From assembly GCA_013003715.1 (NCBI GenBank), contig JABDIN010000108.1, positions 124,001-188,000 on the forward strand: 64,000 nt of DNA, written 5' to 3'. Both the position numbers and the translations under genes were made by a program. Numbering within the stretch: the stretch's first letter is position 1; every line of letters starts with the position of its first letter. This stretch comes from Desulfobacteraceae bacterium (GTDB lineage Bacteria > Desulfobacterota > Desulfobacteria > Desulfobacterales > Desulfosarcinaceae). Of this stretch, positions 1 to 64,000 are shown piece by piece. The notes beneath the pieces were generated by a model, which saw nothing but the letters and a program-made list of their open reading frames with translations, did not search any database and was not told where the DNA came from.

Positions 1-1
1 C

Positions 2-1357
2 ATCCCGGTGCTGACCCGGCGGCAGGAGGAAAACCGGCTGAAGACCCGTCTATCCCAGGAATACAATTTGCCGCACCAGCAGGCGCTTCTCATCGAACAG
101 GAAGTCCTTAAACCATTTGCCGACGTCGCACAGATCAAATTGGACACCACCCGGATGAGTCCTATTCTCGCCCGGCGGACCGTGAACCTTCTGTTGAGCC
201 TTCAGATCCCCTTTGAAACCAACAGCTATGAAAAACTGGTGGACCACGTGGTCTCTGACTTCTATCATTTCTTCGAGGGCACACCCATCGTCCGGGAAAT
301 GTTGTCCCAGCAGCAGGCCGCCAGGCAATTCAACAATGACCGCGACACCTACCCTTCACTGTTCGATGAAAAGGTTGTGGAGCAGTCCAACCACCGGGTA
401 TTTCTGGTGGGGGAGGGTTCTTCACTGATTGCCCTGAACAGCGCGGCCTGGTTGCTGCACAAGGGGTACGGACAACTCATCTGTTTTTATCGTATCCCGG
501 CAGCCGATCTGAGATTTACCACCATTGAAAATGCCATGGTGATCGTCTGTTCCAATTCCGGGGATACGGCGGAAATCAAACAGAATATCGACGAGGGTGT
601 TCTGGACAGGGCTGCCCTGGTGGCCGGCATCACCAACCATGAGAAATCCGCCTTGGGCAGGTATTGTTCGGCAAAGGGCGTACTCTTGCCGTTGAATGTG
701 CCGGAAGAAGCGTCCATTGCCTCAACCGTCGGTTTTTTCAAGTCCTTGCTCACCGCCGCGGCGGTACTGGCCACTGTCGGTGACATGCTCACCGGCATGA
801 CCGTTTATCAGTGTGTGTTCGATGACGTCAGCCGTCTGCCGTCCCAGTTAAAGGATCTGTTCGCCCAGCAACGCATGAATTCCATGGCGGCGGCGGCAAA
901 AGAACTGCACCGCGGTCTGGTGAAAACCAACCATGGTTACCTTACGGCGGCCGGATTTTTTTCGGATTGCCTGCTGGCGGAAGCGTCCCTGAAGGCGAAA
1001 GAACTGGCGCGGATTCACCTGGAACCCATATTTCACTCCTTGTTCCACGGCCCCCTGAACCCGGATGTCAGCACGGCTTTGTACCTGCAGGACCCGCTGG
1101 TCAGCAGAAACGCCATGGTAAAACATGTGGAAAAACTGCGGCTCTATATTCCCCATGTGGTTACGCTGGGGGCGCATGACCTGGGCGTTCCCAATATTCC
1201 CCTGGCCGCCGGTAACCCCGTTAACAGCCTTCTCCTGGCCCTGGTGAGCCTGCAGCTGGTCTTTTTGCTGGTGGGGATCGAGCGCGGATACAGCCTCGAT
1301 GAGATTCAATTTCCCATCCGGTTGAGCAAGGTGGTGGTGGAAAGCCCGCTGGGTTGA
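2..1357 (+). CDS. SIS-domain sugar isomerase/deaminase (GlmS isomerase-like), 5' partial
   Basis: The protein resembles the isomerase half of GlmS and AgaS/NagB-II-type enzymes, which interconvert or deaminate hexosamine phosphates in the cytoplasm. Two SIS domains are visible. The first carries a GEGSS turn near residue 135 and CSNSGDTAE near 180. The second carries AEASLKAKELARIHLEP followed by SLFHGPL, matching the GALKLKE...KHGPL region of GlmS. No N-terminal glutaminase domain is present, so it should not use glutamine. About 100 residues precede the first SIS domain; a degenerate ATP-cone-like fold is possible but weak. The reading frame is open to the window edge. A GTG at 8 could serve as a start, but the gene more likely begins upstream. 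It leads an amino-sugar operon with a ROK kinase, a deacetylase and an ABC importer. The exact reaction is inferred. Confidence 0.8.
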   Translation: MPVLTRRQEENRLKTRLSQEYNLPHQQALLIEQEVLKPFADVAQIKLDTTRMSPILARRTVNLLLSLQIPFETNSYEKLVDHVVSDFYHFFEGTPIVREMLSQQQAARQFNNDRDTYPSLFDEKVVEQSNHRVFLVGEGSSLIALNSAAWLLHKGYGQLICFYRIPAADLRFTTIENAMVIVCSNSGDTAEIKQNIDEGVLDRAALVAGITNHEKSALGRYCSAKGVLLPLNVPEEASIASTVGFFKSLLTAAAVLATVGDMLTGMTVYQCVFDDVSRLPSQLKDLFAQQRMNSMAAAAKELHRGLVKTNHGYLTAAGFFSDCLLAEASLKAKELARIHLEPIFHSLFHGPLNPDVSTALYLQDPLVSRNAMVKHVEKLRLYIPHVVTLGAHDLGVPNIPLAAGNPVNSLLLALVSLQLVFLLVGIERGYSLDEIQFPIRLSKVVVESPLG

Positions 1358-1423
1358 GAAGAACTGTTCGTAACGCTTGATACTCAAGCACTTAGAAAAA
1401 AAACCAACTACTTAGGATAACGC

Positions 1424-2836
1424 ATGATAACAAAATTGTTTTTTTTAGATCCCCCCAGGCATGTGCCGCCGCTGGATCCGGAATTCCGGCCGGCGGCTTC
1501 CGCCAACCGGAAATTTGCCGTGGAAGTAGCGCGGTCCGGTGGCGGAGAACCCTTGATTTTCGGTCTGGAGCGCAGGGACGGCTCGCTTTCTCAATTTGAA
1601 ACGCGGGTATTGCCGGATTCGCATCCCCATAGAGCCGCGAATTTGTTTTATGCCGAACGCCTGCTCAAATTTCTCCTGTGGCAGCGCGGCGCGTGGAAGG
1701 TATACGTGGGCGGCCCCACGTCGGTGGGGGAGCATATTCAAAGAGAGTACAGTCCCGACGGTTCCCGGGCGTTCGACTATCATTTTATGGGTGAAACGGT
1801 CTATGAAACACCTTTTATCGTGGTGTGCTGCAGTCCGGAAGCGGTACCGCCGGAAAAGCCCTTTGAGAAACCATTGGGCCGTCATCTGAACGGCTGCCGT
1901 ATCGGTTTCGACCTGGGGGCGTCGGATCTTAAGGTCTCCGCTGTGGTGAACGGCGAGGCAATATTCAGCACGGAGATAGAATGGTCGCCCAAAACACAGA
2001 CTGACCCGGCCTATCACATGGAAAAAGTGACAGCGGCGTTGAAACTGGCCGCCTCCAAAATGCCGCGGGTCGATGCTGTGGGCGGCAGTTCCGCGGGTGT
2101 TTACGTGAATAACCGCCCCATGGTGGCGTCGTTGTTCCGCGGCATTCCAAAAGATCAATTTGATAAAGTCCACTCGATGTTCATACGGATTCGGGATGAT
2201 CTCGGTGTTCCCCTGGAGGTGGTCAATGACGGCGAAGTGACGGCCCTTGCGGGTTCCATGGCACTGGAAGACAACGGCGTATTGGGCATCGCCCTCGGAT
2301 CCAGTGAGGCCGCCGGGTATGTGAACCTCAATGGCAATATTACCGACGGATTGAACGAGCTGGCTTTTGCACCGGTGGATTACAGCCCGCATGCGCCGGT
2401 GGATGAATGGTCCGGAGATCGCGGATGCGGCGCACTCTACTTTTCCCAGCAATGCGTTTTTCGTTTGGCGCCGATGGCGGGGATCGACATTCCCGAAGGC
2501 ATTTCCGATGCCCAAAAACTGGCACATGTTCAGGCGTACCTGGAAAAAGGGCATGCCGGCGCCGATAAGATCTGGCAGTCCATGGCCTTCTACATGGGCT
2601 ATACCATCGCCCATTATGCGGACTTCTACGATTTCAGGCATGTATTGATCCTGGGAAGATGCACTTCCGGCAAGGGCGGAGATATGATCATTAACGGCGC
2701 CCGCCGGGTTCTCGAGGCTGAATTTCCCGAGATCTTCTCATGCATCAACATGCAGTTGCCGGATGAAAAGATCCGCCGGGTCGGGCAGTCCATCGCCGCC
2801 GCCAGCCTGCCGAAACTGAACGCGAAGGCTGTATAA
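1424..2836 (+). CDS. ROK-type sugar kinase with long N-terminal extension
   Basis: This is probably an ATP-dependent sugar kinase phosphorylating the imported sugar in the cytoplasm. The ROK/hexokinase phosphate-1 loop IGFDLGASDLKVSAV lies near residues 160-175. The catalytic segment VVNDGEVTALAG follows near 265-277, and IALGSSEAAGYV is the phosphate-2 region. At 470 residues it is much longer than a usual ROK kinase (about 300). The first 155 residues have no recognisable motif and the extension is specific to this subgroup. The ROK zinc motif CxCGxxGC is not evident, so it may be a divergent branch. The start ATG follows an AGGATAAC ribosome-binding sequence. It sits 66 bp after the SIS gene and 34 bp before the deacetylase, consistent with one transcript. 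The substrate cannot be read from the sequence. Confidence 0.75.
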   Translation: MITKLFFLDPPRHVPPLDPEFRPAASANRKFAVEVARSGGGEPLIFGLERRDGSLSQFETRVLPDSHPHRAANLFYAERLLKFLLWQRGAWKVYVGGPTSVGEHIQREYSPDGSRAFDYHFMGETVYETPFIVVCCSPEAVPPEKPFEKPLGRHLNGCRIGFDLGASDLKVSAVVNGEAIFSTEIEWSPKTQTDPAYHMEKVTAALKLAASKMPRVDAVGGSSAGVYVNNRPMVASLFRGIPKDQFDKVHSMFIRIRDDLGVPLEVVNDGEVTALAGSMALEDNGVLGIALGSSEAAGYVNLNGNITDGLNELAFAPVDYSPHAPVDEWSGDRGCGALYFSQQCVFRLAPMAGIDIPEGISDAQKLAHVQAYLEKGHAGADKIWQSMAFYMGYTIAHYADFYDFRHVLILGRCTSGKGGDMIINGARRVLEAEFPEIFSCINMQLPDEKIRRVGQSIAAASLPKLNAKAV

Positions 2837-2870
2837 CCCATCAACAAGACCAGGCGCACATGAGGTATAA

Positions 2871-3719
2871 ATGAAGTTCAAAAATCCACTGGCATGCATA
2901 CTGGAACCGGACGACAGGTCCGTCGACACCACCGTGCCCAAGACGACACATCTGGCGGTGGGCGCCCATCCGGACGACCTTGAAATCATGGCGATCGAAG
3001 GCATTCTCACTTGTTTTCAGTCCGCATCGAAACATTTCAGCGGTGTCATCGTCACCGACGGCGGCGGATCGGCACGGGCCGGCACATATGCGTCGTATAC
3101 CGATGAGCAAATGAAAACCGTCCGGAAAACAGAGCAGGCCAAAGCGGCCGCCATCGGTGAATACAACGCCCAGATCATGCTCAATTATACCAGCATCGAG
3201 GTGAAAACACCGGACAAAACGGACTGTACGACGGACCTGCAAACAATTCTGGCGGCGACCGCCCCGGAAGTGGTGTATACCCATAACCTGGCGGACAAGC
3301 ACGACACCCATATCGCCGTCGCCATGCGGATGCTGTCGGCCATCCGGGATCTGCCGGAGAGCCTGCAGCCGAAAAAACTCTATGGCTGTGAGATCTGGAG
3401 GGATCTGGATTGGATGCCGGATACGGAGAAGATTGTGTTCAACACCTCGTCACGGCAGAATCTCCAGTCCGCCCTGGTGGGTGTTTTCGATTCCCAGATC
3501 AGCGGCGGCAAGCGATACGATCTGGCCACCATGGGGCGGAGATCCGCCAATGCCACCTATTTTGAATCCCACGACACGGACGACAATACCGGTCAAGCCT
3601 ATGCCATGGACCTGACCCCGCTGATCAGGGACACGCAGGTGGACCCGATGGCGTATGTGTCCGGGATGATCGACCGGTTTAAAAAGGAGGTGGAAGAGAA
3701 AATCCGCAAATACCTGTAG
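2871..3719 (+). CDS. PIG-L/LmbE family N-acetyl-sugar deacetylase
   Basis: This is a zinc-dependent deacetylase of the PIG-L/LmbE family, which removes acetyl groups from GlcNAc-type sugars or conjugates. The metal-binding, catalytic motif AHPDDLE is at about residues 31-37, after the typical buried strand THLAVG. The third ligand region is HNLADKHDTHIAV at about residue 140, containing the DxH/HxxA pattern. The length of 282 fits the family. No signal peptide is seen, so it is cytoplasmic. Its position between a SIS isomerase/deaminase, a ROK kinase and a sugar importer suggests that the imported substrate is N-acetylated and is deacetylated before isomerisation. A role in thiol-conjugate (bacillithiol or mycothiol-like) metabolism is a known alternative for the family, but the neighbours argue against it here. 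Confidence 0.85.
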   Translation: MKFKNPLACILEPDDRSVDTTVPKTTHLAVGAHPDDLEIMAIEGILTCFQSASKHFSGVIVTDGGGSARAGTYASYTDEQMKTVRKTEQAKAAAIGEYNAQIMLNYTSIEVKTPDKTDCTTDLQTILAATAPEVVYTHNLADKHDTHIAVAMRMLSAIRDLPESLQPKKLYGCEIWRDLDWMPDTEKIVFNTSSRQNLQSALVGVFDSQISGGKRYDLATMGRRSANATYFESHDTDDNTGQAYAMDLTPLIRDTQVDPMAYVSGMIDRFKKEVEEKIRKYL

Positions 3720-3794
3720 TGTATCACACCCGATGCCTGAGAAGCTCGGGTACCAGCCCTGCAATTTACCCCAAATACATCAAGGAGGAGAGAG

Positions 3795-5072
3795 ATGAGT
3801 AAACGACTAACCCTGGCGGCAAGCGTTTTCAGCCTTTGCGCACTGATGGTCTTGGCGGCGGGACCTGTATCGGTATCGGCTAAAACCGTCACCCTGACCC
3901 TGGGATCATGGCGGGTGGATGATGTGGATCAGGTCAACCGCATCATTGCCGCCTTCAATGCCAAACATCCGGACATCCGGATCAAATTCCAACCCACGAA
4001 TCCACCGGAATACAATGCGACCCTCCGAACTCAGCTGGAAGGCGGCACGGCGCCGGATCTGTTTTATCTGCGGTCTTTTGCCACATCACGGCAGCTCTAC
4101 GAAGAAAAATTCCTGGAACCGCTGGGGGATCTGCCGGGATTGAAGGAGAACTTCACGGCGGCCACCATTTCCCCGTGGGCCACCGAAGACGGGCTGGCGT
4201 ACGGCGTACCCATGATGGCCGTTTCCCACGGCATCTATTACAATACGGATATTTTCAACAAACTGAAATTGAACATTCCGGACACCTGGGAACAATTGAT
4301 GGATGCGGCCAAAGCCGTCAAAAAAGCAGGTATCGTGCCTTTTGCCAATGCTTCCGGGGATGAATGGACCATCGCGGAAATCGTTTTCATGAACCTGGCG
4401 CCCAATTTCATCGGCGGCCGGGAAGGCCGTCTGGCCTACCTGTCCGGCGATCGTTGTTTCAATGACACGCATGTGGTGAATGCATTTCAGGCGGTGGGCG
4501 ATCTTAGTCCGTATCTGCCCAAGGGGCAGGAAGCGTTGTCCTACTACGACAGTCAGCAGATGTTCCTCATGGGCGAGGCCGCCATGTGGATGGGCGGTTC
4601 ATGGGACATCTCGTTTTTTGAGACCGAAAAAGCGGATTTCAACTGGAGCGTCTTTGCCATGCCGGCACCGGCGGGTCAACCCGAACATGTCACCTTTCAT
4701 ATGGATGCGGGCATGGGATTGAATGCAGCGTCCACGCATAAAAAAGAAGCCAGAATATTTCTGGAATGGATGACCACAAATGAGTTCGCCAGATTACTTG
4801 GAAACGAACTGCCCGGTTTTTTCCCGGTGTGTAAAGCACCGCCGGAATTGTCCAATGACCATGCCAACACCTTTCTCTCCTTGAATAAAGGAAGGGGATT
4901 GGATGTCCGGTGGGCATGGCCCAAATTACTGGACGGTAAGCCGGACGGGTACAGCCTCATGCAAAACGGCGCCATCGGCGTTCTGAACGGCAAGCTGACC
5001 CCGAAACAGGCAGCGGATGCACTCCAGGAAGGGCTCGCCCAATGGCTGAAAACGGGAAAACCCTGTAAGTAG
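3795..5072 (+). CDS. ABC transporter sugar-binding protein (CUT1 family)
   Basis: This is a periplasmic solute-binding protein of the extracellular family 1 type, delivering a sugar to the permeases encoded next. Residues 1-29 form a signal peptide with basic MSKR, a hydrophobic core and a cut after SVSA. The mature part starts with the typical VTLTLGSWRVDD strand and has a GGTAPDLFYLRS segment, followed by MWMGGSWDIS in the second lobe and a C-terminal DALQEGLAQWLK helix. The length of 425 is standard. A strong AAGGAGGAGAG ribosome-binding site precedes the ATG. It is the first transporter gene, as usual in CUT1 operons. The ligand is inferred to be an amino sugar or N-acetylated glycoside because a deacetylase and a GlmS-like isomerase lie upstream. 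Confidence 0.9.
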   Translation: MSKRLTLAASVFSLCALMVLAAGPVSVSAKTVTLTLGSWRVDDVDQVNRIIAAFNAKHPDIRIKFQPTNPPEYNATLRTQLEGGTAPDLFYLRSFATSRQLYEEKFLEPLGDLPGLKENFTAATISPWATEDGLAYGVPMMAVSHGIYYNTDIFNKLKLNIPDTWEQLMDAAKAVKKAGIVPFANASGDEWTIAEIVFMNLAPNFIGGREGRLAYLSGDRCFNDTHVVNAFQAVGDLSPYLPKGQEALSYYDSQQMFLMGEAAMWMGGSWDISFFETEKADFNWSVFAMPAPAGQPEHVTFHMDAGMGLNAASTHKKEARIFLEWMTTNEFARLLGNELPGFFPVCKAPPELSNDHANTFLSLNKGRGLDVRWAWPKLLDGKPDGYSLMQNGAIGVLNGKLTPKQAADALQEGLAQWLKTGKPCK

Positions 5073-5177
5073 CCATCGACCGGTGTACTCACCCGAATCC
5101 TTTCCCATACGGACCACCGGGATTCGGGTCGTACAAATTCAGGCGCATTGCAGTGAGCATAAACAGAGGACCAGCAT

Positions 5178-6137
5178 TTGAGCCATTCTGCCGCACCACA
5201 TCATAAAACTTCGGGCCTGGGCAGCGAGGCTGCCCGGCGCCTGCGGGTGTGGGTATTGTTTCTCATCCCGGCACTGTTGATATATGCCGTTTTCATGGCT
5301 TTTCCCCTGTTCAATTCCATGCGGCTGAGCTTTTACACCGGACAGGGCCTGACACCGGATCATTTCGTCGGGTTAGAGAACTACCGGGAATTGTTCACCA
5401 ACCCGATCTGGCGGGACCCGTTCACCAATGCATTCAAGAACACCTGTATCTTCCATTTGATTCACATGGCCGTACAAAACACCCTGGGATTGCTGTTCGC
5501 CACCTTGCTGGCCACGCCGTTCCGGGGCAGAAATATCTACCGAACCATCATTTTCACCCCGGCCACTCTGTCGGTGCTGGTCACCGGTTTTTTATGGACC
5601 CTGATTCTCAATCCCCGCTGGGGCATGTTGAACCAGATGCTGGAAGCAGTGGGTCTGGGTGCATGGGCCAAACCCTGGCTGGGCGATCCGGACCTGGCGC
5701 TGATCGTTATTGCACTGGTTTCCTCCTGGCAATGGGTGGGGCTTCCCACCATGATGTTCCTGGCCGGGCTGATGACCATCCCCGATGAACTGATCGAAGC
5801 CGCACGGGTTGACGGTGCATCCGCCTGGCGGATTTTCTGGCAAATCAAGCTCCCCTTACTCAAGCCGGTTATCGGCATTGTGTGGATATTGACGTTTGTG
5901 GGAAATTTCAATGCCTTTGACGTGGTATTCGCCATGGCCGGCACGCGCGGGGAACCGGGATATGCCGCCGACCTGCTGGCGACCTTTTTTTACCGTACCG
6001 CCATTGCGGGCGAACACCCCGTGGCCCGCCCGGATATGGGTATCGGTGCGGCCGTGGCCACCTGCACCTTTCTGACACTTTTGGCCGGTGTATCCGTATG
6101 GTTGATCCTATCGCGACGCCGGAATGGACAGACCTAA
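5178..6137 (+). CDS. ABC sugar transporter permease, MalF/UgpA type
   Basis: This is an inner-membrane permease of a CUT1 importer. The N-terminus is hydrophilic, then a first membrane helix (VWVLFLIPALLIYAVFMAFPL) begins near residue 25; six helices are expected. The EAA loop that contacts the ATPase is plain: EAARVDGASAWRIFWQIKLP near residue 210. The start is a TTG with GAGGA seven bases upstream, and no better ATG lies before the first helix. It pairs with the next permease to form the channel. The coding end overlaps one possible start of the next gene, showing tight coupling. Confidence 0.9.
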   Translation: MSHSAAPHHKTSGLGSEAARRLRVWVLFLIPALLIYAVFMAFPLFNSMRLSFYTGQGLTPDHFVGLENYRELFTNPIWRDPFTNAFKNTCIFHLIHMAVQNTLGLLFATLLATPFRGRNIYRTIIFTPATLSVLVTGFLWTLILNPRWGMLNQMLEAVGLGAWAKPWLGDPDLALIVIALVSSWQWVGLPTMMFLAGLMTIPDELIEAARVDGASAWRIFWQIKLPLLKPVIGIVWILTFVGNFNAFDVVFAMAGTRGEPGYAADLLATFFYRTAIAGEHPVARPDMGIGAAVATCTFLTLLAGVSVWLILSRRRNGQT

Positions 6138-6139
6138 AT

Positions 6140-6982
6140 ATGGGGTTGAAAAAACATAACGGGAAACGGCCATCCGTTCTGGCCATCCATCTGATCCTGA
6201 TCTCCTGGTCCCTGGTGGTGCTGTTTCCCCTGTGGACCATGCTGGTCAATTCCATAAAACCCAAACGGGAAATATTTCGTCATCCCTTCGGCATACCCGA
6301 TGAAATCACCTTCGAAGGCTACCGGCATGCATGGACCGGGGCGAATTTTGATATCTATTTCCGGAACAGCATCTTTGTAACGGTGGTTTCCCTGTTGTTG
6401 ATTCTGGTGTTGGGATCATTGGCGGCATATGCCATGGCCAACTGGCGGTCCCGGACCTCGAACCTGGTATACCTGTTTTTCATTGCCGGTCTCATGGTGC
6501 CCATACGCCTGGGAACCATCAACATCTTCCAGATGATCATCGCCATGGGGCTTGCGGGTTCGATTTTCAGCCTTATTCCCATTTACGTGGCCATGGGATT
6601 GCCCATTGCCACCTTTGTGCTCACCACCTTTATCCGCGAACTGCCCCATGAAATTTTCGACGCGGCACGGGTGGACGGCGCGTCGGAATGGCGGATTTAC
6701 TGGACCATCATCCTCCCCCTGGTTCGCCCGGCCCTGGCCACGGTGGCCATTTTCGACCTGATTCCCATCTGGAATGATATCTGGTTTCCCCTGATCTTCA
6801 ACCTGGCCGACAACCACCGGACGGTGGCCATCGGCGTATCATTGCTGTTCGGCCAGTATCAGACCAATTGGACAAGGGTTCTCAGTGCCTTGTCCCTGTC
6901 CGCTGTGCCGATCCTGATTCTTTACCTGCTCATGTCCAAACAATTCATCAAGGGCCTCACAGCCGGTGCGGTGAAAGGATAA
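6140..6982 (+). CDS. ABC sugar transporter permease, MalG/UgpE type
   Basis: This is the second inner-membrane permease of the importer. Its EAA loop reads DAARVDGASEWRIYWTIILP, and the C-terminus SKQFIKGLTAGAVKG is the family signature. I chose the ATG at 6140, two bases after the preceding stop codon. An in-frame ATG at 6098 would add 14 residues and overlap the upstream gene by 40 bases. The first membrane helix starts about 15 residues after the chosen start, as in MalG homologues. It is followed 43 bp later by the ATPase gene. Confidence 0.88.
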   Translation: MGLKKHNGKRPSVLAIHLILISWSLVVLFPLWTMLVNSIKPKREIFRHPFGIPDEITFEGYRHAWTGANFDIYFRNSIFVTVVSLLLILVLGSLAAYAMANWRSRTSNLVYLFFIAGLMVPIRLGTINIFQMIIAMGLAGSIFSLIPIYVAMGLPIATFVLTTFIRELPHEIFDAARVDGASEWRIYWTIILPLVRPALATVAIFDLIPIWNDIWFPLIFNLADNHRTVAIGVSLLFGQYQTNWTRVLSALSLSAVPILILYLLMSKQFIKGLTAGAVKG

Positions 6983-7025
6983 CCTGGATGCAAAACCGTC
7001 GGGGACAATAAAAAAGGAACAATCC

Positions 7026-8135
7026 ATGGCAGAAGTGGTATTGAAAAATGTGTGTAAACGGTTCGGCGATGTCGTTGCCGTCGATGATGTCAATCTGACC
7101 ATCGCCGACAGGGAATTCGTGGTCATCGTCGGCCCGTCCGGATGCGGAAAAACCACCATCCTGAGAATGGTGGCCGGCCTCGAGGAGATCACCGGGGGCG
7201 AAATACGAATCGGAGACCGGATGGTGAATGACCTTGCCCCCAAAGACCGGAATATTGCCATGGTGTTTCAGAGTTATGCCCTTTACCCCCACATGAATGT
7301 GTTCAACAACATCGCCTATGGCCTGAAAATGAGGAAAATCCCCAAACCGGAACGGGAGAGCCTCATTTCAAAGGCAGCGACAATTCTGAACATTGAAAAC
7401 CTGATGCATCGCAAACCCGGCCAGTTGTCCGGAGGGCAGCGGCAGCGGGTGGCCCTGGGCCGGGCGATCGTCCGGGATCCGGACGTATTTTTATTTGACG
7501 AGCCCTTGAGCAACCTGGATGCCAAACTCCGTCTACAGACCCGGACGGAATTGAAAAAACTTCACGAACGGCTTCAGGCCACGGCCATCTATGTCACCCA
7601 TGATCAGGTGGAAGCCATGACCATGGGAAACCGGATCGTGGTGGTGAACAAAGGCGCCATCCAGCAGGTGGGATCGCCGCTGACCGTTTATCGCCACCCG
7701 GCCAACCAATTCGTCGCCGGATTTATCGGCAGTCCGGCCATGAATTTTATCCCCTGCCGTCTGCGGCGTAAAATGGATGCCACGGTTCTGGATAACGGCG
7801 ATTTCAGCATCCCGCTGGCACCTGCCCTGGGCAAACGCCTGCAAGCGACCGGTGAAAACGAGTTCATATTCGGGATCCGCCCCGAAGATATCATGGAAAA
7901 TAACCATAATACACAATTGCCGGTCGATTATCCGTCGTTTAAAGCCGGGGTACACGTCATCGAACCGCTGGGAAAGGAAATATCCATTGATATCAATACC
8001 GGCGAGCATACCATGACGGCACTGGTCAGCTCCGATTCAAAACTGCGGCTGAACGACACCATCGAGATGGTGTTGAACATGGATAAGAGCCGCATATTTC
8101 GAACCACCACCGGAGAAACCATCGGTCCGGACTGA
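7026..8135 (+). CDS. ABC transporter ATP-binding protein (MsmK/UgpC/MalK type)
   Basis: This is the cytoplasmic ATPase powering the sugar importer. Walker A GPSGCGKT is at residues 36-43, the Q-loop [10 protein letters not shown] at 81-90, the signature LSGGQ at 134-138 and Walker B VFLFDEP at 154-160, followed by the D-loop SNLDAKLR and the switch histidine in [13 protein letters not shown]. From about residue 235 a C-terminal MalK-type regulatory region with TOBE/OB-like strands follows, containing FGIRPEDI. The length of 369 is standard for the family, whose members sometimes serve several importers. It is the last gene of the operon; the following 420 bp are non-coding. Confidence 0.92.
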
Positions 8136-8300
8136 ACAACATCACACCCCTTGTCACTGCATCCATCCCCTCTCACTCCGGTGCACTTCGCTGGCCCCAC
8201 CAGGGGTCCTTATTCATCCCCCCTATCCGTTTCGGGTGGCCGGTACGCCGGCTGGTCTGAAACCGGATCGAAGTGCGTCTCTCAGTCCGCAATCCCGAAC

Positions 8301-8342
8301 ATGTTCTTTTTTCCGAATACCGGTATTCGGAAAAAAGAACAT
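8301..8342. repeat. 42-bp perfect palindrome
   Basis: Two 21-base arms are exact reverse complements with no spacer. The left arm runs ATGTTC, a T-run, CCGAATACC; the right arm is its mirror. As RNA it would fold into a long hairpin closed by an ACCGGU loop, with A/U tracts inside the stem instead of a terminal U-run. It may end transcription of the ABC operon in either direction, or act as a symmetrical protein-binding or cruciform site. Confidence 0.9.
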
Positions 8343-8436
8343 ACGCGGATTCAAACAATGCCGTCCTTCCGGCCAAACCGGCTGGCCACTTAGTTAACCA
8401 TTAGATTTTATTACTTTAATATCTGAACCCACACTA

Positions 8437-8452
8437 TGGCACATCAATTGCT
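8437..8452 (+). promoter_or_regulatory. Sigma-54 (RpoN) promoter for the lipoprotein gene
   Basis: TGGCAC, five bases, then TTGCT: the -24 GG and -12 GC doublets are at exact spacing and match the consensus TGGCACG-N4-TTGCW at all positions but one. It lies about 105 bp before the ATG at 8558, leaving room for a leader. Activator binding sites upstream were not identified. Confidence 0.7.
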
Positions 8453-8557
8453 CTAAGCCCTGTGTAGAAAAGAGCTCCCGGCAGCGGGGGGAAACGGGAA
8501 CCGGCTACTCAGTCCGGTGCATCAACAGCAACATCTTAAAAAATTCAGGGGGAAAGC

Positions 8558-10855
8558 ATGACACGACAAACGGGAAACACCAGGAAGGTCAACCATCGAA
8601 CGGGTCTTAAGCGTACTGAAAAGCGAGCAACATCGTGGCAATCATTGTCCATGATGATCCTGGCCATGGCGGGTATGGTATTTTTAAGTGCCTGCGGCGG
8701 CAGCGGCGGCGGTTCATCGTCCGGTTTCGGAGGGGATGTGGATGCACTGTCAATACCCAGCCGTGTAATGCTCACCCGGGCGGAAGACGACAGCGTCTCG
8801 GCTTCGACCAGCCAGAACGGTTTTTCCAGAGCCGTGTATACGGATGAGGGTACGGATTATACCAACCTGGTAAAAGACTCCTGGGTGGATGATACCGATG
8901 CCTTGGAAATTGTGAACGATATACTGGGCGTGGTTCAGGATACCGCATATGGAGAGTTTATGAACGACGGCCCGTATCTGGCCCTGGTCAAAAAAGTCGG
9001 TGATTCCGAACAAAGCCAGACCGGCCAGTCCTCAACCAATGCAACCACCGAAGAGTTGATGGAGATGGTGGTGGATGTCACCCGTGAAAGCAATGACGAC
9101 CCCATGATCGTCAAGATCTGGGTGAAAGAGAGTGATGGCTCCGGTGGAAATGCCATGCTGATCCGGGGATATTTCGAAGTCACCGAGGGTGTCAGTGATG
9201 AATACCCCTACGGCGCCATGGAAGCGCATTTCACGGGTACCCCCCTGGACGGCAACGGCAATGAACTTGACATCGATGCCGGTTTTGAAATGGCCATGCG
9301 TATCGGTGCGGCCGGCGGGAGCGTGACCATCGAACTGGTGGAGGACGGCACGGAGCCGGAAGGGTTCTACAGCACGAATGTGAATGTTTTGGCCAGCAGT
9401 GATCTCACCGAAGGCAAGGCGTATATTGAAGAAGAAGAGTCCTGGGGCGGTGGATCCAACGAGATGACCGCGTGGTTCGCCTACAATGATGATTACTTCA
9501 AGGTGGACGAAGATGATGTCATCTCCGTCTATAGCAAAAGCGACCTGGTACATAAAATCTACCGCTATCGGCTCTTTGACGAGGATGGTGCCCTGGTGGA
9601 GAGAAATTCCGGATTCCCCATTCGATTTGAAGACGGCGGTCATGGCTATGCCGGCTACCATGGGATCTGGTCACCCTTCGGTGGTGAAGACATGGATGGT
9701 GAAACCGTTATCCGGGAAGGCACTTTCGATCAATACACCATTGTACAAAAAGCAGGGAAACTGATCAAACACAGTAAAGAAGAAATCCTGCTGAGCAAAT
9801 TGAACGGCATTGAATTGAGCACGTGGGACTGTGATGAAAGCGGATGCCAGGACCTTGTGGTCAAATATGATTCAACCGCCGAGGAATTTGTGAAACGCGG
9901 ATACCGCAACGAAGAAACCAATTGGAATGTCGAACCACTCCCCATAGGAGAGCAGACGGCCGTTGCATTTGAGCAATGGGAGGGTGCATGGGCCGAAGCA
10001 CTGCGCGCGTACCTGCCGTTGGGATCATTATTCAACGAATCCGGAGATCTGATCGATCCGGAGGGGACACTAAGTTACCATAATGAGACAACCGTCGTAC
10101 CCGGCTCCGACAATCTGCCGGTAAACGCCACGCTTCACCACTTCGGACCGGCGACGCCGGGGTCTCAGGATTGGTCGAGTCCGGATTGGCGTGAGTATAC
10201 CTTCGATGCCAGCGCAATGATGCTGAAAAACGGTGCCGAACCCATCGTATTCGAGTCCGGTTCCGACAACGATTGGGGTTGGCATATCATGCCGCTGGTG
10301 CCGGATGCGGATTGGTCTGAATCGATGGAGCCGCATGAGGTCTGGAACCTGGATGTCTTCTACTCCTGGACCACCGGTGAAGATGACTGGAACAAACTGA
10401 CCGTATTGCAGGACGGCGACGGCGACTATGTGGCCTTTGATGCACCCTTGCGGATCAACTACACCCATCAAACCGGATATGATATCAACTATGACACAAA
10501 CGATCCCAACGATGGAAAAATCTTCGGTATGGAATGGGATGGTTTTGACCTGATGATTCCATGGAAATTCGATGAAGACCATGACGACTGGTTTCCGGTT
10601 ATCAACCTGAGAGACAGCCATGCCGACGGACCATCGTTCACGGTCGGCAGCAACACCTACTACGTGAAGGCCGCCGAAGAAAGCCTGGTCATGAGCGAAG
10701 TGGATGATATCAGCGTAGCGAATTCACTGGAAATCGACTACACCTTAACGGCGACCGCTCTGGAGTACGATGCCTCCAAGACAGAACTGGTGGGCGCATA
10801 CCCCACAAGTGTTGACCTTGAAGTTATCAAAGGCGAACTGGTGAACGCCGATTAA
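8558..10855 (+). CDS. Large secreted lipoprotein of unknown function
   Basis: I do not recognise a family. The N-terminus has about 27 polar, basic residues, then a hydrophobic stretch ending in the lipobox FLSAC with the lipidated cysteine at residue 46, then a flexible GGSGGGSSSG linker, so the product should be anchored in a membrane facing the periplasm or cell surface. The mature part is about 720 residues, strongly acidic, rich in Asp, Gly, Trp and Tyr, with beta-type alternation. One CDESGC pair could form a disulfide. No catalytic motif is visible. The ATG follows GGGGGAAA. The gene stands alone, with a sigma-54 promoter in front and a strong terminator behind. Its composition differs from its neighbours only through the acidic bias. 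Confidence 0.75.
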   Translation: MTRQTGNTRKVNHRTGLKRTEKRATSWQSLSMMILAMAGMVFLSACGGSGGGSSSGFGGDVDALSIPSRVMLTRAEDDSVSASTSQNGFSRAVYTDEGTDYTNLVKDSWVDDTDALEIVNDILGVVQDTAYGEFMNDGPYLALVKKVGDSEQSQTGQSSTNATTEELMEMVVDVTRESNDDPMIVKIWVKESDGSGGNAMLIRGYFEVTEGVSDEYPYGAMEAHFTGTPLDGNGNELDIDAGFEMAMRIGAAGGSVTIELVEDGTEPEGFYSTNVNVLASSDLTEGKAYIEEEESWGGGSNEMTAWFAYNDDYFKVDEDDVISVYSKSDLVHKIYRYRLFDEDGALVERNSGFPIRFEDGGHGYAGYHGIWSPFGGEDMDGETVIREGTFDQYTIVQKAGKLIKHSKEEILLSKLNGIELSTWDCDESGCQDLVVKYDSTAEEFVKRGYRNEETNWNVEPLPIGEQTAVAFEQWEGAWAEALRAYLPLGSLFNESGDLIDPEGTLSYHNETTVVPGSDNLPVNATLHHFGPATPGSQDWSSPDWREYTFDASAMMLKNGAEPIVFESGSDNDWGWHIMPLVPDADWSESMEPHEVWNLDVFYSWTTGEDDWNKLTVLQDGDGDYVAFDAPLRINYTHQTGYDINYDTNDPNDGKIFGMEWDGFDLMIPWKFDEDHDDWFPVINLRDSHADGPSFTVGSNTYYVKAAEESLVMSEVDDISVANSLEIDYTLTATALEYDASKTELVGAYPTSVDLEVIKGELVNAD

Positions 10856-10890
10856 ATAATATAGCAGGCAATACCTGAAACCCCCAACCA

Positions 10891-10925
10891 AAAGCAGCGA
10901 GGCCCGTGCCCCGCTGCTTTTTTTT
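10891..10925 (+). terminator. Rho-independent terminator after the lipoprotein gene
   Basis: A stem AAAGCAGCG / CGCTGCTTT encloses a GC-rich loop and runs directly into eight or more T residues. It starts 36 bases after the stop codon of the lipoprotein gene. Confidence 0.9.
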
Positions 10926-11010
10926 GGGTTTCCGGTTATGGTTGAACAGTTGAATTAAAACACAATGAGTGTTATGACGCCCATTATCTAAATCAGACAG
11001 CATTCCACCA

Positions 11011-11045
11011 TTTGACCTTTGAAATTTGACATTTGATATTAAACA
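11011..11045. repeat. AT-rich intergenic motif (TTTGACATTTGATATT-like)
   Basis: The sequence contains TTTGACCTTTGAAATTTGAC followed by ATTTGATATTAAAC. Related strings occur at 15173-15190, 21111-21125 and 58012-58030, always between or at the edges of genes. The role is unknown. Confidence 0.5.
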
Positions 11046-11119
11046 TCAGGTCAAACGGCAATTCACCCACGTGAAGAGACACCCACAACCACTCAACCAC
11101 ACAACAAAGCGAACAAAAA

Positions 11120-12376
11120 ATGGGCTTTCTCAACAATCTGTTCGGCAAATCGGTGGAGACCCTCGAGAATGAAGGCGATATTTACGCAACGCAGCAATCC
11201 TGGGGCAATGCCAAGATCAAATTCGAAACCGCATTGGAAAAACTGGAGGCCGACGCCCCTCACAAAATCACCCACCTGGACATACTGGCCAAAAAAATCG
11301 CACAATGCCGCGAAAACCTGGCCGCAGAGCATGCCGCCAACGCCGCAGAACTGATTGCCGCCCGATGCTGGGCAGACGCCCGGGAACTTTTGGAACTGGC
11401 CGGTCAACTCACCGAAGATCCTGAACGGCGCAGGGAGATAGAGCGGCTGTCTGTGGAAACGGACCAGGGGGAAGCGCAACACCCGGAAGCCGGCATCGAT
11501 GATGACTATTATTCGCCCGATCCCGACAACTTCGACGCATCGAACGATGTCGCTGAACATGATGATGAACAATTCGGAGCCCTCTGCAACACCCTGCCCG
11601 ACCCCGTGCAGGAAGCGTATTATGGGTACGGCGAGTCCTTTAAAACCGGTTTCCTGGCCTTAAACCGGGGGGATTTTGAAACCGCTGCGACCGCATTGTC
11701 CAAGGCCTTGGCTGAAAACCCCGATACGGGTGCCTACATCGAATTCGAACTGGCCAATGCCTGCCTGAACCTTGGTGACACCACCCGGGCGGAAGCCCTT
11801 TTCGTGAGCTATCTGACCAATTACCCCGAGGCATTACCGGCCTACCGGCTGTTATGCGAAATCTACTGGGAATCCGCTGAATTCGCAAAAGCCGATGACT
11901 TGCTGGCCCGGATACCCGAATCGGTGTCCCGGTCCGTGGCCACGTTTCTCCTTCACGGAGAGCATCTCTTTCAACGCAAACGATTGGATGCCGCCAAGAC
12001 CTTCTACACGGATTGTATCCATAACTACGGATCGAATCCAGTCATCGTCCGGGAACTGGCCAAGGTCTGCGAAGCCCTCGGTCAAAAACAGGAGGCCCTT
12101 GGTATCTATACCGATCTCATTGGTGAATGCACGGGGTGCGGGGCCCGGGTGGAGCCCTTCCTGAAACGAAAGTACGCGGATTTGAACTTTGACCTCGGCA
12201 ATGCCTCCGTGAAAATTCTGGAAACCTACCTCTCCCTGGCCCAGGAAGACCCGGCGAATGCACCGGAATACTTTCTTCGGGTAAGCGCAATTTACGCACA
12301 AACCGGCAATGACGCGGAAGCCCGACGATTCACCGAAATCGCCGGAAAGATCAAAAATTCAGAATTGAAAAATTAA
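11120..12376 (+). CDS. Tetratricopeptide-repeat protein
   Basis: This is a helical-repeat protein, probably a scaffold in the cytoplasm since no signal peptide or membrane segment is seen. The first 130 residues contain helical hairpins (GDIYATQQSWGNAKIKFETALEKL) followed by an acidic linker (DDDYYSPDPDN...). From about residue 170, TPR-like units appear: FLALNRGDFETAATALSKAL, then ANACLNLGDTTRAEALFVSYL, then LHGEHLFQRKRLDAAKTFYTD. A CxxC (CTGCG) lies near residue 337, and the C-terminus ends with another TPR unit. The gene has no co-directional partner: a dipeptidase scrap follows, then genes on the other strand. The binding partner is unknown. Confidence 0.75.
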   Translation: MGFLNNLFGKSVETLENEGDIYATQQSWGNAKIKFETALEKLEADAPHKITHLDILAKKIAQCRENLAAEHAANAAELIAARCWADARELLELAGQLTEDPERRREIERLSVETDQGEAQHPEAGIDDDYYSPDPDNFDASNDVAEHDDEQFGALCNTLPDPVQEAYYGYGESFKTGFLALNRGDFETAATALSKALAENPDTGAYIEFELANACLNLGDTTRAEALFVSYLTNYPEALPAYRLLCEIYWESAEFAKADDLLARIPESVSRSVATFLLHGEHLFQRKRLDAAKTFYTDCIHNYGSNPVIVRELAKVCEALGQKQEALGIYTDLIGECTGCGARVEPFLKRKYADLNFDLGNASVKILETYLSLAQEDPANAPEYFLRVSAIYAQTGNDAEARRFTEIAGKIKNSELKN

Positions 12377-12447
12377 AGCCCCCCATCACACTGCGGGACA
12401 TCTTCCACCATAAGGGAATCTATCTGATTTTGGGAGACCATCCATCC

Positions 12448-12638
12448 ATGAAATATATCCCCGCGTTAATCCTTTTATACTTGAATCTGCTCGTACCACC
12501 GGTCTTCCCGGAGGAGACCGACACGGAGGTTCTCGAAAAGGCCGAGGATATACCGCCGAAGAGATCCGGAAAATCCGGGGTGGCAACTTCATGCGGGTGT
12601 TCAGCACAGTCGCCGCCAATGGCAAGGCGGCGATCTGA
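12448..12638 (+). pseudogene. Frameshifted C-terminal remnant of membrane dipeptidase (peptidase M19)
   Basis: The last 28 codons before the TGA at 12636 read GYTAEEIRKIRGGNFMRVF plus STVAANGKAAI. This is the typical end of bacterial membrane dipeptidases (RGY-x-EEDIRKILGGNFLRVF). The matching upstream part (FPEETDTEVLEK, before 12541) lies in a different frame, so one frameshift near 12541 separates them. The other 300 or so residues, including all metal ligands, are missing. A hydrophobic stretch MKYIPALILLYLNLL upstream may be chance or junction sequence. The remnant cannot be catalytic. Confidence 0.6.
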
Positions 12639-12682
12639 ACACGGGCCACAATCTCTCCTTTTCCTGTGAACTCGTCGCCCCC

Positions 12683-15142
12683 CTATTGTACGATGATCCG
12701 TACCTCCGCCGATGTCTCCTTTCCAAATGGCGCCTGGACGCTGAAACGATGGGTTCCCGGGACCAGCGGCCACCGGATGCTGTACGGAAAATCCGCCAGT
12801 TGATAAGGCTTTCCGTTCACGAGCCACAGGACCTCAGGGATACGGGGCTCTACGCTGGCATGGAGCGCCAGGGCGTTCAGGGATTCAGGGGTCTCCGGAT
12901 TGATAAATACACGGTATCCGTTTTCCGGGGCGTCAATGGACAACCTCACCGGCACGAGACCTGTGAGGGTATGACCGGAATCGGTATAGGCGGTTTTCAC
13001 GGGCGCCGGAATTTCGGCGGTATCCATATCCAGGGCACTATAGCTTTCGGGCGGCATGGGGATTTGTTGGGACAACGCCCAGCGATGGAATCGGTCCGGC
13101 AGACGCGTATAATACCGGTTTTGTGTATATTCCGGCGGTGTCCACGGACCCGCCCGGAGATGGTTACGCACATCCACGGGCACCATGACCGTCGCAGCGG
13201 TCTCGTCGGGTGCCTGGCCCGGCGGAAACCATTCCGGGATCTTTTTTGGGGAATGTATCGTGGCGATCCTGCCGGTGAGGGCGCAGATCTCGCGGACCTT
13301 ATATCCTTCCGGATGTGGAAAAAACAGCTCGGTGCTGCGGCGTTCCGCACGCGGGTGCAAAGACATCAAAATATCCCTGGCCACCGTTGCGGCACTGCCG
13401 GCCCCGCCAAGCCGGTTCATGGGAAGCGCATCCGCCCTTCCCACCCAAACACCGACCATATATTGCCTCGAATAGGCCACCATCCAGGCGTCCCGGAAGT
13501 CCTGGGAGGTGCCTGTCTTCAGGGCCACGGGAAAGGGGTATTCCATGGTGCCCATGCGGGGGAAAGCCGGCAAACGCGCCATGGAATCGCTGAGAAACAG
13601 GGTGATCTGCCGGGCGACGCCGGCGGACATGACCCGTTTACCGGCGGATACGGCCGGAGAAGCCGTCCATTTGAGCGGCAGGAACATACCATCATTGGCC
13701 AGGGCCCCATAGGCCTGCACCAGTCTTTCAAGTGTTGTGGGCAGGCACCCGATGGAAATACACTGGCCGTAATGACCGGGTCCGTAACGTCCGTCATGGA
13801 TACCGAGATTTTCCAAAAAAAAGAAGGTCTCATCGATACCATTTTGCTTGGAGAGATTAACCGCCGGAATATTGCGGGAGTTGGCCAGGGCCACCCGCGG
13901 CAGCAGCGGGCCCAGGAAGAAATTGTCCGCATTGGCCACCCCGCTGGATACGCGCTCCAGATCTTCCAGAATGGTGGCCGGTGTAATGATTCCCCTTTCC
14001 AGTGCCAGCGCATAGACAAAGGGTTTCAACGCGCTGCCCGGTGACCGTTGGACACGGCAGAAATCCATTGCCCCGGCATTTCCGGACGTATAATTTGTCG
14101 AACCCAGCCAGGCCAACACCTCCATGGTATCGCGCTTGACGACCATGGCGGCGATGTGGGCGGCACCGGCATGTTGCCATGTCCGTATAAAGCGCCGGGC
14201 CACGGTCTGGACGACCTGTTGGACCTCCGGATCCAGTGTAGTGATGATGCACGGTTCCCGGCCGTCGGACAGGCGGCCTGTCCCCTGGATCAGCAGGGAT
14301 TCCAGATTCAGGATGGCGTGAAGCGTGTTAGCCGGCCGCCGGGATTTCGGCGGAACGGTCAGCTTGGAAATCTGGGAAACGGCCAGGTGATAATCCGGTT
14401 CGTTGATGACCTTTTCCTGAACCAAAAATCGGAGAATCCGCCCCCCCCGGTCAATGGCGCGCGCGCGGCCCGCGGCGGTGAAGGGGTTCATTCTGCCGGG
14501 TGCCTGGGGGATGGCCGACAAAAAGGCGATTTCCGCCCAACTCAGGTCCCCGGCGGGTTTATCCAGGTAAATTCTCGCCGCATGGGCCATGCCGTGGCTC
14601 TGGTTGCCGTAGGGAACCAGCCGAAGATAGTGTTGCAGAATCTTATCGCGGCCATGGCGGAAGGTCATGACCAGGGCGGTGACGGATTCAAGGATTTTGT
14701 TCAGATACGTTCTCCGTGCCGGGGACTGCATACGGGCGATCTGCATGGCAATGGTGGATGCCCCGGAAATACGCCGCCCGTGCCGCAGGTTCTGCCCCAA
14801 CGCCCGCCCCAACGCCACCACATCCACACCCGGATGGTACCGGAACCGGCGGTCCTCCAATGCCAGGGTGGCCGCCGCCACCCGCTCCGGCACCGGATCC
14901 AAAGGCCAGTACCCGTACCCGGACCTATCGCTGCCACCCACCTGTGCCAGAAATTGTCCATGCCGGTCCAGGAGAAGGAATGTGGGGGCGGGGGTGGTCA
15001 ACGCCGATCGGGACATGGCCGTGGCGAAGATGCCCAGGCCGGAAACCAGGATACCGGTCACCAGGATCACGGCGGCAAGGATCATGCCCGGACCCCGGAA
15101 CCATGGGGCCTTACGAACTATTTCAGAAAATCTCGGTACCAA
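12683..15142 (-). CDS. pbpC: Penicillin-binding protein 1C (bifunctional transglycosylase/transpeptidase)
   Basis: This inner-membrane peptidoglycan synthase has its domains in the periplasm. A membrane anchor spans about residues 19-42. The GT51 transglycosylase domain starts near 55, with the catalytic-glutamate motif ALEDRRF (E96) and GASTIAMQIARM. The transpeptidase follows, with SxxK at S370-K373 (SPGSALKP), an SRN triad (ALANSRNIPAV) and KTGTS at 542. The last 90 residues form the PBP1C-specific C-terminal beta domain. The length of 819 fits PBP1C. The reading frame opens with a TTG at 15142 that lacks a clear ribosome-binding site; an ATG at 15085 is possible but would cut into the anchor. 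It lies downstream of the alpha-2-macroglobulin gene, the same pairing as yfhM-pbpC in enterobacteria, where the two are thought to work together in envelope defence and repair. Confidence 0.93.
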   Translation of the reverse strand: MVPRFSEIVRKAPWFRGPGMILAAVILVTGILVSGLGIFATAMSRSALTTPAPTFLLLDRHGQFLAQVGGSDRSGYGYWPLDPVPERVAAATLALEDRRFRYHPGVDVVALGRALGQNLRHGRRISGASTIAMQIARMQSPARRTYLNKILESVTALVMTFRHGRDKILQHYLRLVPYGNQSHGMAHAARIYLDKPAGDLSWAEIAFLSAIPQAPGRMNPFTAAGRARAIDRGGRILRFLVQEKVINEPDYHLAVSQISKLTVPPKSRRPANTLHAILNLESLLIQGTGRLSDGREPCIITTLDPEVQQVVQTVARRFIRTWQHAGAAHIAAMVVKRDTMEVLAWLGSTNYTSGNAGAMDFCRVQRSPGSALKPFVYALALERGIITPATILEDLERVSSGVANADNFFLGPLLPRVALANSRNIPAVNLSKQNGIDETFFFLENLGIHDGRYGPGHYGQCISIGCLPTTLERLVQAYGALANDGMFLPLKWTASPAVSAGKRVMSAGVARQITLFLSDSMARLPAFPRMGTMEYPFPVALKTGTSQDFRDAWMVAYSRQYMVGVWVGRADALPMNRLGGAGSAATVARDILMSLHPRAERRSTELFFPHPEGYKVREICALTGRIATIHSPKKIPEWFPPGQAPDETAATVMVPVDVRNHLRAGPWTPPEYTQNRYYTRLPDRFHRWALSQQIPMPPESYSALDMDTAEIPAPVKTAYTDSGHTLTGLVPVRLSIDAPENGYRVFINPETPESLNALALHASVEPRIPEVLWLVNGKPYQLADFPYSIRWPLVPGTHRFSVQAPFGKETSAEVRIIVQ

Positions 15143-15172
15143 TTGTCAATTCTCATAACCAGTGGAAACGGA

Positions 15173-15190
15173 TAATTTCAAATGTCAAAA
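15173..15190. repeat. AT-rich intergenic motif, second copy
   Basis: On the minus strand this reads TTTTGACATTTGAAATTA, matching the element at 11011-11045. It lies in the gap between the alpha-2-macroglobulin and pbpC genes. Confidence 0.4.
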
Positions 15191-15253
15191 CCCAAGTTAT
15201 AAGTGGCGGAATAGCTGAAACGACAATCCACTTCTTTTCATCCGCAATCGGTC

Positions 15254-18200
15254 CTATTCTCCGGCCTTTGATTCGATCACCACTTTCACACCATTCCCCT
15301 GCCCGTTCACCGCCTGCTTGTACATCATCTCCGCATAAGCCGGCGGCTGGATGTATTGGCCGGGAATGACGGCCCGGGTCCGGAAATAAAAATGATAGAT
15401 TCCCTTGGGCAGCTGGTTATAATAAAAGGCCATCTGGTCGTCCATATAGGCGACATAGTCAGGTGCCCGGGTCAAAACGCCCTTGGGCCGGCTTTCCGCG
15501 GCGGCCGTGGCCAGGTTCGGGTTCATGGGCTCCATGCCCGCGGCCAGCGGCACCACCACGGCCACGTAATGCCGGTCTTCGGGATTGACCAGTTCAACAT
15601 GGGTCTCCACGATGTCTCCCACACCGAACCCCAGTTCCGAACCGGGCGTATCGATCTTCTCGCGGACAAAGGGTTTACCCTCATCCGCCACCCGGAGAAT
15701 TTCACTTCGCACGACAAACCCATTGGTCCGTGACGCCGCGTGGCTGCCGTCATCGCCGGGCAGGTACCGGATATCGCTGCGGACAGCCAGGCGGTCTTCA
15801 GGACGTGAATTGAGAAGTTTCAATGAAATTTCATGGGCGTCGGTGTAAATGGTTTGTTTGAGGTCGTTCCCGGATGACAGCTCGATCGTTCGTTTCGTGC
15901 CGCCCGTGAACTCCTCGATGGTTTTCGGCGTTCCATCGGCCGATTCCTGCCGATAATGGTCCGTCAACGCCAGAAGTGCGGCGGCATTGGCATTGGTGCT
16001 TCCCCAACCGTCTCCTTGTCCAAGCGTGACCAGGGCACGGGCCAGAAGGTCCTGATCCCGGGATCCGTTGTTCATCCGGGCGACGGCGCGGAGTACTTCG
16101 GAAATGGTTCGGGTCTCGGATGGGAGGACCAGGGCGTTGTAAATACTCACCGACTTTTGCAGCCCGCCGTAAATCTTCTCTCCCTGGTGGAGTCTGAACA
16201 CGAGCCCCTTGAAAAGCCGTTCCCGGAGCCCCTCCATGACATCCCCACCGGCTTCGCCGGACCGGGCCAGTGCCTGGGTGACATGGGCAAGGCTTTCCAG
16301 AGAGAGAAATTCCGATTTGCGCGAAAGTTCGGCGGCATATCCTTTGTCCAGCAGGCCGGCATCCGCCAGGGCGATGAGCGACCAGCAGCGGTCCGCGTAT
16401 GCCTCCCCAAAAATATGGTGGGCATAATCCGACCTGAGCGCCTGCTTAAGGCTGCGGCTCGCTTCCGCCATGAGCTGTTCGTTCACCGGATAACCGGCAT
16501 CCCCGGCTTCCACCATAAATTGAAGGGTCCAGGCGGTGAGGGATACGTACCCCGTGGATCCCGGCCAGTAGGCGGTCAGGCCGTTGGCATCCATCACCGA
16601 ATCCAGCCAGGCCAGGGTATCATTGACCACCTTGTCGATCCGTGCATCATTGTCATTGTCGGCCAACAATGTCCGGAATTTTTTTGCCGCCAGAAACGCC
16701 CGCGCGCGGCTGATGCGTTGTTCCGTGCACCCGTGGGGGTATTGGTAAAGATAATCCAGGCCGGCGGCCATCCTCACCAGGCCGGGTTGGCCGGATATGA
16801 GCAAAGACCGTTTGAGGCTGCCGGGCCGGACGGTTTCGGTCACCGCCGGGATGATCAAGGTTTCATCCCCGGCAAGCCCGGCCAATTTCTGTTCCCTCAC
16901 CGGACGGCGGTCCGGCCGGATGGGCAACTCCACGGAAAAGGCGTCCCGCGCTGCATCGGCGGTTCGCTCCACCCCCACAGTGATCCTGACGGTATCACGG
17001 TCGAGGCCGCCCCCGGGCGTTATCGTCTGCGGCAACACCCGGACCTCATATTCAATCCGGTTTGCGCGCCCGGGATCCCATTGAAAAGACTGTTGACCGG
17101 CGGTTTGCAGCTCAAGGCCCTCGGCACGCATCTCTGACTTGCCGTCACCGCCCTCACCTTCCACCACCCGGCCGATAGCAACGGCGGAAAACCGGTCACC
17201 GGGTCGCACGAAACGCGGGAGGGAGGGCTGAACGATGACCGGCAGGCGGACCGCCACTTCCCCTTTTCCGAACCCGAACCGGTCCGGGCCGCTCACCGCC
17301 TTGGCCCGAATTTTAAAGCGGGTCAGGTTATCCGGCAGTTGGACCTGAACCACGGCCGTTCCGGATCTGCCGATGATGATGGCCGGGTTGAAATAGGGTA
17401 CCGGTGAAAAATTCTTGCGGATGGTGACCCGGTCCAGGAGATCCGCGGGAGCGGCCATTCTGGCTTCCATCATGTCCGGTGCGTCGCCCCCGGGCTCCTC
17501 CATGAACGGCAAGTATCCCTGCACCTGATTCCGGACGTCCCGGATGGTGATCCGGGAATCCCGGTGCACGATGAAATCAGGCAACGGATCCAGACGCTGC
17601 TCCGTTCCGAGGGCCAGTGCGGCCTGATCCACCAACCACAGGGTGACTTCCCCGGCAATGGGCTTTTCATCGTTGTCCGTAAGATTGATGGTCACATCGA
17701 TTCGGTCACCCGGCTGGGCTTTATCCGGATGCGCCAGGTCGACCAGAACACGATGTTCATTGGTTTTCACCGTCACCCACACGCTGGCGGCCAGGGTGGC
17801 GGGTTTGCCAAGATCCGGCTGCACCGGTGACTCCGGGGCTTTACCGACACGGCCCCGCATGAGCAGGAAATGAACCGGTATGGCCGGAATAAATTCCCGA
17901 TCGATGTCGAGGGTAAAAACACCGGTTCCATTTTTGATATCCACCCATTCATATCGGTTCCGGTCTCCGGGAATCTCCACCACCGCTATGGCGCGGGCAT
18001 TCTGAAACGGACTTTCCAGGACCAGTTTGGCGGTCTCGCCGGGGGCATAGGATTTCTTTTCCGCAGTCACCGTAAACGTCTTGGCTGCGGGCTTTGACCA
18101 GGTCACCGGTTCTTTACCGCCGGCAAACAAGTCCACCGAGACCATCTGGGACCGGCCCAGCAGGTCGGACGATTCCACCTGGACGATATATACACCGGCG

Positions 18201-21079
18201 CCGGGAAGTGAAAATGACAGTTTTTCGACACCGGTTTTACTGGTGAAGGGCGTTTCGCTGATCTGTTCATCCACGGTCTCCGTGACATATTTCGCCACGC
18301 CCTGGGTAAAATCCCCGGCCTTGAGGTAGGAATGCCACTGACGCCGCAACAGGCGGACCACCACCTGCTGCCCGGCCAAAAGGTCGCCCCTGGCGTCCGC
18401 CACGATCACTTCGGGATATAGCAGATCCGCATTATCCTGGAACCGCGGCACCTTGAGGCCCAGTACAAACGGCGGCAGGGCCAGTACCTGATGGGTGTTG
18501 GAGACGGTTTGATCGTCAGCGCCGGTCACCGTGGACTCGATCACATAACGCCGGGGCTGGGCGGTGGGTTCAATCCCCGGATCCAATGTGATGACATCGC
18601 CGCCCTGAATGTCGGTGGTGCCCTGTACCTGCCGGGCAGGGGTGCTGCGGAATCGGGCGTAGCCGGAAAAACGGGCATCCGTGGAATAATAGAACCCTTC
18701 GCGCTTCTGGGGTGTCCAGGTATACGGGAACTGGGTCACCCGCCATTCCACGGGCTGTTCGGCAACCCGGCCACCCGCGTAGTAGGCGGCGGTCATTTGC
18801 ACTTTGAACGGTTCATCCAGCCGAACCCTGTCCGGCCCATGGAGCTGAACCTCGAATTTCGGCAACCGGTACGCCTCCTTGGAAAAGGAGACCGGGCCGT
18901 AGCTTATGCCCTTGTACTCCAGGTAGGCGTAAAATTCACCGGTGGGCAACTTCGGCTCGTCAAATTGATGATAGAAACTGCCGTATTCGGTGATGGTCAC
19001 CGGATATCGCCATTCCATGTCACCGGAACTCCGGACCACCAGAAACCCCTTGCCGGCCACCGGCGACAGTTTCGCCGCGCTGTACCGGCGGAAATATCCT
19101 TTAAGGTGCACGGGTTCATCGGGCCGGTACACCGGCCGCTCGGTAAACAGATGACAGATGAGCCGCTCGGTTTCCTCAACCGGTGCAAGTTCATGCAGGG
19201 TCCATTGGAGCCATGTTTCCTGCCGCGCCTCCCAATGGCTGCGGGCAAATGCCTCGGGGGGACGGGTGGGATCCAGAACCAGGTGATCCCCGCCTTTCTG
19301 CACCCTGATACGGCGGACGTTACGCTGCAACCGCCGTGCGTCATCATTGGTCAATGGCCAGGTGAAGATACCCGTATTGTCGGTATTGCCGTCTGCAAAA
19401 ACACTCCACCGGTTGCTCCCGCCCTTCCGCTCCGAGCCTTCCACCAGCACCCTGGCATTTTTCACCGGTCGACCGGTGGCGATGGAGGTCACCGCGAACT
19501 TCACAGCACGGGATTCCTCGAAGGTGGACAGGGAGAGATCCGTGGACTGCACCCGGATCCATTCTCTCGACGTAGACCCGTCCAGGATGCGAATCCCCAC
19601 TAGATAGGTGCCCGGAGCGTCCTTTCCGTCCAGCAACTGGAAATGGGGTGACAAATCCAGTCCGAACGAGGCGGTGGAGCCGGAACGCCGCAAGGGGATG
19701 GGAATCAATTGAGACAATGCCGGAGATCCCAGGGACTTGATCTGGCCGGACAAGGCATCGGCGGATATGTATCGATCGGGACGTGAAAAGGGTACGGGCT
19801 CTTCTCCCGGTGCAAACGGTTGTCGGTCCTCGTCAACAGCCACCGGGTGATTCGGGAACGGCCAGAACGACCGGTCCAGCGGATCCACTTTATAAATTCT
19901 CAGGTCAGCCCGCTGGAATCCCCGGCCCTTCAGGGGAACCATCTTGGGGCCGAATCGTTCCAGAATACCCTGGCTCGTTTTCCATTGTAAAAAACCTTCG
20001 GTGGCCGGGTAGTATAGAAACAGGCTTGCCGGAACGGTCATGGACAATGGCCTGCCGGCCCTATCCGTGATGTCGGCGGGGAAGAGCGACACTTGGTAAA
20101 GTGTATCCGCAACAAAATCCCCCTGCACGTATAGTACGTTGGATTCAAGGGTATACCTGAGATTTTCCACAACCGGGCTGAAACGGACCAGGTTGCGCAG
20201 GCCGGTGGGTGACGGGTCGGTCACCGGTGATGAGAACCAGATTTCCACGGTGCGGTTCTCCGCCGGGCATTCCAGGGCTTGTTCCCGGGAATAATCGGTG
20301 CGTTGGGTTGGAATGGGATATGTCTGCCCGCCACATCCGCAATGGGTGATGTGAAACGGTCTTGCCGTGGAAAAGGTAATGGTATGGAAGGCTTCAGCCC
20401 CATCATCGGCCAGGGAGAGCTTTAAATTCACCAGCACCTTGGTGCCGGGACCGATGCGCTCCTTCAGGGCGAGGACATAACCCGCCGGATCATTCCGGTT
20501 GCGCCGTTCCATGACCTTCACGGTGAAATGACGGTGGTCCAGAACCACGGCATCCGTGTCGTCCCCCCCGGGCAGGGGTCTGAGCCGGATGCTGACCATC
20601 CGGGACAGGACACCCGGATCTATGGGCTCCGGGAAACTCAGGGTGATGGCATCCACCGGGGGCAACCCGGTTTCAACGTTCGTGGGGATCGTATTTGTGG
20701 GGACCGACATGAGCGTAAAAAGCCGATGCTCCCGGTTCCCCACGGTCCAGACGAACCCGGCCATGGCGGGCCATGGTTCGGCCGGCCTGAACTGGAGCGT
20801 CCGGGCATTCAGCCATGTATAAGCCCCGGGATGCGTCGGGTCAAGGTCTACATACTTGTCCGGAAAATCCTCGGCACCGCCCTGTTTCGGTCCGGTATCC
20901 TGATCGAAAAACAGCGTAACCGGATCCCACCGCCGCAAAAAAGCATCGGGCACGATATGCGCTCCCGGCGGCCGGTGAAGGCCGGGGGGAGACGGCTCGG
21001 CGCCGGCAGCCAAGGGACAGAGGAGTAGAAGGCTCAATATGCAGCAGATTATTAATTTATCGAATATTCTGGACGCCAT
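15254..21079 (-). CDS. Bacterial alpha-2-macroglobulin family protein (thioester type)
   Basis: This is a periplasmic or membrane-associated protease trap of about 1941 residues. A signal peptide occupies residues 1-27 or so (FDKLIICCILSLLLLCPLAAGA); there is no lipobox cysteine at the cut, unlike the E. coli lipoprotein form. Macroglobulin-type (MG) beta domains fill the first half, including the segment near HLFTERPVYRPDEPVHLKGY. The thioester motif GCTEQ has its cysteine at residue 1451 inside YQYPHGCTEQRISRARAFLAA, and a helical alpha/alpha-toroid complement-like domain and receptor-like C-terminal domain follow. I chose the ATG at 21079 because GGAG lies six bases upstream; an upstream TTG at 21091 overlaps that site. 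It is flanked upstream by a giant secreted protein and downstream by pbpC, apparently in one transcript. Confidence 0.92.
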   Translation of the reverse strand: MASRIFDKLIICCILSLLLLCPLAAGAEPSPPGLHRPPGAHIVPDAFLRRWDPVTLFFDQDTGPKQGGAEDFPDKYVDLDPTHPGAYTWLNARTLQFRPAEPWPAMAGFVWTVGNREHRLFTLMSVPTNTIPTNVETGLPPVDAITLSFPEPIDPGVLSRMVSIRLRPLPGGDDTDAVVLDHRHFTVKVMERRNRNDPAGYVLALKERIGPGTKVLVNLKLSLADDGAEAFHTITFSTARPFHITHCGCGGQTYPIPTQRTDYSREQALECPAENRTVEIWFSSPVTDPSPTGLRNLVRFSPVVENLRYTLESNVLYVQGDFVADTLYQVSLFPADITDRAGRPLSMTVPASLFLYYPATEGFLQWKTSQGILERFGPKMVPLKGRGFQRADLRIYKVDPLDRSFWPFPNHPVAVDEDRQPFAPGEEPVPFSRPDRYISADALSGQIKSLGSPALSQLIPIPLRRSGSTASFGLDLSPHFQLLDGKDAPGTYLVGIRILDGSTSREWIRVQSTDLSLSTFEESRAVKFAVTSIATGRPVKNARVLVEGSERKGGSNRWSVFADGNTDNTGIFTWPLTNDDARRLQRNVRRIRVQKGGDHLVLDPTRPPEAFARSHWEARQETWLQWTLHELAPVEETERLICHLFTERPVYRPDEPVHLKGYFRRYSAAKLSPVAGKGFLVVRSSGDMEWRYPVTITEYGSFYHQFDEPKLPTGEFYAYLEYKGISYGPVSFSKEAYRLPKFEVQLHGPDRVRLDEPFKVQMTAAYYAGGRVAEQPVEWRVTQFPYTWTPQKREGFYYSTDARFSGYARFRSTPARQVQGTTDIQGGDVITLDPGIEPTAQPRRYVIESTVTGADDQTVSNTHQVLALPPFVLGLKVPRFQDNADLLYPEVIVADARGDLLAGQQVVVRLLRRQWHSYLKAGDFTQGVAKYVTETVDEQISETPFTSKTGVEKLSFSLPGAGVYIVQVESSDLLGRSQMVSVDLFAGGKEPVTWSKPAAKTFTVTAEKKSYAPGETAKLVLESPFQNARAIAVVEIPGDRNRYEWVDIKNGTGVFTLDIDREFIPAIPVHFLLMRGRVGKAPESPVQPDLGKPATLAASVWVTVKTNEHRVLVDLAHPDKAQPGDRIDVTINLTDNDEKPIAGEVTLWLVDQAALALGTEQRLDPLPDFIVHRDSRITIRDVRNQVQGYLPFMEEPGGDAPDMMEARMAAPADLLDRVTIRKNFSPVPYFNPAIIIGRSGTAVVQVQLPDNLTRFKIRAKAVSGPDRFGFGKGEVAVRLPVIVQPSLPRFVRPGDRFSAVAIGRVVEGEGGDGKSEMRAEGLELQTAGQQSFQWDPGRANRIEYEVRVLPQTITPGGGLDRDTVRITVGVERTADAARDAFSVELPIRPDRRPVREQKLAGLAGDETLIIPAVTETVRPGSLKRSLLISGQPGLVRMAAGLDYLYQYPHGCTEQRISRARAFLAAKKFRTLLADNDNDARIDKVVNDTLAWLDSVMDANGLTAYWPGSTGYVSLTAWTLQFMVEAGDAGYPVNEQLMAEASRSLKQALRSDYAHHIFGEAYADRCWSLIALADAGLLDKGYAAELSRKSEFLSLESLAHVTQALARSGEAGGDVMEGLRERLFKGLVFRLHQGEKIYGGLQKSVSIYNALVLPSETRTISEVLRAVARMNNGSRDQDLLARALVTLGQGDGWGSTNANAAALLALTDHYRQESADGTPKTIEEFTGGTKRTIELSSGNDLKQTIYTDAHEISLKLLNSRPEDRLAVRSDIRYLPGDDGSHAASRTNGFVVRSEILRVADEGKPFVREKIDTPGSELGFGVGDIVETHVELVNPEDRHYVAVVVPLAAGMEPMNPNLATAAAESRPKGVLTRAPDYVAYMDDQMAFYYNQLPKGIYHFYFRTRAVIPGQYIQPPAYAEMMYKQAVNGQGNGVKVVIESKAGE

Positions 21080-21110
21080 GTTTTTCTCCAAAAAAGAGAT
21101 GAATTGAGAA

Positions 21111-21125
21111 TATCAAATGTTAAAT
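21111..21125. repeat. AT-rich intergenic motif, third copy
   Basis: TATCAAATGTTAAATT in the gap between the giant protein and the alpha-2-macroglobulin gene; on the minus strand it reads AATTTAACATTTGATA. It is similar to the copies at 11011 and 58012. Confidence 0.35.
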
Positions 21126-21165
21126 TACAAATTTAAAAATGATAAAACAAGAACCAGGCTCTGAT

Positions 21166-24100
21166 TTAAAATTCATCTTCCCCTTTTTCCATCTCCAGGT
21201 ATCGCCGAATCACCTCTTCAGGCGGCCCCTTGTCCGGCGGCTGGATGCCCACCACGGCGGGTTGAACCTGTACGGCACGGGCATCCTTCGGCACACTGAC
21301 CTCAAGGACGTATGTGCCCGCCGGGAGATCGTGTATCTGAACCAGTCCCTGTCCCAGTACCCGGCCCTCATTGTCCATCAGCCGGCTCACCGCCTGGTCC
21401 GAATCCCCTCTGACGCCGACCCCCACCCGCCCCGGGGTGGTCACGGCAAAGGAGAAGAGTCGGTTTTCTCCGGGTGCAAGCCTGACCATCGGCCCGAGCC
21501 CCTCTTTCAAGTCGCGGATGGCCGTGAACGAATGGCGGGCGATTCCGGATAGCGCCTGTGTGCCGAGGGCCACGAGGGTGACCTGGTTTTCACCCGCCGG
21601 CAGATAGTGATGCAGGTCCACACCATCGGCATGGATATCCGCCGATGACGGGCCGTCTGCCGATCCGACCCGCACCAGGGCCGGTATGTCCGTCCCCAGT
21701 GACAGCATGGTCGGGGTGTCCCGGTTGTATCTCAAGGTCATGGTTTTTCCCGTAAGGGCTGTTCGGTTTCCGGCACGGACGGTCACGGTATTCCGGGCCG
21801 CCGGTACCTGCCACGGATTTGTTTTCCGGCTTTCCAGCCACACGGCGGTTACCCCCCGGCCATGATGCAATAGCAACCGTCCGCTGCCCGGCAACCGGAA
21901 TTGCCTGCCGGATTGCAGACGGCCGTCATGGTCAAGGAAAATCCCACGGCTTTCCGGTCCGCGGACAAAAAGATGAAATCCTTCACCATCGTTGTGTGCC
22001 GGGAGATCGACCTTCAGCTCGAAAACGCCCCCATGGGAGAAGTATCGGGTAAACACGGCATCGGCGGCCACCATCGGCAATGCCGCGGTGTCCGGCGGCA
22101 ACAGGGTGGCTTCGGCCATGGCCGTGGAAGAACCCGTGTGGTAAAAGGCCACCTGATCGGCCGTACGGGTGTATGTGGCCACCATATCCCGATCTCCCGA
22201 CCATCCCAGTCCGGTTTGACGGCCGTCGCCGAGAAACCGTACTGCGGTCCGGGCCGGGACCACCAGCTTGATTCGTTTCACACCCTCGGGCAGATCATAT
22301 GTCCGTGAATGGCCGGGCAGCAACTCAATATCGTTGACACCCCAAGTCAGGCCGCCCGAATGGCCGGGGATAAATTCATGAACCGCCAATGCCACGGAAA
22401 GGCCTGCCGCTGAGCCGCCGGCATCCCAGATATGAACCGCACCTGGGCCCTTTCCCGCCATAAGGGCCGCCGCGGTATGCTCGCCGCCCCCTGAATTGTC
22501 CATATCCACCGGGGACGGCTTGTTGGTCACGGCAGCCACACCGGGATGTCCGGACCGTGAGTCGGCCGTGATCAACAGGTGGCTATCCCCCCGGGACCGG
22601 GTCACATTCATCCGGGCCCTTCGCTGCGGCGGTAGGGAAAACTGAACATCCCCGGCCGCTGACAGGCGAACACGTCTCAATTCCATGGACTCACCGGGGG
22701 GACGATCTGAATTGATGAGCAGCCAGATCCGGTCCTGATCCGCGGTGATGATATCGTTTACCGGTTCGAATGCACGCAGCGCACCGGTGGAAACCAGAGT
22801 GCGCTCCGCATTCGCGTCGTTGAATGCAAGCAGGCCCGGACCGGACAGATTCAGGGCGGCCAGGTGCAGATCCGGCCGCGAGGGATGAACGTTCACCCAA
22901 TTAAGACGCTGGTTTCCGGTATCGGCTTCGGTACCGGGTGTCAGGTCGACGGTCAGCACATGGATCGCCATTTCCGCCGGCCGCTGGTCGACGGTCCAGA
23001 CCTGAAGCCGCAGGCGGGTGTCCGCCTCCCGGACCGGCACGGCAATGGCCGGTGATGTTCCGGAGAGGCGTTGCAGGGTCGACCATCCTGTTTCCCCCTG
23101 TATCTCGATGGACATACCCATGGCATGATCGGATTTTCCGGTGGCCACGAGGACGGTGCCGGGGGTCACACCGGTGATGGGGAAGGTATGCACCCTTATA
23201 TCCGCAACGGAAAAGTCGGCCGGCGGTTCAAGGGGCGGCTCCATGATTTCCCCGGACTGGACCATGGATATCCGGCATTGGGCACCGGTAGCGCCCACAG
23301 GGGCAACCCGCAACCGGTAAAATCCCGGTTCCAGGCGGCGCGCGAGGTAAAAATTCCAATCCTCGGAGCGGTCATCACTGCCGTCGATCAGATTACCGGC
23401 GCCATCATACAACATGGCCCTGACGTCCTGGCTGCCGTAGGAGGAGATTTCCACCAGCCCGGATCGGCTCACGGACAAGGGGATGTCGGCAGGGGCGTTC
23501 ACCTGGCGGGAATCACCGGAGACGAGCTGCAGCGTGGAAATGGCGACGACATAATCCAGCCGGTTGTTGGGGCGGACACTCTTTGCCCTGAGGCAGTATT
23601 CGCCGGCATCGAGGACCGCCGACCAGGTTTTCCCCGGTAGTATCTGCATATCCGGCGACACGGTCTGCGATGCCGGATCAACGAGGTCACCGCTCATCAG
23701 GGCACCGAGCGCAATACGTACATCCGCCGGGGCCGGCAGGGTGAAACACCATTGGTCCGGGACCCGTTCCCCGCCGGGCTCCGGCTCCATCCATCGATGC
23801 CCAACGGATGTGTTCACATCGATATGATGCGGGCCATGGCCGCTGAACGCCATGGGCTCCGGAACCTTCTCGAACAGAGTCACCGCACGGGCGGTCACCG
23901 GTTGCGGCAATATCACCAGACGATACACCCCCGGGGAAAAACGGCGGTCGAACAAGGCTCTTTGCCCGGGTATGGTCAGGGGCCATCCCCCGGCATCCTC
24001 GAGCCGCGCTGTATAGGCCCGGTTCAGCCCCAGGGTTTCCACCCGGTATCGTCCGGTTTCCGTTATCTGGAATTCGTATTGGATGCCCTCTCCGGCCGGC

Positions 24101-26391
24101 AGGCTTTTGCGGACCGGGATACCGGATATCAGGCGGCCGCCGTTGCGCAGAGGGGTGCGGGAGAGCATTACCCCCAGATGTCCCCGGGTTTGGCCCCGGG
24201 GTTTCACCGACAACTGATAATCCCCCTGCCGCAGATATTGTTGAATCAAAAAATTCCGCCCCACGCCGTTGGCTGCCTGCCGGTCGAAGGATACCATGGT
24301 TCGCGTTCTCAGGTTGCCTTCGGTTTCCAGCAGACCGGTGGATGCCAGCCGGTACAGGGAGTCGGATGCCACCTTGACATTAAAGGTCGCTGTCTGCCGC
24401 CGTTTCAGATCCAGGTAGATGGGCGAGGTATCGTCCAGGGTCCGGAAATCCGGTATGGCCGCCAATTCCCGTTCGGGCAGCGGGGGCAGGGAAACGCTCT
24501 CCTTCAACCGCTCGGGCAGGAATTCCAGGTTGTATTGAAAGGCCTTGTCACCGTCATTGGGAATGCGGATACGGTATTGTCCGGCAGTCAGGTGATGAGT
24601 GGCTTTTAAAGCACTGCGGTCCACCGCCAGTTCAATTAGTTGCCCGCTACCGGCCACGGCGCGGACATCTCCGGGCTCATCGACGCGGATCGGGATGTCC
24701 AGAGACCTGCCCGGTTCATGGGTAACGGGAAGCGCATCCTGCAAATCAATGGGCAGCGGCCGGAGCACCAAACCGGTTTTCACACCGGGCCGTTGATTCA
24801 GGTACAAGGTGTACCGGGAGCTGTTGTCGAGCATCCGACTGCCATACCGGTTGCCATACAACGGAAAGGCATATTCGGGCGCACCGATAGCCCGTACGGG
24901 ATCCAGGCGGACCTCAAGAATGCCTTTCCCCTGGCTTGCCGGAGACATGGTGAGTTTATAAATACCGGTGTCCAGATCCCAGGTATATCCGGCATTCCGA
25001 AACGCCGGCGGCTCATAATTTTTCGGCCGTCTTATAAAAAACGGCTCGATCCGGTACCGGGCATGGGCCCCGGTTTCCGAGAGGGTATATCCGCCGGCAT
25101 CCCTGACGTCGATAAAAAGGGTGAGCTGGCTCAACAAGTTGAATTTACCCCGCCACCCCGTCCGTTCGTCCAGGCGGACCAGTTGCCTGTCGACCAACCG
25201 CTCCGTCTGATGCCGGGGTGTTTCCGTCAACAGCGAGGTCACATCCACGGTGTCCCGCACATCACCGGCAGTGATGGTGCTGATCCAATGGGCCCCGTTT
25301 CCCTTGATCCGGTGCTCCCGGGCGGCATTGAAATGCTGCAGAACGTATGGTTTACCGGTTTCACGCTGAATGGTCACCTGATTGTATCCATTGTCGGCAC
25401 GGGCCGAGGAGAGTTCCGCCACGGGCGGCACGGATTTTTTGCTGATACCGGCACTGGGGCCGGACACGGCAAAAGGGCGGTTTGGATTGAAGGGCGATAC
25501 CTGAATCCGGGCGTTTTCGGCCTCGGGCAGTTCGAGACGGTAAAAGGTTGCCGATTTGGGTACAAGGAACCGGTCCAGACCGAATGGACCTGCTTCATAG
25601 TGCCCCCGGCCCGCCGTGGGGAGAGTGGGAATACCATACCGGATATGGAACGGAAACCGGTCGTCATCCCCGGTCCAGTCCAGGGGGATACCCCCGTAGG
25701 CGGTGACCCGGTACAACCCGGCATTGAGACGCGCCGTCAGCCGGCATACACGAAGGAACCTTCCGGGTGCCGGTTCCAACATATTTTTTTCCGGAACGGC
25801 ATCCACCAGCCAGGAGCCGTCTTTCCAGAATCGCAAATCCGTGAGACTTCGTCCGGCCGCCTCAATGGCCACAACCTCGTCTTTTGGTATTCGCAACCAG
25901 AAAGACCGCTGTTCCACATCTTTCAGCTCGGATCGAACCGTCTTATACGCCACCAGCAACGGTGGTGAGGGCATATTCCGTTCAGTGAAGGGACGAACCG
26001 ACAGGGTTGCCGTCCCTTCTCCTTTTTCATGGGAGGTGATGATCAATTTGTATTGGCCATGCTCGAGAAAGGTATCGATCCGCCCGTTCGAAATCCCGGC
26101 TTCGCCTGACCGATCCCCTGGACCGGCCATGCGGTCGATCAATTGCAGCGCCGATCCTTCCGGGCCTTGGACACTCAGGGCATACCGGCCGAAATCAGGG
26201 ATGGTGAGAACCGCTTCCTGCCTGCCAGTGGCGGGAAGCGTTGTTTTGGACAGCACAAGCGCCGCGCCTTCCGCCGGGAAAGCAACCGCCAGGATGACAA
26301 TCATCGCGGCATTCGCCATGATAAAACAGGGAGACAAGGCATCACGGGCTGAGACAAGCAAAACTCCGAACCAGCGGCGATTGTATTTCAT
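21166..26391 (-). CDS. Giant secreted beta-repeat protein, partner of alpha-2-macroglobulin
   Basis: I do not recognise a named family for this protein of about 1741 residues. The start at 26391 is chosen because AAGGAG lies 11 bases upstream; longer in-frame starts have no ribosome-binding site. The N-terminus (MKYNRRWFG...) has a basic stretch and a hydrophobic segment (MIVILAVAFPAEGAA), a likely export signal. The mature part is made of repeated beta units, each ending in a strand of the form pG-x-Y-x-L/I: HGQYKLIITS, AGQYRIRIPN, QGDYQLSVKP, PGVYRLVILP, AGEYCLRAKS, PGFYRLRVAP and AGTYVLEVSV. This is the pattern of bacterial pre-peptidase C-terminal (PPC)-like domains. No catalytic motif is visible. 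It is followed 86 bp later by the alpha-2-macroglobulin gene and then pbpC, suggesting a role in envelope defence or protease capture. Confidence 0.75.
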   Translation of the reverse strand: MKYNRRWFGVLLVSARDALSPCFIMANAAMIVILAVAFPAEGAALVLSKTTLPATGRQEAVLTIPDFGRYALSVQGPEGSALQLIDRMAGPGDRSGEAGISNGRIDTFLEHGQYKLIITSHEKGEGTATLSVRPFTERNMPSPPLLVAYKTVRSELKDVEQRSFWLRIPKDEVVAIEAAGRSLTDLRFWKDGSWLVDAVPEKNMLEPAPGRFLRVCRLTARLNAGLYRVTAYGGIPLDWTGDDDRFPFHIRYGIPTLPTAGRGHYEAGPFGLDRFLVPKSATFYRLELPEAENARIQVSPFNPNRPFAVSGPSAGISKKSVPPVAELSSARADNGYNQVTIQRETGKPYVLQHFNAAREHRIKGNGAHWISTITAGDVRDTVDVTSLLTETPRHQTERLVDRQLVRLDERTGWRGKFNLLSQLTLFIDVRDAGGYTLSETGAHARYRIEPFFIRRPKNYEPPAFRNAGYTWDLDTGIYKLTMSPASQGKGILEVRLDPVRAIGAPEYAFPLYGNRYGSRMLDNSSRYTLYLNQRPGVKTGLVLRPLPIDLQDALPVTHEPGRSLDIPIRVDEPGDVRAVAGSGQLIELAVDRSALKATHHLTAGQYRIRIPNDGDKAFQYNLEFLPERLKESVSLPPLPERELAAIPDFRTLDDTSPIYLDLKRRQTATFNVKVASDSLYRLASTGLLETEGNLRTRTMVSFDRQAANGVGRNFLIQQYLRQGDYQLSVKPRGQTRGHLGVMLSRTPLRNGGRLISGIPVRKSLPAGEGIQYEFQITETGRYRVETLGLNRAYTARLEDAGGWPLTIPGQRALFDRRFSPGVYRLVILPQPVTARAVTLFEKVPEPMAFSGHGPHHIDVNTSVGHRWMEPEPGGERVPDQWCFTLPAPADVRIALGALMSGDLVDPASQTVSPDMQILPGKTWSAVLDAGEYCLRAKSVRPNNRLDYVVAISTLQLVSGDSRQVNAPADIPLSVSRSGLVEISSYGSQDVRAMLYDGAGNLIDGSDDRSEDWNFYLARRLEPGFYRLRVAPVGATGAQCRISMVQSGEIMEPPLEPPADFSVADIRVHTFPITGVTPGTVLVATGKSDHAMGMSIEIQGETGWSTLQRLSGTSPAIAVPVREADTRLRLQVWTVDQRPAEMAIHVLTVDLTPGTEADTGNQRLNWVNVHPSRPDLHLAALNLSGPGLLAFNDANAERTLVSTGALRAFEPVNDIITADQDRIWLLINSDRPPGESMELRRVRLSAAGDVQFSLPPQRRARMNVTRSRGDSHLLITADSRSGHPGVAAVTNKPSPVDMDNSGGGEHTAAALMAGKGPGAVHIWDAGGSAAGLSVALAVHEFIPGHSGGLTWGVNDIELLPGHSRTYDLPEGVKRIKLVVPARTAVRFLGDGRQTGLGWSGDRDMVATYTRTADQVAFYHTGSSTAMAEATLLPPDTAALPMVAADAVFTRYFSHGGVFELKVDLPAHNDGEGFHLFVRGPESRGIFLDHDGRLQSGRQFRLPGSGRLLLHHGRGVTAVWLESRKTNPWQVPAARNTVTVRAGNRTALTGKTMTLRYNRDTPTMLSLGTDIPALVRVGSADGPSSADIHADGVDLHHYLPAGENQVTLVALGTQALSGIARHSFTAIRDLKEGLGPMVRLAPGENRLFSFAVTTPGRVGVGVRGDSDQAVSRLMDNEGRVLGQGLVQIHDLPAGTYVLEVSVPKDARAVQVQPAVVGIQPPDKGPPEEVIRRYLEMEKGEDEF

Positions 26392-26498
26392 GGCAATCGA
26401 TACTCCTTGGAAAGATAAAGGTGAAGAGCTCCCCTGATGCTGCAGAGGCGATGCAGCCAGAACCGTCGGGGTGAAGAGATCCGTGAGACTATGGGACG

Positions 26499-26527
26499 AC
26501 AATACCAGAAGCCGGTGCCAAGCTCAA
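26499..26527 (-). promoter_or_regulatory. Candidate sigma-70 promoter of the giant-protein operon
   Basis: On the minus strand: TTGAGC, 17 bases, TATTGT, about 110 bases before the ATG at 26391. Four of six bases match in each hexamer. Confidence 0.35.
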
Positions 26528-26580
26528 GAGCGCTTTGTTGCGGGCAAAGGGCGACCGCATCTGGAATCGGCGCGGATTGT

Positions 26581-28086
26581 TTAATCATCCATTCGGCGGG
26601 GTCCGGTGATGACGCCGGCATTGCATTTTTTGGCGATGTTGGCCAGCATGCCTTTGAATACGTAATCATGGAACGGGGATACGCTGTACCAGTAAACCAA
26701 TCCGGCCAATCCCTTGGCAAGGAACCTGGCATTCATGGTCAACTCGGTATGCGCCCCGTCCCGGGATTCGACGATGAATTCAAGGATAGCTTCTCCGGGT
26801 AGCCTCATTTCCGCGAGCAGTACCAGTCGTCGGTGTATACGGACATCCAGTACCCGCCAGAAATCAAGGACATCACCAATTTGAATGCGACGGGGATGAC
26901 GCCGGCCGCGATCCAGACCCACACCACCCACCAGTTTGTCCATAAACCCCCTCAGCCACCAGAGCCGGCCGGCAAAATACCAGCCGGTGTCTCCACCGAT
27001 ATTTTTTATCAGCTCCCAGACTTGATCCGCGGATGTCCTGATCCGGATATGATAGGCGCAGGACATGATGGCGCCCCCCGAATAGGGTTCATCGCCTTTT
27101 TCAACCCATTCGGGGCGGTGCACCATGCCGGCATCGGTGTAGTAGGTGTCCACGATCTGTTGGGAAATCTTTTCAAGGGCGCGTTGAATCGCCTGGTCGC
27201 AGCTCATAAGGCGCTGGGGGACGATGTCTCTGATGCGGCTGTCACGGCAGATCACCTCATGCCCCAATCCCCGGATCAGGGGACTCACCAGATGACGGGG
27301 AACAGGCGTGATCAGGCCGACGAGATAGGAAACCAGTCCCAGGCCGAAGAAGGGTAAAATGATGGTTCGCCTTCTCCCTAACCCGGCGTGTTTGCTGTAA
27401 AGATCTATCAGATCCTTGTAAGTGAGGATATCGGGTCCGCCGATGTCATAGGTCTGCCCGATGGTCTCATCCCGGGCCAGGCATGCCACAAGGTAACCCA
27501 GGACATCCCGGATACAGATCGGTTGGCACCGGGTGAACAAGGTCTTTGGTGCGACGATTACCGGGAGCCGGTCCACCACATAACGGATAATCTCGAATGA
27601 GGCGCTGCCGGATCCTAAAATGACAGCCGCCTGCAAAATGGTAACCGGAACCGGTCCTTTCCTGAGAATCCGGCCGACTTCGTACCGGGACGCGAGGTGT
27701 CTGCTGTCCGAAACACCTTCTCCACCGATACCCCCCAGATAAATGATACGCTCCAGGCCGGCGGCACTGGCGGCACGGGCCATATTGTGAGCGGCCCGGC
27801 GGTCTGTGGCAACGAACTTCCGCCCGCTGCTCATTGAATGTACGAGGTAGTAAGCTGCCCGACATCCGTCGGCTGCCTGCCGCAGGGATACCGGATCCAA
27901 AACGTTCCCCCGGACGCCTTCAAAACGGTGATGCGCTTCCGGGAAGCGCGCCCGGAGTTTATCCAGGGATCTTGCCATGGCCCGCACGTGGCAGCCCTTC
28001 CGCAACAACAGCTTGACCAGGCGCCCGCCCACGTACCCGGTGGCTCCGATCACGAGCACTGGTTTCCATTGCCGTCGTGTTCCCAT
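26581..28086 (-). CDS. SDR-type NAD(P)-binding protein with C-terminal DUF2867 domain
   Basis: The first 300 residues form an atypical short-chain dehydrogenase/NmrA-like Rossmann domain. The dinucleotide loop GATGYVGGRLVKLL is near residue 14, AYYLVHSM at about 80, and IIYLGGIGGEG at about 115. From about residue 345 (YHIRIRTSADQVWELIKNIGGDTGWYFAG) a DUF2867 domain runs to the end, a fold related to START/SRPBCC ligand-binding proteins. This fusion is known in many bacteria as a DUF2867-containing SDR of unproven activity; it may act on a quinone, lipid or aromatic substrate. The length of 501 is normal for the fusion. It lies 49 bp after the nitroreductase gene and is probably co-transcribed with it. 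Confidence 0.82.
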   Translation of the reverse strand: MGTRRQWKPVLVIGATGYVGGRLVKLLLRKGCHVRAMARSLDKLRARFPEAHHRFEGVRGNVLDPVSLRQAADGCRAAYYLVHSMSSGRKFVATDRRAAHNMARAASAAGLERIIYLGGIGGEGVSDSRHLASRYEVGRILRKGPVPVTILQAAVILGSGSASFEIIRYVVDRLPVIVAPKTLFTRCQPICIRDVLGYLVACLARDETIGQTYDIGGPDILTYKDLIDLYSKHAGLGRRRTIILPFFGLGLVSYLVGLITPVPRHLVSPLIRGLGHEVICRDSRIRDIVPQRLMSCDQAIQRALEKISQQIVDTYYTDAGMVHRPEWVEKGDEPYSGGAIMSCAYHIRIRTSADQVWELIKNIGGDTGWYFAGRLWWLRGFMDKLVGGVGLDRGRRHPRRIQIGDVLDFWRVLDVRIHRRLVLLAEMRLPGEAILEFIVESRDGAHTELTMNARFLAKGLAGLVYWYSVSPFHDYVFKGMLANIAKKCNAGVITGPRRMDD

Positions 28087-28135
28087 GGCTCACGTCCAAG
28101 AGCAATATGTCATCGACACATGCAGAAGACTGATG

Positions 28136-28672
28136 CTACTGGTTTTTTCGGCCGTATTGATTATAGTGAATCTTCTCATATTGCAGGCTGTTTTTCCGGT
28201 GTGGATTTTTTGTCTCCGCCGGATAGCCCATGGCAATGATAGCATCGACATCGAGCGTTGCCGGCAGCCCCAGCAGCTGTGCGACATACTCATGGGCGCT
28301 CAGCTTCTCATTGTGCATCCGCTTTCGAATCTGGATCCAGCAACTGCCCAGCCCCAGATCGGCGGCGGCAAGATGCAGAAAGATCGACGCGATGGCGGCA
28401 TCCTCCACCCATACATCCGATATGCCCGGATTGGCACAAACCACCACGGCCAATGGGGCCTTTCTCAGGAACGATGCGCCATGGGGTTTTGCCTCGGACA
28501 ATTTCCCGATGGTGTCCGGATTCGTCACGAAAATAAACGTCCAGGGATTCAATCCCCGGGATGAGGGTGCCCGGAGCGCGGTTTCAACGAGTTTATCCAG
28601 AATTTCCCCTTCCACCGGTTTTGGGTCGTAGCGGCGAATGCTCCGCCGCTGTGAAATCAGGTCAAGAAACAT
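28136..28672 (-). CDS. Nitroreductase family FMN oxidoreductase
   Basis: This is a cytoplasmic flavin-dependent reductase of the nitroreductase fold. The N-terminus MFLDLISQRRSIRRYDPKPV carries the FMN-phosphate-binding RRSIRRY motif. PSSRGLNPWTFIFV contacts the flavin, and the C-terminal half includes GLGSCWIQI and AIIAMGYPAE. I chose the ATG at 28672, preceded by AAAGGAAA, over an upstream frame extension lacking such a site; the product is then 178 residues, within the short family range. The substrate is not predictable. A good promoter lies at 28770-28799, divergent from the sensor-kinase gene. Confidence 0.88.
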   Translation of the reverse strand: MFLDLISQRRSIRRYDPKPVEGEILDKLVETALRAPSSRGLNPWTFIFVTNPDTIGKLSEAKPHGASFLRKAPLAVVVCANPGISDVWVEDAAIASIFLHLAAADLGLGSCWIQIRKRMHNEKLSAHEYVAQLLGLPATLDVDAIIAMGYPAETKNPHRKNSLQYEKIHYNQYGRKNQ

Positions 28673-28769
28673 GGTTTTTCCTTTCTTCTCCGGGAGCCTG
28701 GCAGGGCTTCTGTCTGCCGGGCCATACCCTTCGATATGGACGGTTTCGATACAAACGGACAACTGACCC

Positions 28770-28799
28770 ATTGTAGAGTTGAAAGCGAGCCGGTGACAA
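28770..28799 (-). promoter_or_regulatory. Sigma-70 promoter for the nitroreductase operon
   Basis: On the minus strand: TTGTCA, 18 bases, TACAAT, ending about 98 bases before the ATG at 28672. Each hexamer matches five of six consensus positions. Confidence 0.5.
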
Positions 28800-28831
28800 C
28801 CGATATTTTAAAAGACAGGTTCAAATCAAAT

Positions 28832-28860
28832 TTGACAAGACATTGCAATTAGTTTTATAC
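28832..28860 (+). promoter_or_regulatory. Sigma-70 promoter for the hybrid sensor kinase
   Basis: TTGACA (perfect -35), 17 bases, TTATAC (-10 matching four of six). It leaves a leader of about 150 bases before the ATG at 29020, in which no other structure was identified. Confidence 0.6.
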
Positions 28861-29019
28861 GAGTGTTTACAAAGCGATACACATGTAATTCATATCCGGA
28901 CGCAAAATATCAATACGCAAGCTCGCAACAGGACTATGTGTCAGCCGCCGTTTCCTCCTCATTACCGGCATATAGGCCTTCTCTCGGAACCTGCTATTGT
29001 CTGAGGATCGCTGATAATT

Positions 29020-32000
29020 ATGAATTTCTTACGAGAATTGCACCAGGCCGCTCTGCTCACCTTTCTGATAGTCTATTTATTTCCATATACCGCCACCGCC
29101 ATTGAACAATTAACCCCCGAAGAGTCCGCCTTTTTAGCACGGAAAAAAAGCATCGTTTTTGTTCATCAGACAAATTATCCGCCGTTTGAATTCGTTGATA
29201 AATCAGGCCGGTCCGCCGGCATTACCATTGATCTCGCCCGATGGATGGCAAGCACCCACGGGTATACCGCCGAGTTTATCAATATGCCGTTCAAGATGGC
29301 CAAACAGGCGGTCCTGGATGGGCGGGCCGATGTTCTGACCAGCTTGTTTTTCAGTAAAAAAAGAGATCTGTTGTTCGCATTCAGTAAGTTGATGTTTGAA
29401 GTCCCGGCACGGATTTTCCTGTCGTCGGACCGCCCGGACATCAAATCCTTCGAAGACCTGAACGGCAAGCGAATTGCCATGCAGGCCGGAGACTATGCCC
29501 GGGAATTTCTGGATTCCAAGGCGATCCATGTGGATGTGATCGACACCCAGGATTTCGGTCAGGCGGTCGAACTGCTGTTGTCCGGGAAAGCCGACGCATT
29601 GATCGGTGATGAGCAGATCGTTCTCTACCATATTTATATGAACCGGATATCGGATCGCATCAAACGGATCGGGCCAGCCCTCTATGCGGGCCACAATTGC
29701 ATGGCCGTGAAGGAATCCGAAACCATGCTCGTGCGGATTCTGAACAAGGGCATCACATCCGCTATGGATGGCGGCGCCCTCGCCGGCATACGGGAAAAGT
29801 GGTTGGGAACGGCCGTCAGCCGCCCTCCTGGCCTGCTGCTGGCATACCTCCCTCAGATACTCCTGATCATCTGCATTGTGGGACTGGCCGCCATATGGGT
29901 CTGGCTGTGGAACCGGAAATTACGAAACCGGGTGGAGAAACGAACCCGGGAACTGGTGAATGCCCGGCAGGATCTGGCCAACTTGATCGAAAATCTGGAT
30001 GTCGGTATCTACCAGACCAGCACCACCGGAAAAGGAACGTTTGTGAAGGTCAATTCCGCATTGGCCCGCATATTGGGTTACACTTCCCCTGAAGAACTGA
30101 TGGCAACCCCGGCCATATCCCTCTATCCGGGTGTCGAAGACCGGCGAGCACTGATAGCGGAAATTGAGCGCAAAGGCCATGTTCGGGGTAAAAACATCAT
30201 TTTACTCAAAAAGGACAAGACCCCCATATGGGTTTCCCTCACCACCACCGCCAAATATGATGAAAACGGCAGGATCAAGTACATGGATGGCGTCCTGGAA
30301 GATATTACCGAGCGAAAAAAGACCGAGGAGCAGATGCGGTTGCAAAACGAATACCTGACGGCGCTGCATGACACCACCCTCGGGCTTATCAAACGATTGA
30401 ACCTGGATAATTTACTGCGCGCCATCGTCAAACGCGCCTGCGCCCTGGTGGGCACTGTCCATGGCTATATCCACCTGGTGGACCCGGTACAAGACAAGCT
30501 GGTCATTCGCACCGGTACCGGCATTTATGAAAAACTGACCGGGCGAGGCGTTGGCATGGGGGAAGGTATCGGGGGAGCTGTCTGGCAGACCGGCGAAGCA
30601 ATCGTCATCGATGACTACGGCACCTGGGCCAAAAGGGTGAATGATCCCACCCTGGACAACCTGGCCGGTGCCATGGGTGTTCCCATAAGATCCGGGGATG
30701 CGATATCCGGTGTCATCGGCGTCAGCCACTTCACGAAACATAAGAATTTCGGCGATCAGGAAGTCGTATTGATGAAACGCTTTGCGGCATTGGTGCAGGT
30801 CGCCATGGACAATGCCGAGCTGTACTCCAGGCTTGAAGCGGAATTGATTGAAAGAAAACAAACCCAGAAAACCCTGCGCAAGTATGAACATATTGTGGCC
30901 AGCTCAAAGGATCTTATGGCGCTGATCGACGATCAGTATGTTTTCCAGGTCGTGAATGAAAGCTTTGCCTCCGCATTCAATCGCAGCCGGGGGTCCATTG
31001 CCGGGCGACATGTCTCGGAGCTTTTCGGCTACAACAATTTCCATCAGAAAGTGAAAAAGAAGATGGATCTATGCCTTGCCGGAGAAAAATGTCATGAACA
31101 AAAACATCTCGATTTCCCCGGCTGGGGCCGGAAGTACATGGATATCCACCTCTACCCCTTCTTCGATGAGAACGAATCCGTTTCCGTGATCATCTTCAAT
31201 GCCCGGGATATTACAGATACCAAAGCACTGGAAGAACAATTGGTGCATGCCCAAAAGATGGAGGCCATCGGTACCCTCGCCGGCGGCATCGCCCACGATT
31301 TCAACAATATCCTCATGGGAATCCTTGGCAATGCAACCCTGCTGCTTCAGAAAATCAAACCCGGTCACCCCCATGCGGAACGCCTTATAAATATCGAATC
31401 ATATGTCAAAACCGCCGCGGACCTGACCAAGCGGCTGCTGGGATTTGCCAGGGCCGGCAAGTATGAAGTGAAACCGGCTGATCTGAACCAACTAATTCTG
31501 AAGACGTCCCAGATGTTCGGACGGACGAAAAAAGAGGTTACCATTCACACCAAATTACAGGACAAGCTATACACGGCGGAAATCGATAAAAGCCAGATCG
31601 AACAGGTGCTGGTGAATCTTTATGTGAATGCCTGGCAGGCCATGCCCTCCGGCGGCCAATTGTACCTGCAGACAGACAATACCCGATTATCATCTGACTT
31701 TGTCCGGCCCCATAATGTCGCGCCGGGAAAATACGTGAAAATATCGGTAATGGATACGGGTATCGGCATGTCCCAAAGCACCGCGCGCCGAATTTTCGAA
31801 CCCTTTTTCACCACGAAAAAAATCGGCCACGGCACCGGGCTCGGCCTGGCGTCCGCTTACGGTATCATCAAAAACCATGGGGGTATCATCACGGTATCCA
31901 GTGAAAAGGAGATGGGGACCACGTTCAGTATCTACCTCCCGGCATCCGATAAAAATGTGACTGAAGATATCAAACTGCCGCAATCCGATTTAAAGGGAAG

Positions 32001-32373
32001 TGAATCCATATTATTGGTGGACGATGAGGATATCAGTCTCAGCGCCGTGACACAAATGCTAGAACGCATGGGATATCGGGTTCTCACTGCAAACAGCGGC
32101 GAACAAGCCCTCCGAATCTATGCGGAGGCCAAAAACGATATCGATCTGGTCATCCTGGACATGATCATGCCCGACATGAGCGGCCGGGAAACCTTTGAGC
32201 GCCTGAAGGAATTGAATACCGGGGTGCGCGTGCTGCTGGCCAGCGGGTATAGTCTCAATGAGCAGGCGAAAAAAATCATGGGTATGAATTGCGACGGATT
32301 CATCCAGAAGCCGTTTACCATGGAAGAAATACACGGGAAAATCAGAGAAATTCTTTCACTGCCTGCAAATTGA
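29020..32373 (+). CDS. Hybrid sensor histidine kinase with periplasmic solute-binding domain
   Basis: This is a membrane-bound sensor of 1117 residues. A signal or anchor helix is at the N-terminus, then a periplasmic family-3 solute-binding domain (about 42-265, starting KSIVFVHQTNYPPFEF), probably binding an amino acid or similar small ligand. A transmembrane helix lies at about 275-298. It is followed by a PAS domain (about 320-440), a GAF domain (about 460-600), a second PAS domain (about 630-745), HisKA with the phosphorylated histidine H759 in GGIAHDFNN, and HATPase with GTGLGLASAYGI. A receiver domain with aspartate D1047 in LDMIMPD ends the protein. No separate response-regulator gene is adjacent, so the output is unclear. 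Such BvgS-like architectures pass phosphate through an Hpt protein; an orphan Hpt gene lies at 43087. Confidence 0.92.
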   Translation: MNFLRELHQAALLTFLIVYLFPYTATAIEQLTPEESAFLARKKSIVFVHQTNYPPFEFVDKSGRSAGITIDLARWMASTHGYTAEFINMPFKMAKQAVLDGRADVLTSLFFSKKRDLLFAFSKLMFEVPARIFLSSDRPDIKSFEDLNGKRIAMQAGDYAREFLDSKAIHVDVIDTQDFGQAVELLLSGKADALIGDEQIVLYHIYMNRISDRIKRIGPALYAGHNCMAVKESETMLVRILNKGITSAMDGGALAGIREKWLGTAVSRPPGLLLAYLPQILLIICIVGLAAIWVWLWNRKLRNRVEKRTRELVNARQDLANLIENLDVGIYQTSTTGKGTFVKVNSALARILGYTSPEELMATPAISLYPGVEDRRALIAEIERKGHVRGKNIILLKKDKTPIWVSLTTTAKYDENGRIKYMDGVLEDITERKKTEEQMRLQNEYLTALHDTTLGLIKRLNLDNLLRAIVKRACALVGTVHGYIHLVDPVQDKLVIRTGTGIYEKLTGRGVGMGEGIGGAVWQTGEAIVIDDYGTWAKRVNDPTLDNLAGAMGVPIRSGDAISGVIGVSHFTKHKNFGDQEVVLMKRFAALVQVAMDNAELYSRLEAELIERKQTQKTLRKYEHIVASSKDLMALIDDQYVFQVVNESFASAFNRSRGSIAGRHVSELFGYNNFHQKVKKKMDLCLAGEKCHEQKHLDFPGWGRKYMDIHLYPFFDENESVSVIIFNARDITDTKALEEQLVHAQKMEAIGTLAGGIAHDFNNILMGILGNATLLLQKIKPGHPHAERLINIESYVKTAADLTKRLLGFARAGKYEVKPADLNQLILKTSQMFGRTKKEVTIHTKLQDKLYTAEIDKSQIEQVLVNLYVNAWQAMPSGGQLYLQTDNTRLSSDFVRPHNVAPGKYVKISVMDTGIGMSQSTARRIFEPFFTTKKIGHGTGLGLASAYGIIKNHGGIITVSSEKEMGTTFSIYLPASDKNVTEDIKLPQSDLKGSESILLVDDEDISLSAVTQMLERMGYRVLTANSGEQALRIYAEAKNDIDLVILDMIMPDMSGRETFERLKELNTGVRVLLASGYSLNEQAKKIMGMNCDGFIQKPFTMEEIHGKIREILSLPAN

Positions 32374-32424
32374 CGCCATTTCATCCGGATCCCGTCAGTC
32401 GAACGGCTAAGAGGGGGTATCGCC

Positions 32425-32613
32425 TCAAGATGAGGGCTTGCGAAAAGCATCCATGGATACGTTCAGACGATCCAGCATATCTTCATATCGATCCATCAAT
32501 ACCTCACAAACATCCGTGAATTCCGTTTCGGATAAAAACCCTTTGTCAAAACGCATCTTCACGGCGTCATAAGCATTGTCATACCAACGGTCCGGATCAA
32601 AGTTATAGGTCAT
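32425..32613 (-). CDS. Small acidic protein, unknown function
   Basis: The predicted product has 62 residues, with an aromatic N-terminus (MTYNFDPDRWYDNAYDAVKM) and a helical, charged remainder (EFTDVCEVLMDRYEDMLDRLN). No family is recognised. The ATG is preceded by GGAAGG at good spacing, and the protein-like helical periodicity argues that it is real. It lies between two plus-strand genes and is transcribed alone. No signal peptide or membrane segment. Confidence 0.6.
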   Translation of the reverse strand: MTYNFDPDRWYDNAYDAVKMRFDKGFLSETEFTDVCEVLMDRYEDMLDRLNVSMDAFRKPSS

Positions 32614-32695
32614 TTTTGCCTTCCTTCCCGGAATCTGTCATAATATCCGTCCTGAAATCGGTGCTTTCCGGAGGATATAACAGCCAGGTAAACCT

Positions 32696-33697
32696 ATGCC
32701 GAAATTATACATAGATGAATATAAACATGTGCTTAAAGGGCGGACGATTTTCATTGCCTGCAGAGAAGGCATTTTTCGTGACCACTTCTCATCCATCATC
32801 ATGGATATCAAATTCCTGAACCGGCTTGGTCTGGATACGCATCTATTTCACAATATCAGCAACCGGTTTGCCAATCAAAAGTTATTCGCCGAGATTGGAT
32901 CCAAACTGCCCCGCACCTGCGTCATTCGGGTTTCACCGGATCAGGATTTCTACCGGTCGGTTCTCGAATTTTCCAAGAAAGCCGGAAAGATCATCTTTCT
33001 CGAACGGAAATACCTGCTTGATCCCCAGGGATACCGCTTGAATTCGGTGACCACCCGGCACGCGCGACACCATATCGACAGCTATGGAGATTTGATTGGA
33101 AATCTCAACTTCAAGTCCATCATCGAACAAATCTGCCGCCGGATCGAAAGCGGCCACGTCGAACGGGTGCATATCCTGCCCGCCGGTAAACACAGCATCA
33201 AGCATGAATTGTTCACCGTCGAAGGATCCGGTACACTCATCGCCAACAACTTTACGGAAAACTTCACGGCTGTAAGGACGGAAGAGGATGCGCGGATTGT
33301 GGCGGATATATTGAAAACCTGCCGTAATCTCGGGTACCTGAAACCCCGGTCGCCGCAATATATCCGCCGGCATGCCGATTGTTTCTATTCGGCTAAAATC
33401 GATGGTATCGTGGTGGGATGCGTGGAAAAGATTCTGATCGATGAAAAAACAGTGGAACTGGCAGCGCTGGCAATCTCCACTAAATTTCGAAATCAACGGG
33501 TCGGATTGTTCCTCATCCGGGCCTTTCTAGAAGAGATGAAAAACCAGGGATATTCGACGGTAATATCAGTGACCAACAATCCCAAACTCATTTCGCTATA
33601 CCTGTCCATGGCATTCGAAAAATGCTGCCCGGCAACGCTTAGCAAACGATTGTCGCGGTCTCCCGGAAAAGAGCTGTTCGTTAAACGATTAAACTAG
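32696..33697 (+). CDS. N-acetylglutamate-synthase-like protein (degenerate kinase fold plus GNAT)
   Basis: The arrangement is that of ArgA: an amino-acid-kinase-like region (about residues 10-190) followed by a GNAT acetyltransferase domain (about 190-333). The junction VERVHILPAGKHSIKHELFT, ending in GSGTLI, resembles the ArgA junction (RVHLLDG...LLELFxxDGxGTxI). In the GNAT part, ELAALAISTKFRNQRVGLFLI covers the acetyl-CoA loop. At 333 residues it is about 100 shorter than ArgA, and the kinase-like half lacks the usual glycine-rich nucleotide motifs. It could be an arginine-pathway N-acetylglutamate synthase or an acetyltransferase for another amino acid. The gene stands alone; cysE-cysK converge on it from the other strand. 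Confidence 0.65.
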   Translation: MPKLYIDEYKHVLKGRTIFIACREGIFRDHFSSIIMDIKFLNRLGLDTHLFHNISNRFANQKLFAEIGSKLPRTCVIRVSPDQDFYRSVLEFSKKAGKIIFLERKYLLDPQGYRLNSVTTRHARHHIDSYGDLIGNLNFKSIIEQICRRIESGHVERVHILPAGKHSIKHELFTVEGSGTLIANNFTENFTAVRTEEDARIVADILKTCRNLGYLKPRSPQYIRRHADCFYSAKIDGIVVGCVEKILIDEKTVELAALAISTKFRNQRVGLFLIRAFLEEMKNQGYSTVISVTNNPKLISLYLSMAFEKCCPATLSKRLSRSPGKELFVKRLN

Positions 33698-33804
33698 CCG
33701 GCCGGGAGTATGACCATAATGTCAAATGCAAGCGCTCAAATGGCAAGTGACGGCATGTTATCTGTATTGTAAAAAACCGGCAAAGTCCTTTTTCTCACAT
33801 CGGA

Positions 33805-34737
33805 TCAATCGGTGTCGGTTTTGAACAAATCCGTGCTGATGTAGCGTTCTCCGGTACTGGGCAGCACGACGACGATGCGCTTGCCCTTGTTTTCCGGGCG
33901 CCCGGCGACCTCAAGGGCCGCCCATACGGCCGCCCCCGAGGAGATCCCGCACAACACCCCTTCCGTTTTGGCGACCTGGCGGGCGGTTTCAAATGCATTG
34001 TCATTGGAGACGGTGACAATATCATCGATGATATCCGTGTCCAGAATTTCGGGAACGAACCCGGCACCGATGCCCTGGATTTTATGCGGGCCTTTGGTGC
34101 CGCCGGACAGGACCGGAGAGGCTTCGGGTTCAACAGCGATGGATTTGAATGCCGGTTTCTTGGCCTTGATGAATTGGGAAATACCGGTAATGGTGCCGCC
34201 GGTGCCGACGCCGCTGACCAGGATGTCTGCGGTGCCTTCGGTATCCTCCCAGATTTCCTTGGCGGTGGTTTCCCGGTGTGCTTCCGGATTGGCCGGATTT
34301 TTAAATTGGTCCGGCATATAGGCATTGTCGGTTGATTCGGTTATTTCCATGGCTTTTTGTATGGCGCCGCCCATGCCATCGGCCCCCGGGGTCAGCACCA
34401 GTTGAGCGCCCAGGTGTGTCAGCAGCTTCCGGCGTTCAACGCTCATGGTATCCGGCATCGTAAGGCAGAGGCGATACCCTTTAGCGGCGCATACGAAAGC
34501 CAGCGCGATACCGGTATTGCCGCTGGTGGGTTCGACGATCAAGCTGCCGGGGCCTATCAGATTCTGCCTCTCGGCGGATTCGATCATGGACCGGCCGATG
34601 CGGTCCTTCACGCTGCCCAGGGGATTTTGGAATTCAATTTTTGCCAGAATCTCCGCGCCGGCGCCGTTGGCAATTCGGTTTAAACGGACCAATGGTGTCC
34701 GGCCGATGGTGGATTGAATGGTATTGAATATTTTCAT
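33805..34737 (-). CDS. cysK: Cysteine synthase (O-acetylserine sulfhydrylase)
   Basis: This PLP enzyme makes cysteine from O-acetylserine and sulfide in the cytoplasm. The PLP lysine is K44 in [11 protein letters not shown]. The substrate loop [13 protein letters not shown] is near residue 68, and the phosphate-binding loop [11 protein letters not shown] is near 175. [12 protein letters not shown] near 263 completes the active site. The length of 310 is standard. GGAGACAAC precedes the ATG. It lies 40 bp after cysE, so the two steps from serine to cysteine are encoded together. Confidence 0.95.
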
Positions 34738-34777
34738 GTTGTCTCCTATTCACAAAAGGTGATCATTTTCAGACCGG

Positions 34778-35764
34778 CTACCCTGCCTCCTGAATGGCGA
34801 TTTTTGACCGGTTGGACTTGTACACAAGCTTCGGGTTTTCCAGAAGCACCGTCGTATCTGCGGGCACGCTGCCGGTGATCCACACGTTGCCGCCGATAAC
34901 CGACCGGGCGCCGATGATGGTTTGGCCGCCCAGGATGGTGGCGCCGGAATAGATAATCACATCATCCTCGATGGTGGGGTGACGTTTTTTACCGCGCAAT
35001 TTTTTCCCGGCGTCCTTGGGCAGTGACAATGCCCCCAGCGTAACCCCCTGGTAGACCCGCACATTCCGGCCGATTTCGGTGGTCTCCCCGATGACGATAC
35101 CGGTGCCGTGATCGATGGCAAACCGCTCACCGATTTGAGCGCCGGGGTGGATATCGATACCGGTCTCCCGGTGTGCATGTTCGGTCATTATCCGCGGCAG
35201 CATGGGGACACCATGTTTGCTGATTTCATGCGCCACCCGGTAAACCGTTATGGCATAGATACCGGGATAGCAGAAGATTATTTCATCGTAGCCTTTGGCC
35301 GCCGGATCGCCGTCAAACGCCGCCTGAACATCCGTGGCCAGAATCCGCCGCAAGGCCGGAACGGATGACAGGACATCAAGGGCGATCTTCTGCCCGAGCT
35401 CTTCACAATCCTTGCAGGATTGGTGATATTTGAAACAATCATGACGGATATGGTGGGTAATGTTTTCAGACAGCAGATCATAGAGTTGGGATACGGATTG
35501 TCCCATGCCATACTTCAGATTTGCCGGATCCAGCTTTTCCTTTTCATAATATCCGGGAAATAAAATCTCCCTGAATTTGTCTATTATTTCGGAAACATAA
35601 CCTTCTGTTGTAAGGGGTTCATACTCCACATGGGAGAACGCGTCCGTATCAATGCAATCCTTGATGATTTGTTCGGCAATCTCCGGCAACCTGGCGCGGA
35701 TGCCGGCACTCACCTCGGCATCGGTCCGGCATGCCTTATCGAGTTCCAGGGTGTTCTTTACCAT
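34778..35764 (-). CDS. cysE: Serine O-acetyltransferase (long form)
   Basis: This enzyme acetylates serine with acetyl-CoA, the first step of cysteine synthesis. The C-terminal half is a left-handed beta-helix with hexapeptide repeats: [20 protein letters not shown], then [20 protein letters not shown], then [19 protein letters not shown]. Catalytic His residues sit in AIDHGTG and in the upstream [13 protein letters not shown]. The N-terminal 170 helical residues make it a long form (328 residues) of the EpsC type found in plants and many anaerobes. AAGGAGACGG precedes the ATG. It is the first gene of the cysE-cysK pair. Confidence 0.93.
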
Positions 35765-35826
35765 TTCCCGTCTCCTTGGATATGACTGATTCTGTTAACA
35801 TAAGCAGATTATTATTGCAGGCAAGA

Positions 35827-36540
35827 TCATCCGGTGGAACTGGACGTATTCAACTTGTACCCCACCCCCTGAACCGTGAGGATATAATTCGGCTGGTCCG
35901 GATTTTCCTCGACCTTCGATCGCAGATGCTGGACATGGACATCGATGGCACGGCTCCACTTATACAGGGTTTTATCCGGCCAGATCTCACGCCGGATGGT
36001 ATGCCGGTCCAATACACATCCCGCGTGTTTTGACAGCAGGGACAGGATTTCGAACTCTTTTTTGGTCAGGTTCACGGAGCGGCCGCCGACCATGACCTCC
36101 CGTGTGTCCGGATCGATGAAAAGACCGTTGATCTCCTGCGCCACACCGGATGGATGCGAGGTTTGCATTCTTCTCAAACAGGCATTTATACGGGCGGCAA
36201 GCTCCAAATAGTCGAAGGGTTTGACCAGGTAATCGTCCGCACCGCTCTCCAGGCCCAACACCTTGTCCGAGATGCCATCCTTGGCGGTCAGCATGATAAT
36301 CGGTACCGGTGACCGCCCACGGATTGCCCGGCATACCTGTATGCCATCCATATCCGGCAGCATCAGGTCCAGCACCACTAGTTCCGGTGTATACCGGTCG
36401 AATATGTCCAGGGCTTCCTGCCCGCAGCTCGCCATGTCCGGCGTATACCCGTCGAGCCGCAGGTTATCCTCAAGAATAGTCCGAATATCCGGATCATCGT
36501 CGACAACCAGTATGTGATGCTTTTGGACGGGGTTCACCAT
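35827..36540 (-). CDS. OmpR/PhoB-type response regulator
   Basis: This cytoplasmic transcription factor is paired with the heme-type kinase upstream. The receiver domain (about 8-120) has the acidic pocket VVDDDPD, phosphoacceptor D58 in VLDLMLPD, and the conserved Thr and Lys in MLTAKD and YLVKPFD. The C-terminal winged helix (about 140-236) includes LTKKEFEILSLLSKHAGCVL and RAIDVHVQHLRSKVEENPDQP, then ILTVQGVGYKL. I chose the ATG at 36540 (GGAAGTG upstream) rather than a TTG nine codons earlier that overlaps the kinase stop. It is a strong candidate to bind the four TTTACA boxes at 38339-38376. Confidence 0.92.
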   Translation of the reverse strand: MVNPVQKHHILVVDDDPDIRTILEDNLRLDGYTPDMASCGQEALDIFDRYTPELVVLDLMLPDMDGIQVCRAIRGRSPVPIIMLTAKDGISDKVLGLESGADDYLVKPFDYLELAARINACLRRMQTSHPSGVAQEINGLFIDPDTREVMVGGRSVNLTKKEFEILSLLSKHAGCVLDRHTIRREIWPDKTLYKWSRAIDVHVQHLRSKVEENPDQPNYILTVQGVGYKLNTSSSTG

Positions 36541-36563
36541 GATCACTTCCGTATGGTAAAAGT

Positions 36564-38213
36564 TCAATTCAACAAGTCCTGATGCTGCGGCTCCATGGGA
36601 AGTGCGAATTTGAAAACACTTCCTTTACCCGGCCGGCTCTCCACGCTGATCCGTCCTCCGTGTGCAAGGACCAGCGCCTTGCAAATGGAAAGCCCGATGC
36701 CGGAGGATCCTTTGTGCACATGATCATTGGGCCGTCCGGGTATCTGATAGAACTTTTGAAATATGGCGTCGTGATGCCGTGGATCGATACCGGGTCCCTC
36801 ATCCGCAATCGCCGTCGTGATATGGTTGCCGCTGCGCGCAATGTCAACCTGCACCTTGCTGTGGTGGGGAGAAAACTTGACCGCATTGGAAACCAGGTTG
36901 GAAAGCACCTGAAACAGGCGGTGGGGATCTGCGTTGAGGTATAGTTCGTCCCGGCATTTCAATTCGATCCGGATTGCTTTTTCGGCGGCCACCGCCTCAT
37001 GGGAGAGTATGACGTCCTTTGCCATTCCGGACAGCTGTACCCGCTGCCGGTCCAATTCCAGTCGACCGTTTTCAATCCGCGCATAATCCAGAAAATCAAT
37101 GATCGTCTGGTGCAGATGCTCGGTGTTTTTACGGATGATGTTCACATATACCGGGTCCGCACACGAGGATTTGCGTATCAAGGTATCGGTTGCGCCTTTG
37201 ATGGCGGTGAGCGGGGTTCTCAATTCATGGGAAATGTCGCTGAAAAAATCCGTTTTGGCCTGGTTCAATTTGGTCAACTCGCCATTGAGCTCCAAAAGCT
37301 TCCGATTGGTCGCGTGATATTGTCCGGTGGCCTGGGTAATCTTTTTTTCCAGTTCCAGGTGCTGATTTTTAAGCTTGTCGTCAATCAGGTAGCATAGGCC
37401 GGTAAGCTGGGATAACTCGTCACCTTTGATCTCCGGAACATGGTCAAAGTCCTGTGACCGGATTCGGGAGGTAATATCCCTGATCTTTCTAATGGGCCGG
37501 GAAATGAGGCGCTGGGTCAAAAAGAACAGAATCATCATAACGGTGATGGTCAGTCCGGCCATGGCCGAAAACAGGGACAACTTTTCGCTTTTGATTGCGT
37601 CCACGGCCTCCCGGCAGGGGATAAGCACACTGATGCACCCGCCGACATCGCCCACCTGATAAATCGTTGTGGTGTGGCAGCCCAGGCAGCTCTCCCGTAT
37701 CAACAGCGGCGCCGCATAACGGTAAACATAGTTGCCGTTTGTCCGTTCCAGGCGGCCGAGACCGTTTTGCTCTCCGGATTTAAACAGGGCGATGGCCCGG
37801 GATTCGAACTCATCCGGCTGATTCAGGGGATTGATACCATCATGGTTGGCTAAATTGAACGAGTATAGCCGGCTCCTGCCCGCGTATTCCGACAAGCTTC
37901 GGGTCAATCCCGCAGGTGTGATACGGGTGTAGGCTTTTCCGTGCACATCATGAAGTTTCGGGCTGTCGAGGATATAGTCGGTGAAGGTGTTGTCCTTATT
38001 GGCCACCAGAACATAGTTATGGTCCGATACCCATTGACGGGTGAGAACGATCTGCCGGTGGAGGATAACCGCCTGCTTCTCCACCTGCGCCATGATGTAT
38101 TGCTCCTGCCTGCCGGATATCCAAAAATACAGCGCACTGAAAACCGCAGCGAGCATCACGCCGGTGATGATCAGATACTTTAAGGAGATATGTCGACGGG
38201 CATATGTGAGCAT
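36564..38213 (-). CDS. Sensor histidine kinase with c-type heme motif in its periplasmic domain (DUF3365/Tll0287-like)
   Basis: This is a membrane sensor of 549 residues, counting from the ATG at 38213. TM1 is near residues 12-32; a periplasmic domain of about 160 residues follows, carrying a CLGCH heme-binding motif at 176-180, just before TM2 (about 210-232). The HAMP linker has SRPIRKIRDITSRIRSQDF. HisKA has phosphorylated H329 in DISHELRTPL, and the ATPase has the N box SNLVSNAVKF and the G boxes DEGPGI and GSSGIGLSI. The region around TRQWVSDHNYVLVANKD and RYAAPLLIRESCLGCH matches the heme-binding DUF3365 sensor fold, which can bind c-type heme and sense redox state or small ligands. It is divergent from a tetraheme and octaheme cytochrome pair, so control of that respiratory module is inferred. 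Confidence 0.9.
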   Translation of the reverse strand: MLTYARRHISLKYLIITGVMLAAVFSALYFWISGRQEQYIMAQVEKQAVILHRQIVLTRQWVSDHNYVLVANKDNTFTDYILDSPKLHDVHGKAYTRITPAGLTRSLSEYAGRSRLYSFNLANHDGINPLNQPDEFESRAIALFKSGEQNGLGRLERTNGNYVYRYAAPLLIRESCLGCHTTTIYQVGDVGGCISVLIPCREAVDAIKSEKLSLFSAMAGLTITVMMILFFLTQRLISRPIRKIRDITSRIRSQDFDHVPEIKGDELSQLTGLCYLIDDKLKNQHLELEKKITQATGQYHATNRKLLELNGELTKLNQAKTDFFSDISHELRTPLTAIKGATDTLIRKSSCADPVYVNIIRKNTEHLHQTIIDFLDYARIENGRLELDRQRVQLSGMAKDVILSHEAVAAEKAIRIELKCRDELYLNADPHRLFQVLSNLVSNAVKFSPHHSKVQVDIARSGNHITTAIADEGPGIDPRHHDAIFQKFYQIPGRPNDHVHKGSSGIGLSICKALVLAHGGRISVESRPGKGSVFKFALPMEPQHQDLLN

Positions 38214-38338
38214 TAGGTCTCTTTTTATGAGCTTGATGACGATCGATATTCGGGAAACCGACAATATCGATATCAAATTTGGTTTGATCAAACAAGCAAA
38301 GACCACAAGGTGGTACCGATGGGACCGACTGAGTAAAA

Positions 38339-38376
38339 TTTACACTTTTTTTACATCCTTTTACAGCATCTTTACC
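38339..38376. promoter_or_regulatory. Four phased TTTACA-type boxes, probable response-regulator operator
   Basis: TTTACA occurs at 38339, 38350 and 38360 and TTTACC at 38371, steps of 11, 10 and 11 bases, so all boxes lie on one face of the helix. OmpR/PhoB-type regulators bind such direct repeats. The site lies between the divergent heme kinase and cytochrome genes. A weak -35/-10 pair for the cytochromes follows (TTGATA at 38384, GATAAT at 38409, spacer 19). Confidence 0.6.
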
Positions 38377-38539
38377 TTGGGTTTTGATACTTTGATGATG
38401 ACTTTCCAGATAATCTTGAGTGGAAATCGTCAATTGCCGGTTCATCACCTGCTATTTCCATCGATAAACCATTAATGATGAGGTCCTTAACCGCGTGCAA
38501 CCCGTCCGGAAATTCCGGATAACATCTCCTGGGTCAGGT

Positions 38540-39094
38540 ATGAAAAAAAAGCATATTATCGGGATAACATTGATCGCCGCCGGTATCGTTATCGGATTTC
38601 CCCTGTTCAGCATGACTTACTATACCATGGTCCGTACATCAACTCCCGGATTCTGCGCATCCTGTCATGAAATTGAGTTTGCCTACAATACGTGGAAAAC
38701 ATCCACCCATGTCAACAATGCCCAGGGTTTTGTGGCGGATTGCATGGATTGCCACCTGCCGGCCCCCCACGACACGATCAACTTTTTCTATAGTAAAACC
38801 TTCCACGGTATCAAAGATGTCTTTGTTCATTTTTTGGGCGGTCCCTATGACCGGGAAAAAAACCGGCAGGCCGCTTATGACGCTTTCACAAACCAGCAAT
38901 GCCAGAAATGTCACCGGAATATTTTATATATCCCTGAAAAACGGGGCGCCATGCTGGCCCACCGGTCCGTCATTTATCCCCGGGAGGGTTTTGAAAAACG
39001 ATGTGTGGACTGCCATAGAAATCTGGTCCACGTGGAGCGCGATGTGTATGAATACAAACAATTCAAGACAGCCTACAAGGGCTTGGGACTTTAA
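38540..39094 (+). CDS. NapC/NirT/NrfH-family tetraheme cytochrome c (quinol dehydrogenase)
   Basis: This membrane-anchored cytochrome takes electrons from the quinol pool and passes them to a periplasmic multiheme reductase. One N-terminal membrane anchor (HIIGITLIAAGIVIGFPLF) is present. Four CxxCH heme motifs follow: CASCH 39-43, CMDCH 68-72, CQKCH 121-125 and CVDCH 155-159. The length of 184 and the four hemes fit NrfH and HaoC. The start at 38540 is chosen because the anchor starts immediately after it; an upstream in-frame ATG at 38495 adds 15 polar residues. The next gene, 94 bp on, encodes an octaheme protein, the usual partner. Expression is probably controlled by the divergent heme-type two-component system. 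Confidence 0.9.
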   Translation: MKKKHIIGITLIAAGIVIGFPLFSMTYYTMVRTSTPGFCASCHEIEFAYNTWKTSTHVNNAQGFVADCMDCHLPAPHDTINFFYSKTFHGIKDVFVHFLGGPYDREKNRQAAYDAFTNQQCQKCHRNILYIPEKRGAMLAHRSVIYPREGFEKRCVDCHRNLVHVERDVYEYKQFKTAYKGLGL

Positions 39095-39188
39095 TGCATT
39101 TGCAACCGATTGACCACCGACGAATCAATGAAACGGGCACATATTCGATTTTGATTTAAAGAGATACCACAATTAAGGGGGGCTTACG

Positions 39189-40589
39189 ATGAAAAAAACG
39201 GGTAAGATACTTGCTGCGATGTTGATATCGGCAGGATTGATCGCGGCGTCGATGGTGACCGCCGATGTCCTGGCGCAGCAAAATCAGCCAAAAGAGAAAT
39301 CTTTTCGGATCGAGCGCGGCATGCCAAAGGAGGCCATGGCCTGTATCGATTGCCATAAAAAAGAGAACCCGGGTCTGTTTGCGGACTGGGCCCAGAGCCG
39401 TCACGCTGCAGCCAACATCACCTGCTATGATTGTCACGCAGCCGACGCCACGGACGCGGATGTCAGTCAAGCCCACTACAAACAATATGAACGCTCCGAC
39501 CATAAGTTCGGTACCAGCGAGTATAAAACACCCATTGCTGCGGTGGTGACCCCAAAAGACTGTTCACGCTGTCATCCGGATGAATCCAAGCAGTACAGCG
39601 TGAGCAAGCATGCCAACACCATGGAGATTATCTGGAAGATCGATCCCTGGCTGAACCATGGCATGAACAGTGATTTTGAACGGGCATCCGGCTGCTACCA
39701 CTGCCATGGCACGATCCTGAAAACAAAGGACGGAAAGCTGGACCCGGAAACCTGGCCGAATGTCGGGGTCGGCAGAATCAATTTGGACGGCAGCAAAGGC
39801 AGTTGCACCAGTTGCCACACGCGTCACCGATTTTCAGTGATGGAGGCCAGAAAACCCGAAGCCTGCGGCCAGTGCCACCTGGGACCGGATCATCCGCAGA
39901 TCGAAATCTTCATGGAATCGAAGCACGGTGATATTTACACCGCCCATGGCGATGATTATAACTGGGATTCAGCGCCGGGCACTTGGACACCCGGAGTGGA
40001 TTTCAGAGGCCCCACCTGCGCCTCCTGTCACATGTCCGGATCAGGCACCGTGCTGACCAGCCATGATGTTACCGAACGCCTCTCCTGGGAAATTCAGGCC
40101 CCGTTAACGGTAAGACCCCAGGATTTCGCGGCGTTCCCCGCCAAGACCAACTGGCAGACGGAGCGCGATAAAATGAAGGAAGTGTGCACCCAGTGTCACG
40201 GAAACACCTGGGTGGACGACCATTATTATAAGCTGGACAAGGTGGTCGAAGAGTATAACGAAGTGTACTTCAAGCCGGCCAAGAAAATACTCGACGAATT
40301 GTACGACAAGGGGCTCATGGATAAAAGTCGCTTCTTCGATGAGCACCTGGAGGTCGAATATTATGAATTGTGGCACCATGAGGGCCGGCGTGCCCGCATG
40401 GGAACGGCGATGATGGCGCCGGATTATGCCTGGTGGCATGGATTTTACGAATGTAAAAAACGGTACAACTCATACATGGAAGAGGCCCGTGAGCTGATCA
40501 GCCATAATAAAAAAGCTTACAAAGCCACGGACTTCCCCAACGCCACCGGCACCACCCAAAAACCCAAGGAGTTATTCCCGGATCAATAA
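39189..40589 (+). CDS. Octaheme cytochrome c of the hydroxylamine oxidoreductase (HAO) family
   Basis: This is a periplasmic octaheme enzyme. The signal peptide spans about residues 1-30 (cut near VLA-QQ). Eight CxxCH motifs occur at 52, 79, 125, 169, 206, 226, 277 and 333, followed by a heme-free helical tail of about 130 residues containing MAPDYAWWHGFYECKKRY. This arrangement is typical of HAO-like proteins, not of NrfA (five hemes with a CxxCK). With an NrfH-like partner directly upstream, the pair resembles the haoCA module of epsilonproteobacteria, whose HAO lacks the cross-linked tyrosine and is thought to reduce nitrite or hydroxylamine. Whether the tyrosine is present here needs an alignment. 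AAGGGGGG precedes the ATG. Confidence 0.88.
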   Translation: MKKTGKILAAMLISAGLIAASMVTADVLAQQNQPKEKSFRIERGMPKEAMACIDCHKKENPGLFADWAQSRHAAANITCYDCHAADATDADVSQAHYKQYERSDHKFGTSEYKTPIAAVVTPKDCSRCHPDESKQYSVSKHANTMEIIWKIDPWLNHGMNSDFERASGCYHCHGTILKTKDGKLDPETWPNVGVGRINLDGSKGSCTSCHTRHRFSVMEARKPEACGQCHLGPDHPQIEIFMESKHGDIYTAHGDDYNWDSAPGTWTPGVDFRGPTCASCHMSGSGTVLTSHDVTERLSWEIQAPLTVRPQDFAAFPAKTNWQTERDKMKEVCTQCHGNTWVDDHYYKLDKVVEEYNEVYFKPAKKILDELYDKGLMDKSRFFDEHLEVEYYELWHHEGRRARMGTAMMAPDYAWWHGFYECKKRYNSYMEEARELISHNKKAYKATDFPNATGTTQKPKELFPDQ

Positions 40590-40613
40590 ACACCCCCGTC
40601 GTACGGGCCCCAA

Positions 40614-40657
40614 AAAAACAAAACCCTGCTTGCTCAAGCAAGCAGGGTTTTGTTTTT
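40614..40657. terminator. Bidirectional rho-independent terminator
   Basis: Arms of 21 bases (40614-40634 and 40637-40657) are exact reverse complements around AAACCCTGCTTGCT, with A-runs on the left and T-runs on the right. It closes the cytochrome operon and can also end the convergent small gene at 40705. Confidence 0.93.
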
Positions 40658-40704
40658 CCCCACGGGGTCCCCGGATCAGGGATCAGCCGATTTACCCGTT
40701 CTTT

Positions 40705-40914
40705 TCAGGTAAACAGGCAGACCTTGCATTCTTTCGCGAATTTCAGGAAATCTTCGGCGGTCCACACCACCGCACCATCGATGAGTTTGGATTCGTTGAT
40801 TTCCATCATGTCGATGGTCATTATATCGGTATTTATACCTATTTCGGCTTCACGGCTTGATTTCGGAGCAATCACTATCCATCTTAGCAAAGAGAGGGCG
40901 GGTGAGTTTGACAT
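40705..40914 (-). CDS. Possible small protein, unknown function
   Basis: The predicted product has at most 69 residues; the C-terminal half looks protein-like (MEINESKLIDGAVVWTAEDF, then LKFAKECKVCLFT), with a CKVC pair near the end. The true start may be the internal ATG at about 40821. No strong ribosome-binding site precedes either start, and no family is recognised. In support, the frame ends just before the bidirectional terminator at 40614-40657. The overlapping plus-strand frame is less protein-like. Confidence 0.4.
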   Translation of the reverse strand: MSNSPALSLLRWIVIAPKSSREAEIGINTDIMTIDMMEINESKLIDGAVVWTAEDFLKFAKECKVCLFT

Positions 40915-41021
40915 AAGTCAATGCGGTTCGCTCAATAAGGATTATCATTATTTCACGTGACGAACAAAGATTTTTTTAATGACCGAAGCTTGGTTGAATC
41001 AACTGGGGAGGAGTCTCGGAT

Positions 41022-41924
41022 ATGGTGTCCCTCGAACAATATGATGTCGTTATTCTCGGTACCGGACCGGCCGGATTGCAGGCAGCGATTCATGCCGCCC
41101 GGAAAAAGGTATCGGTACTGGTATTGGGTAAGGAAATTAAAAGTTCACTGTTTCATGCGCATATTGAGAATTATTATTCCGTATTCAATATGTCCGGGGC
41201 GCAGATGCTGGCCACCGGCAGAGAACAGGCCGCTTCCTTCGGCGCCCGGTTCCTCGAAGATGATGTCCTCCGAATCACGTTCACCGATGGCAAATTCGGT
41301 ATCACCTCGGAAAGCGGCAGGGCCATCCGAGCCGTGTCTTTGATCATCGCGACCGGCACCTCCCGCAAGCGTTTGAACGCCCCTGGCGAAAAGGAATTTT
41401 TAAGCAAGGGGGTGAGCTATTGTGTGGACTGTGACGGCAATTTCTTCCGCGGGGAGACCGTGGCCGTGATCGGCAATGAAAGCGCCGCTGCGGACGGAGC
41501 GCTGACCTTACTGGGAACCGCCGCTGAAGTTCACCTGGTGTGCGACAAACTGCAGGTTTCCGATGCGTTGAGGGAAAAGATCGAAAACAGTGATATCATT
41601 GTGCACGAGGGTGCCGATGTAAATGCCATCCGGGGTGAAAAGGCAGTGGACAAGCTGGAGTTTACGGATGGAACGATCATCACGGTTTCCGGCGTATTCA
41701 TCGAATTGGGTGCAAAAGGTGTCATGGAACTGGCAACCTCACTGGGCATACAACTCGATGCGGACATGAAGTATATAGACACGGATAAGAAACAACACAC
41801 CAATATATCGGGTGCTTTTGCCGCCGGAGATGTCTGCGGCCCCCCGTGGCAGATGGCGAAAGCCGTCGGGGAAGGCTGCGTTGCCGGAATAGAAGCAGCG
41901 GCATATGCCAAGAAAAACCGTTAA
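41022..41924 (+). CDS. Thioredoxin-reductase-like flavoprotein lacking typical NADPH motifs
   Basis: This is a class-II pyridine nucleotide-disulfide oxidoreductase of 300 residues. The FAD-binding GTGPAGLQAAIHAA is at 13-26, the redox pair C134-C137 in SYCVDCDG, and the second FAD motif GAFAAGDVCG near 265. In the middle domain, the expected GxGxxA reads VIGNESAAADG, and the HRRxxxR phosphate-binding segment is replaced by VHLVCDKLQVS. NADPH use is therefore doubtful; ferredoxin- or F420-dependent relatives lack the same motifs. GGGGAGGAG precedes the ATG. It is followed, after 22 bp, by a small cysteine-motif protein and a convergent two-CW regulator, suggesting a local redox system. The usual electron acceptor would be thioredoxin. 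Confidence 0.8.
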   Translation: MVSLEQYDVVILGTGPAGLQAAIHAARKKVSVLVLGKEIKSSLFHAHIENYYSVFNMSGAQMLATGREQAASFGARFLEDDVLRITFTDGKFGITSESGRAIRAVSLIIATGTSRKRLNAPGEKEFLSKGVSYCVDCDGNFFRGETVAVIGNESAAADGALTLLGTAAEVHLVCDKLQVSDALREKIENSDIIVHEGADVNAIRGEKAVDKLEFTDGTIITVSGVFIELGAKGVMELATSLGIQLDADMKYIDTDKKQHTNISGAFAAGDVCGPPWQMAKAVGEGCVAGIEAAAYAKKNR

Positions 41925-41946
41925 TGCCAAGAAAAAGGAGGCCGGG

Positions 41947-42213
41947 ATGACCCCTGCAACACCACAACAAGCAAAGACGAAACCACCCCCCTGCAAAAAA
42001 CAGCCACGGACGCAATCGTCCATGCAATTTGGATCCGAAGCCAAATGCCGGCAGGAGGAGTGTATCGGCAAAATGGTTGGTGACGAGGATCCGGCCGAAA
42101 ACGATGGGGCGGCCGCATCCGGGAATAACACGGATCAATCCAAAACAACATCCTCGATGAAGGTGTCCAAACGTCGGCAATGCTCAAATGGTGAATGCAT
42201 CGGGCTGGATTGA
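41947..42213 (+). CDS. Small protein with two Cys-x4-CIG motifs
   Basis: The predicted product has 88 residues. The start at 41947 has AAAAAGGAGG at ideal distance, better than the earlier in-frame ATG at 41905 that overlaps the flavoprotein gene. Two copies of a short motif are visible: KCRQEECIG near residue 34 and QCSNGECIG at the C-terminus, separated by an acidic, Asp/Asn/Ser-rich linker; a further single Cys lies near residue 16. No signal peptide, membrane segment or known family. Directly downstream of the thioredoxin-reductase-like gene, it is a possible redox or metal-binding partner of that enzyme; this is inference. Confidence 0.6.
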   Translation: MTPATPQQAKTKPPPCKKQPRTQSSMQFGSEAKCRQEECIGKMVGDEDPAENDGAAASGNNTDQSKTTSSMKVSKRRQCSNGECIGLD

Positions 42214-42250
42214 TAGCGGGGTTCTGGAACGAACACCTCTTGCCCCCCGG

Positions 42251-42643
42251 TTAGATCTCTTCGATGGACCCGATCAGGGATGTAAAAACATCGCAGTGGC
42301 GGCACACCTTCATTTTTTCCTTCCACGTTTTATGGGCGCTGCCGTCACAAATGGTGCCGTTGATGAACCAGCACAGCTTTCCGGTCTGAAATTCCCATGC
42401 CGGGCAATGTTTTTTTCGGTCATCCGGGCACTTTTTAAGTTTCCAGCACTGCTTCTGCATTTTATTCATGGACTTTAACCGGGTGAACAAAAAAAGAATC
42501 TGCCTCTCGACATGCCCGGGAATGGTCCGCCATCCCTGCTCGTAGCTATGAACGGCTTTCAGGGAAACCCCCAGCAACTCGGCCATCTGTTTCTGGGTTT
42601 TGTGAAGCTTTTTTCGATAAATTGAAAATTGTTTGCCTTCCAT
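42251..42643 (-). CDS. XRE-type HTH regulator with C-terminal two-CW cysteine domain
   Basis: The N-terminal 60 residues form a helix-turn-helix (FSIYRKKLHKTQKQMAELLG, then VSLKAVHSYEQGWRTIP). The C-terminal domain is cysteine-rich: CWKLKKCPDDRKKHCPAWEF, then GKLCWFING, TICDG and KVCRHCDVF, the paired CW pattern typical of regulators in sulfate-reducing deltaproteobacteria. Eight cysteines could bind a metal or iron-sulfur cluster, making it a likely redox or metal-responsive repressor or activator. The length of 130 is normal. It is convergent with the flavoprotein operon. Targets are unknown; a palindrome lies in front of its own gene at 42705-42722. Confidence 0.85.
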   Translation of the reverse strand: MEGKQFSIYRKKLHKTQKQMAELLGVSLKAVHSYEQGWRTIPGHVERQILFLFTRLKSMNKMQKQCWKLKKCPDDRKKHCPAWEFQTGKLCWFINGTICDGSAHKTWKEKMKVCRHCDVFTSLIGSIEEI

Positions 42644-43086
42644 TGTAGATTGCCTTTGCTAAATACTAGATTCAAAAAAAGCGGTTAGTCCGGCGAACAG
42701 TTAAGACAATTTTAGAATTGTCACATTGTGGCACAAAATGTCAACACCCAACCGGACCATCGGCTTTTAATTTCAGGGTTATCAGGAATATGCAGCGAAA
42801 TCCCACCCACGGCACAAGAAAAACAATTGCACTCAAACCGGCCTGTCGTCAGACTTGGCAGTGGCCGGACAGGGTTGCCCGGACTGGCTGTGCGCCCCTA
42901 CCCGGTCATCTGCTATCACTATTCCATGCCGCAGTCAAATTATCTCGAAATACCGTATTATGAAGTCCTCCTGATAAAAACACTTGATACCCGCAATAAG
43001 GAATTGGTATCCATGTCAGGGCGTACATTGGCGACGGCCAGGTACCCGATCCAGGATCTGCAGTCCAAAAAAAGCAACAGACCGAA
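42644..43086. other. Intergenic region, no gene seen
   Basis: No supported gene. An open frame at 42728-43147 lacks a ribosome-binding site and protein-like composition. The only structure is the palindrome at 42705-42722 near the regulator promoter. Confidence 0.5.
42705..42722. promoter_or_regulatory. Inverted repeat, possible operator of the two-CW regulator
   Basis: GACAATT and AATTGTC are exact inverted arms separated by TTAG, lying about 60-80 bases before the regulator start. It overlaps a candidate minus-strand promoter (TTGTGC, 16 bases, TAAAAT). Autoregulation is inferred from position only. Confidence 0.35.
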
Positions 43087-43464
43087 ATGTCCGATTCGCA
43101 CCACTCATCCGCCATTGTCAATATTCCGAACGGGCTCAACCGCCTGATGGGGGATTCAGTCCTCTATCGGCAGATGCTTGAGCTTTTTGCCGGAGATCTT
43201 CATCATTCGATTCAAAAAATCAGGGATGCCTACTCGGCTGGGGATGCCACGCTGTTGAGATATGAAGCACACTCCTTAAAAGGAGCGGCGGCGAATTTAA
43301 GTGTCGAACAGCTCTCCGAGATTGCCTATGATCTCGAGCAACATGGGAAAAACAGAACGCTTGATATGGTGGGTCCGGGGATGGACTCGCTGCAGGCAGC
43401 AGCGGCTGAATTGACGAATTACATAAAGACTGTGGACTGGCCTGCCATCACGCGGGAACCGTAA
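43087..43464 (+). CDS. Histidine phosphotransfer (Hpt) domain protein
   Basis: This is a single-domain phosphotransfer protein of 125 residues. The phosphorylated histidine is H62 in the signature EAHSLKGAAANLS, with flanking amphipathic helices (RQMLELFAGDLHHSIQKIRD). It would carry phosphate between a hybrid kinase receiver and a response regulator in the cytoplasm. No kinase is adjacent in the same transcript. Hybrid kinases at 29020 and 48146 carry receiver domains and are possible donors, but pairing is not shown by the sequence. The ribosome-binding site is weak. Confidence 0.85.
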   Translation: MSDSHHSSAIVNIPNGLNRLMGDSVLYRQMLELFAGDLHHSIQKIRDAYSAGDATLLRYEAHSLKGAAANLSVEQLSEIAYDLEQHGKNRTLDMVGPGMDSLQAAAAELTNYIKTVDWPAITREP

Positions 43465-43595
43465 TGCTTATCCACTGTATTTTGCACACGAATGGCGGCG
43501 ATAATCAAAGGGTGAATGCGTTGTGGGATGAAACGGCAAGGACGGGAAGCCTCCCTTGAGGATACGGACCGGACCGGCAATGGTTCAACGGGGCG

Positions 43596-45146
43596 TCAGC
43601 CACATGAGATGGCGTCCAGGACTTTAATGATCACCAGGGTAATATCATCCTGTTGTTTTGCACCCTGGGCAAACTCATGGACTTCACGATAAACATGTTT
43701 GAGGATATCTGCGGCTGATTCTGAAGCATACTTCCGGATAAGTGATCTGAACCTGTCCTTGCCGAACCGCATTCCGGAAGGATTGAACGCCTCCCAGATA
43801 CCATCCGTCCCCAGACTGATAACACTCCCCGGGGCAATTCCCTTTACGCTGCCTTCGATAAATTCAGTATCATCCAGAACACCCAGGGCGACACCCGGGC
43901 CACCGAGTTCTGAAAAAGAATCAGCCATCGAATTATAAACCAGCGCAGGATCATGGCCCGCCCGCACCCACCGAAGGGCGCATAGATTTTGATCGATCTG
44001 CAGGGCGAACAAGGTCATGAACCCGCTGGTGGGATTGAAATCGGACTGCAGTACCCGGTTCATTTCCGCCACAATGGTGGGAAGGTTGCCGGTGACCGTA
44101 TACTGGTCCCTGAACACGGCACGCGCCGTGGCCATCAGAAGCGCCGAATCTATACCATGACCGGCGATATCGCCTATGGCCACGGTGAGGACACTCGGAT
44201 CCGGGCCATCGGGCGTCCGCGGCTGCAGATAATCAAAAAAATCCCCCCCGACTTCTTCACAGGGAACGCTTTTTCCCGCAATATCCAAACCTGAGATGGC
44301 CGGCGGTCCCTTGGGCAAAAGGTTCTTCTGAACCTCTCCCGCCAGAAGCAACGATTTTTTGTGTCTCGTGAGGTCGGCGACAAATCCCACATAACCGAGC
44401 ATCTCGCCGGAATCCGCCAGTAATGAATTACAATGCAGCAGCACCGGGACACGGCGTCCATTCCGGGCCTTCAACGAGCCTTCAAAACTGCTGTGTGTCT
44501 GTTTGAGCAACGCCGGACCATTGATCTTCAGAAATGCCCTGAATTCTGAATCGGCAAGATCCAGGGGATCGCGTTCCAGCAGTTCTTTGCGGCTGTAGCC
44601 CAACATACGGCAGAATGCTTCATTGACATCCATGATCCGGGCATTGACATCTATCATGACAAAGCCTTCGGCGGCCGTTTCCACAATTCGGCGAAACCTG
44701 GCCTCGGTTTTCTTCAGTTTTTCTTCGGCCAATACCCGTTCGGTGATATCCACCACGGTTCCCTGGTAAAAAAGGATATTGCCGTCGGCATCGGTTTCAG
44801 TGGTCGTAGTATCTTCCACCCAGTGAACATTCCCGTTCCTGGCGGTAATACGGTAATATTGGGTGTAATCCGTGACGCCCTTTTCCGCGAAGTCATTGAT
44901 TTCCTGTCCCATTCGGTCATGGTCATCCGGATGCACCAAATCTTCAAAGGAAACTTTTAATGTCGTGAACTCATCCGCCGTATACCCGAACCGCATGACA
45001 TTTTCGGAAACATAGACAAGCCGGGCATCTTCGCCGGGTAACCGGCGGAACAATATAACCGGGCTTTTCTCGACGATTTTCATTGCCGCGTTCAGTTCTG
45101 CTTTAATCCACCGTGTTTCTGCCGGCTTGTTGACGTGTTCCTCCAT
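43596..45146 (-). CDS. PAS-domain SpoIIE-type serine phosphatase
   Basis: This is a cytoplasmic signalling phosphatase of 516 residues; no membrane segment is seen. The first PAS domain (about 25-140) has LVYVSENVMRFGYTADEFTT and a PAC tail GTVVDITERVLAEE. A second PAS domain follows (about 150-270). The PP2C/SpoIIE domain (about 285-510) shows metal-binding aspartates in EVGGDFFDYL, VAIGDIAGHGIDSALLMA and LGTDGIWEAF. Such RsbU-type proteins dephosphorylate anti-sigma-factor antagonists and control sigma-factor partner switching. No anti-sigma factor or antagonist gene lies adjacent. Confidence 0.88.
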   Translation of the reverse strand: MEEHVNKPAETRWIKAELNAAMKIVEKSPVILFRRLPGEDARLVYVSENVMRFGYTADEFTTLKVSFEDLVHPDDHDRMGQEINDFAEKGVTDYTQYYRITARNGNVHWVEDTTTTETDADGNILFYQGTVVDITERVLAEEKLKKTEARFRRIVETAAEGFVMIDVNARIMDVNEAFCRMLGYSRKELLERDPLDLADSEFRAFLKINGPALLKQTHSSFEGSLKARNGRRVPVLLHCNSLLADSGEMLGYVGFVADLTRHKKSLLLAGEVQKNLLPKGPPAISGLDIAGKSVPCEEVGGDFFDYLQPRTPDGPDPSVLTVAIGDIAGHGIDSALLMATARAVFRDQYTVTGNLPTIVAEMNRVLQSDFNPTSGFMTLFALQIDQNLCALRWVRAGHDPALVYNSMADSFSELGGPGVALGVLDDTEFIEGSVKGIAPGSVISLGTDGIWEAFNPSGMRFGKDRFRSLIRKYASESAADILKHVYREVHEFAQGAKQQDDITLVIIKVLDAISCG

Positions 45147-45286
45147 TCCTGTGGTCCTTTGTGGGATGATGGCTGTGAATTCAACTTTAGGTGCGTATCA
45201 GTTAATATGGGATTGCTTGGGGTCGTTGGCAAACAATTTTTTTGGATGGATTGCTGATGGTACCGGGAACCAAAATAGGAGGGATG

Positions 45287-45308
45287 GATCCGGCTGATCA
45301 GCCGGATC
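45287..45308. repeat. 22-bp perfect palindrome after pdxT
   Basis: The arms GATCCGGCTGA / TCAGCCGGATC are exact and contiguous, starting immediately after the pdxT stop codon. As RNA it is a strong hairpin but no U-run follows on the minus strand, so termination is uncertain. Confidence 0.6.
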
Positions 45309-45866
45309 TCAGATCTTCAGGAAATATTGATGAAATACATTGTCCTCACCCAGTTCCGGATGGAAGGTTGTGACCATTACCCGCCGGTATTGCACAAACA
45401 CAGGATCACCATGCCATCGGCAGTGTACTGCGGCGGATGGATCGAGGACCAGAATTCTTGGCGCGCGGATAAAGGTTGCCGGGAAACGACGTCGTTTGAA
45501 CAAGGGAATACGGAGCCCATGGGTACCGCTGGCCGCATGCCGTCCGTATGCGTTTCGACGAACGGCCATGGGGATGGCCCTGAGCACGCCAGGGGCGCCA
45601 TCCACCCCTTCCGACAATATAACCGCTCCGGCACAGACTCCCCAGGTGGGCATGCCGGCGGCTATTTGCCGGGAAAGCGGTCCGACCATGTCAAACTCGT
45701 CGAGGAATTTTTTCATGACCGAACTTTCGCCGCCGGGTATGATCAGACGGTCGATCAATTTCAGATCGGATGCGGCCTTCACAATTCTCCAGGCCGCCCC
45801 CGACGACTCAAGGTGCCGGATATGGTCTAAAAATGCACCCTGTAAACCGAGAAGACCGGCAATCAT
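45309..45866 (-). CDS. pdxT: Pyridoxal 5'-phosphate synthase, glutaminase subunit
   Basis: This class-I glutaminase feeds ammonia to PdxS for vitamin B6 synthesis. The nucleophile is C78 in TWGVCAGAVIL, the GGESS motif is near residue 46, and the H/E pair lies in FHPELGED at the C-terminus (H169, E171). The length of 185 is standard. It begins three bases after the pdxS stop codon, so the two are translationally coupled. Confidence 0.93.
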   Translation of the reverse strand: MIAGLLGLQGAFLDHIRHLESSGAAWRIVKAASDLKLIDRLIIPGGESSVMKKFLDEFDMVGPLSRQIAAGMPTWGVCAGAVILSEGVDGAPGVLRAIPMAVRRNAYGRHAASGTHGLRIPLFKRRRFPATFIRAPRILVLDPSAAVHCRWHGDPVFVQYRRVMVTTFHPELGEDNVFHQYFLKI

Positions 45867-45869
45867 CTT

Positions 45870-46739
45870 CTATACACCCCGTTCGGCCATGTGGGTTTCA
45901 AGGGAATCCATCTCAAGACCGGTCATGGCAGCACCCAGTTTACGTGAAATTTCCACCAGCCGGTGCGGCTGGTCATAATGTATCACGGCCTGCACGATGG
46001 CGCTGGCCATCCGGGGTGGGTTTTCCGATTTAAAAATGCCGGAACCGACAAATACGCCATCCACACCCAGTGCCATCATGAGTGCTGCGTCCGCTGGTGT
46101 TGCAATCCCACCAGCCGCAAAATTGACCACCGGGAATCGATGTAGTTGGCGGGTTTCCGCCAATAAAGATGGCGGGATGCGAAGTGCCCCGGCCTTTTGA
46201 GTCATTGCATCATCATCCAATTCGGCCAATTCCTCGATTTCGGCGGTGATCGTGCGCATGTGCCGCACGGCCTCCACCACGTTTCCGGTGCCCGCCTCCC
46301 CTTTTGTCCGCAGCATGGATGCCCCTTCATGGATACGCCGCAAGCCCTCACCCAGGTTACGGGCGCCGCACACAAACGGCACCTGGAATCCGACTTTATC
46401 GATGTGACGCAGCTCATCGGCCGGTGTGAGCACTTCACTTTCGTCCACAAAGTCAACATTGAGTGATTCGAGAATTTTCGCCTCCATGAAGTGACCGATG
46501 CGGACCTTGGCCATCACCGGAATGGAGACCGCCCGCATGATGGCCTCGATCATGTCCGGGTCGCTCATGCGGGCCACCTGCCTATGCTTTCGGATATCCG
46601 ACGGCACCCGCTCCAGGGCCATGACCGCCGCAGCACCCGCGTCTTCGGCAATCCGGGCCTGTTCCGGTGTGGTGACATCCATGATCACTCCGTTTTTGAA
46701 CATTTCCGCAAATCCCTTGTTTACAAGTTCCCTTTCCAT
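45870..46739 (-). CDS. pdxS: Pyridoxal 5'-phosphate synthase, synthase subunit
   Basis: PdxS makes pyridoxal 5'-phosphate from ribose 5-phosphate, glyceraldehyde 3-phosphate and ammonia. The highly conserved beta/alpha barrel is obvious: [20 protein letters not shown], then [29 protein letters not shown] with a catalytic lysine, and [16 protein letters not shown] with the second. [20 protein letters not shown] closes the phosphate site. I chose the ATG at 46739 (GAAGGGGAA upstream), giving 289 residues; the frame extends 18 codons further with no conserved sequence. Divergent from a PdxR-type regulator that probably controls it. Confidence 0.96.
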
Positions 46740-46830
46740 GGTAGTTCCCCTTCCCAAGTTTTGCCCTTTCACAAAGGGTATGTTATAGAACAATAACGAA
46801 AATCAAGGCATACAATACATAAATCACGGT

Positions 46831-46857
46831 AGTACATTAATCAAAGTGTATTAATAC
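46831..46857. promoter_or_regulatory. Direct repeats in the pdxS-pdxR intergenic region, probable PdxR operator
   Basis: AGTACATTAAT (46831) and AGTGTATTAAT (46845) are 11-base direct repeats, nine positions identical, spaced 14 bases. The second overlaps the 10-base palindrome GTATTAATAC (46848-46857). PdxR-type regulators are known to bind such repeats between their own gene and pdxST. Confidence 0.5.
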
Positions 46858-46872
46858 GTCAAGGTTTAATCG

Positions 46873-48141
46873 ATGGCTCTATTTGAAAACATCGCCGAAG
46901 AGATCAGGAAACGAATTCAATCGGGACAATACAAACCGGGACAAAAAATTCCCTCCATACGCGACATGGCCGTGGAATTCGAATGCAACAAGCTGACGGT
47001 TCAAAAGGCCTTTGAAAGACTCAAGCAGGACAGGTATCTTGACAATATCGTGGGCAGCGGATCGTTCGTCCGTTTTCCGGAGAACATCAGCCGTTCCGGT
47101 GCGGTTTACGACCTGAAGACCGCTTATGTGTCCGAACACTTTTTCCCCCACCAGGTGGCCAGGAATATTTTCAATCACTTGTTCGATACGGAAAAAGCCG
47201 GTCTGTTTTCAACAACACCGGTTGAAGGCGAAAAAGATTTTAGGGAGGTCCTGGGCAGGCAGTTCAGGTTGTCCACGGATCGGATGCTCATCGTTTCCGG
47301 GGCTCAGCAGGGCCTGGATTTAACGGCAAAGGTTTTCGGCGCCCGGCTTGCCGATGCCATGCTGTTCGAAGATCCAACCTATCCGGGTGCCATATCCTTG
47401 TTTAAGGCCACGCATTTCGTGCCCATGGAAAAAGACGGCCCCGATCTCTCCATGTTGGACAGGGCGCTGTCGCCTAAAATCAAACTGTTTTATACAATGC
47501 CGACGGTTCATAACCCAACAGGCATCACTTACAGCCCGGAGAAAAAGAGGGAAATCGCCGATCGCGCCCTTACCGGCGACTTTTATATTATCGAGGATGA
47601 CTATCTGTCCGAATTCGTCAGGAAACCCGTCACCCGGTTTGTGGATATAGTCCCCGAAAAAACGGTTTATATCAAATCCCTTACACAGACTACGGTGTCG
47701 GGGATTCGCCTTGGTTTCATGATCGTGCCCGACAGTTTATATGACAAATTTCTATATACCAAATATTCGTCGGATATCGTCAGTCCCGGTATTATGCAAA
47801 AATTCATGAAACGATTCATCCAAACCGGGGCTTATGGTGAATATGTGGCGGGCACACAACGGCGGATAAACCGGCGTAAAAAAAGATTGATCAAGGTACT
47901 CAACGCTTACCCGGCCCTCTTTGGCGGCAATTGGGATAAGCAATCCGGTTACAGCCTCTGGGTCAAATCCAGCATGAAAATTGATCTGCCGCATCTGCCC
48001 TGGGACAAGGGAGAAAACTTTTCATTTTCCCGTGCATATAAAAATCACTTGAAAATCTCATTCATGAATCTTGGTTCGGATGATTTTGAAAGGTCCCTGC
48101 GCTACCTGGAGGAATTGTTTGAACGGATCTGCACCCCCTGA
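46873..48141 (+). CDS. pdxR: MocR/PdxR-type GntR regulator with aminotransferase domain
   Basis: The N-terminal GntR winged helix (about 1-75) has YKPGQKIPSIRDMAVEFECN and KLTVQKAFERLKQDRYL. The C-terminal part (about 100-422) is a fold-type I aminotransferase domain with the PLP lysine K268 in VYIKSLTQTTVSGIRLGF and the aspartate of NPTGITY...IIEDDYLSEF. Such proteins sense pyridoxal 5'-phosphate and regulate pdxST. The divergent pdxST genes and the repeats between them make the PdxR assignment likely but not proven. AAGG precedes the ATG. Confidence 0.85.
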   Translation: MALFENIAEEIRKRIQSGQYKPGQKIPSIRDMAVEFECNKLTVQKAFERLKQDRYLDNIVGSGSFVRFPENISRSGAVYDLKTAYVSEHFFPHQVARNIFNHLFDTEKAGLFSTTPVEGEKDFREVLGRQFRLSTDRMLIVSGAQQGLDLTAKVFGARLADAMLFEDPTYPGAISLFKATHFVPMEKDGPDLSMLDRALSPKIKLFYTMPTVHNPTGITYSPEKKREIADRALTGDFYIIEDDYLSEFVRKPVTRFVDIVPEKTVYIKSLTQTTVSGIRLGFMIVPDSLYDKFLYTKYSSDIVSPGIMQKFMKRFIQTGAYGEYVAGTQRRINRRKKRLIKVLNAYPALFGGNWDKQSGYSLWVKSSMKIDLPHLPWDKGENFSFSRAYKNHLKISFMNLGSDDFERSLRYLEELFERICTP

Positions 48142-48145
48142 TGTT

Positions 48146-50119
48146 TCAGCGGTCGACTGATGCCCGGTCGGCTGCTTTTATCTCCTCTAAAGCCTCTCGA
48201 ACAAAGGCGGCCAGTTCATTCATGACGATCGGCTTTATCACCAGTTTATGAATACCGATGGCGGACAGCTCTTCCTTGCTTACGGTTTCAGTGAATCCCG
48301 TGCACAGGATAATGGGGATATTCGTCCGTATGTCGTTGATGTGCTTGGCCAGCTGCATGCCGGTCATATCCGGCATGGTCAGATCCGTGATCACCAGGTC
48401 GAAGATATCCGGGTCCTTTTCAAACAATGCCAGCGCTTCGGTGCTCCGGCTGGTCTGGGTCACCCGGTATCCCCATCGTTTGAGCGCCTTTTCGACCATG
48501 CGGGCAATTTCAACCTCATCGTCCACGATGAGGATGTGCTCGTCTCCGGCAACAATGGGTTCCGGTGGTTTATAATCCGTTGAAAGGGCTTCTTTTTTGG
48601 TACGCGGCAAATATACGTCAAAACGGGTGCCTTCATTGGGCTGGCTCTTAATGGTGATGCCACCGTTCAATCCATGCACAATTGATTTGACCGTGGACAA
48701 CCCGAGCCCGGTTCCTTTCTTTTTTGTGGTGAAAAAAGGATCGAAAATTTTCTGAAGATCGATTTCATCCATACCACAACCGTTGTCCGTAATCCGAAGC
48801 CGAACGTACGGGCCGGGCAACAGCGATGAATCTAAAAGCACCTGCTCCCGGGCGAATTCGGCATTTTGCAACTGGATACCCAGGATACCCACCTTACCCT
48901 CCATGGCATGATAGGCGTTGATGCACAGATTCATGATAATCTGATGTATCTGCACCGGGTCGGCAATGATGATGCTGTCCCCGTCCTCGATGTTCTGATC
49001 AATTTTGATCGTGCTCGGCAAAACGGAGCGAAGCAGTTTGACCACTTCCTTTATGATCATATTGATCTGGATGGGCCGTTGCTCATCTTCCCGCTGACGG
49101 CTGAAGGCCAAAATTTGTTTGACCAGCGCCTGGGCCCGCTGCGCGGCCTGAAGCACCTCCATTAAATTTTGCCGGACACTGTGGTCCTGGGGAATTTCCA
49201 GCAGGGACAACTCGGTATAACCGACGATGGGAAATAAAATATTGTTGAAGTCATGGGCGATTCCCCCCGCAATGGTGCCCAGGGCCTCCATCTTCTGGGC
49301 CTGCCGGATCTGATCCTCCAATAGCTTGGCCTCGTTTTCTTTGGTTCTGCGTTCCGTGATATCGCGGTAAAACGCCAGAATGAATTTTTCGCTATCCACC
49401 TCGTAGAGTCCGGCGCTGATTTCCAGGGGGAAACCGGAACCATCCTTTTTAAGATGGGTGATTTCGGCGTTGATCCAGTGCCCGGACAATATCTTTTGCA
49501 CTCTTTCCTGATAAAGCGACAGATCTTTCGGTGGATTCAATGCTGCCATGTTCAGGGTCAGCAATTCCGGCAATTCGAATCCGTGCATATCCGCGGCGGC
49601 CTGGTTGGCGTTGATGATTTTCCCCGCCGCCTCGCCCTCGGCCTGGAGAATGACGATGGCGTCTTTTGCCTTTTCGAATAGCATGCGGTATCGTTTTTCA
49701 CTTTCAATCAACGATATCTCGGCACGTTGCCGCCGCTCGTGCTCTTCCCGCTCTTCAAGCGCCCGCTGCACCACCGGGGCCAGCCGGAAAAGATGCCCCT
49801 TGATCACATAATCCGTGGCACCGGCCTTGAGGATATCAATGGCCGCTTCCTCCCCGATGGCCCCCGAAACCAAGATAAAGGGTATTGCGATGCCTTTTTC
49901 AACGGTGATTTTCAGGGCACTGGCCCCATCGAATGTCGGCAGATTATAATCGGCCAAAATCAGATCGAAATCGGGATCGTTTAACTTCACCAAAAATTCA
50001 TCACGGGTTTGAACACGTTCGACGTCGCAGACATACCCTGCCGCGGTGAGTTGACCGATTGAAAGCTCGGCGTCCAGCGGGTTGTCTTCCAGCATTAATA
50101 TCCGAATCTGTTTCGACAT
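48146..50119 (-). CDS. Hybrid histidine kinase (receiver-PAS-kinase-receiver)
   Basis: This is a soluble hybrid kinase of 657 residues. An N-terminal receiver domain (about 5-120) has LADYNLPTFDG with the phosphoacceptor aspartate. A PAS domain (about 140-265) ends in AFYRDITERR. HisKA has H289 in GGIAHDFNNILFP, the ATPase has NLCINAYHAM and GTGLGLSTVKSI, and a C-terminal receiver carries LVITDLTMPDMTGMQ. The start at 50119 is the third of three ATGs, placed six bases after AAGGA. It is probably co-transcribed with the upstream Rcp1-like regulator, 133 bases away, and is convergent with pdxR with a four-base gap. Confidence 0.9.
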   Translation of the reverse strand: MSKQIRILMLEDNPLDAELSIGQLTAAGYVCDVERVQTRDEFLVKLNDPDFDLILADYNLPTFDGASALKITVEKGIAIPFILVSGAIGEEAAIDILKAGATDYVIKGHLFRLAPVVQRALEEREEHERRQRAEISLIESEKRYRMLFEKAKDAIVILQAEGEAAGKIINANQAAADMHGFELPELLTLNMAALNPPKDLSLYQERVQKILSGHWINAEITHLKKDGSGFPLEISAGLYEVDSEKFILAFYRDITERRTKENEAKLLEDQIRQAQKMEALGTIAGGIAHDFNNILFPIVGYTELSLLEIPQDHSVRQNLMEVLQAAQRAQALVKQILAFSRQREDEQRPIQINMIIKEVVKLLRSVLPSTIKIDQNIEDGDSIIIADPVQIHQIIMNLCINAYHAMEGKVGILGIQLQNAEFAREQVLLDSSLLPGPYVRLRITDNGCGMDEIDLQKIFDPFFTTKKKGTGLGLSTVKSIVHGLNGGITIKSQPNEGTRFDVYLPRTKKEALSTDYKPPEPIVAGDEHILIVDDEVEIARMVEKALKRWGYRVTQTSRSTEALALFEKDPDIFDLVITDLTMPDMTGMQLAKHINDIRTNIPIILCTGFTETVSKEELSAIGIHKLVIKPIVMNELAAFVREALEEIKAADRASVDR

Positions 50120-50252
50120 CATCATTCCTTGCGGGTTCGGCCCACCCGGTGACGGGTTGACGTCATTATCACTTTAAACGGGTTGAGACAAACCTTTCCC
50201 CCTTGTCCGAAAGGGCCGGTGTGATGGCCGGCATCCCAAAATATCTCCGGTG

Positions 50253-50693
50253 TCAGGTGGCGCCATGGGGGGTTTCGTTTGTCAGAATCCAGAACAGGCC
50301 TATCCGTCGAACGGCATCAGCAAAGCTTTCAAACTCAACCGGTTTGACCACATATGCGTTCACGCCAAGCTTGTAGCTGTCCAGAATATCCTTTTCCTCC
50401 CTCGATGAGGTCAGGACCACCACCGGAATATGACCCAATTCCGGATCACCTTTAACGGTCTTCAGCACTTCGAGGCCGTCCATTTTCGGCATTTTCAAAT
50501 CCAACAACACCACCACCGGGTCACCAGGGTTCCGATCGGAAAAAACTCCGCGACGATACAAATAATCCAGCGCCGCCGCACCATCCTGCACAACCACCAC
50601 ATGGTTGGCTAAATTTTGCGCATCCAGGGCTGAAAGTGTCAGTTCAATATCCCTCGGGTCGTCTTCCGCAAGGAGAATCTCTCTATATTCCAT
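50253..50693 (-). CDS. Single-domain response regulator (Rcp1/CheY-like)
   Basis: This is a stand-alone receiver of 146 residues. The acidic pocket is AEDDPRDIEL, the phosphoacceptor is D65 in LLDLKMPKMDG, and the conserved Thr/Lys are in VVLTSSREEKD and AYVVKPVEFE. This is the Rcp1 subgroup (with YLYRRGVFSDR), commonly paired with PAS kinases. It has no output domain and acts through protein contacts. The gene directly precedes the hybrid kinase, its likely partner. Confidence 0.9.
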   Translation of the reverse strand: MEYREILLAEDDPRDIELTLSALDAQNLANHVVVVQDGAAALDYLYRRGVFSDRNPGDPVVVLLDLKMPKMDGLEVLKTVKGDPELGHIPVVVLTSSREEKDILDSYKLGVNAYVVKPVEFESFADAVRRIGLFWILTNETPHGAT

Positions 50694-50760
50694 GGCAAAT
50701 CCATTCGATTATGTTGCCGGTAACGGAATTTCTCACAACAACGGATGCAGATTGACAGCA

Positions 50761-51207
50761 TCAGGCAGTGGAAACTGAATCCATCATATCAACCAGTATT
50801 TCCCTGAGGGGCGATTTCAACGGCCGCCATTGGGGATGGAGCGCCTTTCTGCCATGCCATTTCAAGTCCACCACATCGACTTTTTCGGCAATAAGGTGCT
50901 GTTTCCGGTTACCATAAAAACTTTCAGGGGAATACTCAACGAACATCATTCGGCTGGGATCCAGATCGAATTCTTCTGCAACGCTTGAGGCGATATGGCT
51001 GCAACAACTTCTAACTGAGACGGATCTTAAACTGGTTCCGGCTTCGGCGGGCAGGTCTGATACAACAACAATAATCGGTTTGAGATGGGTTATCTTATGG
51101 TCTTCATGGTCAGTCAAGTCAAAAATTCTGAGTCTGCAACTGCCGGCTGCCAGATTGAAATTGCCGCCCCAGCCTTTCCAGGTGTAAATATCATCATGGA
51201 TCAACAT
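50761..51207 (-). CDS. Conserved-looking hypothetical protein
   Basis: No family is recognised. The predicted product of 148 residues has an aromatic N-terminus (DDIYTWKGWGGNFNLAAGSC), a beta-strand-rich core (IIVVVSDLPAEAGTSLRS) and the segment MMFVEYSPESFYGN. Cysteines occur in SCRLRI and in RSCCSHI. No signal or membrane segment. Its composition is that of a real soluble protein, but the ribosome-binding site is weak. It lies upstream of the Rcp1-like regulator and hybrid kinase, 67 bases away, and may belong to that operon. Confidence 0.6.
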   Translation of the reverse strand: MLIHDDIYTWKGWGGNFNLAAGSCRLRIFDLTDHEDHKITHLKPIIVVVSDLPAEAGTSLRSVSVRSCCSHIASSVAEEFDLDPSRMMFVEYSPESFYGNRKQHLIAEKVDVVDLKWHGRKALHPQWRPLKSPLREILVDMMDSVSTA

Positions 51208-51437
51208 GGGTTCACCGAAGTGTATCGCCGGATTCCGGCATCGGCAAAACCCAATGGCAGTAAATCCGGGCAGCGGACTGCGCTTGTCCGTGGCGCGGCG
51301 TTTCTTAGGTACCCCGGAGAAACACGCCTCATCATTTCTATCTGTAAAACCCCTTCATGATCACCTATATTAGCCGGGCTGATCGTTCACCGCAAGCTAT
51401 TTATTACAATTTGTGCTGTTTTTACAGCTAGTAACGG

Positions 51438-54209
51438 TTATGCCCGGGTAATCCGGCCATACATCCGCACCAGCCGGTCCGGCAGATCCCGGACATCGTT
51501 GATGACATAATGGTGCACGTTACCGTAGAGATCATCGAGCCGTGGGTCCGCCCCCATGTTGACGGTCAATGCCTTTGTCTGGACGTGACCGGCCCTCATT
51601 TCGGATATGGCCCTGCGGGTGTCCTCGATGGCGTAGGTCCGTTTATATCCCTCGTCGTTGGGGAAACCATCACCAATGATAATCAGCAGCCTCACCCGCG
51701 CGGGGACCTTTTGCAATACGCTGCCGGCATGGCGTATGGCCGCTCCCATACGTGTACTTCTCTGTGGTGCCAGGGCCTTTATTCGATCCTTCACCCCGTC
51801 GTTCAAAGATTCCTGAAAATCTTTTATTCGATAATAATCCACCCCCGACCGTCCACTGCCGGAAAATCCGGCCACGGCAAACGCATCGCCCACGACATCC
51901 AGTGCCTCACAGAACAAAACGATGGCTTCTTTTTGCACATCCATAACAGTGGTCACGGAGGTCCGCGTACCCGGCACGGCATTGGCGGTGGATCGTGAGA
52001 GATCCACCAGGAGCAGCACGGCAAGGTCACGCGTTTGCTTAAGGCGTTTGACGTATATCCGCTCCGACGGTGTTCGTCCGCTTTTTCGATCGACAGCGAA
52101 ATCCAGAAGGGCGCGGTAATCAAACTCATCCCCCTCCATCCAGCGCCGCAGGATCACGAGTTTCTCGGGTCTGAGCATTTCAAACGCATGACGGATATGG
52201 CCGGTCAATTCAGGATACCGACGGAGTGTCCGGCCATAAAAATCATTGGATGAGCTGGTGATCCGCCGATCGCGCACTCTGACATGATCGAGAAGATAAT
52301 CCGCCATCCGGTAGTCCCATTCGGCATAATGAAAAACGGATCCGGCGGCAGCACCCGGCGCGGAGGCCCCCGCCGCTGTTGTGGACGTCAGCGTTGAAAT
52401 CTGCACCATGGCGGGGTCGAGCTGAACCGCCGGCGCCACTTTTTCCGGCATAGCCCCACGGCGTTCGGCCAATTCCCGGACATCTTCAGCGGTGAGGCTC
52501 TCGTTGCGCCGGTACAGGTGCTCTTTCAGATCAGATTGAAATACACGGATACCGTGTCGGTTTAAAATGGACCGAATCCGGCCGGCCAACCGTTCAATGC
52601 CGCCAAGGGTTCGGGCATATAGTTCCGGGCGCAACCTTAGCCCGAAAGGGGTTTCCATAGATGTGTATACGGCGGCGAATGCGGATGCCGGGTCACATTC
52701 TTTGAACAATTCCGCAACTTCGGAGTAGAACCGCCACACCAGGCCCCCGCAGTCATTTATGGTGCTGTCGATGCTGATCGTCTCCGCAAACCGGAGCGCA
52801 ACACGATCAATAACGGCAATGGTCGCGGGTGTCAGATGACCGTCATGCACCACCGGCATGCCCAGGGCGATTTCCTTGTACAACCGGAACAGCGGATGCC
52901 GGTCCGCGCCATTGGCGGACAGCGACCGGCATTCATCCCCAAGGTATGCATACCCCTTTTCAGCCAATCCGGGATAATTGCTCACGAATTGCCGCCGGAT
53001 GCGCCCATGCTCGAATATGTTCAACAGATCCGCGGCCAGCAGGGGCAGGGGGAATAACCGGTAAAATCCATCGATGTCCGTTGCGGCTTCCGGCTCATCG
53101 GCCGGTCGCTGCGGCACATGTCCGGCATCCGGCCGGATCGCTATGAGCTTTTCCATATCAAAACCAAAGGAGCCGAATTCGTAAAATCCAGATTCTATTT
53201 TGGCCAGTAATTTGTAAAGAAATTTATTTTTTGCCGGATTGTCATAGCGGCTGATTTCGTCCGGGAGATAGATGAACGCTCCATCCGAGCACACCCAGGG
53301 CGGTGACGCTGCAGCGGTGTCCAGACCGCGCCCCAGGGTGGATATGGGTTTAACACCAATGGCCATCCCGGTCCGGGCCTTCACGTAATCGTCCAACTGG
53401 GACCGGACTTGATCCAGCGCCACCGTTACCTGCAATTGAGAGAACCAATCCTGCCCCAATTGGGATTCCAGGGATAAAAAAGCCGCGCCTGATTTGGGAT
53501 GGACGCAGTATTTTTCGAGGCCGTAGTCGATGAAACGGCCCAATGCATCCTCCGCCAACAATGCCAGTCCGGCGGCCATACCGTTCAGAAACGGTTCAAT
53601 CAATCGCTCGTCGGCCGTCACTGTCCTGATCAAGACGCGGGTTTGCCAGACCCGGTGCCGGGCGGAAAAGCCGGCTACCGCGTTGGGAAGCGATCGGGCC
53701 AGCCGTGAACATCGGTTATAGGACAGGTCCCGGCTGAAAGTGATGGACAGCAGTTCCAGAAACGCTTTCGCCGCCGCCACTTCGTTATCGTGCAGCAGCC
53801 GTGTCAACCGCTCCAGGGGTGTCTTCATCGCGTACACGCCCTTTGCATGCAGGATATCCACGACGTCCTTAAAGCGAGTTGCCAATGCCGGGTCATCCGC
53901 CAGCAGTACCGGCGGCAGGTGAGAGGCCATCAGAATTCCGTAAGTGGCACCGATACGACCGGCATGTTCGATGGTTTCAGCATATGCCGCCATCCGTGGA
54001 TTTCCGGTTCTGCCGGCGAGTCCGATCATTCCGTCAGCCACCAGAAATCCGAAATCCGTATTGATTGTCAGGGCATCGATGACCGTGTCGGCGAGAAGTG
54101 CGGCGGCGGCCGGACCAAGATCCAGGCCCAACCGGTTCAGCTTGTCCACCACATGGCCGGCGACTTTCGGATCTGCGATTCGCAGTTTTTCAAGGGGGGA
54201 AGCCGGCAT
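51438..54209 (-). CDS. NorD/CbbO-like protein with C-terminal VWA domain
   Basis: This large protein of 923 residues has a long N-terminal helical region without recognised motifs and a von Willebrand A domain in the last 200 residues. The metal-dependent adhesion motif is DLSRSTAN (AVLLLVDLSRSTANAVPG), and IIGDGFPND is the second metal-site strand. Pairs of a VWA protein and a MoxR-like ATPase (next gene) act as chaperones that insert cofactors or remodel enzymes such as nitric oxide reductase (NorQ/NorD) or Rubisco (CbbQ/CbbO). No such target lies in this window. The start codon follows an 85-bp gap after the ATPase gene. Confidence 0.8.
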   Translation of the reverse strand: MPASPLEKLRIADPKVAGHVVDKLNRLGLDLGPAAAALLADTVIDALTINTDFGFLVADGMIGLAGRTGNPRMAAYAETIEHAGRIGATYGILMASHLPPVLLADDPALATRFKDVVDILHAKGVYAMKTPLERLTRLLHDNEVAAAKAFLELLSITFSRDLSYNRCSRLARSLPNAVAGFSARHRVWQTRVLIRTVTADERLIEPFLNGMAAGLALLAEDALGRFIDYGLEKYCVHPKSGAAFLSLESQLGQDWFSQLQVTVALDQVRSQLDDYVKARTGMAIGVKPISTLGRGLDTAAASPPWVCSDGAFIYLPDEISRYDNPAKNKFLYKLLAKIESGFYEFGSFGFDMEKLIAIRPDAGHVPQRPADEPEAATDIDGFYRLFPLPLLAADLLNIFEHGRIRRQFVSNYPGLAEKGYAYLGDECRSLSANGADRHPLFRLYKEIALGMPVVHDGHLTPATIAVIDRVALRFAETISIDSTINDCGGLVWRFYSEVAELFKECDPASAFAAVYTSMETPFGLRLRPELYARTLGGIERLAGRIRSILNRHGIRVFQSDLKEHLYRRNESLTAEDVRELAERRGAMPEKVAPAVQLDPAMVQISTLTSTTAAGASAPGAAAGSVFHYAEWDYRMADYLLDHVRVRDRRITSSSNDFYGRTLRRYPELTGHIRHAFEMLRPEKLVILRRWMEGDEFDYRALLDFAVDRKSGRTPSERIYVKRLKQTRDLAVLLLVDLSRSTANAVPGTRTSVTTVMDVQKEAIVLFCEALDVVGDAFAVAGFSGSGRSGVDYYRIKDFQESLNDGVKDRIKALAPQRSTRMGAAIRHAGSVLQKVPARVRLLIIIGDGFPNDEGYKRTYAIEDTRRAISEMRAGHVQTKALTVNMGADPRLDDLYGNVHHYVINDVRDLPDRLVRMYGRITRA

Positions 54210-54246
54210 GATCAGGGCCTTTGCATGATGAACATAGGGTTCGCTC

Positions 54247-54281
54247 CTATAATTATTTGAATTACTTATACATAACTATAG
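54247..54281. repeat. Inverted repeat between ATPase and VWA genes
   Basis: CTATAATTAT and ATAACTATAG are inverted arms matching at nine of ten positions, separated by 15 bases, inside an AT-rich gap. A promoter, operator or weak attenuator are all possible. Confidence 0.35.
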
Positions 54282-54294
54282 ATGTCAACCTAGT

Positions 54295-55110
54295 TCAGAA
54301 CATATCATCCACCAGGTCATTCATGGTTTCCTGAAGTTTCACATCGTCGGTGAGCGGGGAACAGATCGCATAACGGCAGGCACTGGCCGGCGCAATACCA
54401 TCTTTGATCAAATGTGCGGCATATATCAACAGGCGGGTACCGGCACCCTCGGCGAGTCCATGTGCCTTGATACGCCGTATTTTTGCGGCCAGCGTCACCA
54501 GTCTTTCGGCGGTCGCCTGGTCAATGCCGCTCTCCCCGGCGACCACCTCACTCTCTTTTTCCGGCGCCGGATAATCGAATTCCAGGGACACAAATCGTTG
54601 GCGGGTACTCTGTTTTAGATCCTTTAAAACGGATTGATAGCCGGGATTGTAGGAAACAACCAACATGAAATTCGGGTGAGCGTGCAGGGATTCGCCCAAT
54701 TTATCGATATGGAGAACACGACGGTTGTCGGTGAGCGGATGGATGACGACCGTCGTATCCTTACGGGCTTCGACGATTTCATCCAGATAGCAGATGGCGC
54801 CGGTGCGAACCGCCGTGGTCAGAGGACCATCCGTCCATACAGTCTGATCGTTCCGGAGCAGAAAACGGCCGATCAGATCGGAAGCAAACAGGTCCTCATG
54901 ACAGGCCACAGTGATCAGAGGCCGTTGCAACCGGAAGGCCATGTGTTCCACAAACCGGGTTTTCCCGCATCCTGTGGGCCCTTTGATCATCACCGGCAGC
55001 CGCGCCTGGCTCGCCGCTTCAAACAAACGAACCTCCTCTGCAATCTCAACGTAAAACGGTTCCGGCACCAAAGGACCGGCGTCTGTTTCCTGACGATGTT
55101 GAAGGGACAT
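54295..55110 (-). CDS. MoxR-family AAA+ ATPase (NorQ/CbbQ-like)
   Basis: This cytoplasmic AAA+ chaperone has 271 residues. Walker A is [16 protein letters not shown] near residue 45, Walker B is [13 protein letters not shown] near 113, sensor-1 is in [11 protein letters not shown], and the arginine finger region is [13 protein letters not shown]. The start at 55110 is chosen because GGGAGGAAA lies just upstream; an in-frame TTG/ATG extension of 18 codons has no conserved sequence. It lies upstream of the VWA protein, and this pairing is the hallmark of NorQ/NorD and CbbQ/CbbO systems. A hexamer acting with its VWA partner is the known arrangement of the family. Confidence 0.9.
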
Positions 55111-55305
55111 TATCCGTTTCCTCCCATTTTTTCCCAGACCCGGTTTCCGATGAAAACAGGTCACGTAATGTCAAATATAGATGCGGTCACCCTGACGACG
55201 CGAAAGCCATTTGTTGACATCCCCAACAAAACCGTTATATTGGCCAATGCCGCAGACAACCTGAGCCACGCGCAAATACTAAGGAAGAGAAAAGGTATAT
55301 AATCG

Positions 55306-56475
55306 ATGGTTTCGAAATACAACCATGATATGGTTCACCCCATGACCTTCGGCAGCAAATCAATTCTGCTGTTGGGAACCGCCCATGTGTCCAAGGAAAG
55401 CGTGGAACTGGTCCGGAATATCATTGAAAGTGAATCACCCGATACGGTATGTGTGGAATTATGCCCGTCCCGGTATCATGCCATCCGGCAGAAGGATGCC
55501 TGGCAAAACACTAATATCATCACTGTCATAAAGGAGAAAAGAGCGCTGCTCCTCTTGTCCAACCTGATTCTTGCCTCATTCCAGAAAAAAATCGCTAAAA
55601 AATTCGACGTCACCCCCGGTCAGGAAATGCTTCAGGCCATTGAATCTGCCGAAATGATCGACGCCCGGGTGCATCTGGCGGACCGGGACATCCGCACCAC
55701 CTTGTCACGGGCATGGGGTATTATGGGGATATGGGAAAAAATAAAGCTCATCTTCCAGTTGGTTCTATCCCTGGGGGATGCCACTGACATCGATGAGGCG
55801 GATGTGGAAAAGATGAAAGAGCAGGACATGCTGGACTCGGTATTGGCGGAAGTCGGCAAAAGCCATCCGGCGATCCGCAACGCGCTCATCGATGAACGGG
55901 ACAAATACCTGGCTGAAAAAATCAGGACCGCGCCCGGGGACACGATTGTCGCCGCGGTGGGCGCCGGCCATGTGCCCGGCATCAAACGCTATTGGAACGA
56001 TGAGATCGACATATCCGAACTGGACCAGAGGCCGCGAAAGAAAAAAAGCGGCCTGTTTTTCAAATGGTTTATACCCTTGTTCATCGGTGCCCTGATTGTT
56101 ACCGGATTTTTCTACGGCGGGGCTAAAGCCGGAAAAGACATGCTGACCTGGTGGGTGCTCGCCAATGGTATACTGGCAGGATTGGGCGCATTGATTGCAC
56201 TGGCGCATCCGCTGACCATAGTGTCTTCGATTGTCGCCGCGCCCCTGACATCCCTGAATCCGATGATCGCTGCAGGATGGGTTTCCGGTTTGGTGGAAGC
56301 GTTTTCGCGTAAACCACGCGTCCGGGACTTCGAAAGCCTGTCGGAAGACATCCTGTCCGTCAGGGGTTTCTGGAGAAACAAGGTGACACGAATTCTGCTG
56401 GTGGTGGTGTTTACCAACCTGGGCAGCGTCATCGGCACCTTCGTGGCCATTCCCCTGATGATGAAAGTGCTGTAA
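55306..56475 (+). CDS. TraB/PrgY-family membrane protein
   Basis: The N-terminal half (about 1-240) is a TraB/TIKI/GumN-type domain with GTAHVSKES near residue 25, SPDTVCVELCPSRY near 47 and the second signature AAVGAGHVPGIKRYW near 220. These conserved His and Glu residues suggest a metal-dependent hydrolase. The C-terminal part has membrane helices at about 248-272, 285-330 and 360-385. The length of 389 fits the family, which is found in bacteria and archaea and includes pheromone-shutdown protein PrgY. Its substrate in this organism is unknown. It is divergent from the NorQ/NorD-like pair. Confidence 0.87.
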   Translation: MVSKYNHDMVHPMTFGSKSILLLGTAHVSKESVELVRNIIESESPDTVCVELCPSRYHAIRQKDAWQNTNIITVIKEKRALLLLSNLILASFQKKIAKKFDVTPGQEMLQAIESAEMIDARVHLADRDIRTTLSRAWGIMGIWEKIKLIFQLVLSLGDATDIDEADVEKMKEQDMLDSVLAEVGKSHPAIRNALIDERDKYLAEKIRTAPGDTIVAAVGAGHVPGIKRYWNDEIDISELDQRPRKKKSGLFFKWFIPLFIGALIVTGFFYGGAKAGKDMLTWWVLANGILAGLGALIALAHPLTIVSSIVAAPLTSLNPMIAAGWVSGLVEAFSRKPRVRDFESLSEDILSVRGFWRNKVTRILLVVVFTNLGSVIGTFVAIPLMMKVL

Positions 56476-56536
56476 ACCGCTTCACCCCATACCCTTTTCC
56501 ACTCACCGGCCGGGGAATGCAACGGGCCGGCATCGT

Positions 56537-57337
56537 CTATCCGGGTTGTGCGATCTTCACCACGGACCGTTGTTTAACGTGTCCGTTCCGTTGTGCGTAA
56601 GTCATTTTGATGATTCTGATTCGTCCTTCGGCAAACCATCGTATACACTTGGGGTAGAGTTCCCACTCCAACGCCAGCCCCTTCTGTTTCACCGCATCAA
56701 GGCCATCGGTTTCCAGGATGGGGAAGGCGGCCTGCCCGATGATAGGTCCCGAGTCCTCGCCATAGTCGACAAAATGCACCGTACACCCCCCGACCTTGCA
56801 GCCGTAACGATAGGTATCACCGTAACCGTCAATGCCGGGAAACGCCGGCAGCAGGGCCGGATGGATGTTCATGATAGGCGGATTACCCTTTGCACCGGTG
56901 AATTTATCGATAAAAAAGGGGGTCAGGTTCCGCATGAACCCTGCCAGAACCAGCAGATCCACACCATAGGGGGCCATGGCGGCAAGTAACTGGTCCTCGG
57001 CAACCGCCCGTGTTTTCAAAAATTTTTCCACCTTGGCATTGTCAGTGCCCTTATGGAACAGCCGCTGTTTGGATTTGATCTCCACGAAGCTGAAATCATC
57101 GGGCGGGATGAATGAATCCGGCGTCCGGGTATAACGGCGAACGATGGCGTTGTAGTCGACGGCCAGCGTCGGTATCCCATGGGCCGTCGCTTTTCCAAGC
57201 CCGGCCGCACCGGGATTATCCGTTCCCACAAAGCTGACCGCACCCGGAATGCCGCCGTTCCCACAGGCGTCGATGATGGCCTGAAGGTTGGTTCCGCCGC
57301 CGGATATCAACACACCGATTTTAACTTTTGTTTTCAT
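56537..57337 (-). CDS. purN: Phosphoribosylglycinamide formyltransferase, long form
   Basis: This enzyme transfers a formyl group from 10-formyl-tetrahydrofolate to GAR in purine synthesis. The catalytic residues are visible: Asn and His in PIMNIHPALLPAFPG and Asp in VHFVDYGEDSGPI. The N-terminus IGVLISGGGTNLQAIID binds the GAR phosphate. I chose the ATG at 57337 (GAGAA upstream), giving 266 residues. E. coli PurN has 212; the surplus is a charged insert of about 40 residues around DSFIPPDDFSFVEIKSKQRL and KGTDNAKVEKFLKTR, located after the AVDYNAI strand. The gene stands alone on this strand. Confidence 0.9.
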   Translation of the reverse strand: MKTKVKIGVLISGGGTNLQAIIDACGNGGIPGAVSFVGTDNPGAAGLGKATAHGIPTLAVDYNAIVRRYTRTPDSFIPPDDFSFVEIKSKQRLFHKGTDNAKVEKFLKTRAVAEDQLLAAMAPYGVDLLVLAGFMRNLTPFFIDKFTGAKGNPPIMNIHPALLPAFPGIDGYGDTYRYGCKVGGCTVHFVDYGEDSGPIIGQAAFPILETDGLDAVKQKGLALEWELYPKCIRWFAEGRIRIIKMTYAQRNGHVKQRSVVKIAQPG

Positions 57338-57390
57338 TTCTCGAGCCCTGACCTGTTCTAAAACCCCTGTATTACCGGGATATTGAAGCT

Positions 57391-58000
57391 TTGTCCGAAA
57401 ATACAACCCAGCCAACGGATACCAAATTTGGACATGAATGGCAACGGGGGCTAATAATTATTGTTGATCGTATCCATCACAAGCTATTCGGAACAGAGGC
57501 TCTCCATCTGTTGCCCAAAGAAAAAATTGTGGTTGAAGTCCTGGAAGATGTGGCGCCCACGGCCAACATCATCACCGCCTGCAAAGAATTGCGTGAAAAC
57601 GGCTACATACTTGCCCTGGACGACTTTGAATATAAACCAGGCCTGGAACAGCTGATATCGTTGGCCAACATTATCAAATTCGATTTTCTGCTGACACCCC
57701 CGGATCACATCCGTGGCTACCCGGAGGAGCTGAGTGGCAACAACCGGCTGTTACTGGCGGAAAAAGTAGATACCCATGGCAGATATCATGCAAGAGTTAC
57801 CCCTTTCCGCACAGATTCACAAGGCCCTGCTTGACAATACAGGGGATCATTACAATTATCTGGCCCTCGCTGTCCGTTATGAATCCGCCCACTGGCCGGG
57901 TGTGGCCTCACTTGCCGGTATCCTGGAGATAGAAGAGGCCGCCCTGCCCGCCTTATATGCGACGGCCTGCCAATGGAGTGACAAAATCTCCACAGGGTAA
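57391..58000 (+). pseudogene. Degraded EAL-HDOD signalling gene (internal deletion)
   Basis: Two pieces in different frames survive. Piece one (57391-57775) matches the EAL-like half of YuxH-type proteins: LLPKEKIVVEVLEDV, ALDDFEYKPGLEQLISLANI and LLLAEKVDTH. Piece two (about 57776-58000) matches the extreme C-terminus of the HDOD half: MQELPLSAQIHKALLDN, then ALPALYATACQWSD. The end of the EAL half and nearly all of the HDOD domain are missing, and the N-terminus is truncated. In this family the EAL half is already catalytically degenerate. Neither piece should be functional; the junction is near 57770. Confidence 0.75.
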
Positions 58001-58011
58001 GCGTATTTGTC

Positions 58012-58030
58012 TTTTGATATTTGACATTAA
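58012..58030. repeat. AT-rich intergenic motif, fourth copy
   Basis: TTTTGATATTTGACATTAA, close to the motif at 11011-11045, between the EAL-HDOD remnant and the thioredoxin gene. Confidence 0.4.
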
Positions 58031-58151
58031 GTCACGCTGCCATTATGTTGTAGGCGTTTATGAAGAAGCCGCAAACCTGTTCAATACAATAAATCAAGTG
58101 TATAAGCGCCCCACCTACGGCAAAGGGGCTTTTCCAAGAAAGGACGTTGTA

Positions 58152-58478
58152 ATGGCCGAAGGAATTATTGAAATAAGCGACAGCAATTTCGACGCTGAAA
58201 TCATGGCGTCGGATAAACCCGCAGTAGTTGATTTTTGGGCACCGTGGTGCGGTCCGTGTAAGGCCATTGGACCGGTCATTGAGGAGCTGGCAACCAGTTT
58301 CGGCGATAAAATCAAGTTCACCAAATGCAATGTGGATGATAACCCGGTAACACCAGGCAAATTCGGTATCAAAGCCATCCCCACATTGATATTCTTCAAG
58401 GACGGCAAGGTCGTTGAACAAATTACGGGAATGGTTGCTAAACCAAAACTGGAAGAGGCAATCAACAACGTTCTGTAA
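58152..58478 (+). CDS. trxA: Thioredoxin
   Basis: This cytoplasmic dithiol reductant has 108 residues. The active site is WCGPC with C33 and C36 (VVDFWAPWCGPCKAIGP), and the cis-proline loop is FGIKAIPTLIFFKDGK. The ATG at 58152 follows AAAGGA at good spacing; the frame is open further upstream but that part is not thioredoxin. It could be the electron acceptor of a thioredoxin reductase, possibly the unusual one at 41022, although the genes are 16 kb apart. Confidence 0.95.
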   Translation: MAEGIIEISDSNFDAEIMASDKPAVVDFWAPWCGPCKAIGPVIEELATSFGDKIKFTKCNVDDNPVTPGKFGIKAIPTLIFFKDGKVVEQITGMVAKPKLEEAINNVL

Positions 58479-58515
58479 TGCATAATTCCCAATTGACCGA
58501 TCGCTGATTTGATTA

Positions 58516-58559
58516 TACAAAGCGGTGGTGAAGCAGCACCTGTTCATCACCGCTTTGTA
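58516..58559. terminator. Long hairpin after trxA
   Basis: Arms of 17 bases (TACAAAGCGGTGGTGAA and TTCATCACCGCTTTGTA) pair with a single G-T mismatch around a 10-base loop, starting 38 bases after the trxA stop. The following sequence has no T-run, so it may terminate weakly or stabilise the mRNA end. Confidence 0.5.
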
Positions 58560-58623
58560 TCGTGTGCCCTGTCGTACCATTGTCGGGGTGCCGTCATCGT
58601 GAACCGCTAAACCGGGAAAGTCT

Positions 58624-59307
58624 ATGAATCGGAAATTACGCCAGGTGGCCTGGATCATCGTGGTCTTGATGTCCCTCAATGCCTGTGCCTGGTTTCAATC
58701 CCAGGAAGAAAAACCCGCCGACCAACTCATCCGTGACGGCATGGACAACTACAACGACGGAAAGTACACCCAGGCCATCGAGGATTTCGAGAAACTGAGG
58801 GACTGGTACCCATTCAGCAAATACGCGATCCTGGCTGAGCTTAAAGTGGCGGATGCCTATTACAATCTTAAAAAATATGAGGACGCGGTATTTGCATATG
58901 ATCAGTTTGAAAAACTGCACCCGCGCAACGACGCCATTCCCTATGTGCTCTATCGCATCGGCAGGTGTTACTTCAATCAGATCGACACGGTGGATCGTGA
59001 TCAAACCGCAGCGTGGAAAGCACTGGATGGATTTGATCGCCTTACGACCCTTTTTCCCGATTCGTCATACGCCCGCCTGGCTGAGGGCCACATGGTGGAT
59101 TGTTATAAAAGTCTTGCGGGGCATGATTATTATGTGGGCGTCTATTATTATCGCTCCCGTCATTACAAAGCGGCCCTTGAACGGTTCAAGTCGATCATCA
59201 TCAATTATCCGGATGTGGGCATACACAAAGACGCCATGAACTATATCGCCAACTGCGAAGCCCTGATCAGCCAAATGGAAGCCGGAGAGGACACTGATCG
59301 GAATTGA
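58624..59307 (+). CDS. bamD: Outer-membrane assembly lipoprotein BamD
   Basis: BamD is a lipoprotein of the BAM complex that folds beta-barrel proteins into the outer membrane. The lipobox is LNAC with the lipidated cysteine at about residue 21. TPR-type helical pairs follow: GMDNYNDGKYTQAIEDFEKL, then ILAELKVADAYYNLKKYEDA, then ALERFKSIIINYPDVGIHKD. The length of 227 fits. Its presence shows a didermic cell. No other BAM gene is adjacent. Confidence 0.92.
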   Translation: MNRKLRQVAWIIVVLMSLNACAWFQSQEEKPADQLIRDGMDNYNDGKYTQAIEDFEKLRDWYPFSKYAILAELKVADAYYNLKKYEDAVFAYDQFEKLHPRNDAIPYVLYRIGRCYFNQIDTVDRDQTAAWKALDGFDRLTTLFPDSSYARLAEGHMVDCYKSLAGHDYYVGVYYYRSRHYKAALERFKSIIINYPDVGIHKDAMNYIANCEALISQMEAGEDTDRN

Positions 59308-59555
59308 ACCAGAGTGATCCCAAGTGGAATTTGGCATGACATCGGACTTTTTAAAATAGTCGTATGCGTTGGTCCTGGGAATTGAAATAAAACCCTTTAC
59401 AAATCTCTTGGATTCGGATATTTATATCGATTTTCAGGATCCTGATCCGCTGGATACATTCAGTACAAACCAGTCCGGCCGTAAAATTCACGGCGGGCAA
59501 GTGTGGTCCGTAAACCAAGGACGCATTCAAATAATGATAAGGTGGGGTAATTCCG

Positions 59556-59747
59556 ATGTCGAAACAATGTGAAATCTGCGGCAAAAAACCAATGGTCGGC
59601 AACAATGTGAGTCACGCTCACAATATCAATAAAAGACGTTTCAATCCCAACCTGCAAAATGTGCGTGCCAAACAGGGCAATCAGGTCAAACGCATGGTGG
59701 TGTGCACGAATTGCATCAAATCCGGAAAAATCGTCAAGGCAGCATAG
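59556..59747 (+). CDS. rpmB: 50S ribosomal protein L28
   Basis: The product has 63 residues. It has the family pattern: N-terminal [33 protein letters not shown] in the middle, and a C-terminal [10 protein letters not shown]. The four cysteines (two CxxC pairs) indicate the zinc-binding form. A ribosome-binding GGTGGGG lies upstream. It converges with the rel gene on the other strand; no terminator was seen between them. Confidence 0.96.
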
Positions 59748-59795
59748 TTCAACAGGCGTTTCGGACACATGGTACGGCGGTTCACCGGGCCTTCG

Positions 59796-61940
59796 CTACC
59801 CCAATCGTTTTACTTCCCAGACACTGCTGACCTTCCCCAGATCACTCAACACTTTTTTCAATTGTTTGGTGTTCGCAACCGACAATGTGAAAAAACTGTC
59901 CACTGTTTTGTTTTCATGGGTCTCCGTGGACGCGTTCAGTATATTGGCGCCGGACTTGCTGATAAGGGCCGCCACATCCGCAAGCAACCCCATACGATCG
60001 TAGGAACGCACCACGATTTTCACCGGATAGGTTTCCGCGGTGCCCTTGTTCCACTCCACTTCAATTTGCCGCTCCGGGGTCATTTTCAGTGCATTGATAC
60101 AATTGGTACGGTGAACGGTAACACCCTTGCCACGGGTAATATAACCGGTGATGGGATCGCCGGGTACCGGTTGACAGCATTTGGCAAACCGAACTAGAAT
60201 ATCGTCAATTCCTTTAACGACAACACCTTCTCTATCCTTTCGGTTGCGCAGACGGCCCGTTATCTTGCTCAGAACAGATTCTTCCGGCTCTTCTTCCACT
60301 TTGGGTTGAAATTTGCGCACGATCTGAAGCGGTGTAATTTTTCCATACCCGACGCTGGCAATGAGATCCTCCGTGGTCTTAAAGCCGAACTGGCTGACCA
60401 CCGCATCACTCTCTTCGGATTTTATCAAGGCATTGAAATTCATCCGGTATTTCCGGAAGGCCTTCTCGAGCATCTCACGCCCCAGGCTGAGGCTTCTTTC
60501 CTTTTCCTGGGTCTTTATCCACTGCCGGATTTTCTGGCGGCCTTTGACCGTCTTTACGAAGTTAAGCCAGTCTTTGCTGGGATGCGATCCCTTGGTGGTG
60601 ATGATTTCAACGCTATTGCCGGTGCGCAGTTCATATTTAAGCGGTACCATCCGGCCGTCCACCTTGGCCCCGGTGCATTGATTACCGACTTCGGTATGAA
60701 TCATGTACGCAAAATCCACCGGTGTCGCCCCTTTGGGAAGTGATTTGATCTGGCCCTGGGGGGTAAAGACGTATACCTCATCCGGAAACAGATCGATCCG
60801 TACATTCTCCAGAAATTCGTTGGGGTCCTGGAAGTTCTCCTGGTTTTCCACCAGATTTTGTATCCAGACAAATTGTTTGGTGGCCGGTTCTTCATCTATC
60901 CGCTTGCCTTCTTTGTAGCTCCAATGGGCGGCAATACCCGATTTGGCCACTCTGTCCATTTCCTGTGTACGAATCTGGATTTCGACGCGCTCCCCCTTGG
61001 GCCCGATGACGGTGGTATGCAGTGACTGGTACATGTTGGGTTTGGGAACGCCGATGTAGTCCTTGAATTTCTGGGCAATGGGTTTCCAAATGGAATGGAT
61101 GAGGCCCAAGGCCTCATAGCATTGGGGTATTGTTTCTAAAATGATTCTAAACGCCCTGATGTCGTAGACATCCTCGAAGGCAAGATCCTGCAGGAGCATC
61201 TTTTGGTGGATGCTGTAAAAATTCTTATATCGCCCCAGGACCTCGCATTTCAACTGGTTCTCCGCCATCTTTTCCCGGATAATTTCCCGGACGGTTTCGA
61301 TGTATTGCTCCCGGTCCTTTCGTTCCCGGGCGACCTGCTGTTCTATCTGGTGGAAAATCTCCGGTTCAAGATATTTGAAGGAGATATTTTCCAGCTCGTT
61401 TTTAATCCAGTAAATACCCAATCTGGCGGCAATGGGCGCATAAATGTCCAGGGTCTCCCGGGCGATTTTCCGCTTTTTTCCTTCCGACCGGTGGAATTGA
61501 AGAGTTCGCATGTTGTGCAGCCGGTCGGCCAGCTTGATTAAAATCACCCGGATATCGTCCGCCATGGCCAGAATCATCTTACGGATGCTCTCGGCCTCAC
61601 GGGCCCTCCCGGAACCAAAGGGCAGCCGGCTCAGCTTGGTCACACCCGACACAATGTGCAAGACCTCGGGGCCGAATAATTCTCCGATCTTTTCCGGGGT
61701 GGTATGGGTATCTTCAATAACGTCATGAAGCATGCCGGCCGCGATGCTCACGTTGTCGAGCTTCATCAGGGTCAGGATATGGGCGACTTCCAACGGGTGG
61801 GACAGATAGGGCTCACCGGACAACCGAACCTGGCCGGCATGTACCCTGGCGGAAAAAATGTAGGCCCGATCAATAATATCCGGATCGGAATCCGGATTGT
61901 ACTCATTTATATTGTCGAGAATATCTGTGATACGGATCAT
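59796..61940 (-). CDS. Bifunctional (p)ppGpp synthetase/hydrolase (Rel/SpoT)
   Basis: This enzyme makes and degrades the stringent-response alarmone. The HD hydrolase domain (about 20-190) keeps the metal motif LHDVIEDT (H72-D73) and LADRLHNMRT. The synthetase domain (about 235-360) has RYKNFYSIHQKM, VYDIRAFRII and KPNMYQSLHTTVIGP. The KFKD motif before YIGVPKPN is of the basic RxKD type found in bifunctional enzymes, not the acidic type of RelA. A TGS domain (VYVFTPQGQIKSLPKGATPV) and a C-terminal ACT domain follow. The length of 714 is standard. It lies downstream of proS on the same strand. Confidence 0.93.
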   Translation of the reverse strand: MIRITDILDNINEYNPDSDPDIIDRAYIFSARVHAGQVRLSGEPYLSHPLEVAHILTLMKLDNVSIAAGMLHDVIEDTHTTPEKIGELFGPEVLHIVSGVTKLSRLPFGSGRAREAESIRKMILAMADDIRVILIKLADRLHNMRTLQFHRSEGKKRKIARETLDIYAPIAARLGIYWIKNELENISFKYLEPEIFHQIEQQVARERKDREQYIETVREIIREKMAENQLKCEVLGRYKNFYSIHQKMLLQDLAFEDVYDIRAFRIILETIPQCYEALGLIHSIWKPIAQKFKDYIGVPKPNMYQSLHTTVIGPKGERVEIQIRTQEMDRVAKSGIAAHWSYKEGKRIDEEPATKQFVWIQNLVENQENFQDPNEFLENVRIDLFPDEVYVFTPQGQIKSLPKGATPVDFAYMIHTEVGNQCTGAKVDGRMVPLKYELRTGNSVEIITTKGSHPSKDWLNFVKTVKGRQKIRQWIKTQEKERSLSLGREMLEKAFRKYRMNFNALIKSEESDAVVSQFGFKTTEDLIASVGYGKITPLQIVRKFQPKVEEEPEESVLSKITGRLRNRKDREGVVVKGIDDILVRFAKCCQPVPGDPITGYITRGKGVTVHRTNCINALKMTPERQIEVEWNKGTAETYPVKIVVRSYDRMGLLADVAALISKSGANILNASTETHENKTVDSFFTLSVANTKQLKKVLSDLGKVSSVWEVKRLG

Positions 61941-62122
61941 ACCCGAAACACCGCTTCGGATTTCAGATTATCGATTGAATATCGCAATGGCATCATAGAC
62001 GATAGCGTATACATTTCCGAAAGACAATTCAATCCATCCGCCCCCGAGATGATCGCATGGTGGATTTGGCATGGCATCGGATGCGTTGATACAAGGTACG
62101 AATAAAAAGTCAAATGGCAAAA

Positions 62123-63643
62123 TCAGTATGACTTGGCAAAAACAACCCGCCGCGTCGATGCGGCGTCGCAGCAAATGCAGGATCCGTCTTCCGTTTCGCC
62201 GTTTACGGACATACAACGGATGGTGACATTCAGATCGTCTTTTATTTTCGTTTCGCATTCCGGATTTCCACACCAATGGGATTCGACAAATCCACCATGA
62301 ATTTCCGGTTTTTCCTTATTCTCGGGTGTAAAAAACCGGTAGAAATCCTCTTTATCGTCCATGCGGTGGGTGTGTTCTTTCTGATAATCCCGGGCGCGAT
62401 TCAGCAAATTGCTGTGGATATCATCGAGAAGATTGCCGATGTTGTCCACAAATTCAGCTCTTTTCATGGAAACGCGGTCCTTATGCCCCTTGTCGCGCCG
62501 CCCGACAAACACGGAATCCGCTGCCATATCCCGGGGGCCGATCTCCACCCGCAGGGGAATTCCCTTTTTGATCCACTCCCATCCCCGCGCCCCGCCGGTA
62601 TCCCGCCGGTCTATTTCCACGGAAAGCGGCCGATGGTGGTAATGCACCTTCCGCAGCTCTTCGGCCAGACCGTCGGTGTAGGCCATTATTTTTTCGTAGT
62701 CTTCGGGTTTTCTTGAGATAGGCAATAACACAATCTGGGACATGGCCACCTTCGGCGGCAGGACCAACCCGTCATCGTCACCATGGGTCATTATCAATCC
62801 GCCGATCAGCCGAGTTGAAACGGCCCAGGAAGTGGTCCATACATAGGCTTCGAGTTCGTCGGCCGTCTGGAATTTGATATCCGAGGCTTTCGCGAAATTC
62901 TGCCCGAGAAAATGCGAGGTACCGGCTTGAAGCGCTTTACGATCCTGCATCATGGCCTCGATGGCAAAGGTGTCATCAGCACCCGGGAACCGCTCCGCTT
63001 CGGATTTCACCCCTTTGAGAACCGGCATGGCGAGCACATTTTCAGCCAGGTCTTCATAAATATCCAGGATCTTCATGGTCAAATCCATGGCATCCTCGGC
63101 GGTGGCATGGGCGGTGTGCCCCTCGTGCCATAAAAACTCGCTGGTCCTCAGGAACATCCGGGTGCGCATTTCCCAGCGCACCACATTGGCCCATTGATTG
63201 ATCAGCAGAGGCAGATCGCGGTAGCTGGAGATCCATTTCTTGAACGAATCCATGATAATGGTTTCCGATGTGGGGCGGACCACCAGGGGCTCGGTGAGTT
63301 TTCCGGCCGGTTCAAGCCCGCCCCCCTTGCCTTTCTCCAGCCGGTGATGTGTAACCACCGCACATTCTTTGGCAAATCCTTCCACATGCTTGGCTTCGGA
63401 CTCCAGAAAAGAAAGCGGTATAAAAATCGGAAAATAGGCGTTTCTGACACCAATTGCCTTGAACCTGTCGTCCAGCCATCTCGTGATGTTTTCCCACAGG
63501 GCATACCCCCAGGGTTTGATGACCATACATCCTCTGACCGGTGAACGTTCAGCCAGATCCGATGCCTTGATGACCTGTTGGTACCATTCAGGATAATCCT
63601 GTTCCCGGGTGGGGGTGATCGCCGTTTTCACTTGTTTTCCCAT
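62123..63643 (-). CDS. proS: Prolyl-tRNA synthetase, archaeal/eukaryotic type
   Basis: This class-II synthetase attaches proline to its tRNA. Motif 2 is near NVVRWEMRTRMFLRTSEFLWHEGHTAH, and TEPLVVRPTSETIIMDSFKKWI is the amino-acid and ATP-binding region. Motif 3 lies near STRLIGGLIMTHGDDDGLVLPPKVA. The anticodon-binding domain is followed by a C-terminal zinc-type domain with CGNPEC and CICCD, the mark of the archaeal/eukaryotic (ProS type 3) form, which lacks the bacterial editing insertion. The length of 506 fits. It lies 25 bp after ispG and upstream of rel, an arrangement consistent with one operon. Confidence 0.94.
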   Translation of the reverse strand: MGKQVKTAITPTREQDYPEWYQQVIKASDLAERSPVRGCMVIKPWGYALWENITRWLDDRFKAIGVRNAYFPIFIPLSFLESEAKHVEGFAKECAVVTHHRLEKGKGGGLEPAGKLTEPLVVRPTSETIIMDSFKKWISSYRDLPLLINQWANVVRWEMRTRMFLRTSEFLWHEGHTAHATAEDAMDLTMKILDIYEDLAENVLAMPVLKGVKSEAERFPGADDTFAIEAMMQDRKALQAGTSHFLGQNFAKASDIKFQTADELEAYVWTTSWAVSTRLIGGLIMTHGDDDGLVLPPKVAMSQIVLLPISRKPEDYEKIMAYTDGLAEELRKVHYHHRPLSVEIDRRDTGGARGWEWIKKGIPLRVEIGPRDMAADSVFVGRRDKGHKDRVSMKRAEFVDNIGNLLDDIHSNLLNRARDYQKEHTHRMDDKEDFYRFFTPENKEKPEIHGGFVESHWCGNPECETKIKDDLNVTIRCMSVNGETEDGSCICCDAASTRRVVFAKSY

Positions 63644-63668
63644 TGCTTTCCTCTCGATAAGAGCATTG

Positions 63669-64000
63669 TCATTTGACGTCTTTTTTCAATTTTCGCTCGT
63701 ATGCCTGCTCAAAGGAGGCCACTGCCTCCAGCAGCACATCCACCAGTTTATCCTGGGCGAACGATTTCACAATTTTTCCTTTTTTAAACAATATACCTTT
63801 ACCATCGCCACCGGCAATGCCCACATCCGCTTCCCTGGCTTCACCGGGTCCATTCACCACACACCCCATGATGGCCACCTTTATGGGGGCGGACGTGTTC
63901 AACAAGGCTTTTTCCACCCGCTCTGCAATATTGAACAAATTGATATCGCATCGTCCGCAGGTGGGACAAGAGATGATTTCAGGACCGTGGATGCGGATGC
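63669..64000 (-). CDS. ispG: 4-hydroxy-3-methylbut-2-enyl-diphosphate synthase, C-terminal part (5' partial)
   Basis: IspG (GcpE) is an iron-sulfur enzyme in the non-mevalonate isoprenoid pathway. The visible 110 residues are the C-terminal domain: IISCPTCGRCDIN with two cluster cysteines and VAIMGCVVNGPGEAREADVG with the third, then FKKGKIVKSF near the end. The gene runs off the window edge, so the N-terminal barrel is not seen. The frame is open to 64000. Confidence 0.93.
   Translation of the reverse strand, partial: IRIHGPEIISCPTCGRCDINLFNIAERVEKALLNTSAPIKVAIMGCVVNGPGEAREADVGIAGGDGKGILFKKGKIVKSFAQDKLVDVLLEAVASFEQAYERKLKKDVK

Follow-up and report, generated by a model that had tools for sequence, protein, structure and literature searches.

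A giant exported PPC-like repeat protein is the constant first gene of an alpha-2-macroglobulin and PBP1C cassette

Introduction

Can the pair formed by a bacterial alpha-2-macroglobulin (A2M) and PBP1C have a third partner? The question is raised by a locus of a Desulfobacteraceae bacterium in which a giant exported protein is encoded directly ahead of the two. The pair has been proposed to act when the outer membrane is breached, with the A2M trapping proteases and PBP1C repairing the wall (PMC5764988, PMC3328433), and both the role of bacterial macroglobulins and their adjacency to PBP1C are still argued mostly from gene neighbourhood. The locus was analysed within a stretch of 64,000 nucleotides, referred to below as the window. 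The source bacterium is probably sulfate-reducing, because its genome holds a dsrA gene well over its cut-off and the window a multi-haem cytochrome gene; an rRNA search of the genome found no 16S.

The three genes of the locus

The preliminary description of this DNA had reported a 1741-residue exported protein of no recognised family, and the gene for it is real: it starts with an ATG at 26391 behind AAGGAG, its stop ends at 21166, and the product begins with a hydrophobic export region. The observation stands with one correction, namely that the coding strand is the minus strand. The absence of a recognised family was borne out as well, with a Pfam search of the whole protein returning no family at E <= 1, NCBIfam giving two sub-threshold matches and none over cut-off, and PHROG and PADLOC searches matching no family. 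Pfam found neither a recognised catalytic domain nor the LprI domain (PF07007) anywhere in the protein, and judged by hydrophobicity there is no membrane anchor beyond the signal region, the best hydrophobic stretch averaging 1.2. Two other identities were rejected. The giant is not a decayed A2M, as no macroglobulin domain matches across the whole protein and its structure matches are led by PPC rather than macroglobulin folds, and it was discarded as a phage-defence protein on the lack of a PADLOC match.

Table 1. Features of the cassette, in positions of the window.
Feature	Position	Strand	Remarks
Giant exported repeat protein	21166..26391	minus	1741 aa; signal region 1-43, PPC-like units, variable middle, conserved last unit, VVG-x2-PP-x2-GPPE tail
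Unit D1	25978..26262	minus	residues 44-138; contains conserved stretch LQLIDRMAGPGDRSGEAGISNGRID
Unit D9	23254..23523	minus	residues 957-1046; modelled as 8-stranded beta-sandwich
Variable middle D10-D15	21514..23247	minus	residues 1049-1626; 14-36% identity to homologues
Unit D16	21220..21510	minus	residues 1628-1724
A2M, cassette clade	15254..21079	minus	ATG 21079 behind TGGAGAAAAAC
PBP1C-type enzyme	12683..15142	minus	start uncertain: TTG 15142 or ATG 15085

The second gene encodes a thioester A2M, as had been described, with the motif CTEQ at residue 1455 of the open reading frame read from 21091. Its signal peptide lacks a lipobox, and PF00207, the bait-region domain PF07703 and PF17973 (bMG10) all score over cut-off. 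The product of the third gene has transglycosylase (PF00912), transpeptidase (PF00905) and BiPBP_C (PF06832) domains over cut-off and the transpeptidase motifs SALK and KTGT; NCBIfam TIGR02073 is its best family by far, at 443.6 bits against an equivalog cut-off of 494, and the enzyme is therefore called PBP1C-type. The order giant, A2M, PBP1C-type on one strand agrees with the earlier account, with gaps of 86 nt and about 111 nt and no terminator-like sites between the three genes on the coding strand; promoter and terminator scans performed no better than shuffles.

Some neighbouring features were also recorded. Upstream of the cassette, a gene at 26581-28086 (minus strand) encodes an NmrA/epimerase-type domain fused to DUF2867 and was not seen beside the other cassettes. 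At 51438-54209 (minus strand) lies a gene for a 923-residue protein in which Pfam recognises a VWA domain at the C-terminus and nothing else. Elsewhere in the same genome (G000:C115, L051 8341-12669) there is a second A2M of 1443 aa, with no pbpC or giant gene adjoining.

Repeat units and fold of the giant protein

Motifs of the pG-x-Y type were found eight times by pattern and once more by eye near residues 475-482, which makes the previously claimed seven or more units plausible by motif, while the stricter profile-profile test gives five. In leave-one-out profiles, a test that is somewhat biased because the segments were picked by motif, six of the nine units scored above 997 or more of 1000 shuffled proteins, and units d2, d4 and d8 were not convincing. 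Profile-profile comparison with homologues found D4, D6, D7, D9 and D16 to match mutually (66-91% in 7 of 10 pairs) and D1, D2 and D8 to be weak, and the repeat nature of D10-D15 could not be demonstrated by it. Between homologues, D1-D4, D6-D9 and D16 are conserved and D10-D15 are not, the latter showing 14-29% identity within the phylum against 41-57% for most of the flanking units (D5 excepted). In an alignment of seven homologues D16 is the most conserved unit, with 28% invariant columns, and D1 has 26%.

Using the nine repeats as an alignment, D9 was modelled with a pLDDT of 86 and has a PPC fold, with an rmsd of 1.4-1.9 and a Z of about 12 to structures of the PPC family, ColG and ColH. 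Among solved structures D9 comes closest to the protease Tk-SP of Thermococcus, in its C-terminal domain, and to the PPC and collagen-binding domains of clostridial and Bacillus collagenases; Tk-SP, ColG/ColH and the Bacillus PPC domains reach Z 11-12 over 83-88 residues, against 9-11 for other folds. PliG, a lysozyme inhibitor, showed a likeness as well (Z 10.2), which was set aside as a functional clue, being tied with GOLD domains and other folds. The structural check suggested in the preliminary description succeeded for D9 and failed for residues 1040-1741, where AlphaFold run without an alignment gave a pLDDT of 37 and was not used.

The PPC likeness claimed earlier is supported by the fold of D9 and by bridging homologues, and stops short of formal membership. 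The window protein as a whole is unmatched at the gathering cut-off of PPC (PF04151), one fragment around residues 973-1029 gives E 0.1, and its homologues give E 5e-4 to 1.5e-3, all under cut-off. The top match of the repeat profile outside its own genome among 60 relatives (G039; E 1.6e-4, weak) and the top partial match of the giant in the phylum (G663; E 8.5e-4, weak) are both PPC domains that pass the Pfam cut-off, and the bridging matches include an astacin-type protease. Since the modelled fold and the bridging homologues lead to accepted PPC domains, the units are PPC-like; since the window protein falls under the cut-off, it is not filed as a formal PF04151 member.

Distribution and exclusive linkage

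No homologue of the giant was found among 60 relatives, nor in samples of roughly 389 genomes apiece from the class and the order. Searches of viral contigs and phages gave no match, and short-peptide-pattern scans of genome contigs, a method that reaches close relatives only, matched neither giant nor A2M. Full-length homologues were found at nine places outside the window. Two are in two small other classes of the phylum (G430 and G448; 37% identity over the alignment), and seven are on Rhizobium megaplasmids (28-31% identity over 90-97%). In nine of nine, an A2M gene and then pbpC directly follow the giant on the same strand and in the same order, which upholds the earlier proposal of an undescribed third member tied to the pair; homologues lying away from A2M and pbpC, which that proposal named as evidence against itself, were looked for and none was found in the samples searched. 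A gap of 5-7 nt separates the giant from the A2M gene in three annotated loci of Rhizobium, and the outer flanks differ between plasmids, so that the conserved block consists of exactly three genes.

The linkage extends to the kind of A2M concerned. A search of 395 genomes sampled from the phylum, made with both proteins, found 69 that hold an A2M at E <= 1e-20. In three of these its identity is 49% or more along the full length, and they are exactly the three that have the giant; the next A2M stands at 28%. Within a plasmid collection 191 records match the A2M. Identity is about 41% over 97% in seven of them and 26% over half in the next, and these seven plasmids and no others carry the giant. 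In trees built by quick search with SH-aLRT support only, the nine intact A2Ms of the cassettes group in a single clade (support 100), as do the nine cassette PbpCs (support 100). The three-gene linkage and the shared ancestry of each of the three proteins are thus observed, and the link of giant, A2M and PbpC is exclusive within the samples searched. About four independent lineages lie behind it, because the Rhizobium copies are closely related, and chance probabilities that treat each record singly are therefore too favourable, although the adjacency is the same throughout. A2M-pbpC pairs without the giant are common in relatives and make up most pairs. The cassette is common to distantly related bacteria, with the giant as its constant first gene, and the known A2M-PBP1C defence pair therefore has a version with a third part. 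The cassette may have been transferred between phyla.

One plasmid record, of Rhizobium sp. C104 (L078, 15458-29433), carries all three cassette genes in pieces, through either joint decay or sequencing errors, although this split cassette has flanks similar to those found around the intact cassette of R. acidisoli.

Variation among the cassettes

The PbpC catalytic motifs are intact in all cassettes, and the cassette A2Ms are without a lipobox, unlike several other A2Ms examined. The thioester site varies. It reads C-T-E-Q in the window, G430 and G448, and S-T-E-Q or P-T-E-Q in six intact Rhizobium A2Ms (L072, L073, L074, L077, L092 and L093), which lack the thioester cysteine and keep TEQ. 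This replacement of cysteine by serine or proline means that in Rhizobium the thioester has been lost while the giant has been retained.

The Rhizobium giants differ at their N-terminus. All those in which it was read have a signal peptide and an LprI domain there; PF07007 is over cut-off in the two that were tested with Pfam, and the rest of them visibly share this sequence. The fusion supports a role for the giant on the peptidoglycan side. The domain does not prove lysozyme inhibition, because in Salmonella the LprI protein ScwA plays no part in resistance to lysozyme and affects the levels of wall hydrolases instead (PMC7933661).

Two observations concern A2Ms outside the cassettes. Several of the next-most-similar A2Ms of the phylum (L082, L084, L085, L086 and L089) are lipoprotein-like at the N-terminus, with a lipobox-like cysteine, and no adjoining pbpC was found for them. 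On a Meiothermus taiwanensis plasmid (L091, 8669-13876), a DUF1175 gene directly precedes a CxEQ A2M without pbpC.

A possible function, and its alternatives

Among the roles put forward earlier for the giant, namely scaffold, bait or presenter of substrates, we prefer that of a partner that scaffolds or stabilises the A2M, on the model of the Mag system (PMC5764988). There, an A2M without a lipobox, MagD, is kept and stabilised by proteins of its own operon: partners encoded alongside it bind MagD 1:1 and raise its thermal stability, and MagB tethers it to the inner membrane and so prevents its loss (PMC5764988). This precedent, together with the missing lipobox of the cassette A2Ms, leads us to consider the giant an obligate periplasmic partner or scaffold of its own A2M and the third part of an envelope-defence module, a reading to which we assign a probability of about 0.5. 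Exported and built mostly as a chain of PPC-like beta-sandwich units, the giant would stabilise its A2M and keep it close to the peptidoglycan and to the PBP1C anchored in the membrane, a holding function suggested by the lack of a lipid anchor on the A2M itself. When an outside protease or wall-degrading enzyme breached the outer membrane, the A2M would trap the protease and PBP1C would repair the wall; in Rhizobium the scaffold would also bear an LprI-type domain, serving the peptidoglycan side of the defence. Periplasmic location, physical binding, the stabilising role and the response to attack are what we infer. Against the partner reading count the absence of a membrane anchor, owing to which the giant cannot by itself fix the A2M to the membrane, the many A2M-pbpC pairs that do without it, and the small number of lineages. 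A fuller version, in which a self-contained, horizontally spread three-part periplasmic immune module combines a giant PPC array that senses or scaffolds and chooses captures, a dedicated A2M whose thioester is optional and a dedicated wall-repair enzyme, with anti-lysozyme parts as possible fusions, is tentative and, as a whole, rather unlikely.

The fold of the units could instead point to polymers. The giant might be a binding array for peptidoglycan, capsule, plant or animal matrix or other envelope or extracellular polymers, marking a place without binding the A2M at all; its nearest folds at Z about 12 are C-terminal domains of secreted proteases and collagen-binding domains of collagenases, and an astacin-type protease is among the bridging matches. 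The giant has no recognised catalytic domain for such an array to steer, however, and a protein partner accounts better for its being linked exclusively to one A2M clade, so that we hold this possible and rather unlikely. The variable middle invites a different proposal, in which the giant serves as a sensor of proteases or as a decoy for them: its fast-changing residues 1049-1626 would be cut by invaders, and the cleavage or release would then trigger or feed the A2M. The far greater variability of D10-D15 than of most flanking units fits this, and so do the Rhizobium A2Ms, whose missing thioester cysteine means that trapping must use non-covalent means; but the A2M retains its own bait-region domain PF07703, and rapid change may equally reflect a weakly constrained spacer, which leaves the proposal unlikely.

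Large repetitive beta-sandwich proteins that are exported are often adhesins, and the giant might accordingly be an adhesin or surface-layer type protein sharing a transcript with the defence pair for regulation only. That it stays strictly linked to a single A2M clade and a single PbpC clade across great distances, with the flanks changing, argues instead for a joint function and makes this quite improbable. Chance neighbourhood, with an orphan gene having come to lie beside a2m-pbpC in this one genome, would suit the 60 relatives and the genomes of class and order that lack a homologue; it is refuted by the full-length homologues of two other classes and of Rhizobium, which have the same gene order, and we give it practically no weight.

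The giant is a real third member of the macroglobulin-PBP1C module, undescribed in the literature found and exclusive in the samples searched, where it never occurs without one particular A2M and PbpC, be it in a sulfate reducer or in nodule-derived rhizobia. It offers a direct experimental handle on the stability, place and trapping of the A2M, and the Rhizobium copies, with the thioester cysteine lost and LprI present, constitute a natural experiment on the need for covalent capture.

Comparison with known systems

No description of a PPC-repeat partner of A2M-PBP1C was found in the literature searched, though an earlier mention, for instance in the founding survey of bacterial A2Ms, may exist. 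Members of the PPC family (PF04151), ColG and ColH resemble the giant in the fold of the modelled D9, and its bridging homologues are true PPC domains; in the window, by contrast, such units are strung into a long chain with no protease attached, and the protein stays under the Pfam cut-off. The LprI or lysozyme-inhibitor-type proteins (PF07007) share a domain with the N-terminus of the Rhizobium giants, a domain that is absent from the window giant and the two other members of the phylum.

The type I A2M-PBP1C systems (E. coli YfhM-PbpC, or ECAM, and Salmonella Sa-A2M) likewise place a CxEQ A2M beside a PBP1C gene, with the same proposed joint role, but have no described giant third gene. The window A2M has the domains and the CxEQ motif of a type I A2M; the cassette A2Ms differ in having no lipobox, their identity with other A2Ms is about 20-29%, and the Rhizobium members lack the thioester cysteine. 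The Mag complex of Pseudomonas aeruginosa (MagABCDEF, with the type II A2M MagD) is alike in having an A2M without a lipobox. It differs in its operon of six genes, with small partners of 26-60 kDa and no PBP1C, whereas no similarity of the giant to any known full-length family was detected and the window A2M retains its thioester. The A2M-PBP1C defence pair was already known, and the giant third part is, as far as the literature found shows, new.

Follow-up and report, generated by a model that had tools for sequence, protein, structure and literature searches.

A predicted heme c histidine kinase and OmpR/PhoB-type regulator co-inherited with a phased putative operator before nitrite- and nitrate-reductase operons

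Whether fixed nitrogen remains in sediments is determined by nitrate ammonification, a pathway whose control is poorly known for sulfate reducers other than Desulfovibrio. The question of how it might be switched on is raised by a locus within the 64,000-nucleotide stretch of Desulfobacteraceae DNA analysed here (the window), where a kinase-regulator pair and a cytochrome gene pair diverge from an intergenic region with repeated boxes. The following features were assigned:

35827-36567, minus strand: OmpR/PhoB-type response regulator (Pfam Response_reg and Trans_reg_C, both above cut-off)
36564-38306, minus strand: membrane histidine kinase with periplasmic Tll0287/sCache_heme domain (Pfam PF11845, HisKA, HATPase_c)
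37674-37688, minus strand: CLGCH motif for attachment of heme c (residues 207-211 of the kinase), read from the sequence
38339-38344, plus strand: putative operator box 1, TTTACA (this and the next three from sequence and cross-locus comparison)
38350-38355, plus strand: putative operator box 2, TTTACA
38360-38365, plus strand: putative operator box 3, TTTACA
38371-38376, plus strand: putative operator box 4, TTTACC
38385-38393, plus strand: extended -10-like element (TGn + TACTTT), from column conservation over 23 sites
38495-39094, plus strand: NapC/NrfH-family tetraheme cytochrome, HaoC-like (PF03264, E 1.5e-35)
39189-40589, plus strand: octaheme HAO-like cytochrome, HaoA-like, 466 aa (PF13447, E 1.6e-32)
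40620-40658, plus strand: stem-loop followed by a T run, read from the sequence

The kinase reading frame (36564-38306, minus strand) encodes 580 aa, with ATG 38213 a likelier start than GTG 38306. A Tll0287-like domain was placed by Pfam at residues 69-230 (PF11845, E 1.3e-16; 61.7 bits against a cut-off of 24.1), and the match to a HAMP domain was sub-threshold. Both cysteines and the histidine of the CxxCH motif were invariant in 44/44 aligned sensor domains. Residues 36-255 were modelled with AlphaFold (pLDDT 88) and compared with PDB entries, of which Tll0287 (5b82) was the best match and GSU0935 (3b42) the third; the modelled fold matches that of these heme c sensors, and the kinase is predicted to carry heme outside the cell. 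Since the sequence alignment with Tll0287 stops short of the N-terminal helix, the distal heme ligand is not placeable from sequence. The regulator, which probably starts at ATG 36540, consists of Response_reg and Trans_reg_C domains only, i.e. the receiver and winged helix of the OmpR/PhoB architecture; the AAA+ domain of sigma-54-dependent regulators was not found in it by Pfam.

The tetraheme cytochrome (likely start ATG 38540) matched the Cytochrom_NNT profile and contains four CxxCH motifs. Against NCBIfam TIGR03153 (NrfH) it reached 75.6 bits, below the cut-off of 134.2, and by these profiles it is a member of the NapC/NrfH family, not NrfH itself; its homologue at locus L126 passes the same cut-off with 158.4 bits. 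The octaheme cytochrome is HAO-like, with eight CxxCH motifs and 113 bits against Multi-haem_cyto (cut-off 21.9), and its best PDB match was the multiheme protein 4qo5 (E 7e-46), followed by HAO structures. The stem-loop is a likely terminator of the cytochrome operon. Because NapA is present in the genome of the window and no convincing NrfA was found there, HaoCA is the likely nitrite reductase of this organism. The first-pass annotation, made from the letters and reading frames, had described a kinase with a CLGCH motif, an OmpR-type regulator and a divergent tetraheme/octaheme pair, all of which were confirmed by Pfam and the CxxCH motifs. Its four TTTACA-type boxes in 10-11-base steps were confirmed in the sequence, the exact steps being 11, 10 and 11 bases.

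These boxes form a phased direct repeat, which is regarded as a putative operator. A three-box subset of the pattern had a single match in the 64 kb window and none in 100 shuffles, and the full four-box pattern (≤2 mismatches) was found at a single position in the whole 5.5 Mb genome. When the intergenic region was scanned for sigma-70 -35/-10 elements, nothing suitably placed was obtained. The extended -10 became visible only through cross-locus comparison, where its columns were conserved over 23 sites (T46 17/23, G47 18/23, T49 17/23, A50 23/23, T51 17/23); it is oriented to the cytochromes and, in most loci, lies at a constant distance to the boxes.

Across many families of Desulfobacterota, and in one Nitrospirota genome, related kinase-regulator pairs were found adjoining operons of the haoCA, nrfHA or nap type; most of the genome records compared are metagenome-assembled. 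Kinases of clade II (sensor approximately 31-39% identical) also adjoin haoCA; they were treated separately from clade I because the array is absent from their loci, which mostly carry another footprint (GTTACA, TTTACA, GTTGC, TTGAC). Recognition-helix residues were compared with operator type, and the distinction of QHLR and QRLR was not clean, with L126 breaking the pattern.

All 11 scored clade-I loci with the kinase pair showed an array score of 19-20/20 and identical 11-10-11 spacing. The array was absent from haoCA loci without the pair (n = 66), which scored ≤16/20, as did shuffles. A single array site per genome was found in 9 of 10 genomes tested. Scans of 390 and 395 genomes with the DNA pattern alone gave matches exclusively at output operons of the same type, each adjoined by the kinase wherever the contig continues; the operator sequence can be used to locate nitrite- or nitrate-reducing operons from the DNA pattern alone. 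The reversed control pattern gave 3 matches in the order scan and 0 in the phylum scan. Chance repeats were ruled out by the shuffles, the reversed pattern and the conservation. The comparison shows that the predicted heme c kinase and the OmpR/PhoB regulator are co-inherited with a putative TTTAC operator and extended -10 that face a nitrite- or nitrate-reductase operon. Conserved synteny, on which the first-pass annotation had staked its proposal, was found, and the operator is conserved along with the linkage.

The same annotation had expected a self-contained sensing and respiration module. The linkage held, but the module is less self-contained than that: in the host's order the majority of haoCA pairs lack this kinase pair, which elsewhere precedes other enzymes. 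Genomes also differ at the cysK-SAT/haoCA site, some having the pair there and others not. In G029, which has lost the kinase, haoCA still accompanies the regulator and an array that has degenerated (17/20), and at L130 a clade-I kinase pair lies near a hydrogenase, without the array. Beyond the array, the intergenic sequence has diverged among loci.

The output enzymes vary, yet every one is part of nitrate or nitrite reduction: HaoCA I, HaoCA II, NrfHA (scoring above curated cut-offs), a third octaheme with a NapA-like protein, and an octaheme with a NarG-like protein. In the kinase tree, HaoI, HaoII and NrfHA partners are interleaved, and one kinase clade adjoins three octaheme clades and NrfHA. 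Judged by gene neighbourhood, the regulatory part is constant while the output enzyme varies. Even odds are given to the wider proposal that the kinase, its regulator and the operator together act as a portable cassette controlling nitrate ammonification across Desulfobacterota and Nitrospirota, conserved while the enzymes are exchanged, and that this is the first regulon assigned to a periplasmic covalent-heme NO sensor.

With a probability of roughly 0.7, the locus is read as a two-component switch dedicated to nitrite ammonification in the periplasm, which responds to NO or nitrite and has haoCA as its output. NO would arise when nitrite accumulates or is reduced incompletely, and would act (nitrite or redox state being less likely) on the periplasmic heme and alter kinase activity. 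Two head-to-tail dimers of the phosphorylated regulator would then occupy the phased boxes and activate transcription in PhoB class-II style, the boxes replacing a -35 element. With haoCA as output, the tetraheme would hand quinol electrons to the octaheme. The latter, acting after the periplasmic nitrate reductase NapA, would reduce nitrite, NO or hydroxylamine in the direction of ammonium. A kinase that senses redox state or a heme ligand and switches on the cytochromes had been suggested at first pass; linkage, an NO-binding family member and the nitrate/nitrite output operons support this, with signal and DNA binding as its predicted part. That family member, a signalling-associated, HAMP-linked sCache_heme protein of P. 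azotoformans, binds NO tightly (2026 preprint, PMC12889525). It is one protein, distant from the kinase described here.

The same circuit could, as a possible if rather unlikely variant, be driven by redox potential, the oxidation state of the heme setting its axial ligation and hence kinase activity without NO or nitrite being bound. The Geobacter relatives of the sensor are described as redox-linked (PMC8396549), and such properties are reported for GSU0582/GSU0935 and stand-alone Tll0287-type domains (PMC8396549, PMC12889525). His96 and Cys224, invariant in clade-I sensors, are possible axial (sixth) ligands, and the heme may therefore have no open site. However, the output operons are nitrate/nitrite systems, not general respiratory genes, which indicates a nitrogen-oxide signal, and the HAMP-linked family member tested acts as an NO sensor (PMC12889525).

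The array might instead mainly autoregulate or repress the kinase-regulator operon, with the cytochromes controlled otherwise, as its place in a divergent intergenic region could let it work both ways; the orientation of the conserved extended -10 and the retention of regulator, array (17/20) and haoCA in G029 despite kinase loss make this improbable. Slightly more doubtful still is that the boxes serve another, unlinked OmpR-family regulator with the kinase pair merely as neighbour. CpxR-type boxes do resemble TTTAC direct repeats, and the operator role here is assigned from sequence, but each array has the kinase adjacent unless the contig ends, the 66 pair-less haoCA loci have no array, and one array per genome speaks against a global regulator. 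That the linkage merely reflects a gene block passed on vertically, with no functional significance, would suit the cysK-SAT neighbourhood common to several loci; the partner swaps of one kinase clade among three octaheme clades and NrfHA and the diverged intergenic DNA outside the array speak against it, and it is given hardly any weight.

At PhoB class-II promoters, phased head-to-tail boxes in steps of about 11 bases are followed by a -10 about 11 bases downstream, without a -35. The switch proposed here is alike in its OmpR-type regulator, phased boxes and downstream -10, but differs in its box (TTTAC instead of CTGTCAT), its 11-10-11 spacing and its nitrogen-oxide output genes. NarX and NarQ bind nitrate or nitrite without heme, and NarL and NarP are not OmpR-type. 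E. coli NarX-NarL and NarQ-NarP are comparable as membrane kinase systems over periplasmic nitrate/nitrite reductase operons (PMC12285233). Closer in setting is NrfS-NrfR of Desulfovibrio, a two-component system divergent from nrfHA in a sulfate reducer, which responds to nitrite (or nitrate) and has further sites before nap (PMC5701242). It is reported to be sigma-54-dependent (PMC5701242), whereas the regulator here is an OmpR/PhoB-type winged helix protein without AAA+, the sensor has a heme c motif and the putative operator is a phased direct repeat.

The sCache_heme signalling proteins share the CxxCH-bearing domain family, transmembrane helices, HAMP and a signalling output; their study contains no target genes or neighbourhoods (PMC12889525), whereas regulon and operator are assigned here by comparison, which offers a possible physiological role for these recently described heme c NO-binding sensors. 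No published regulator of this haoCA operon was found in a literature search, in which 'haoCA' matched only unrelated text; the locus supplies a specific candidate sensor, regulator, operator and target for the control of nitrate ammonification. For Nautilia profundicola (reverse-HURM, HaoA-CycB), the text of PMC3701875 contains no word beginning with 'regulat'. There, an octaheme HAO-like enzyme likewise accompanies a NapC/NrfH-type tetraheme, its proposed role being nitrite reduction in the step after Nap, but the genes (NAMH_1280, NAMH_0559) are unlinked (PMC3701875), unlike the adjacent pair described here.

The window genome is a 5.5 Mb genome bin with relatives among the Desulfosarcinaceae and other Desulfobacterales, and the locus under study is composed as follows.

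Minus strand, 580-aa ORF: membrane histidine kinase with a Tll0287-like periplasmic domain; likely start codon at 38213 (MLTYARRHISLKY)
Minus strand, 246 aa, directly behind the kinase ORF: OmpR-type regulator
38339, 38350, 38360 and 38371: operator boxes, between the likely kinase and tetraheme starts
Plus strand, across the divergent intergenic region from the kinase: NapC/NrfH-family tetraheme cytochrome; likely start codon at 38540 (MKKKHIIG)
Plus strand: octaheme cytochrome of HAO type with eight CxxCH
40620-40658: stem-loop with a T run, 3' of the octaheme gene

Upstream of the locus, a 1117-aa ORF (29020-32373) reads as a solute-binding-type sensor with PAS-like, kinase and receiver parts.

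Octaheme relatives were present in 239 of 292 genomes of the order, and in the 80 loci fetched around them the tetraheme and octaheme genes (haoCA) were nearly always paired. Among these loci, a kinase pair of the window's kind adjoined the cytochromes in only one other locus (L094/L122, genome G203), and a regulator without kinase in one (L054/L121, genome G029). The cytochromes alone are common; a kinase-regulator pair beside them is not. When searched from the kinase side, kinases of the window's clade (clade I; sensor 42-56% identical to the window's) were almost always neighboured by a tetraheme-octaheme, octaheme-NapA or NrfHA operon, L130 being the exception, and the conserved linkage of kinase pair and cytochromes for which the first-pass annotation had proposed a search was recovered. 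At L130 (L130:1-7884, a Desulfomonile bin), the clade-I pair has a NuoF-like gene and a NiFe hydrogenase large subunit in its vicinity, the TTTAC array is missing, and sensor position 83 is Cys (His or Tyr in other clade-I kinases).

Four-box TTTAC arrays near the tetraheme start were scored out of 20, and the best one at each locus was taken. The operator proposed between kinase and cytochromes held up: each of the 11 distinct clade-I loci scored reached 19 or 20, always with 11-10-11 spacing. G029, which lacks the kinase, reached 17, and no score above 16 was seen in shuffles or in the 66 haoCA loci that have no kinase pair. Three loci outside the main scoring set (L132, L133, L135) carried the array at 19-20 too. 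Ten genomes were searched in full with up to 2 mismatches, giving exactly one site, at the corresponding promoter, in nine and zero sites in G029. Among 390 genomes of the order and 395 of the phylum, a gene-blind scan with up to 1 mismatch found the array in 10 and 12, respectively (reversed control pattern: 3 and 0 matches). Ten further scan matches were fetched, one of which (G761) was the already known locus L134; nine lay beside the kinase, and at the tenth (L248, genome G081) the contig edge falls just beyond the array, with a tetraheme-octaheme pair on the other side. By this comparison of sequences, linkage and operator are shown to be kept far beyond chance.

Across 23 distinct sites the consensus was AA-TTTACA-nnTTC-TTTACA-n4-TTTAC-n6-TTTAC, followed about nine bases past box 4 by TGnTAT, and the A of the -10 was the same at every site. 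This spacing fits activation of the PhoB class-II type, with transcription directed towards the enzymes. We infer that the regulator binds the array and that phosphotransfer occurs.

In the kinase tree, clade I was grouped with full support (100/100; 12 clade-I rows were long enough), and HaoI, HaoII and NrfHA partners were interleaved within it. The octahemes fell into three groups: HaoI, 60-80% identical to the window's octaheme; HaoII, about 40%; and a third with about 40% identity to HaoI and 35% to HaoII. The regulator is therefore associated with different enzymes. At L126/L184 the operon is a true NrfHA by curated cut-offs; octaheme, tetraheme, DsrO-like, NrfD/DsrP-like and NapA-like genes form a single run in L132 and L133 (functions scanned in L132); and the Nitrospiraceae locus L135 carries a fragment of NapA on its output side. 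The newly fetched array sites included octaheme-NapA operons (L255-L257), and at L249-L251 an octaheme with a type II DMSO-reductase/NarG-like protein, with ORFs in between that read by eye as Rieske and cytochrome b proteins. Longer octaheme paralogues of about 720-760 aa (L102-L108, also L068 and L101), 56-60% identical over the octaheme part and with an extra domain, occur in several genomes, some beside the usual pair. A second and distant octaheme in the window genome (L109, G000:C54:58392-59750; about 30-42% identical) has no such kinase pair.

Next to the locus lie cysK and a serine acetyltransferase gene (33805-35764), and in several other genomes of the order these two genes are direct neighbours of haoCA. 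No kinase pair separates them from haoCA, which they face, in L039, L047, L052, L053, L066 and L088; the window, L122 and L119 have the pair in between, and G029 has the regulator alone. L119 has the same neighbourhood, but its cytochromes are HaoII, a pattern that would be expected from enzyme exchange with the regulator retained. The G029 locus (L054:4285-7403) represents a natural kinase loss, in which regulator, degenerate 17/20 array and haoCA remain, in the same neighbourhood of cysK and the serine acetyltransferase gene. In L253:5636-6487 (same locus as L134), the sensor runs into a regulator piece as one 284-aa ORF with the catalytic part absent, which could reflect a genuine deletion or an assembly error.

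The sensor was modelled with a pLDDT of 88, and its best fold match was Tll0287 (5b82), the third being GSU0935 (3b42). A 2026 preprint, from which gene-neighbourhood analysis is absent, shows sCache_heme to be a heme c-bearing Cache domain; from a HAMP-linked P. azotoformans member NO dissociates at about 6e-4 per second, and a stable complex with oxygen is not formed (PMC12889525). Geobacter relatives undergo redox-linked ligand changes (PMC8396549). Besides CxxCH, His96 and Cys224 are invariant in clade-I kinases; these are possible redox-active residues, and because either could be an axial heme ligand, NO binding is not to be assumed. Many clade-II sensors have Cys at position 96. As to the signal that the kinase would sense, the target genes favour a nitrogen oxide.

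HaoCA, whose activity in the window organism we infer, is the best candidate there for taking nitrite onward, since NapA is present (959.7 bits vs a cut-off of 930.55) and PF02335 is matched only weakly (20-33 bits). An equivalent but unlinked pair is used in the proposed reverse-HURM pathway of Nautilia (PMC3701875).

Functionally, the closest counterpart is NrfS-NrfR of Desulfovibrio, divergent from nrfHA as the window pair is from haoCA; NrfS-NrfR is sigma-54-dependent (PMC5701242), whereas the window regulator has no such domain. No published description of the kinase-operator-haoCA arrangement was found in the part of the literature searched, which does not prove it novel. More distant kinase-regulator pairs of the same sensor family (L200, L201, L203-L207) have no cytochromes nearby. 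Clade-II kinases (sensor about 31-39%) lie beside haoCA in L123, L136, L186, L189, L190, L191, L193, L197 and L198; the regulator gene is co-directional with the cytochromes in these loci, and most of them carry a different conserved upstream footprint (GTTACA, TTTACA, GTTGC, TTGAC).
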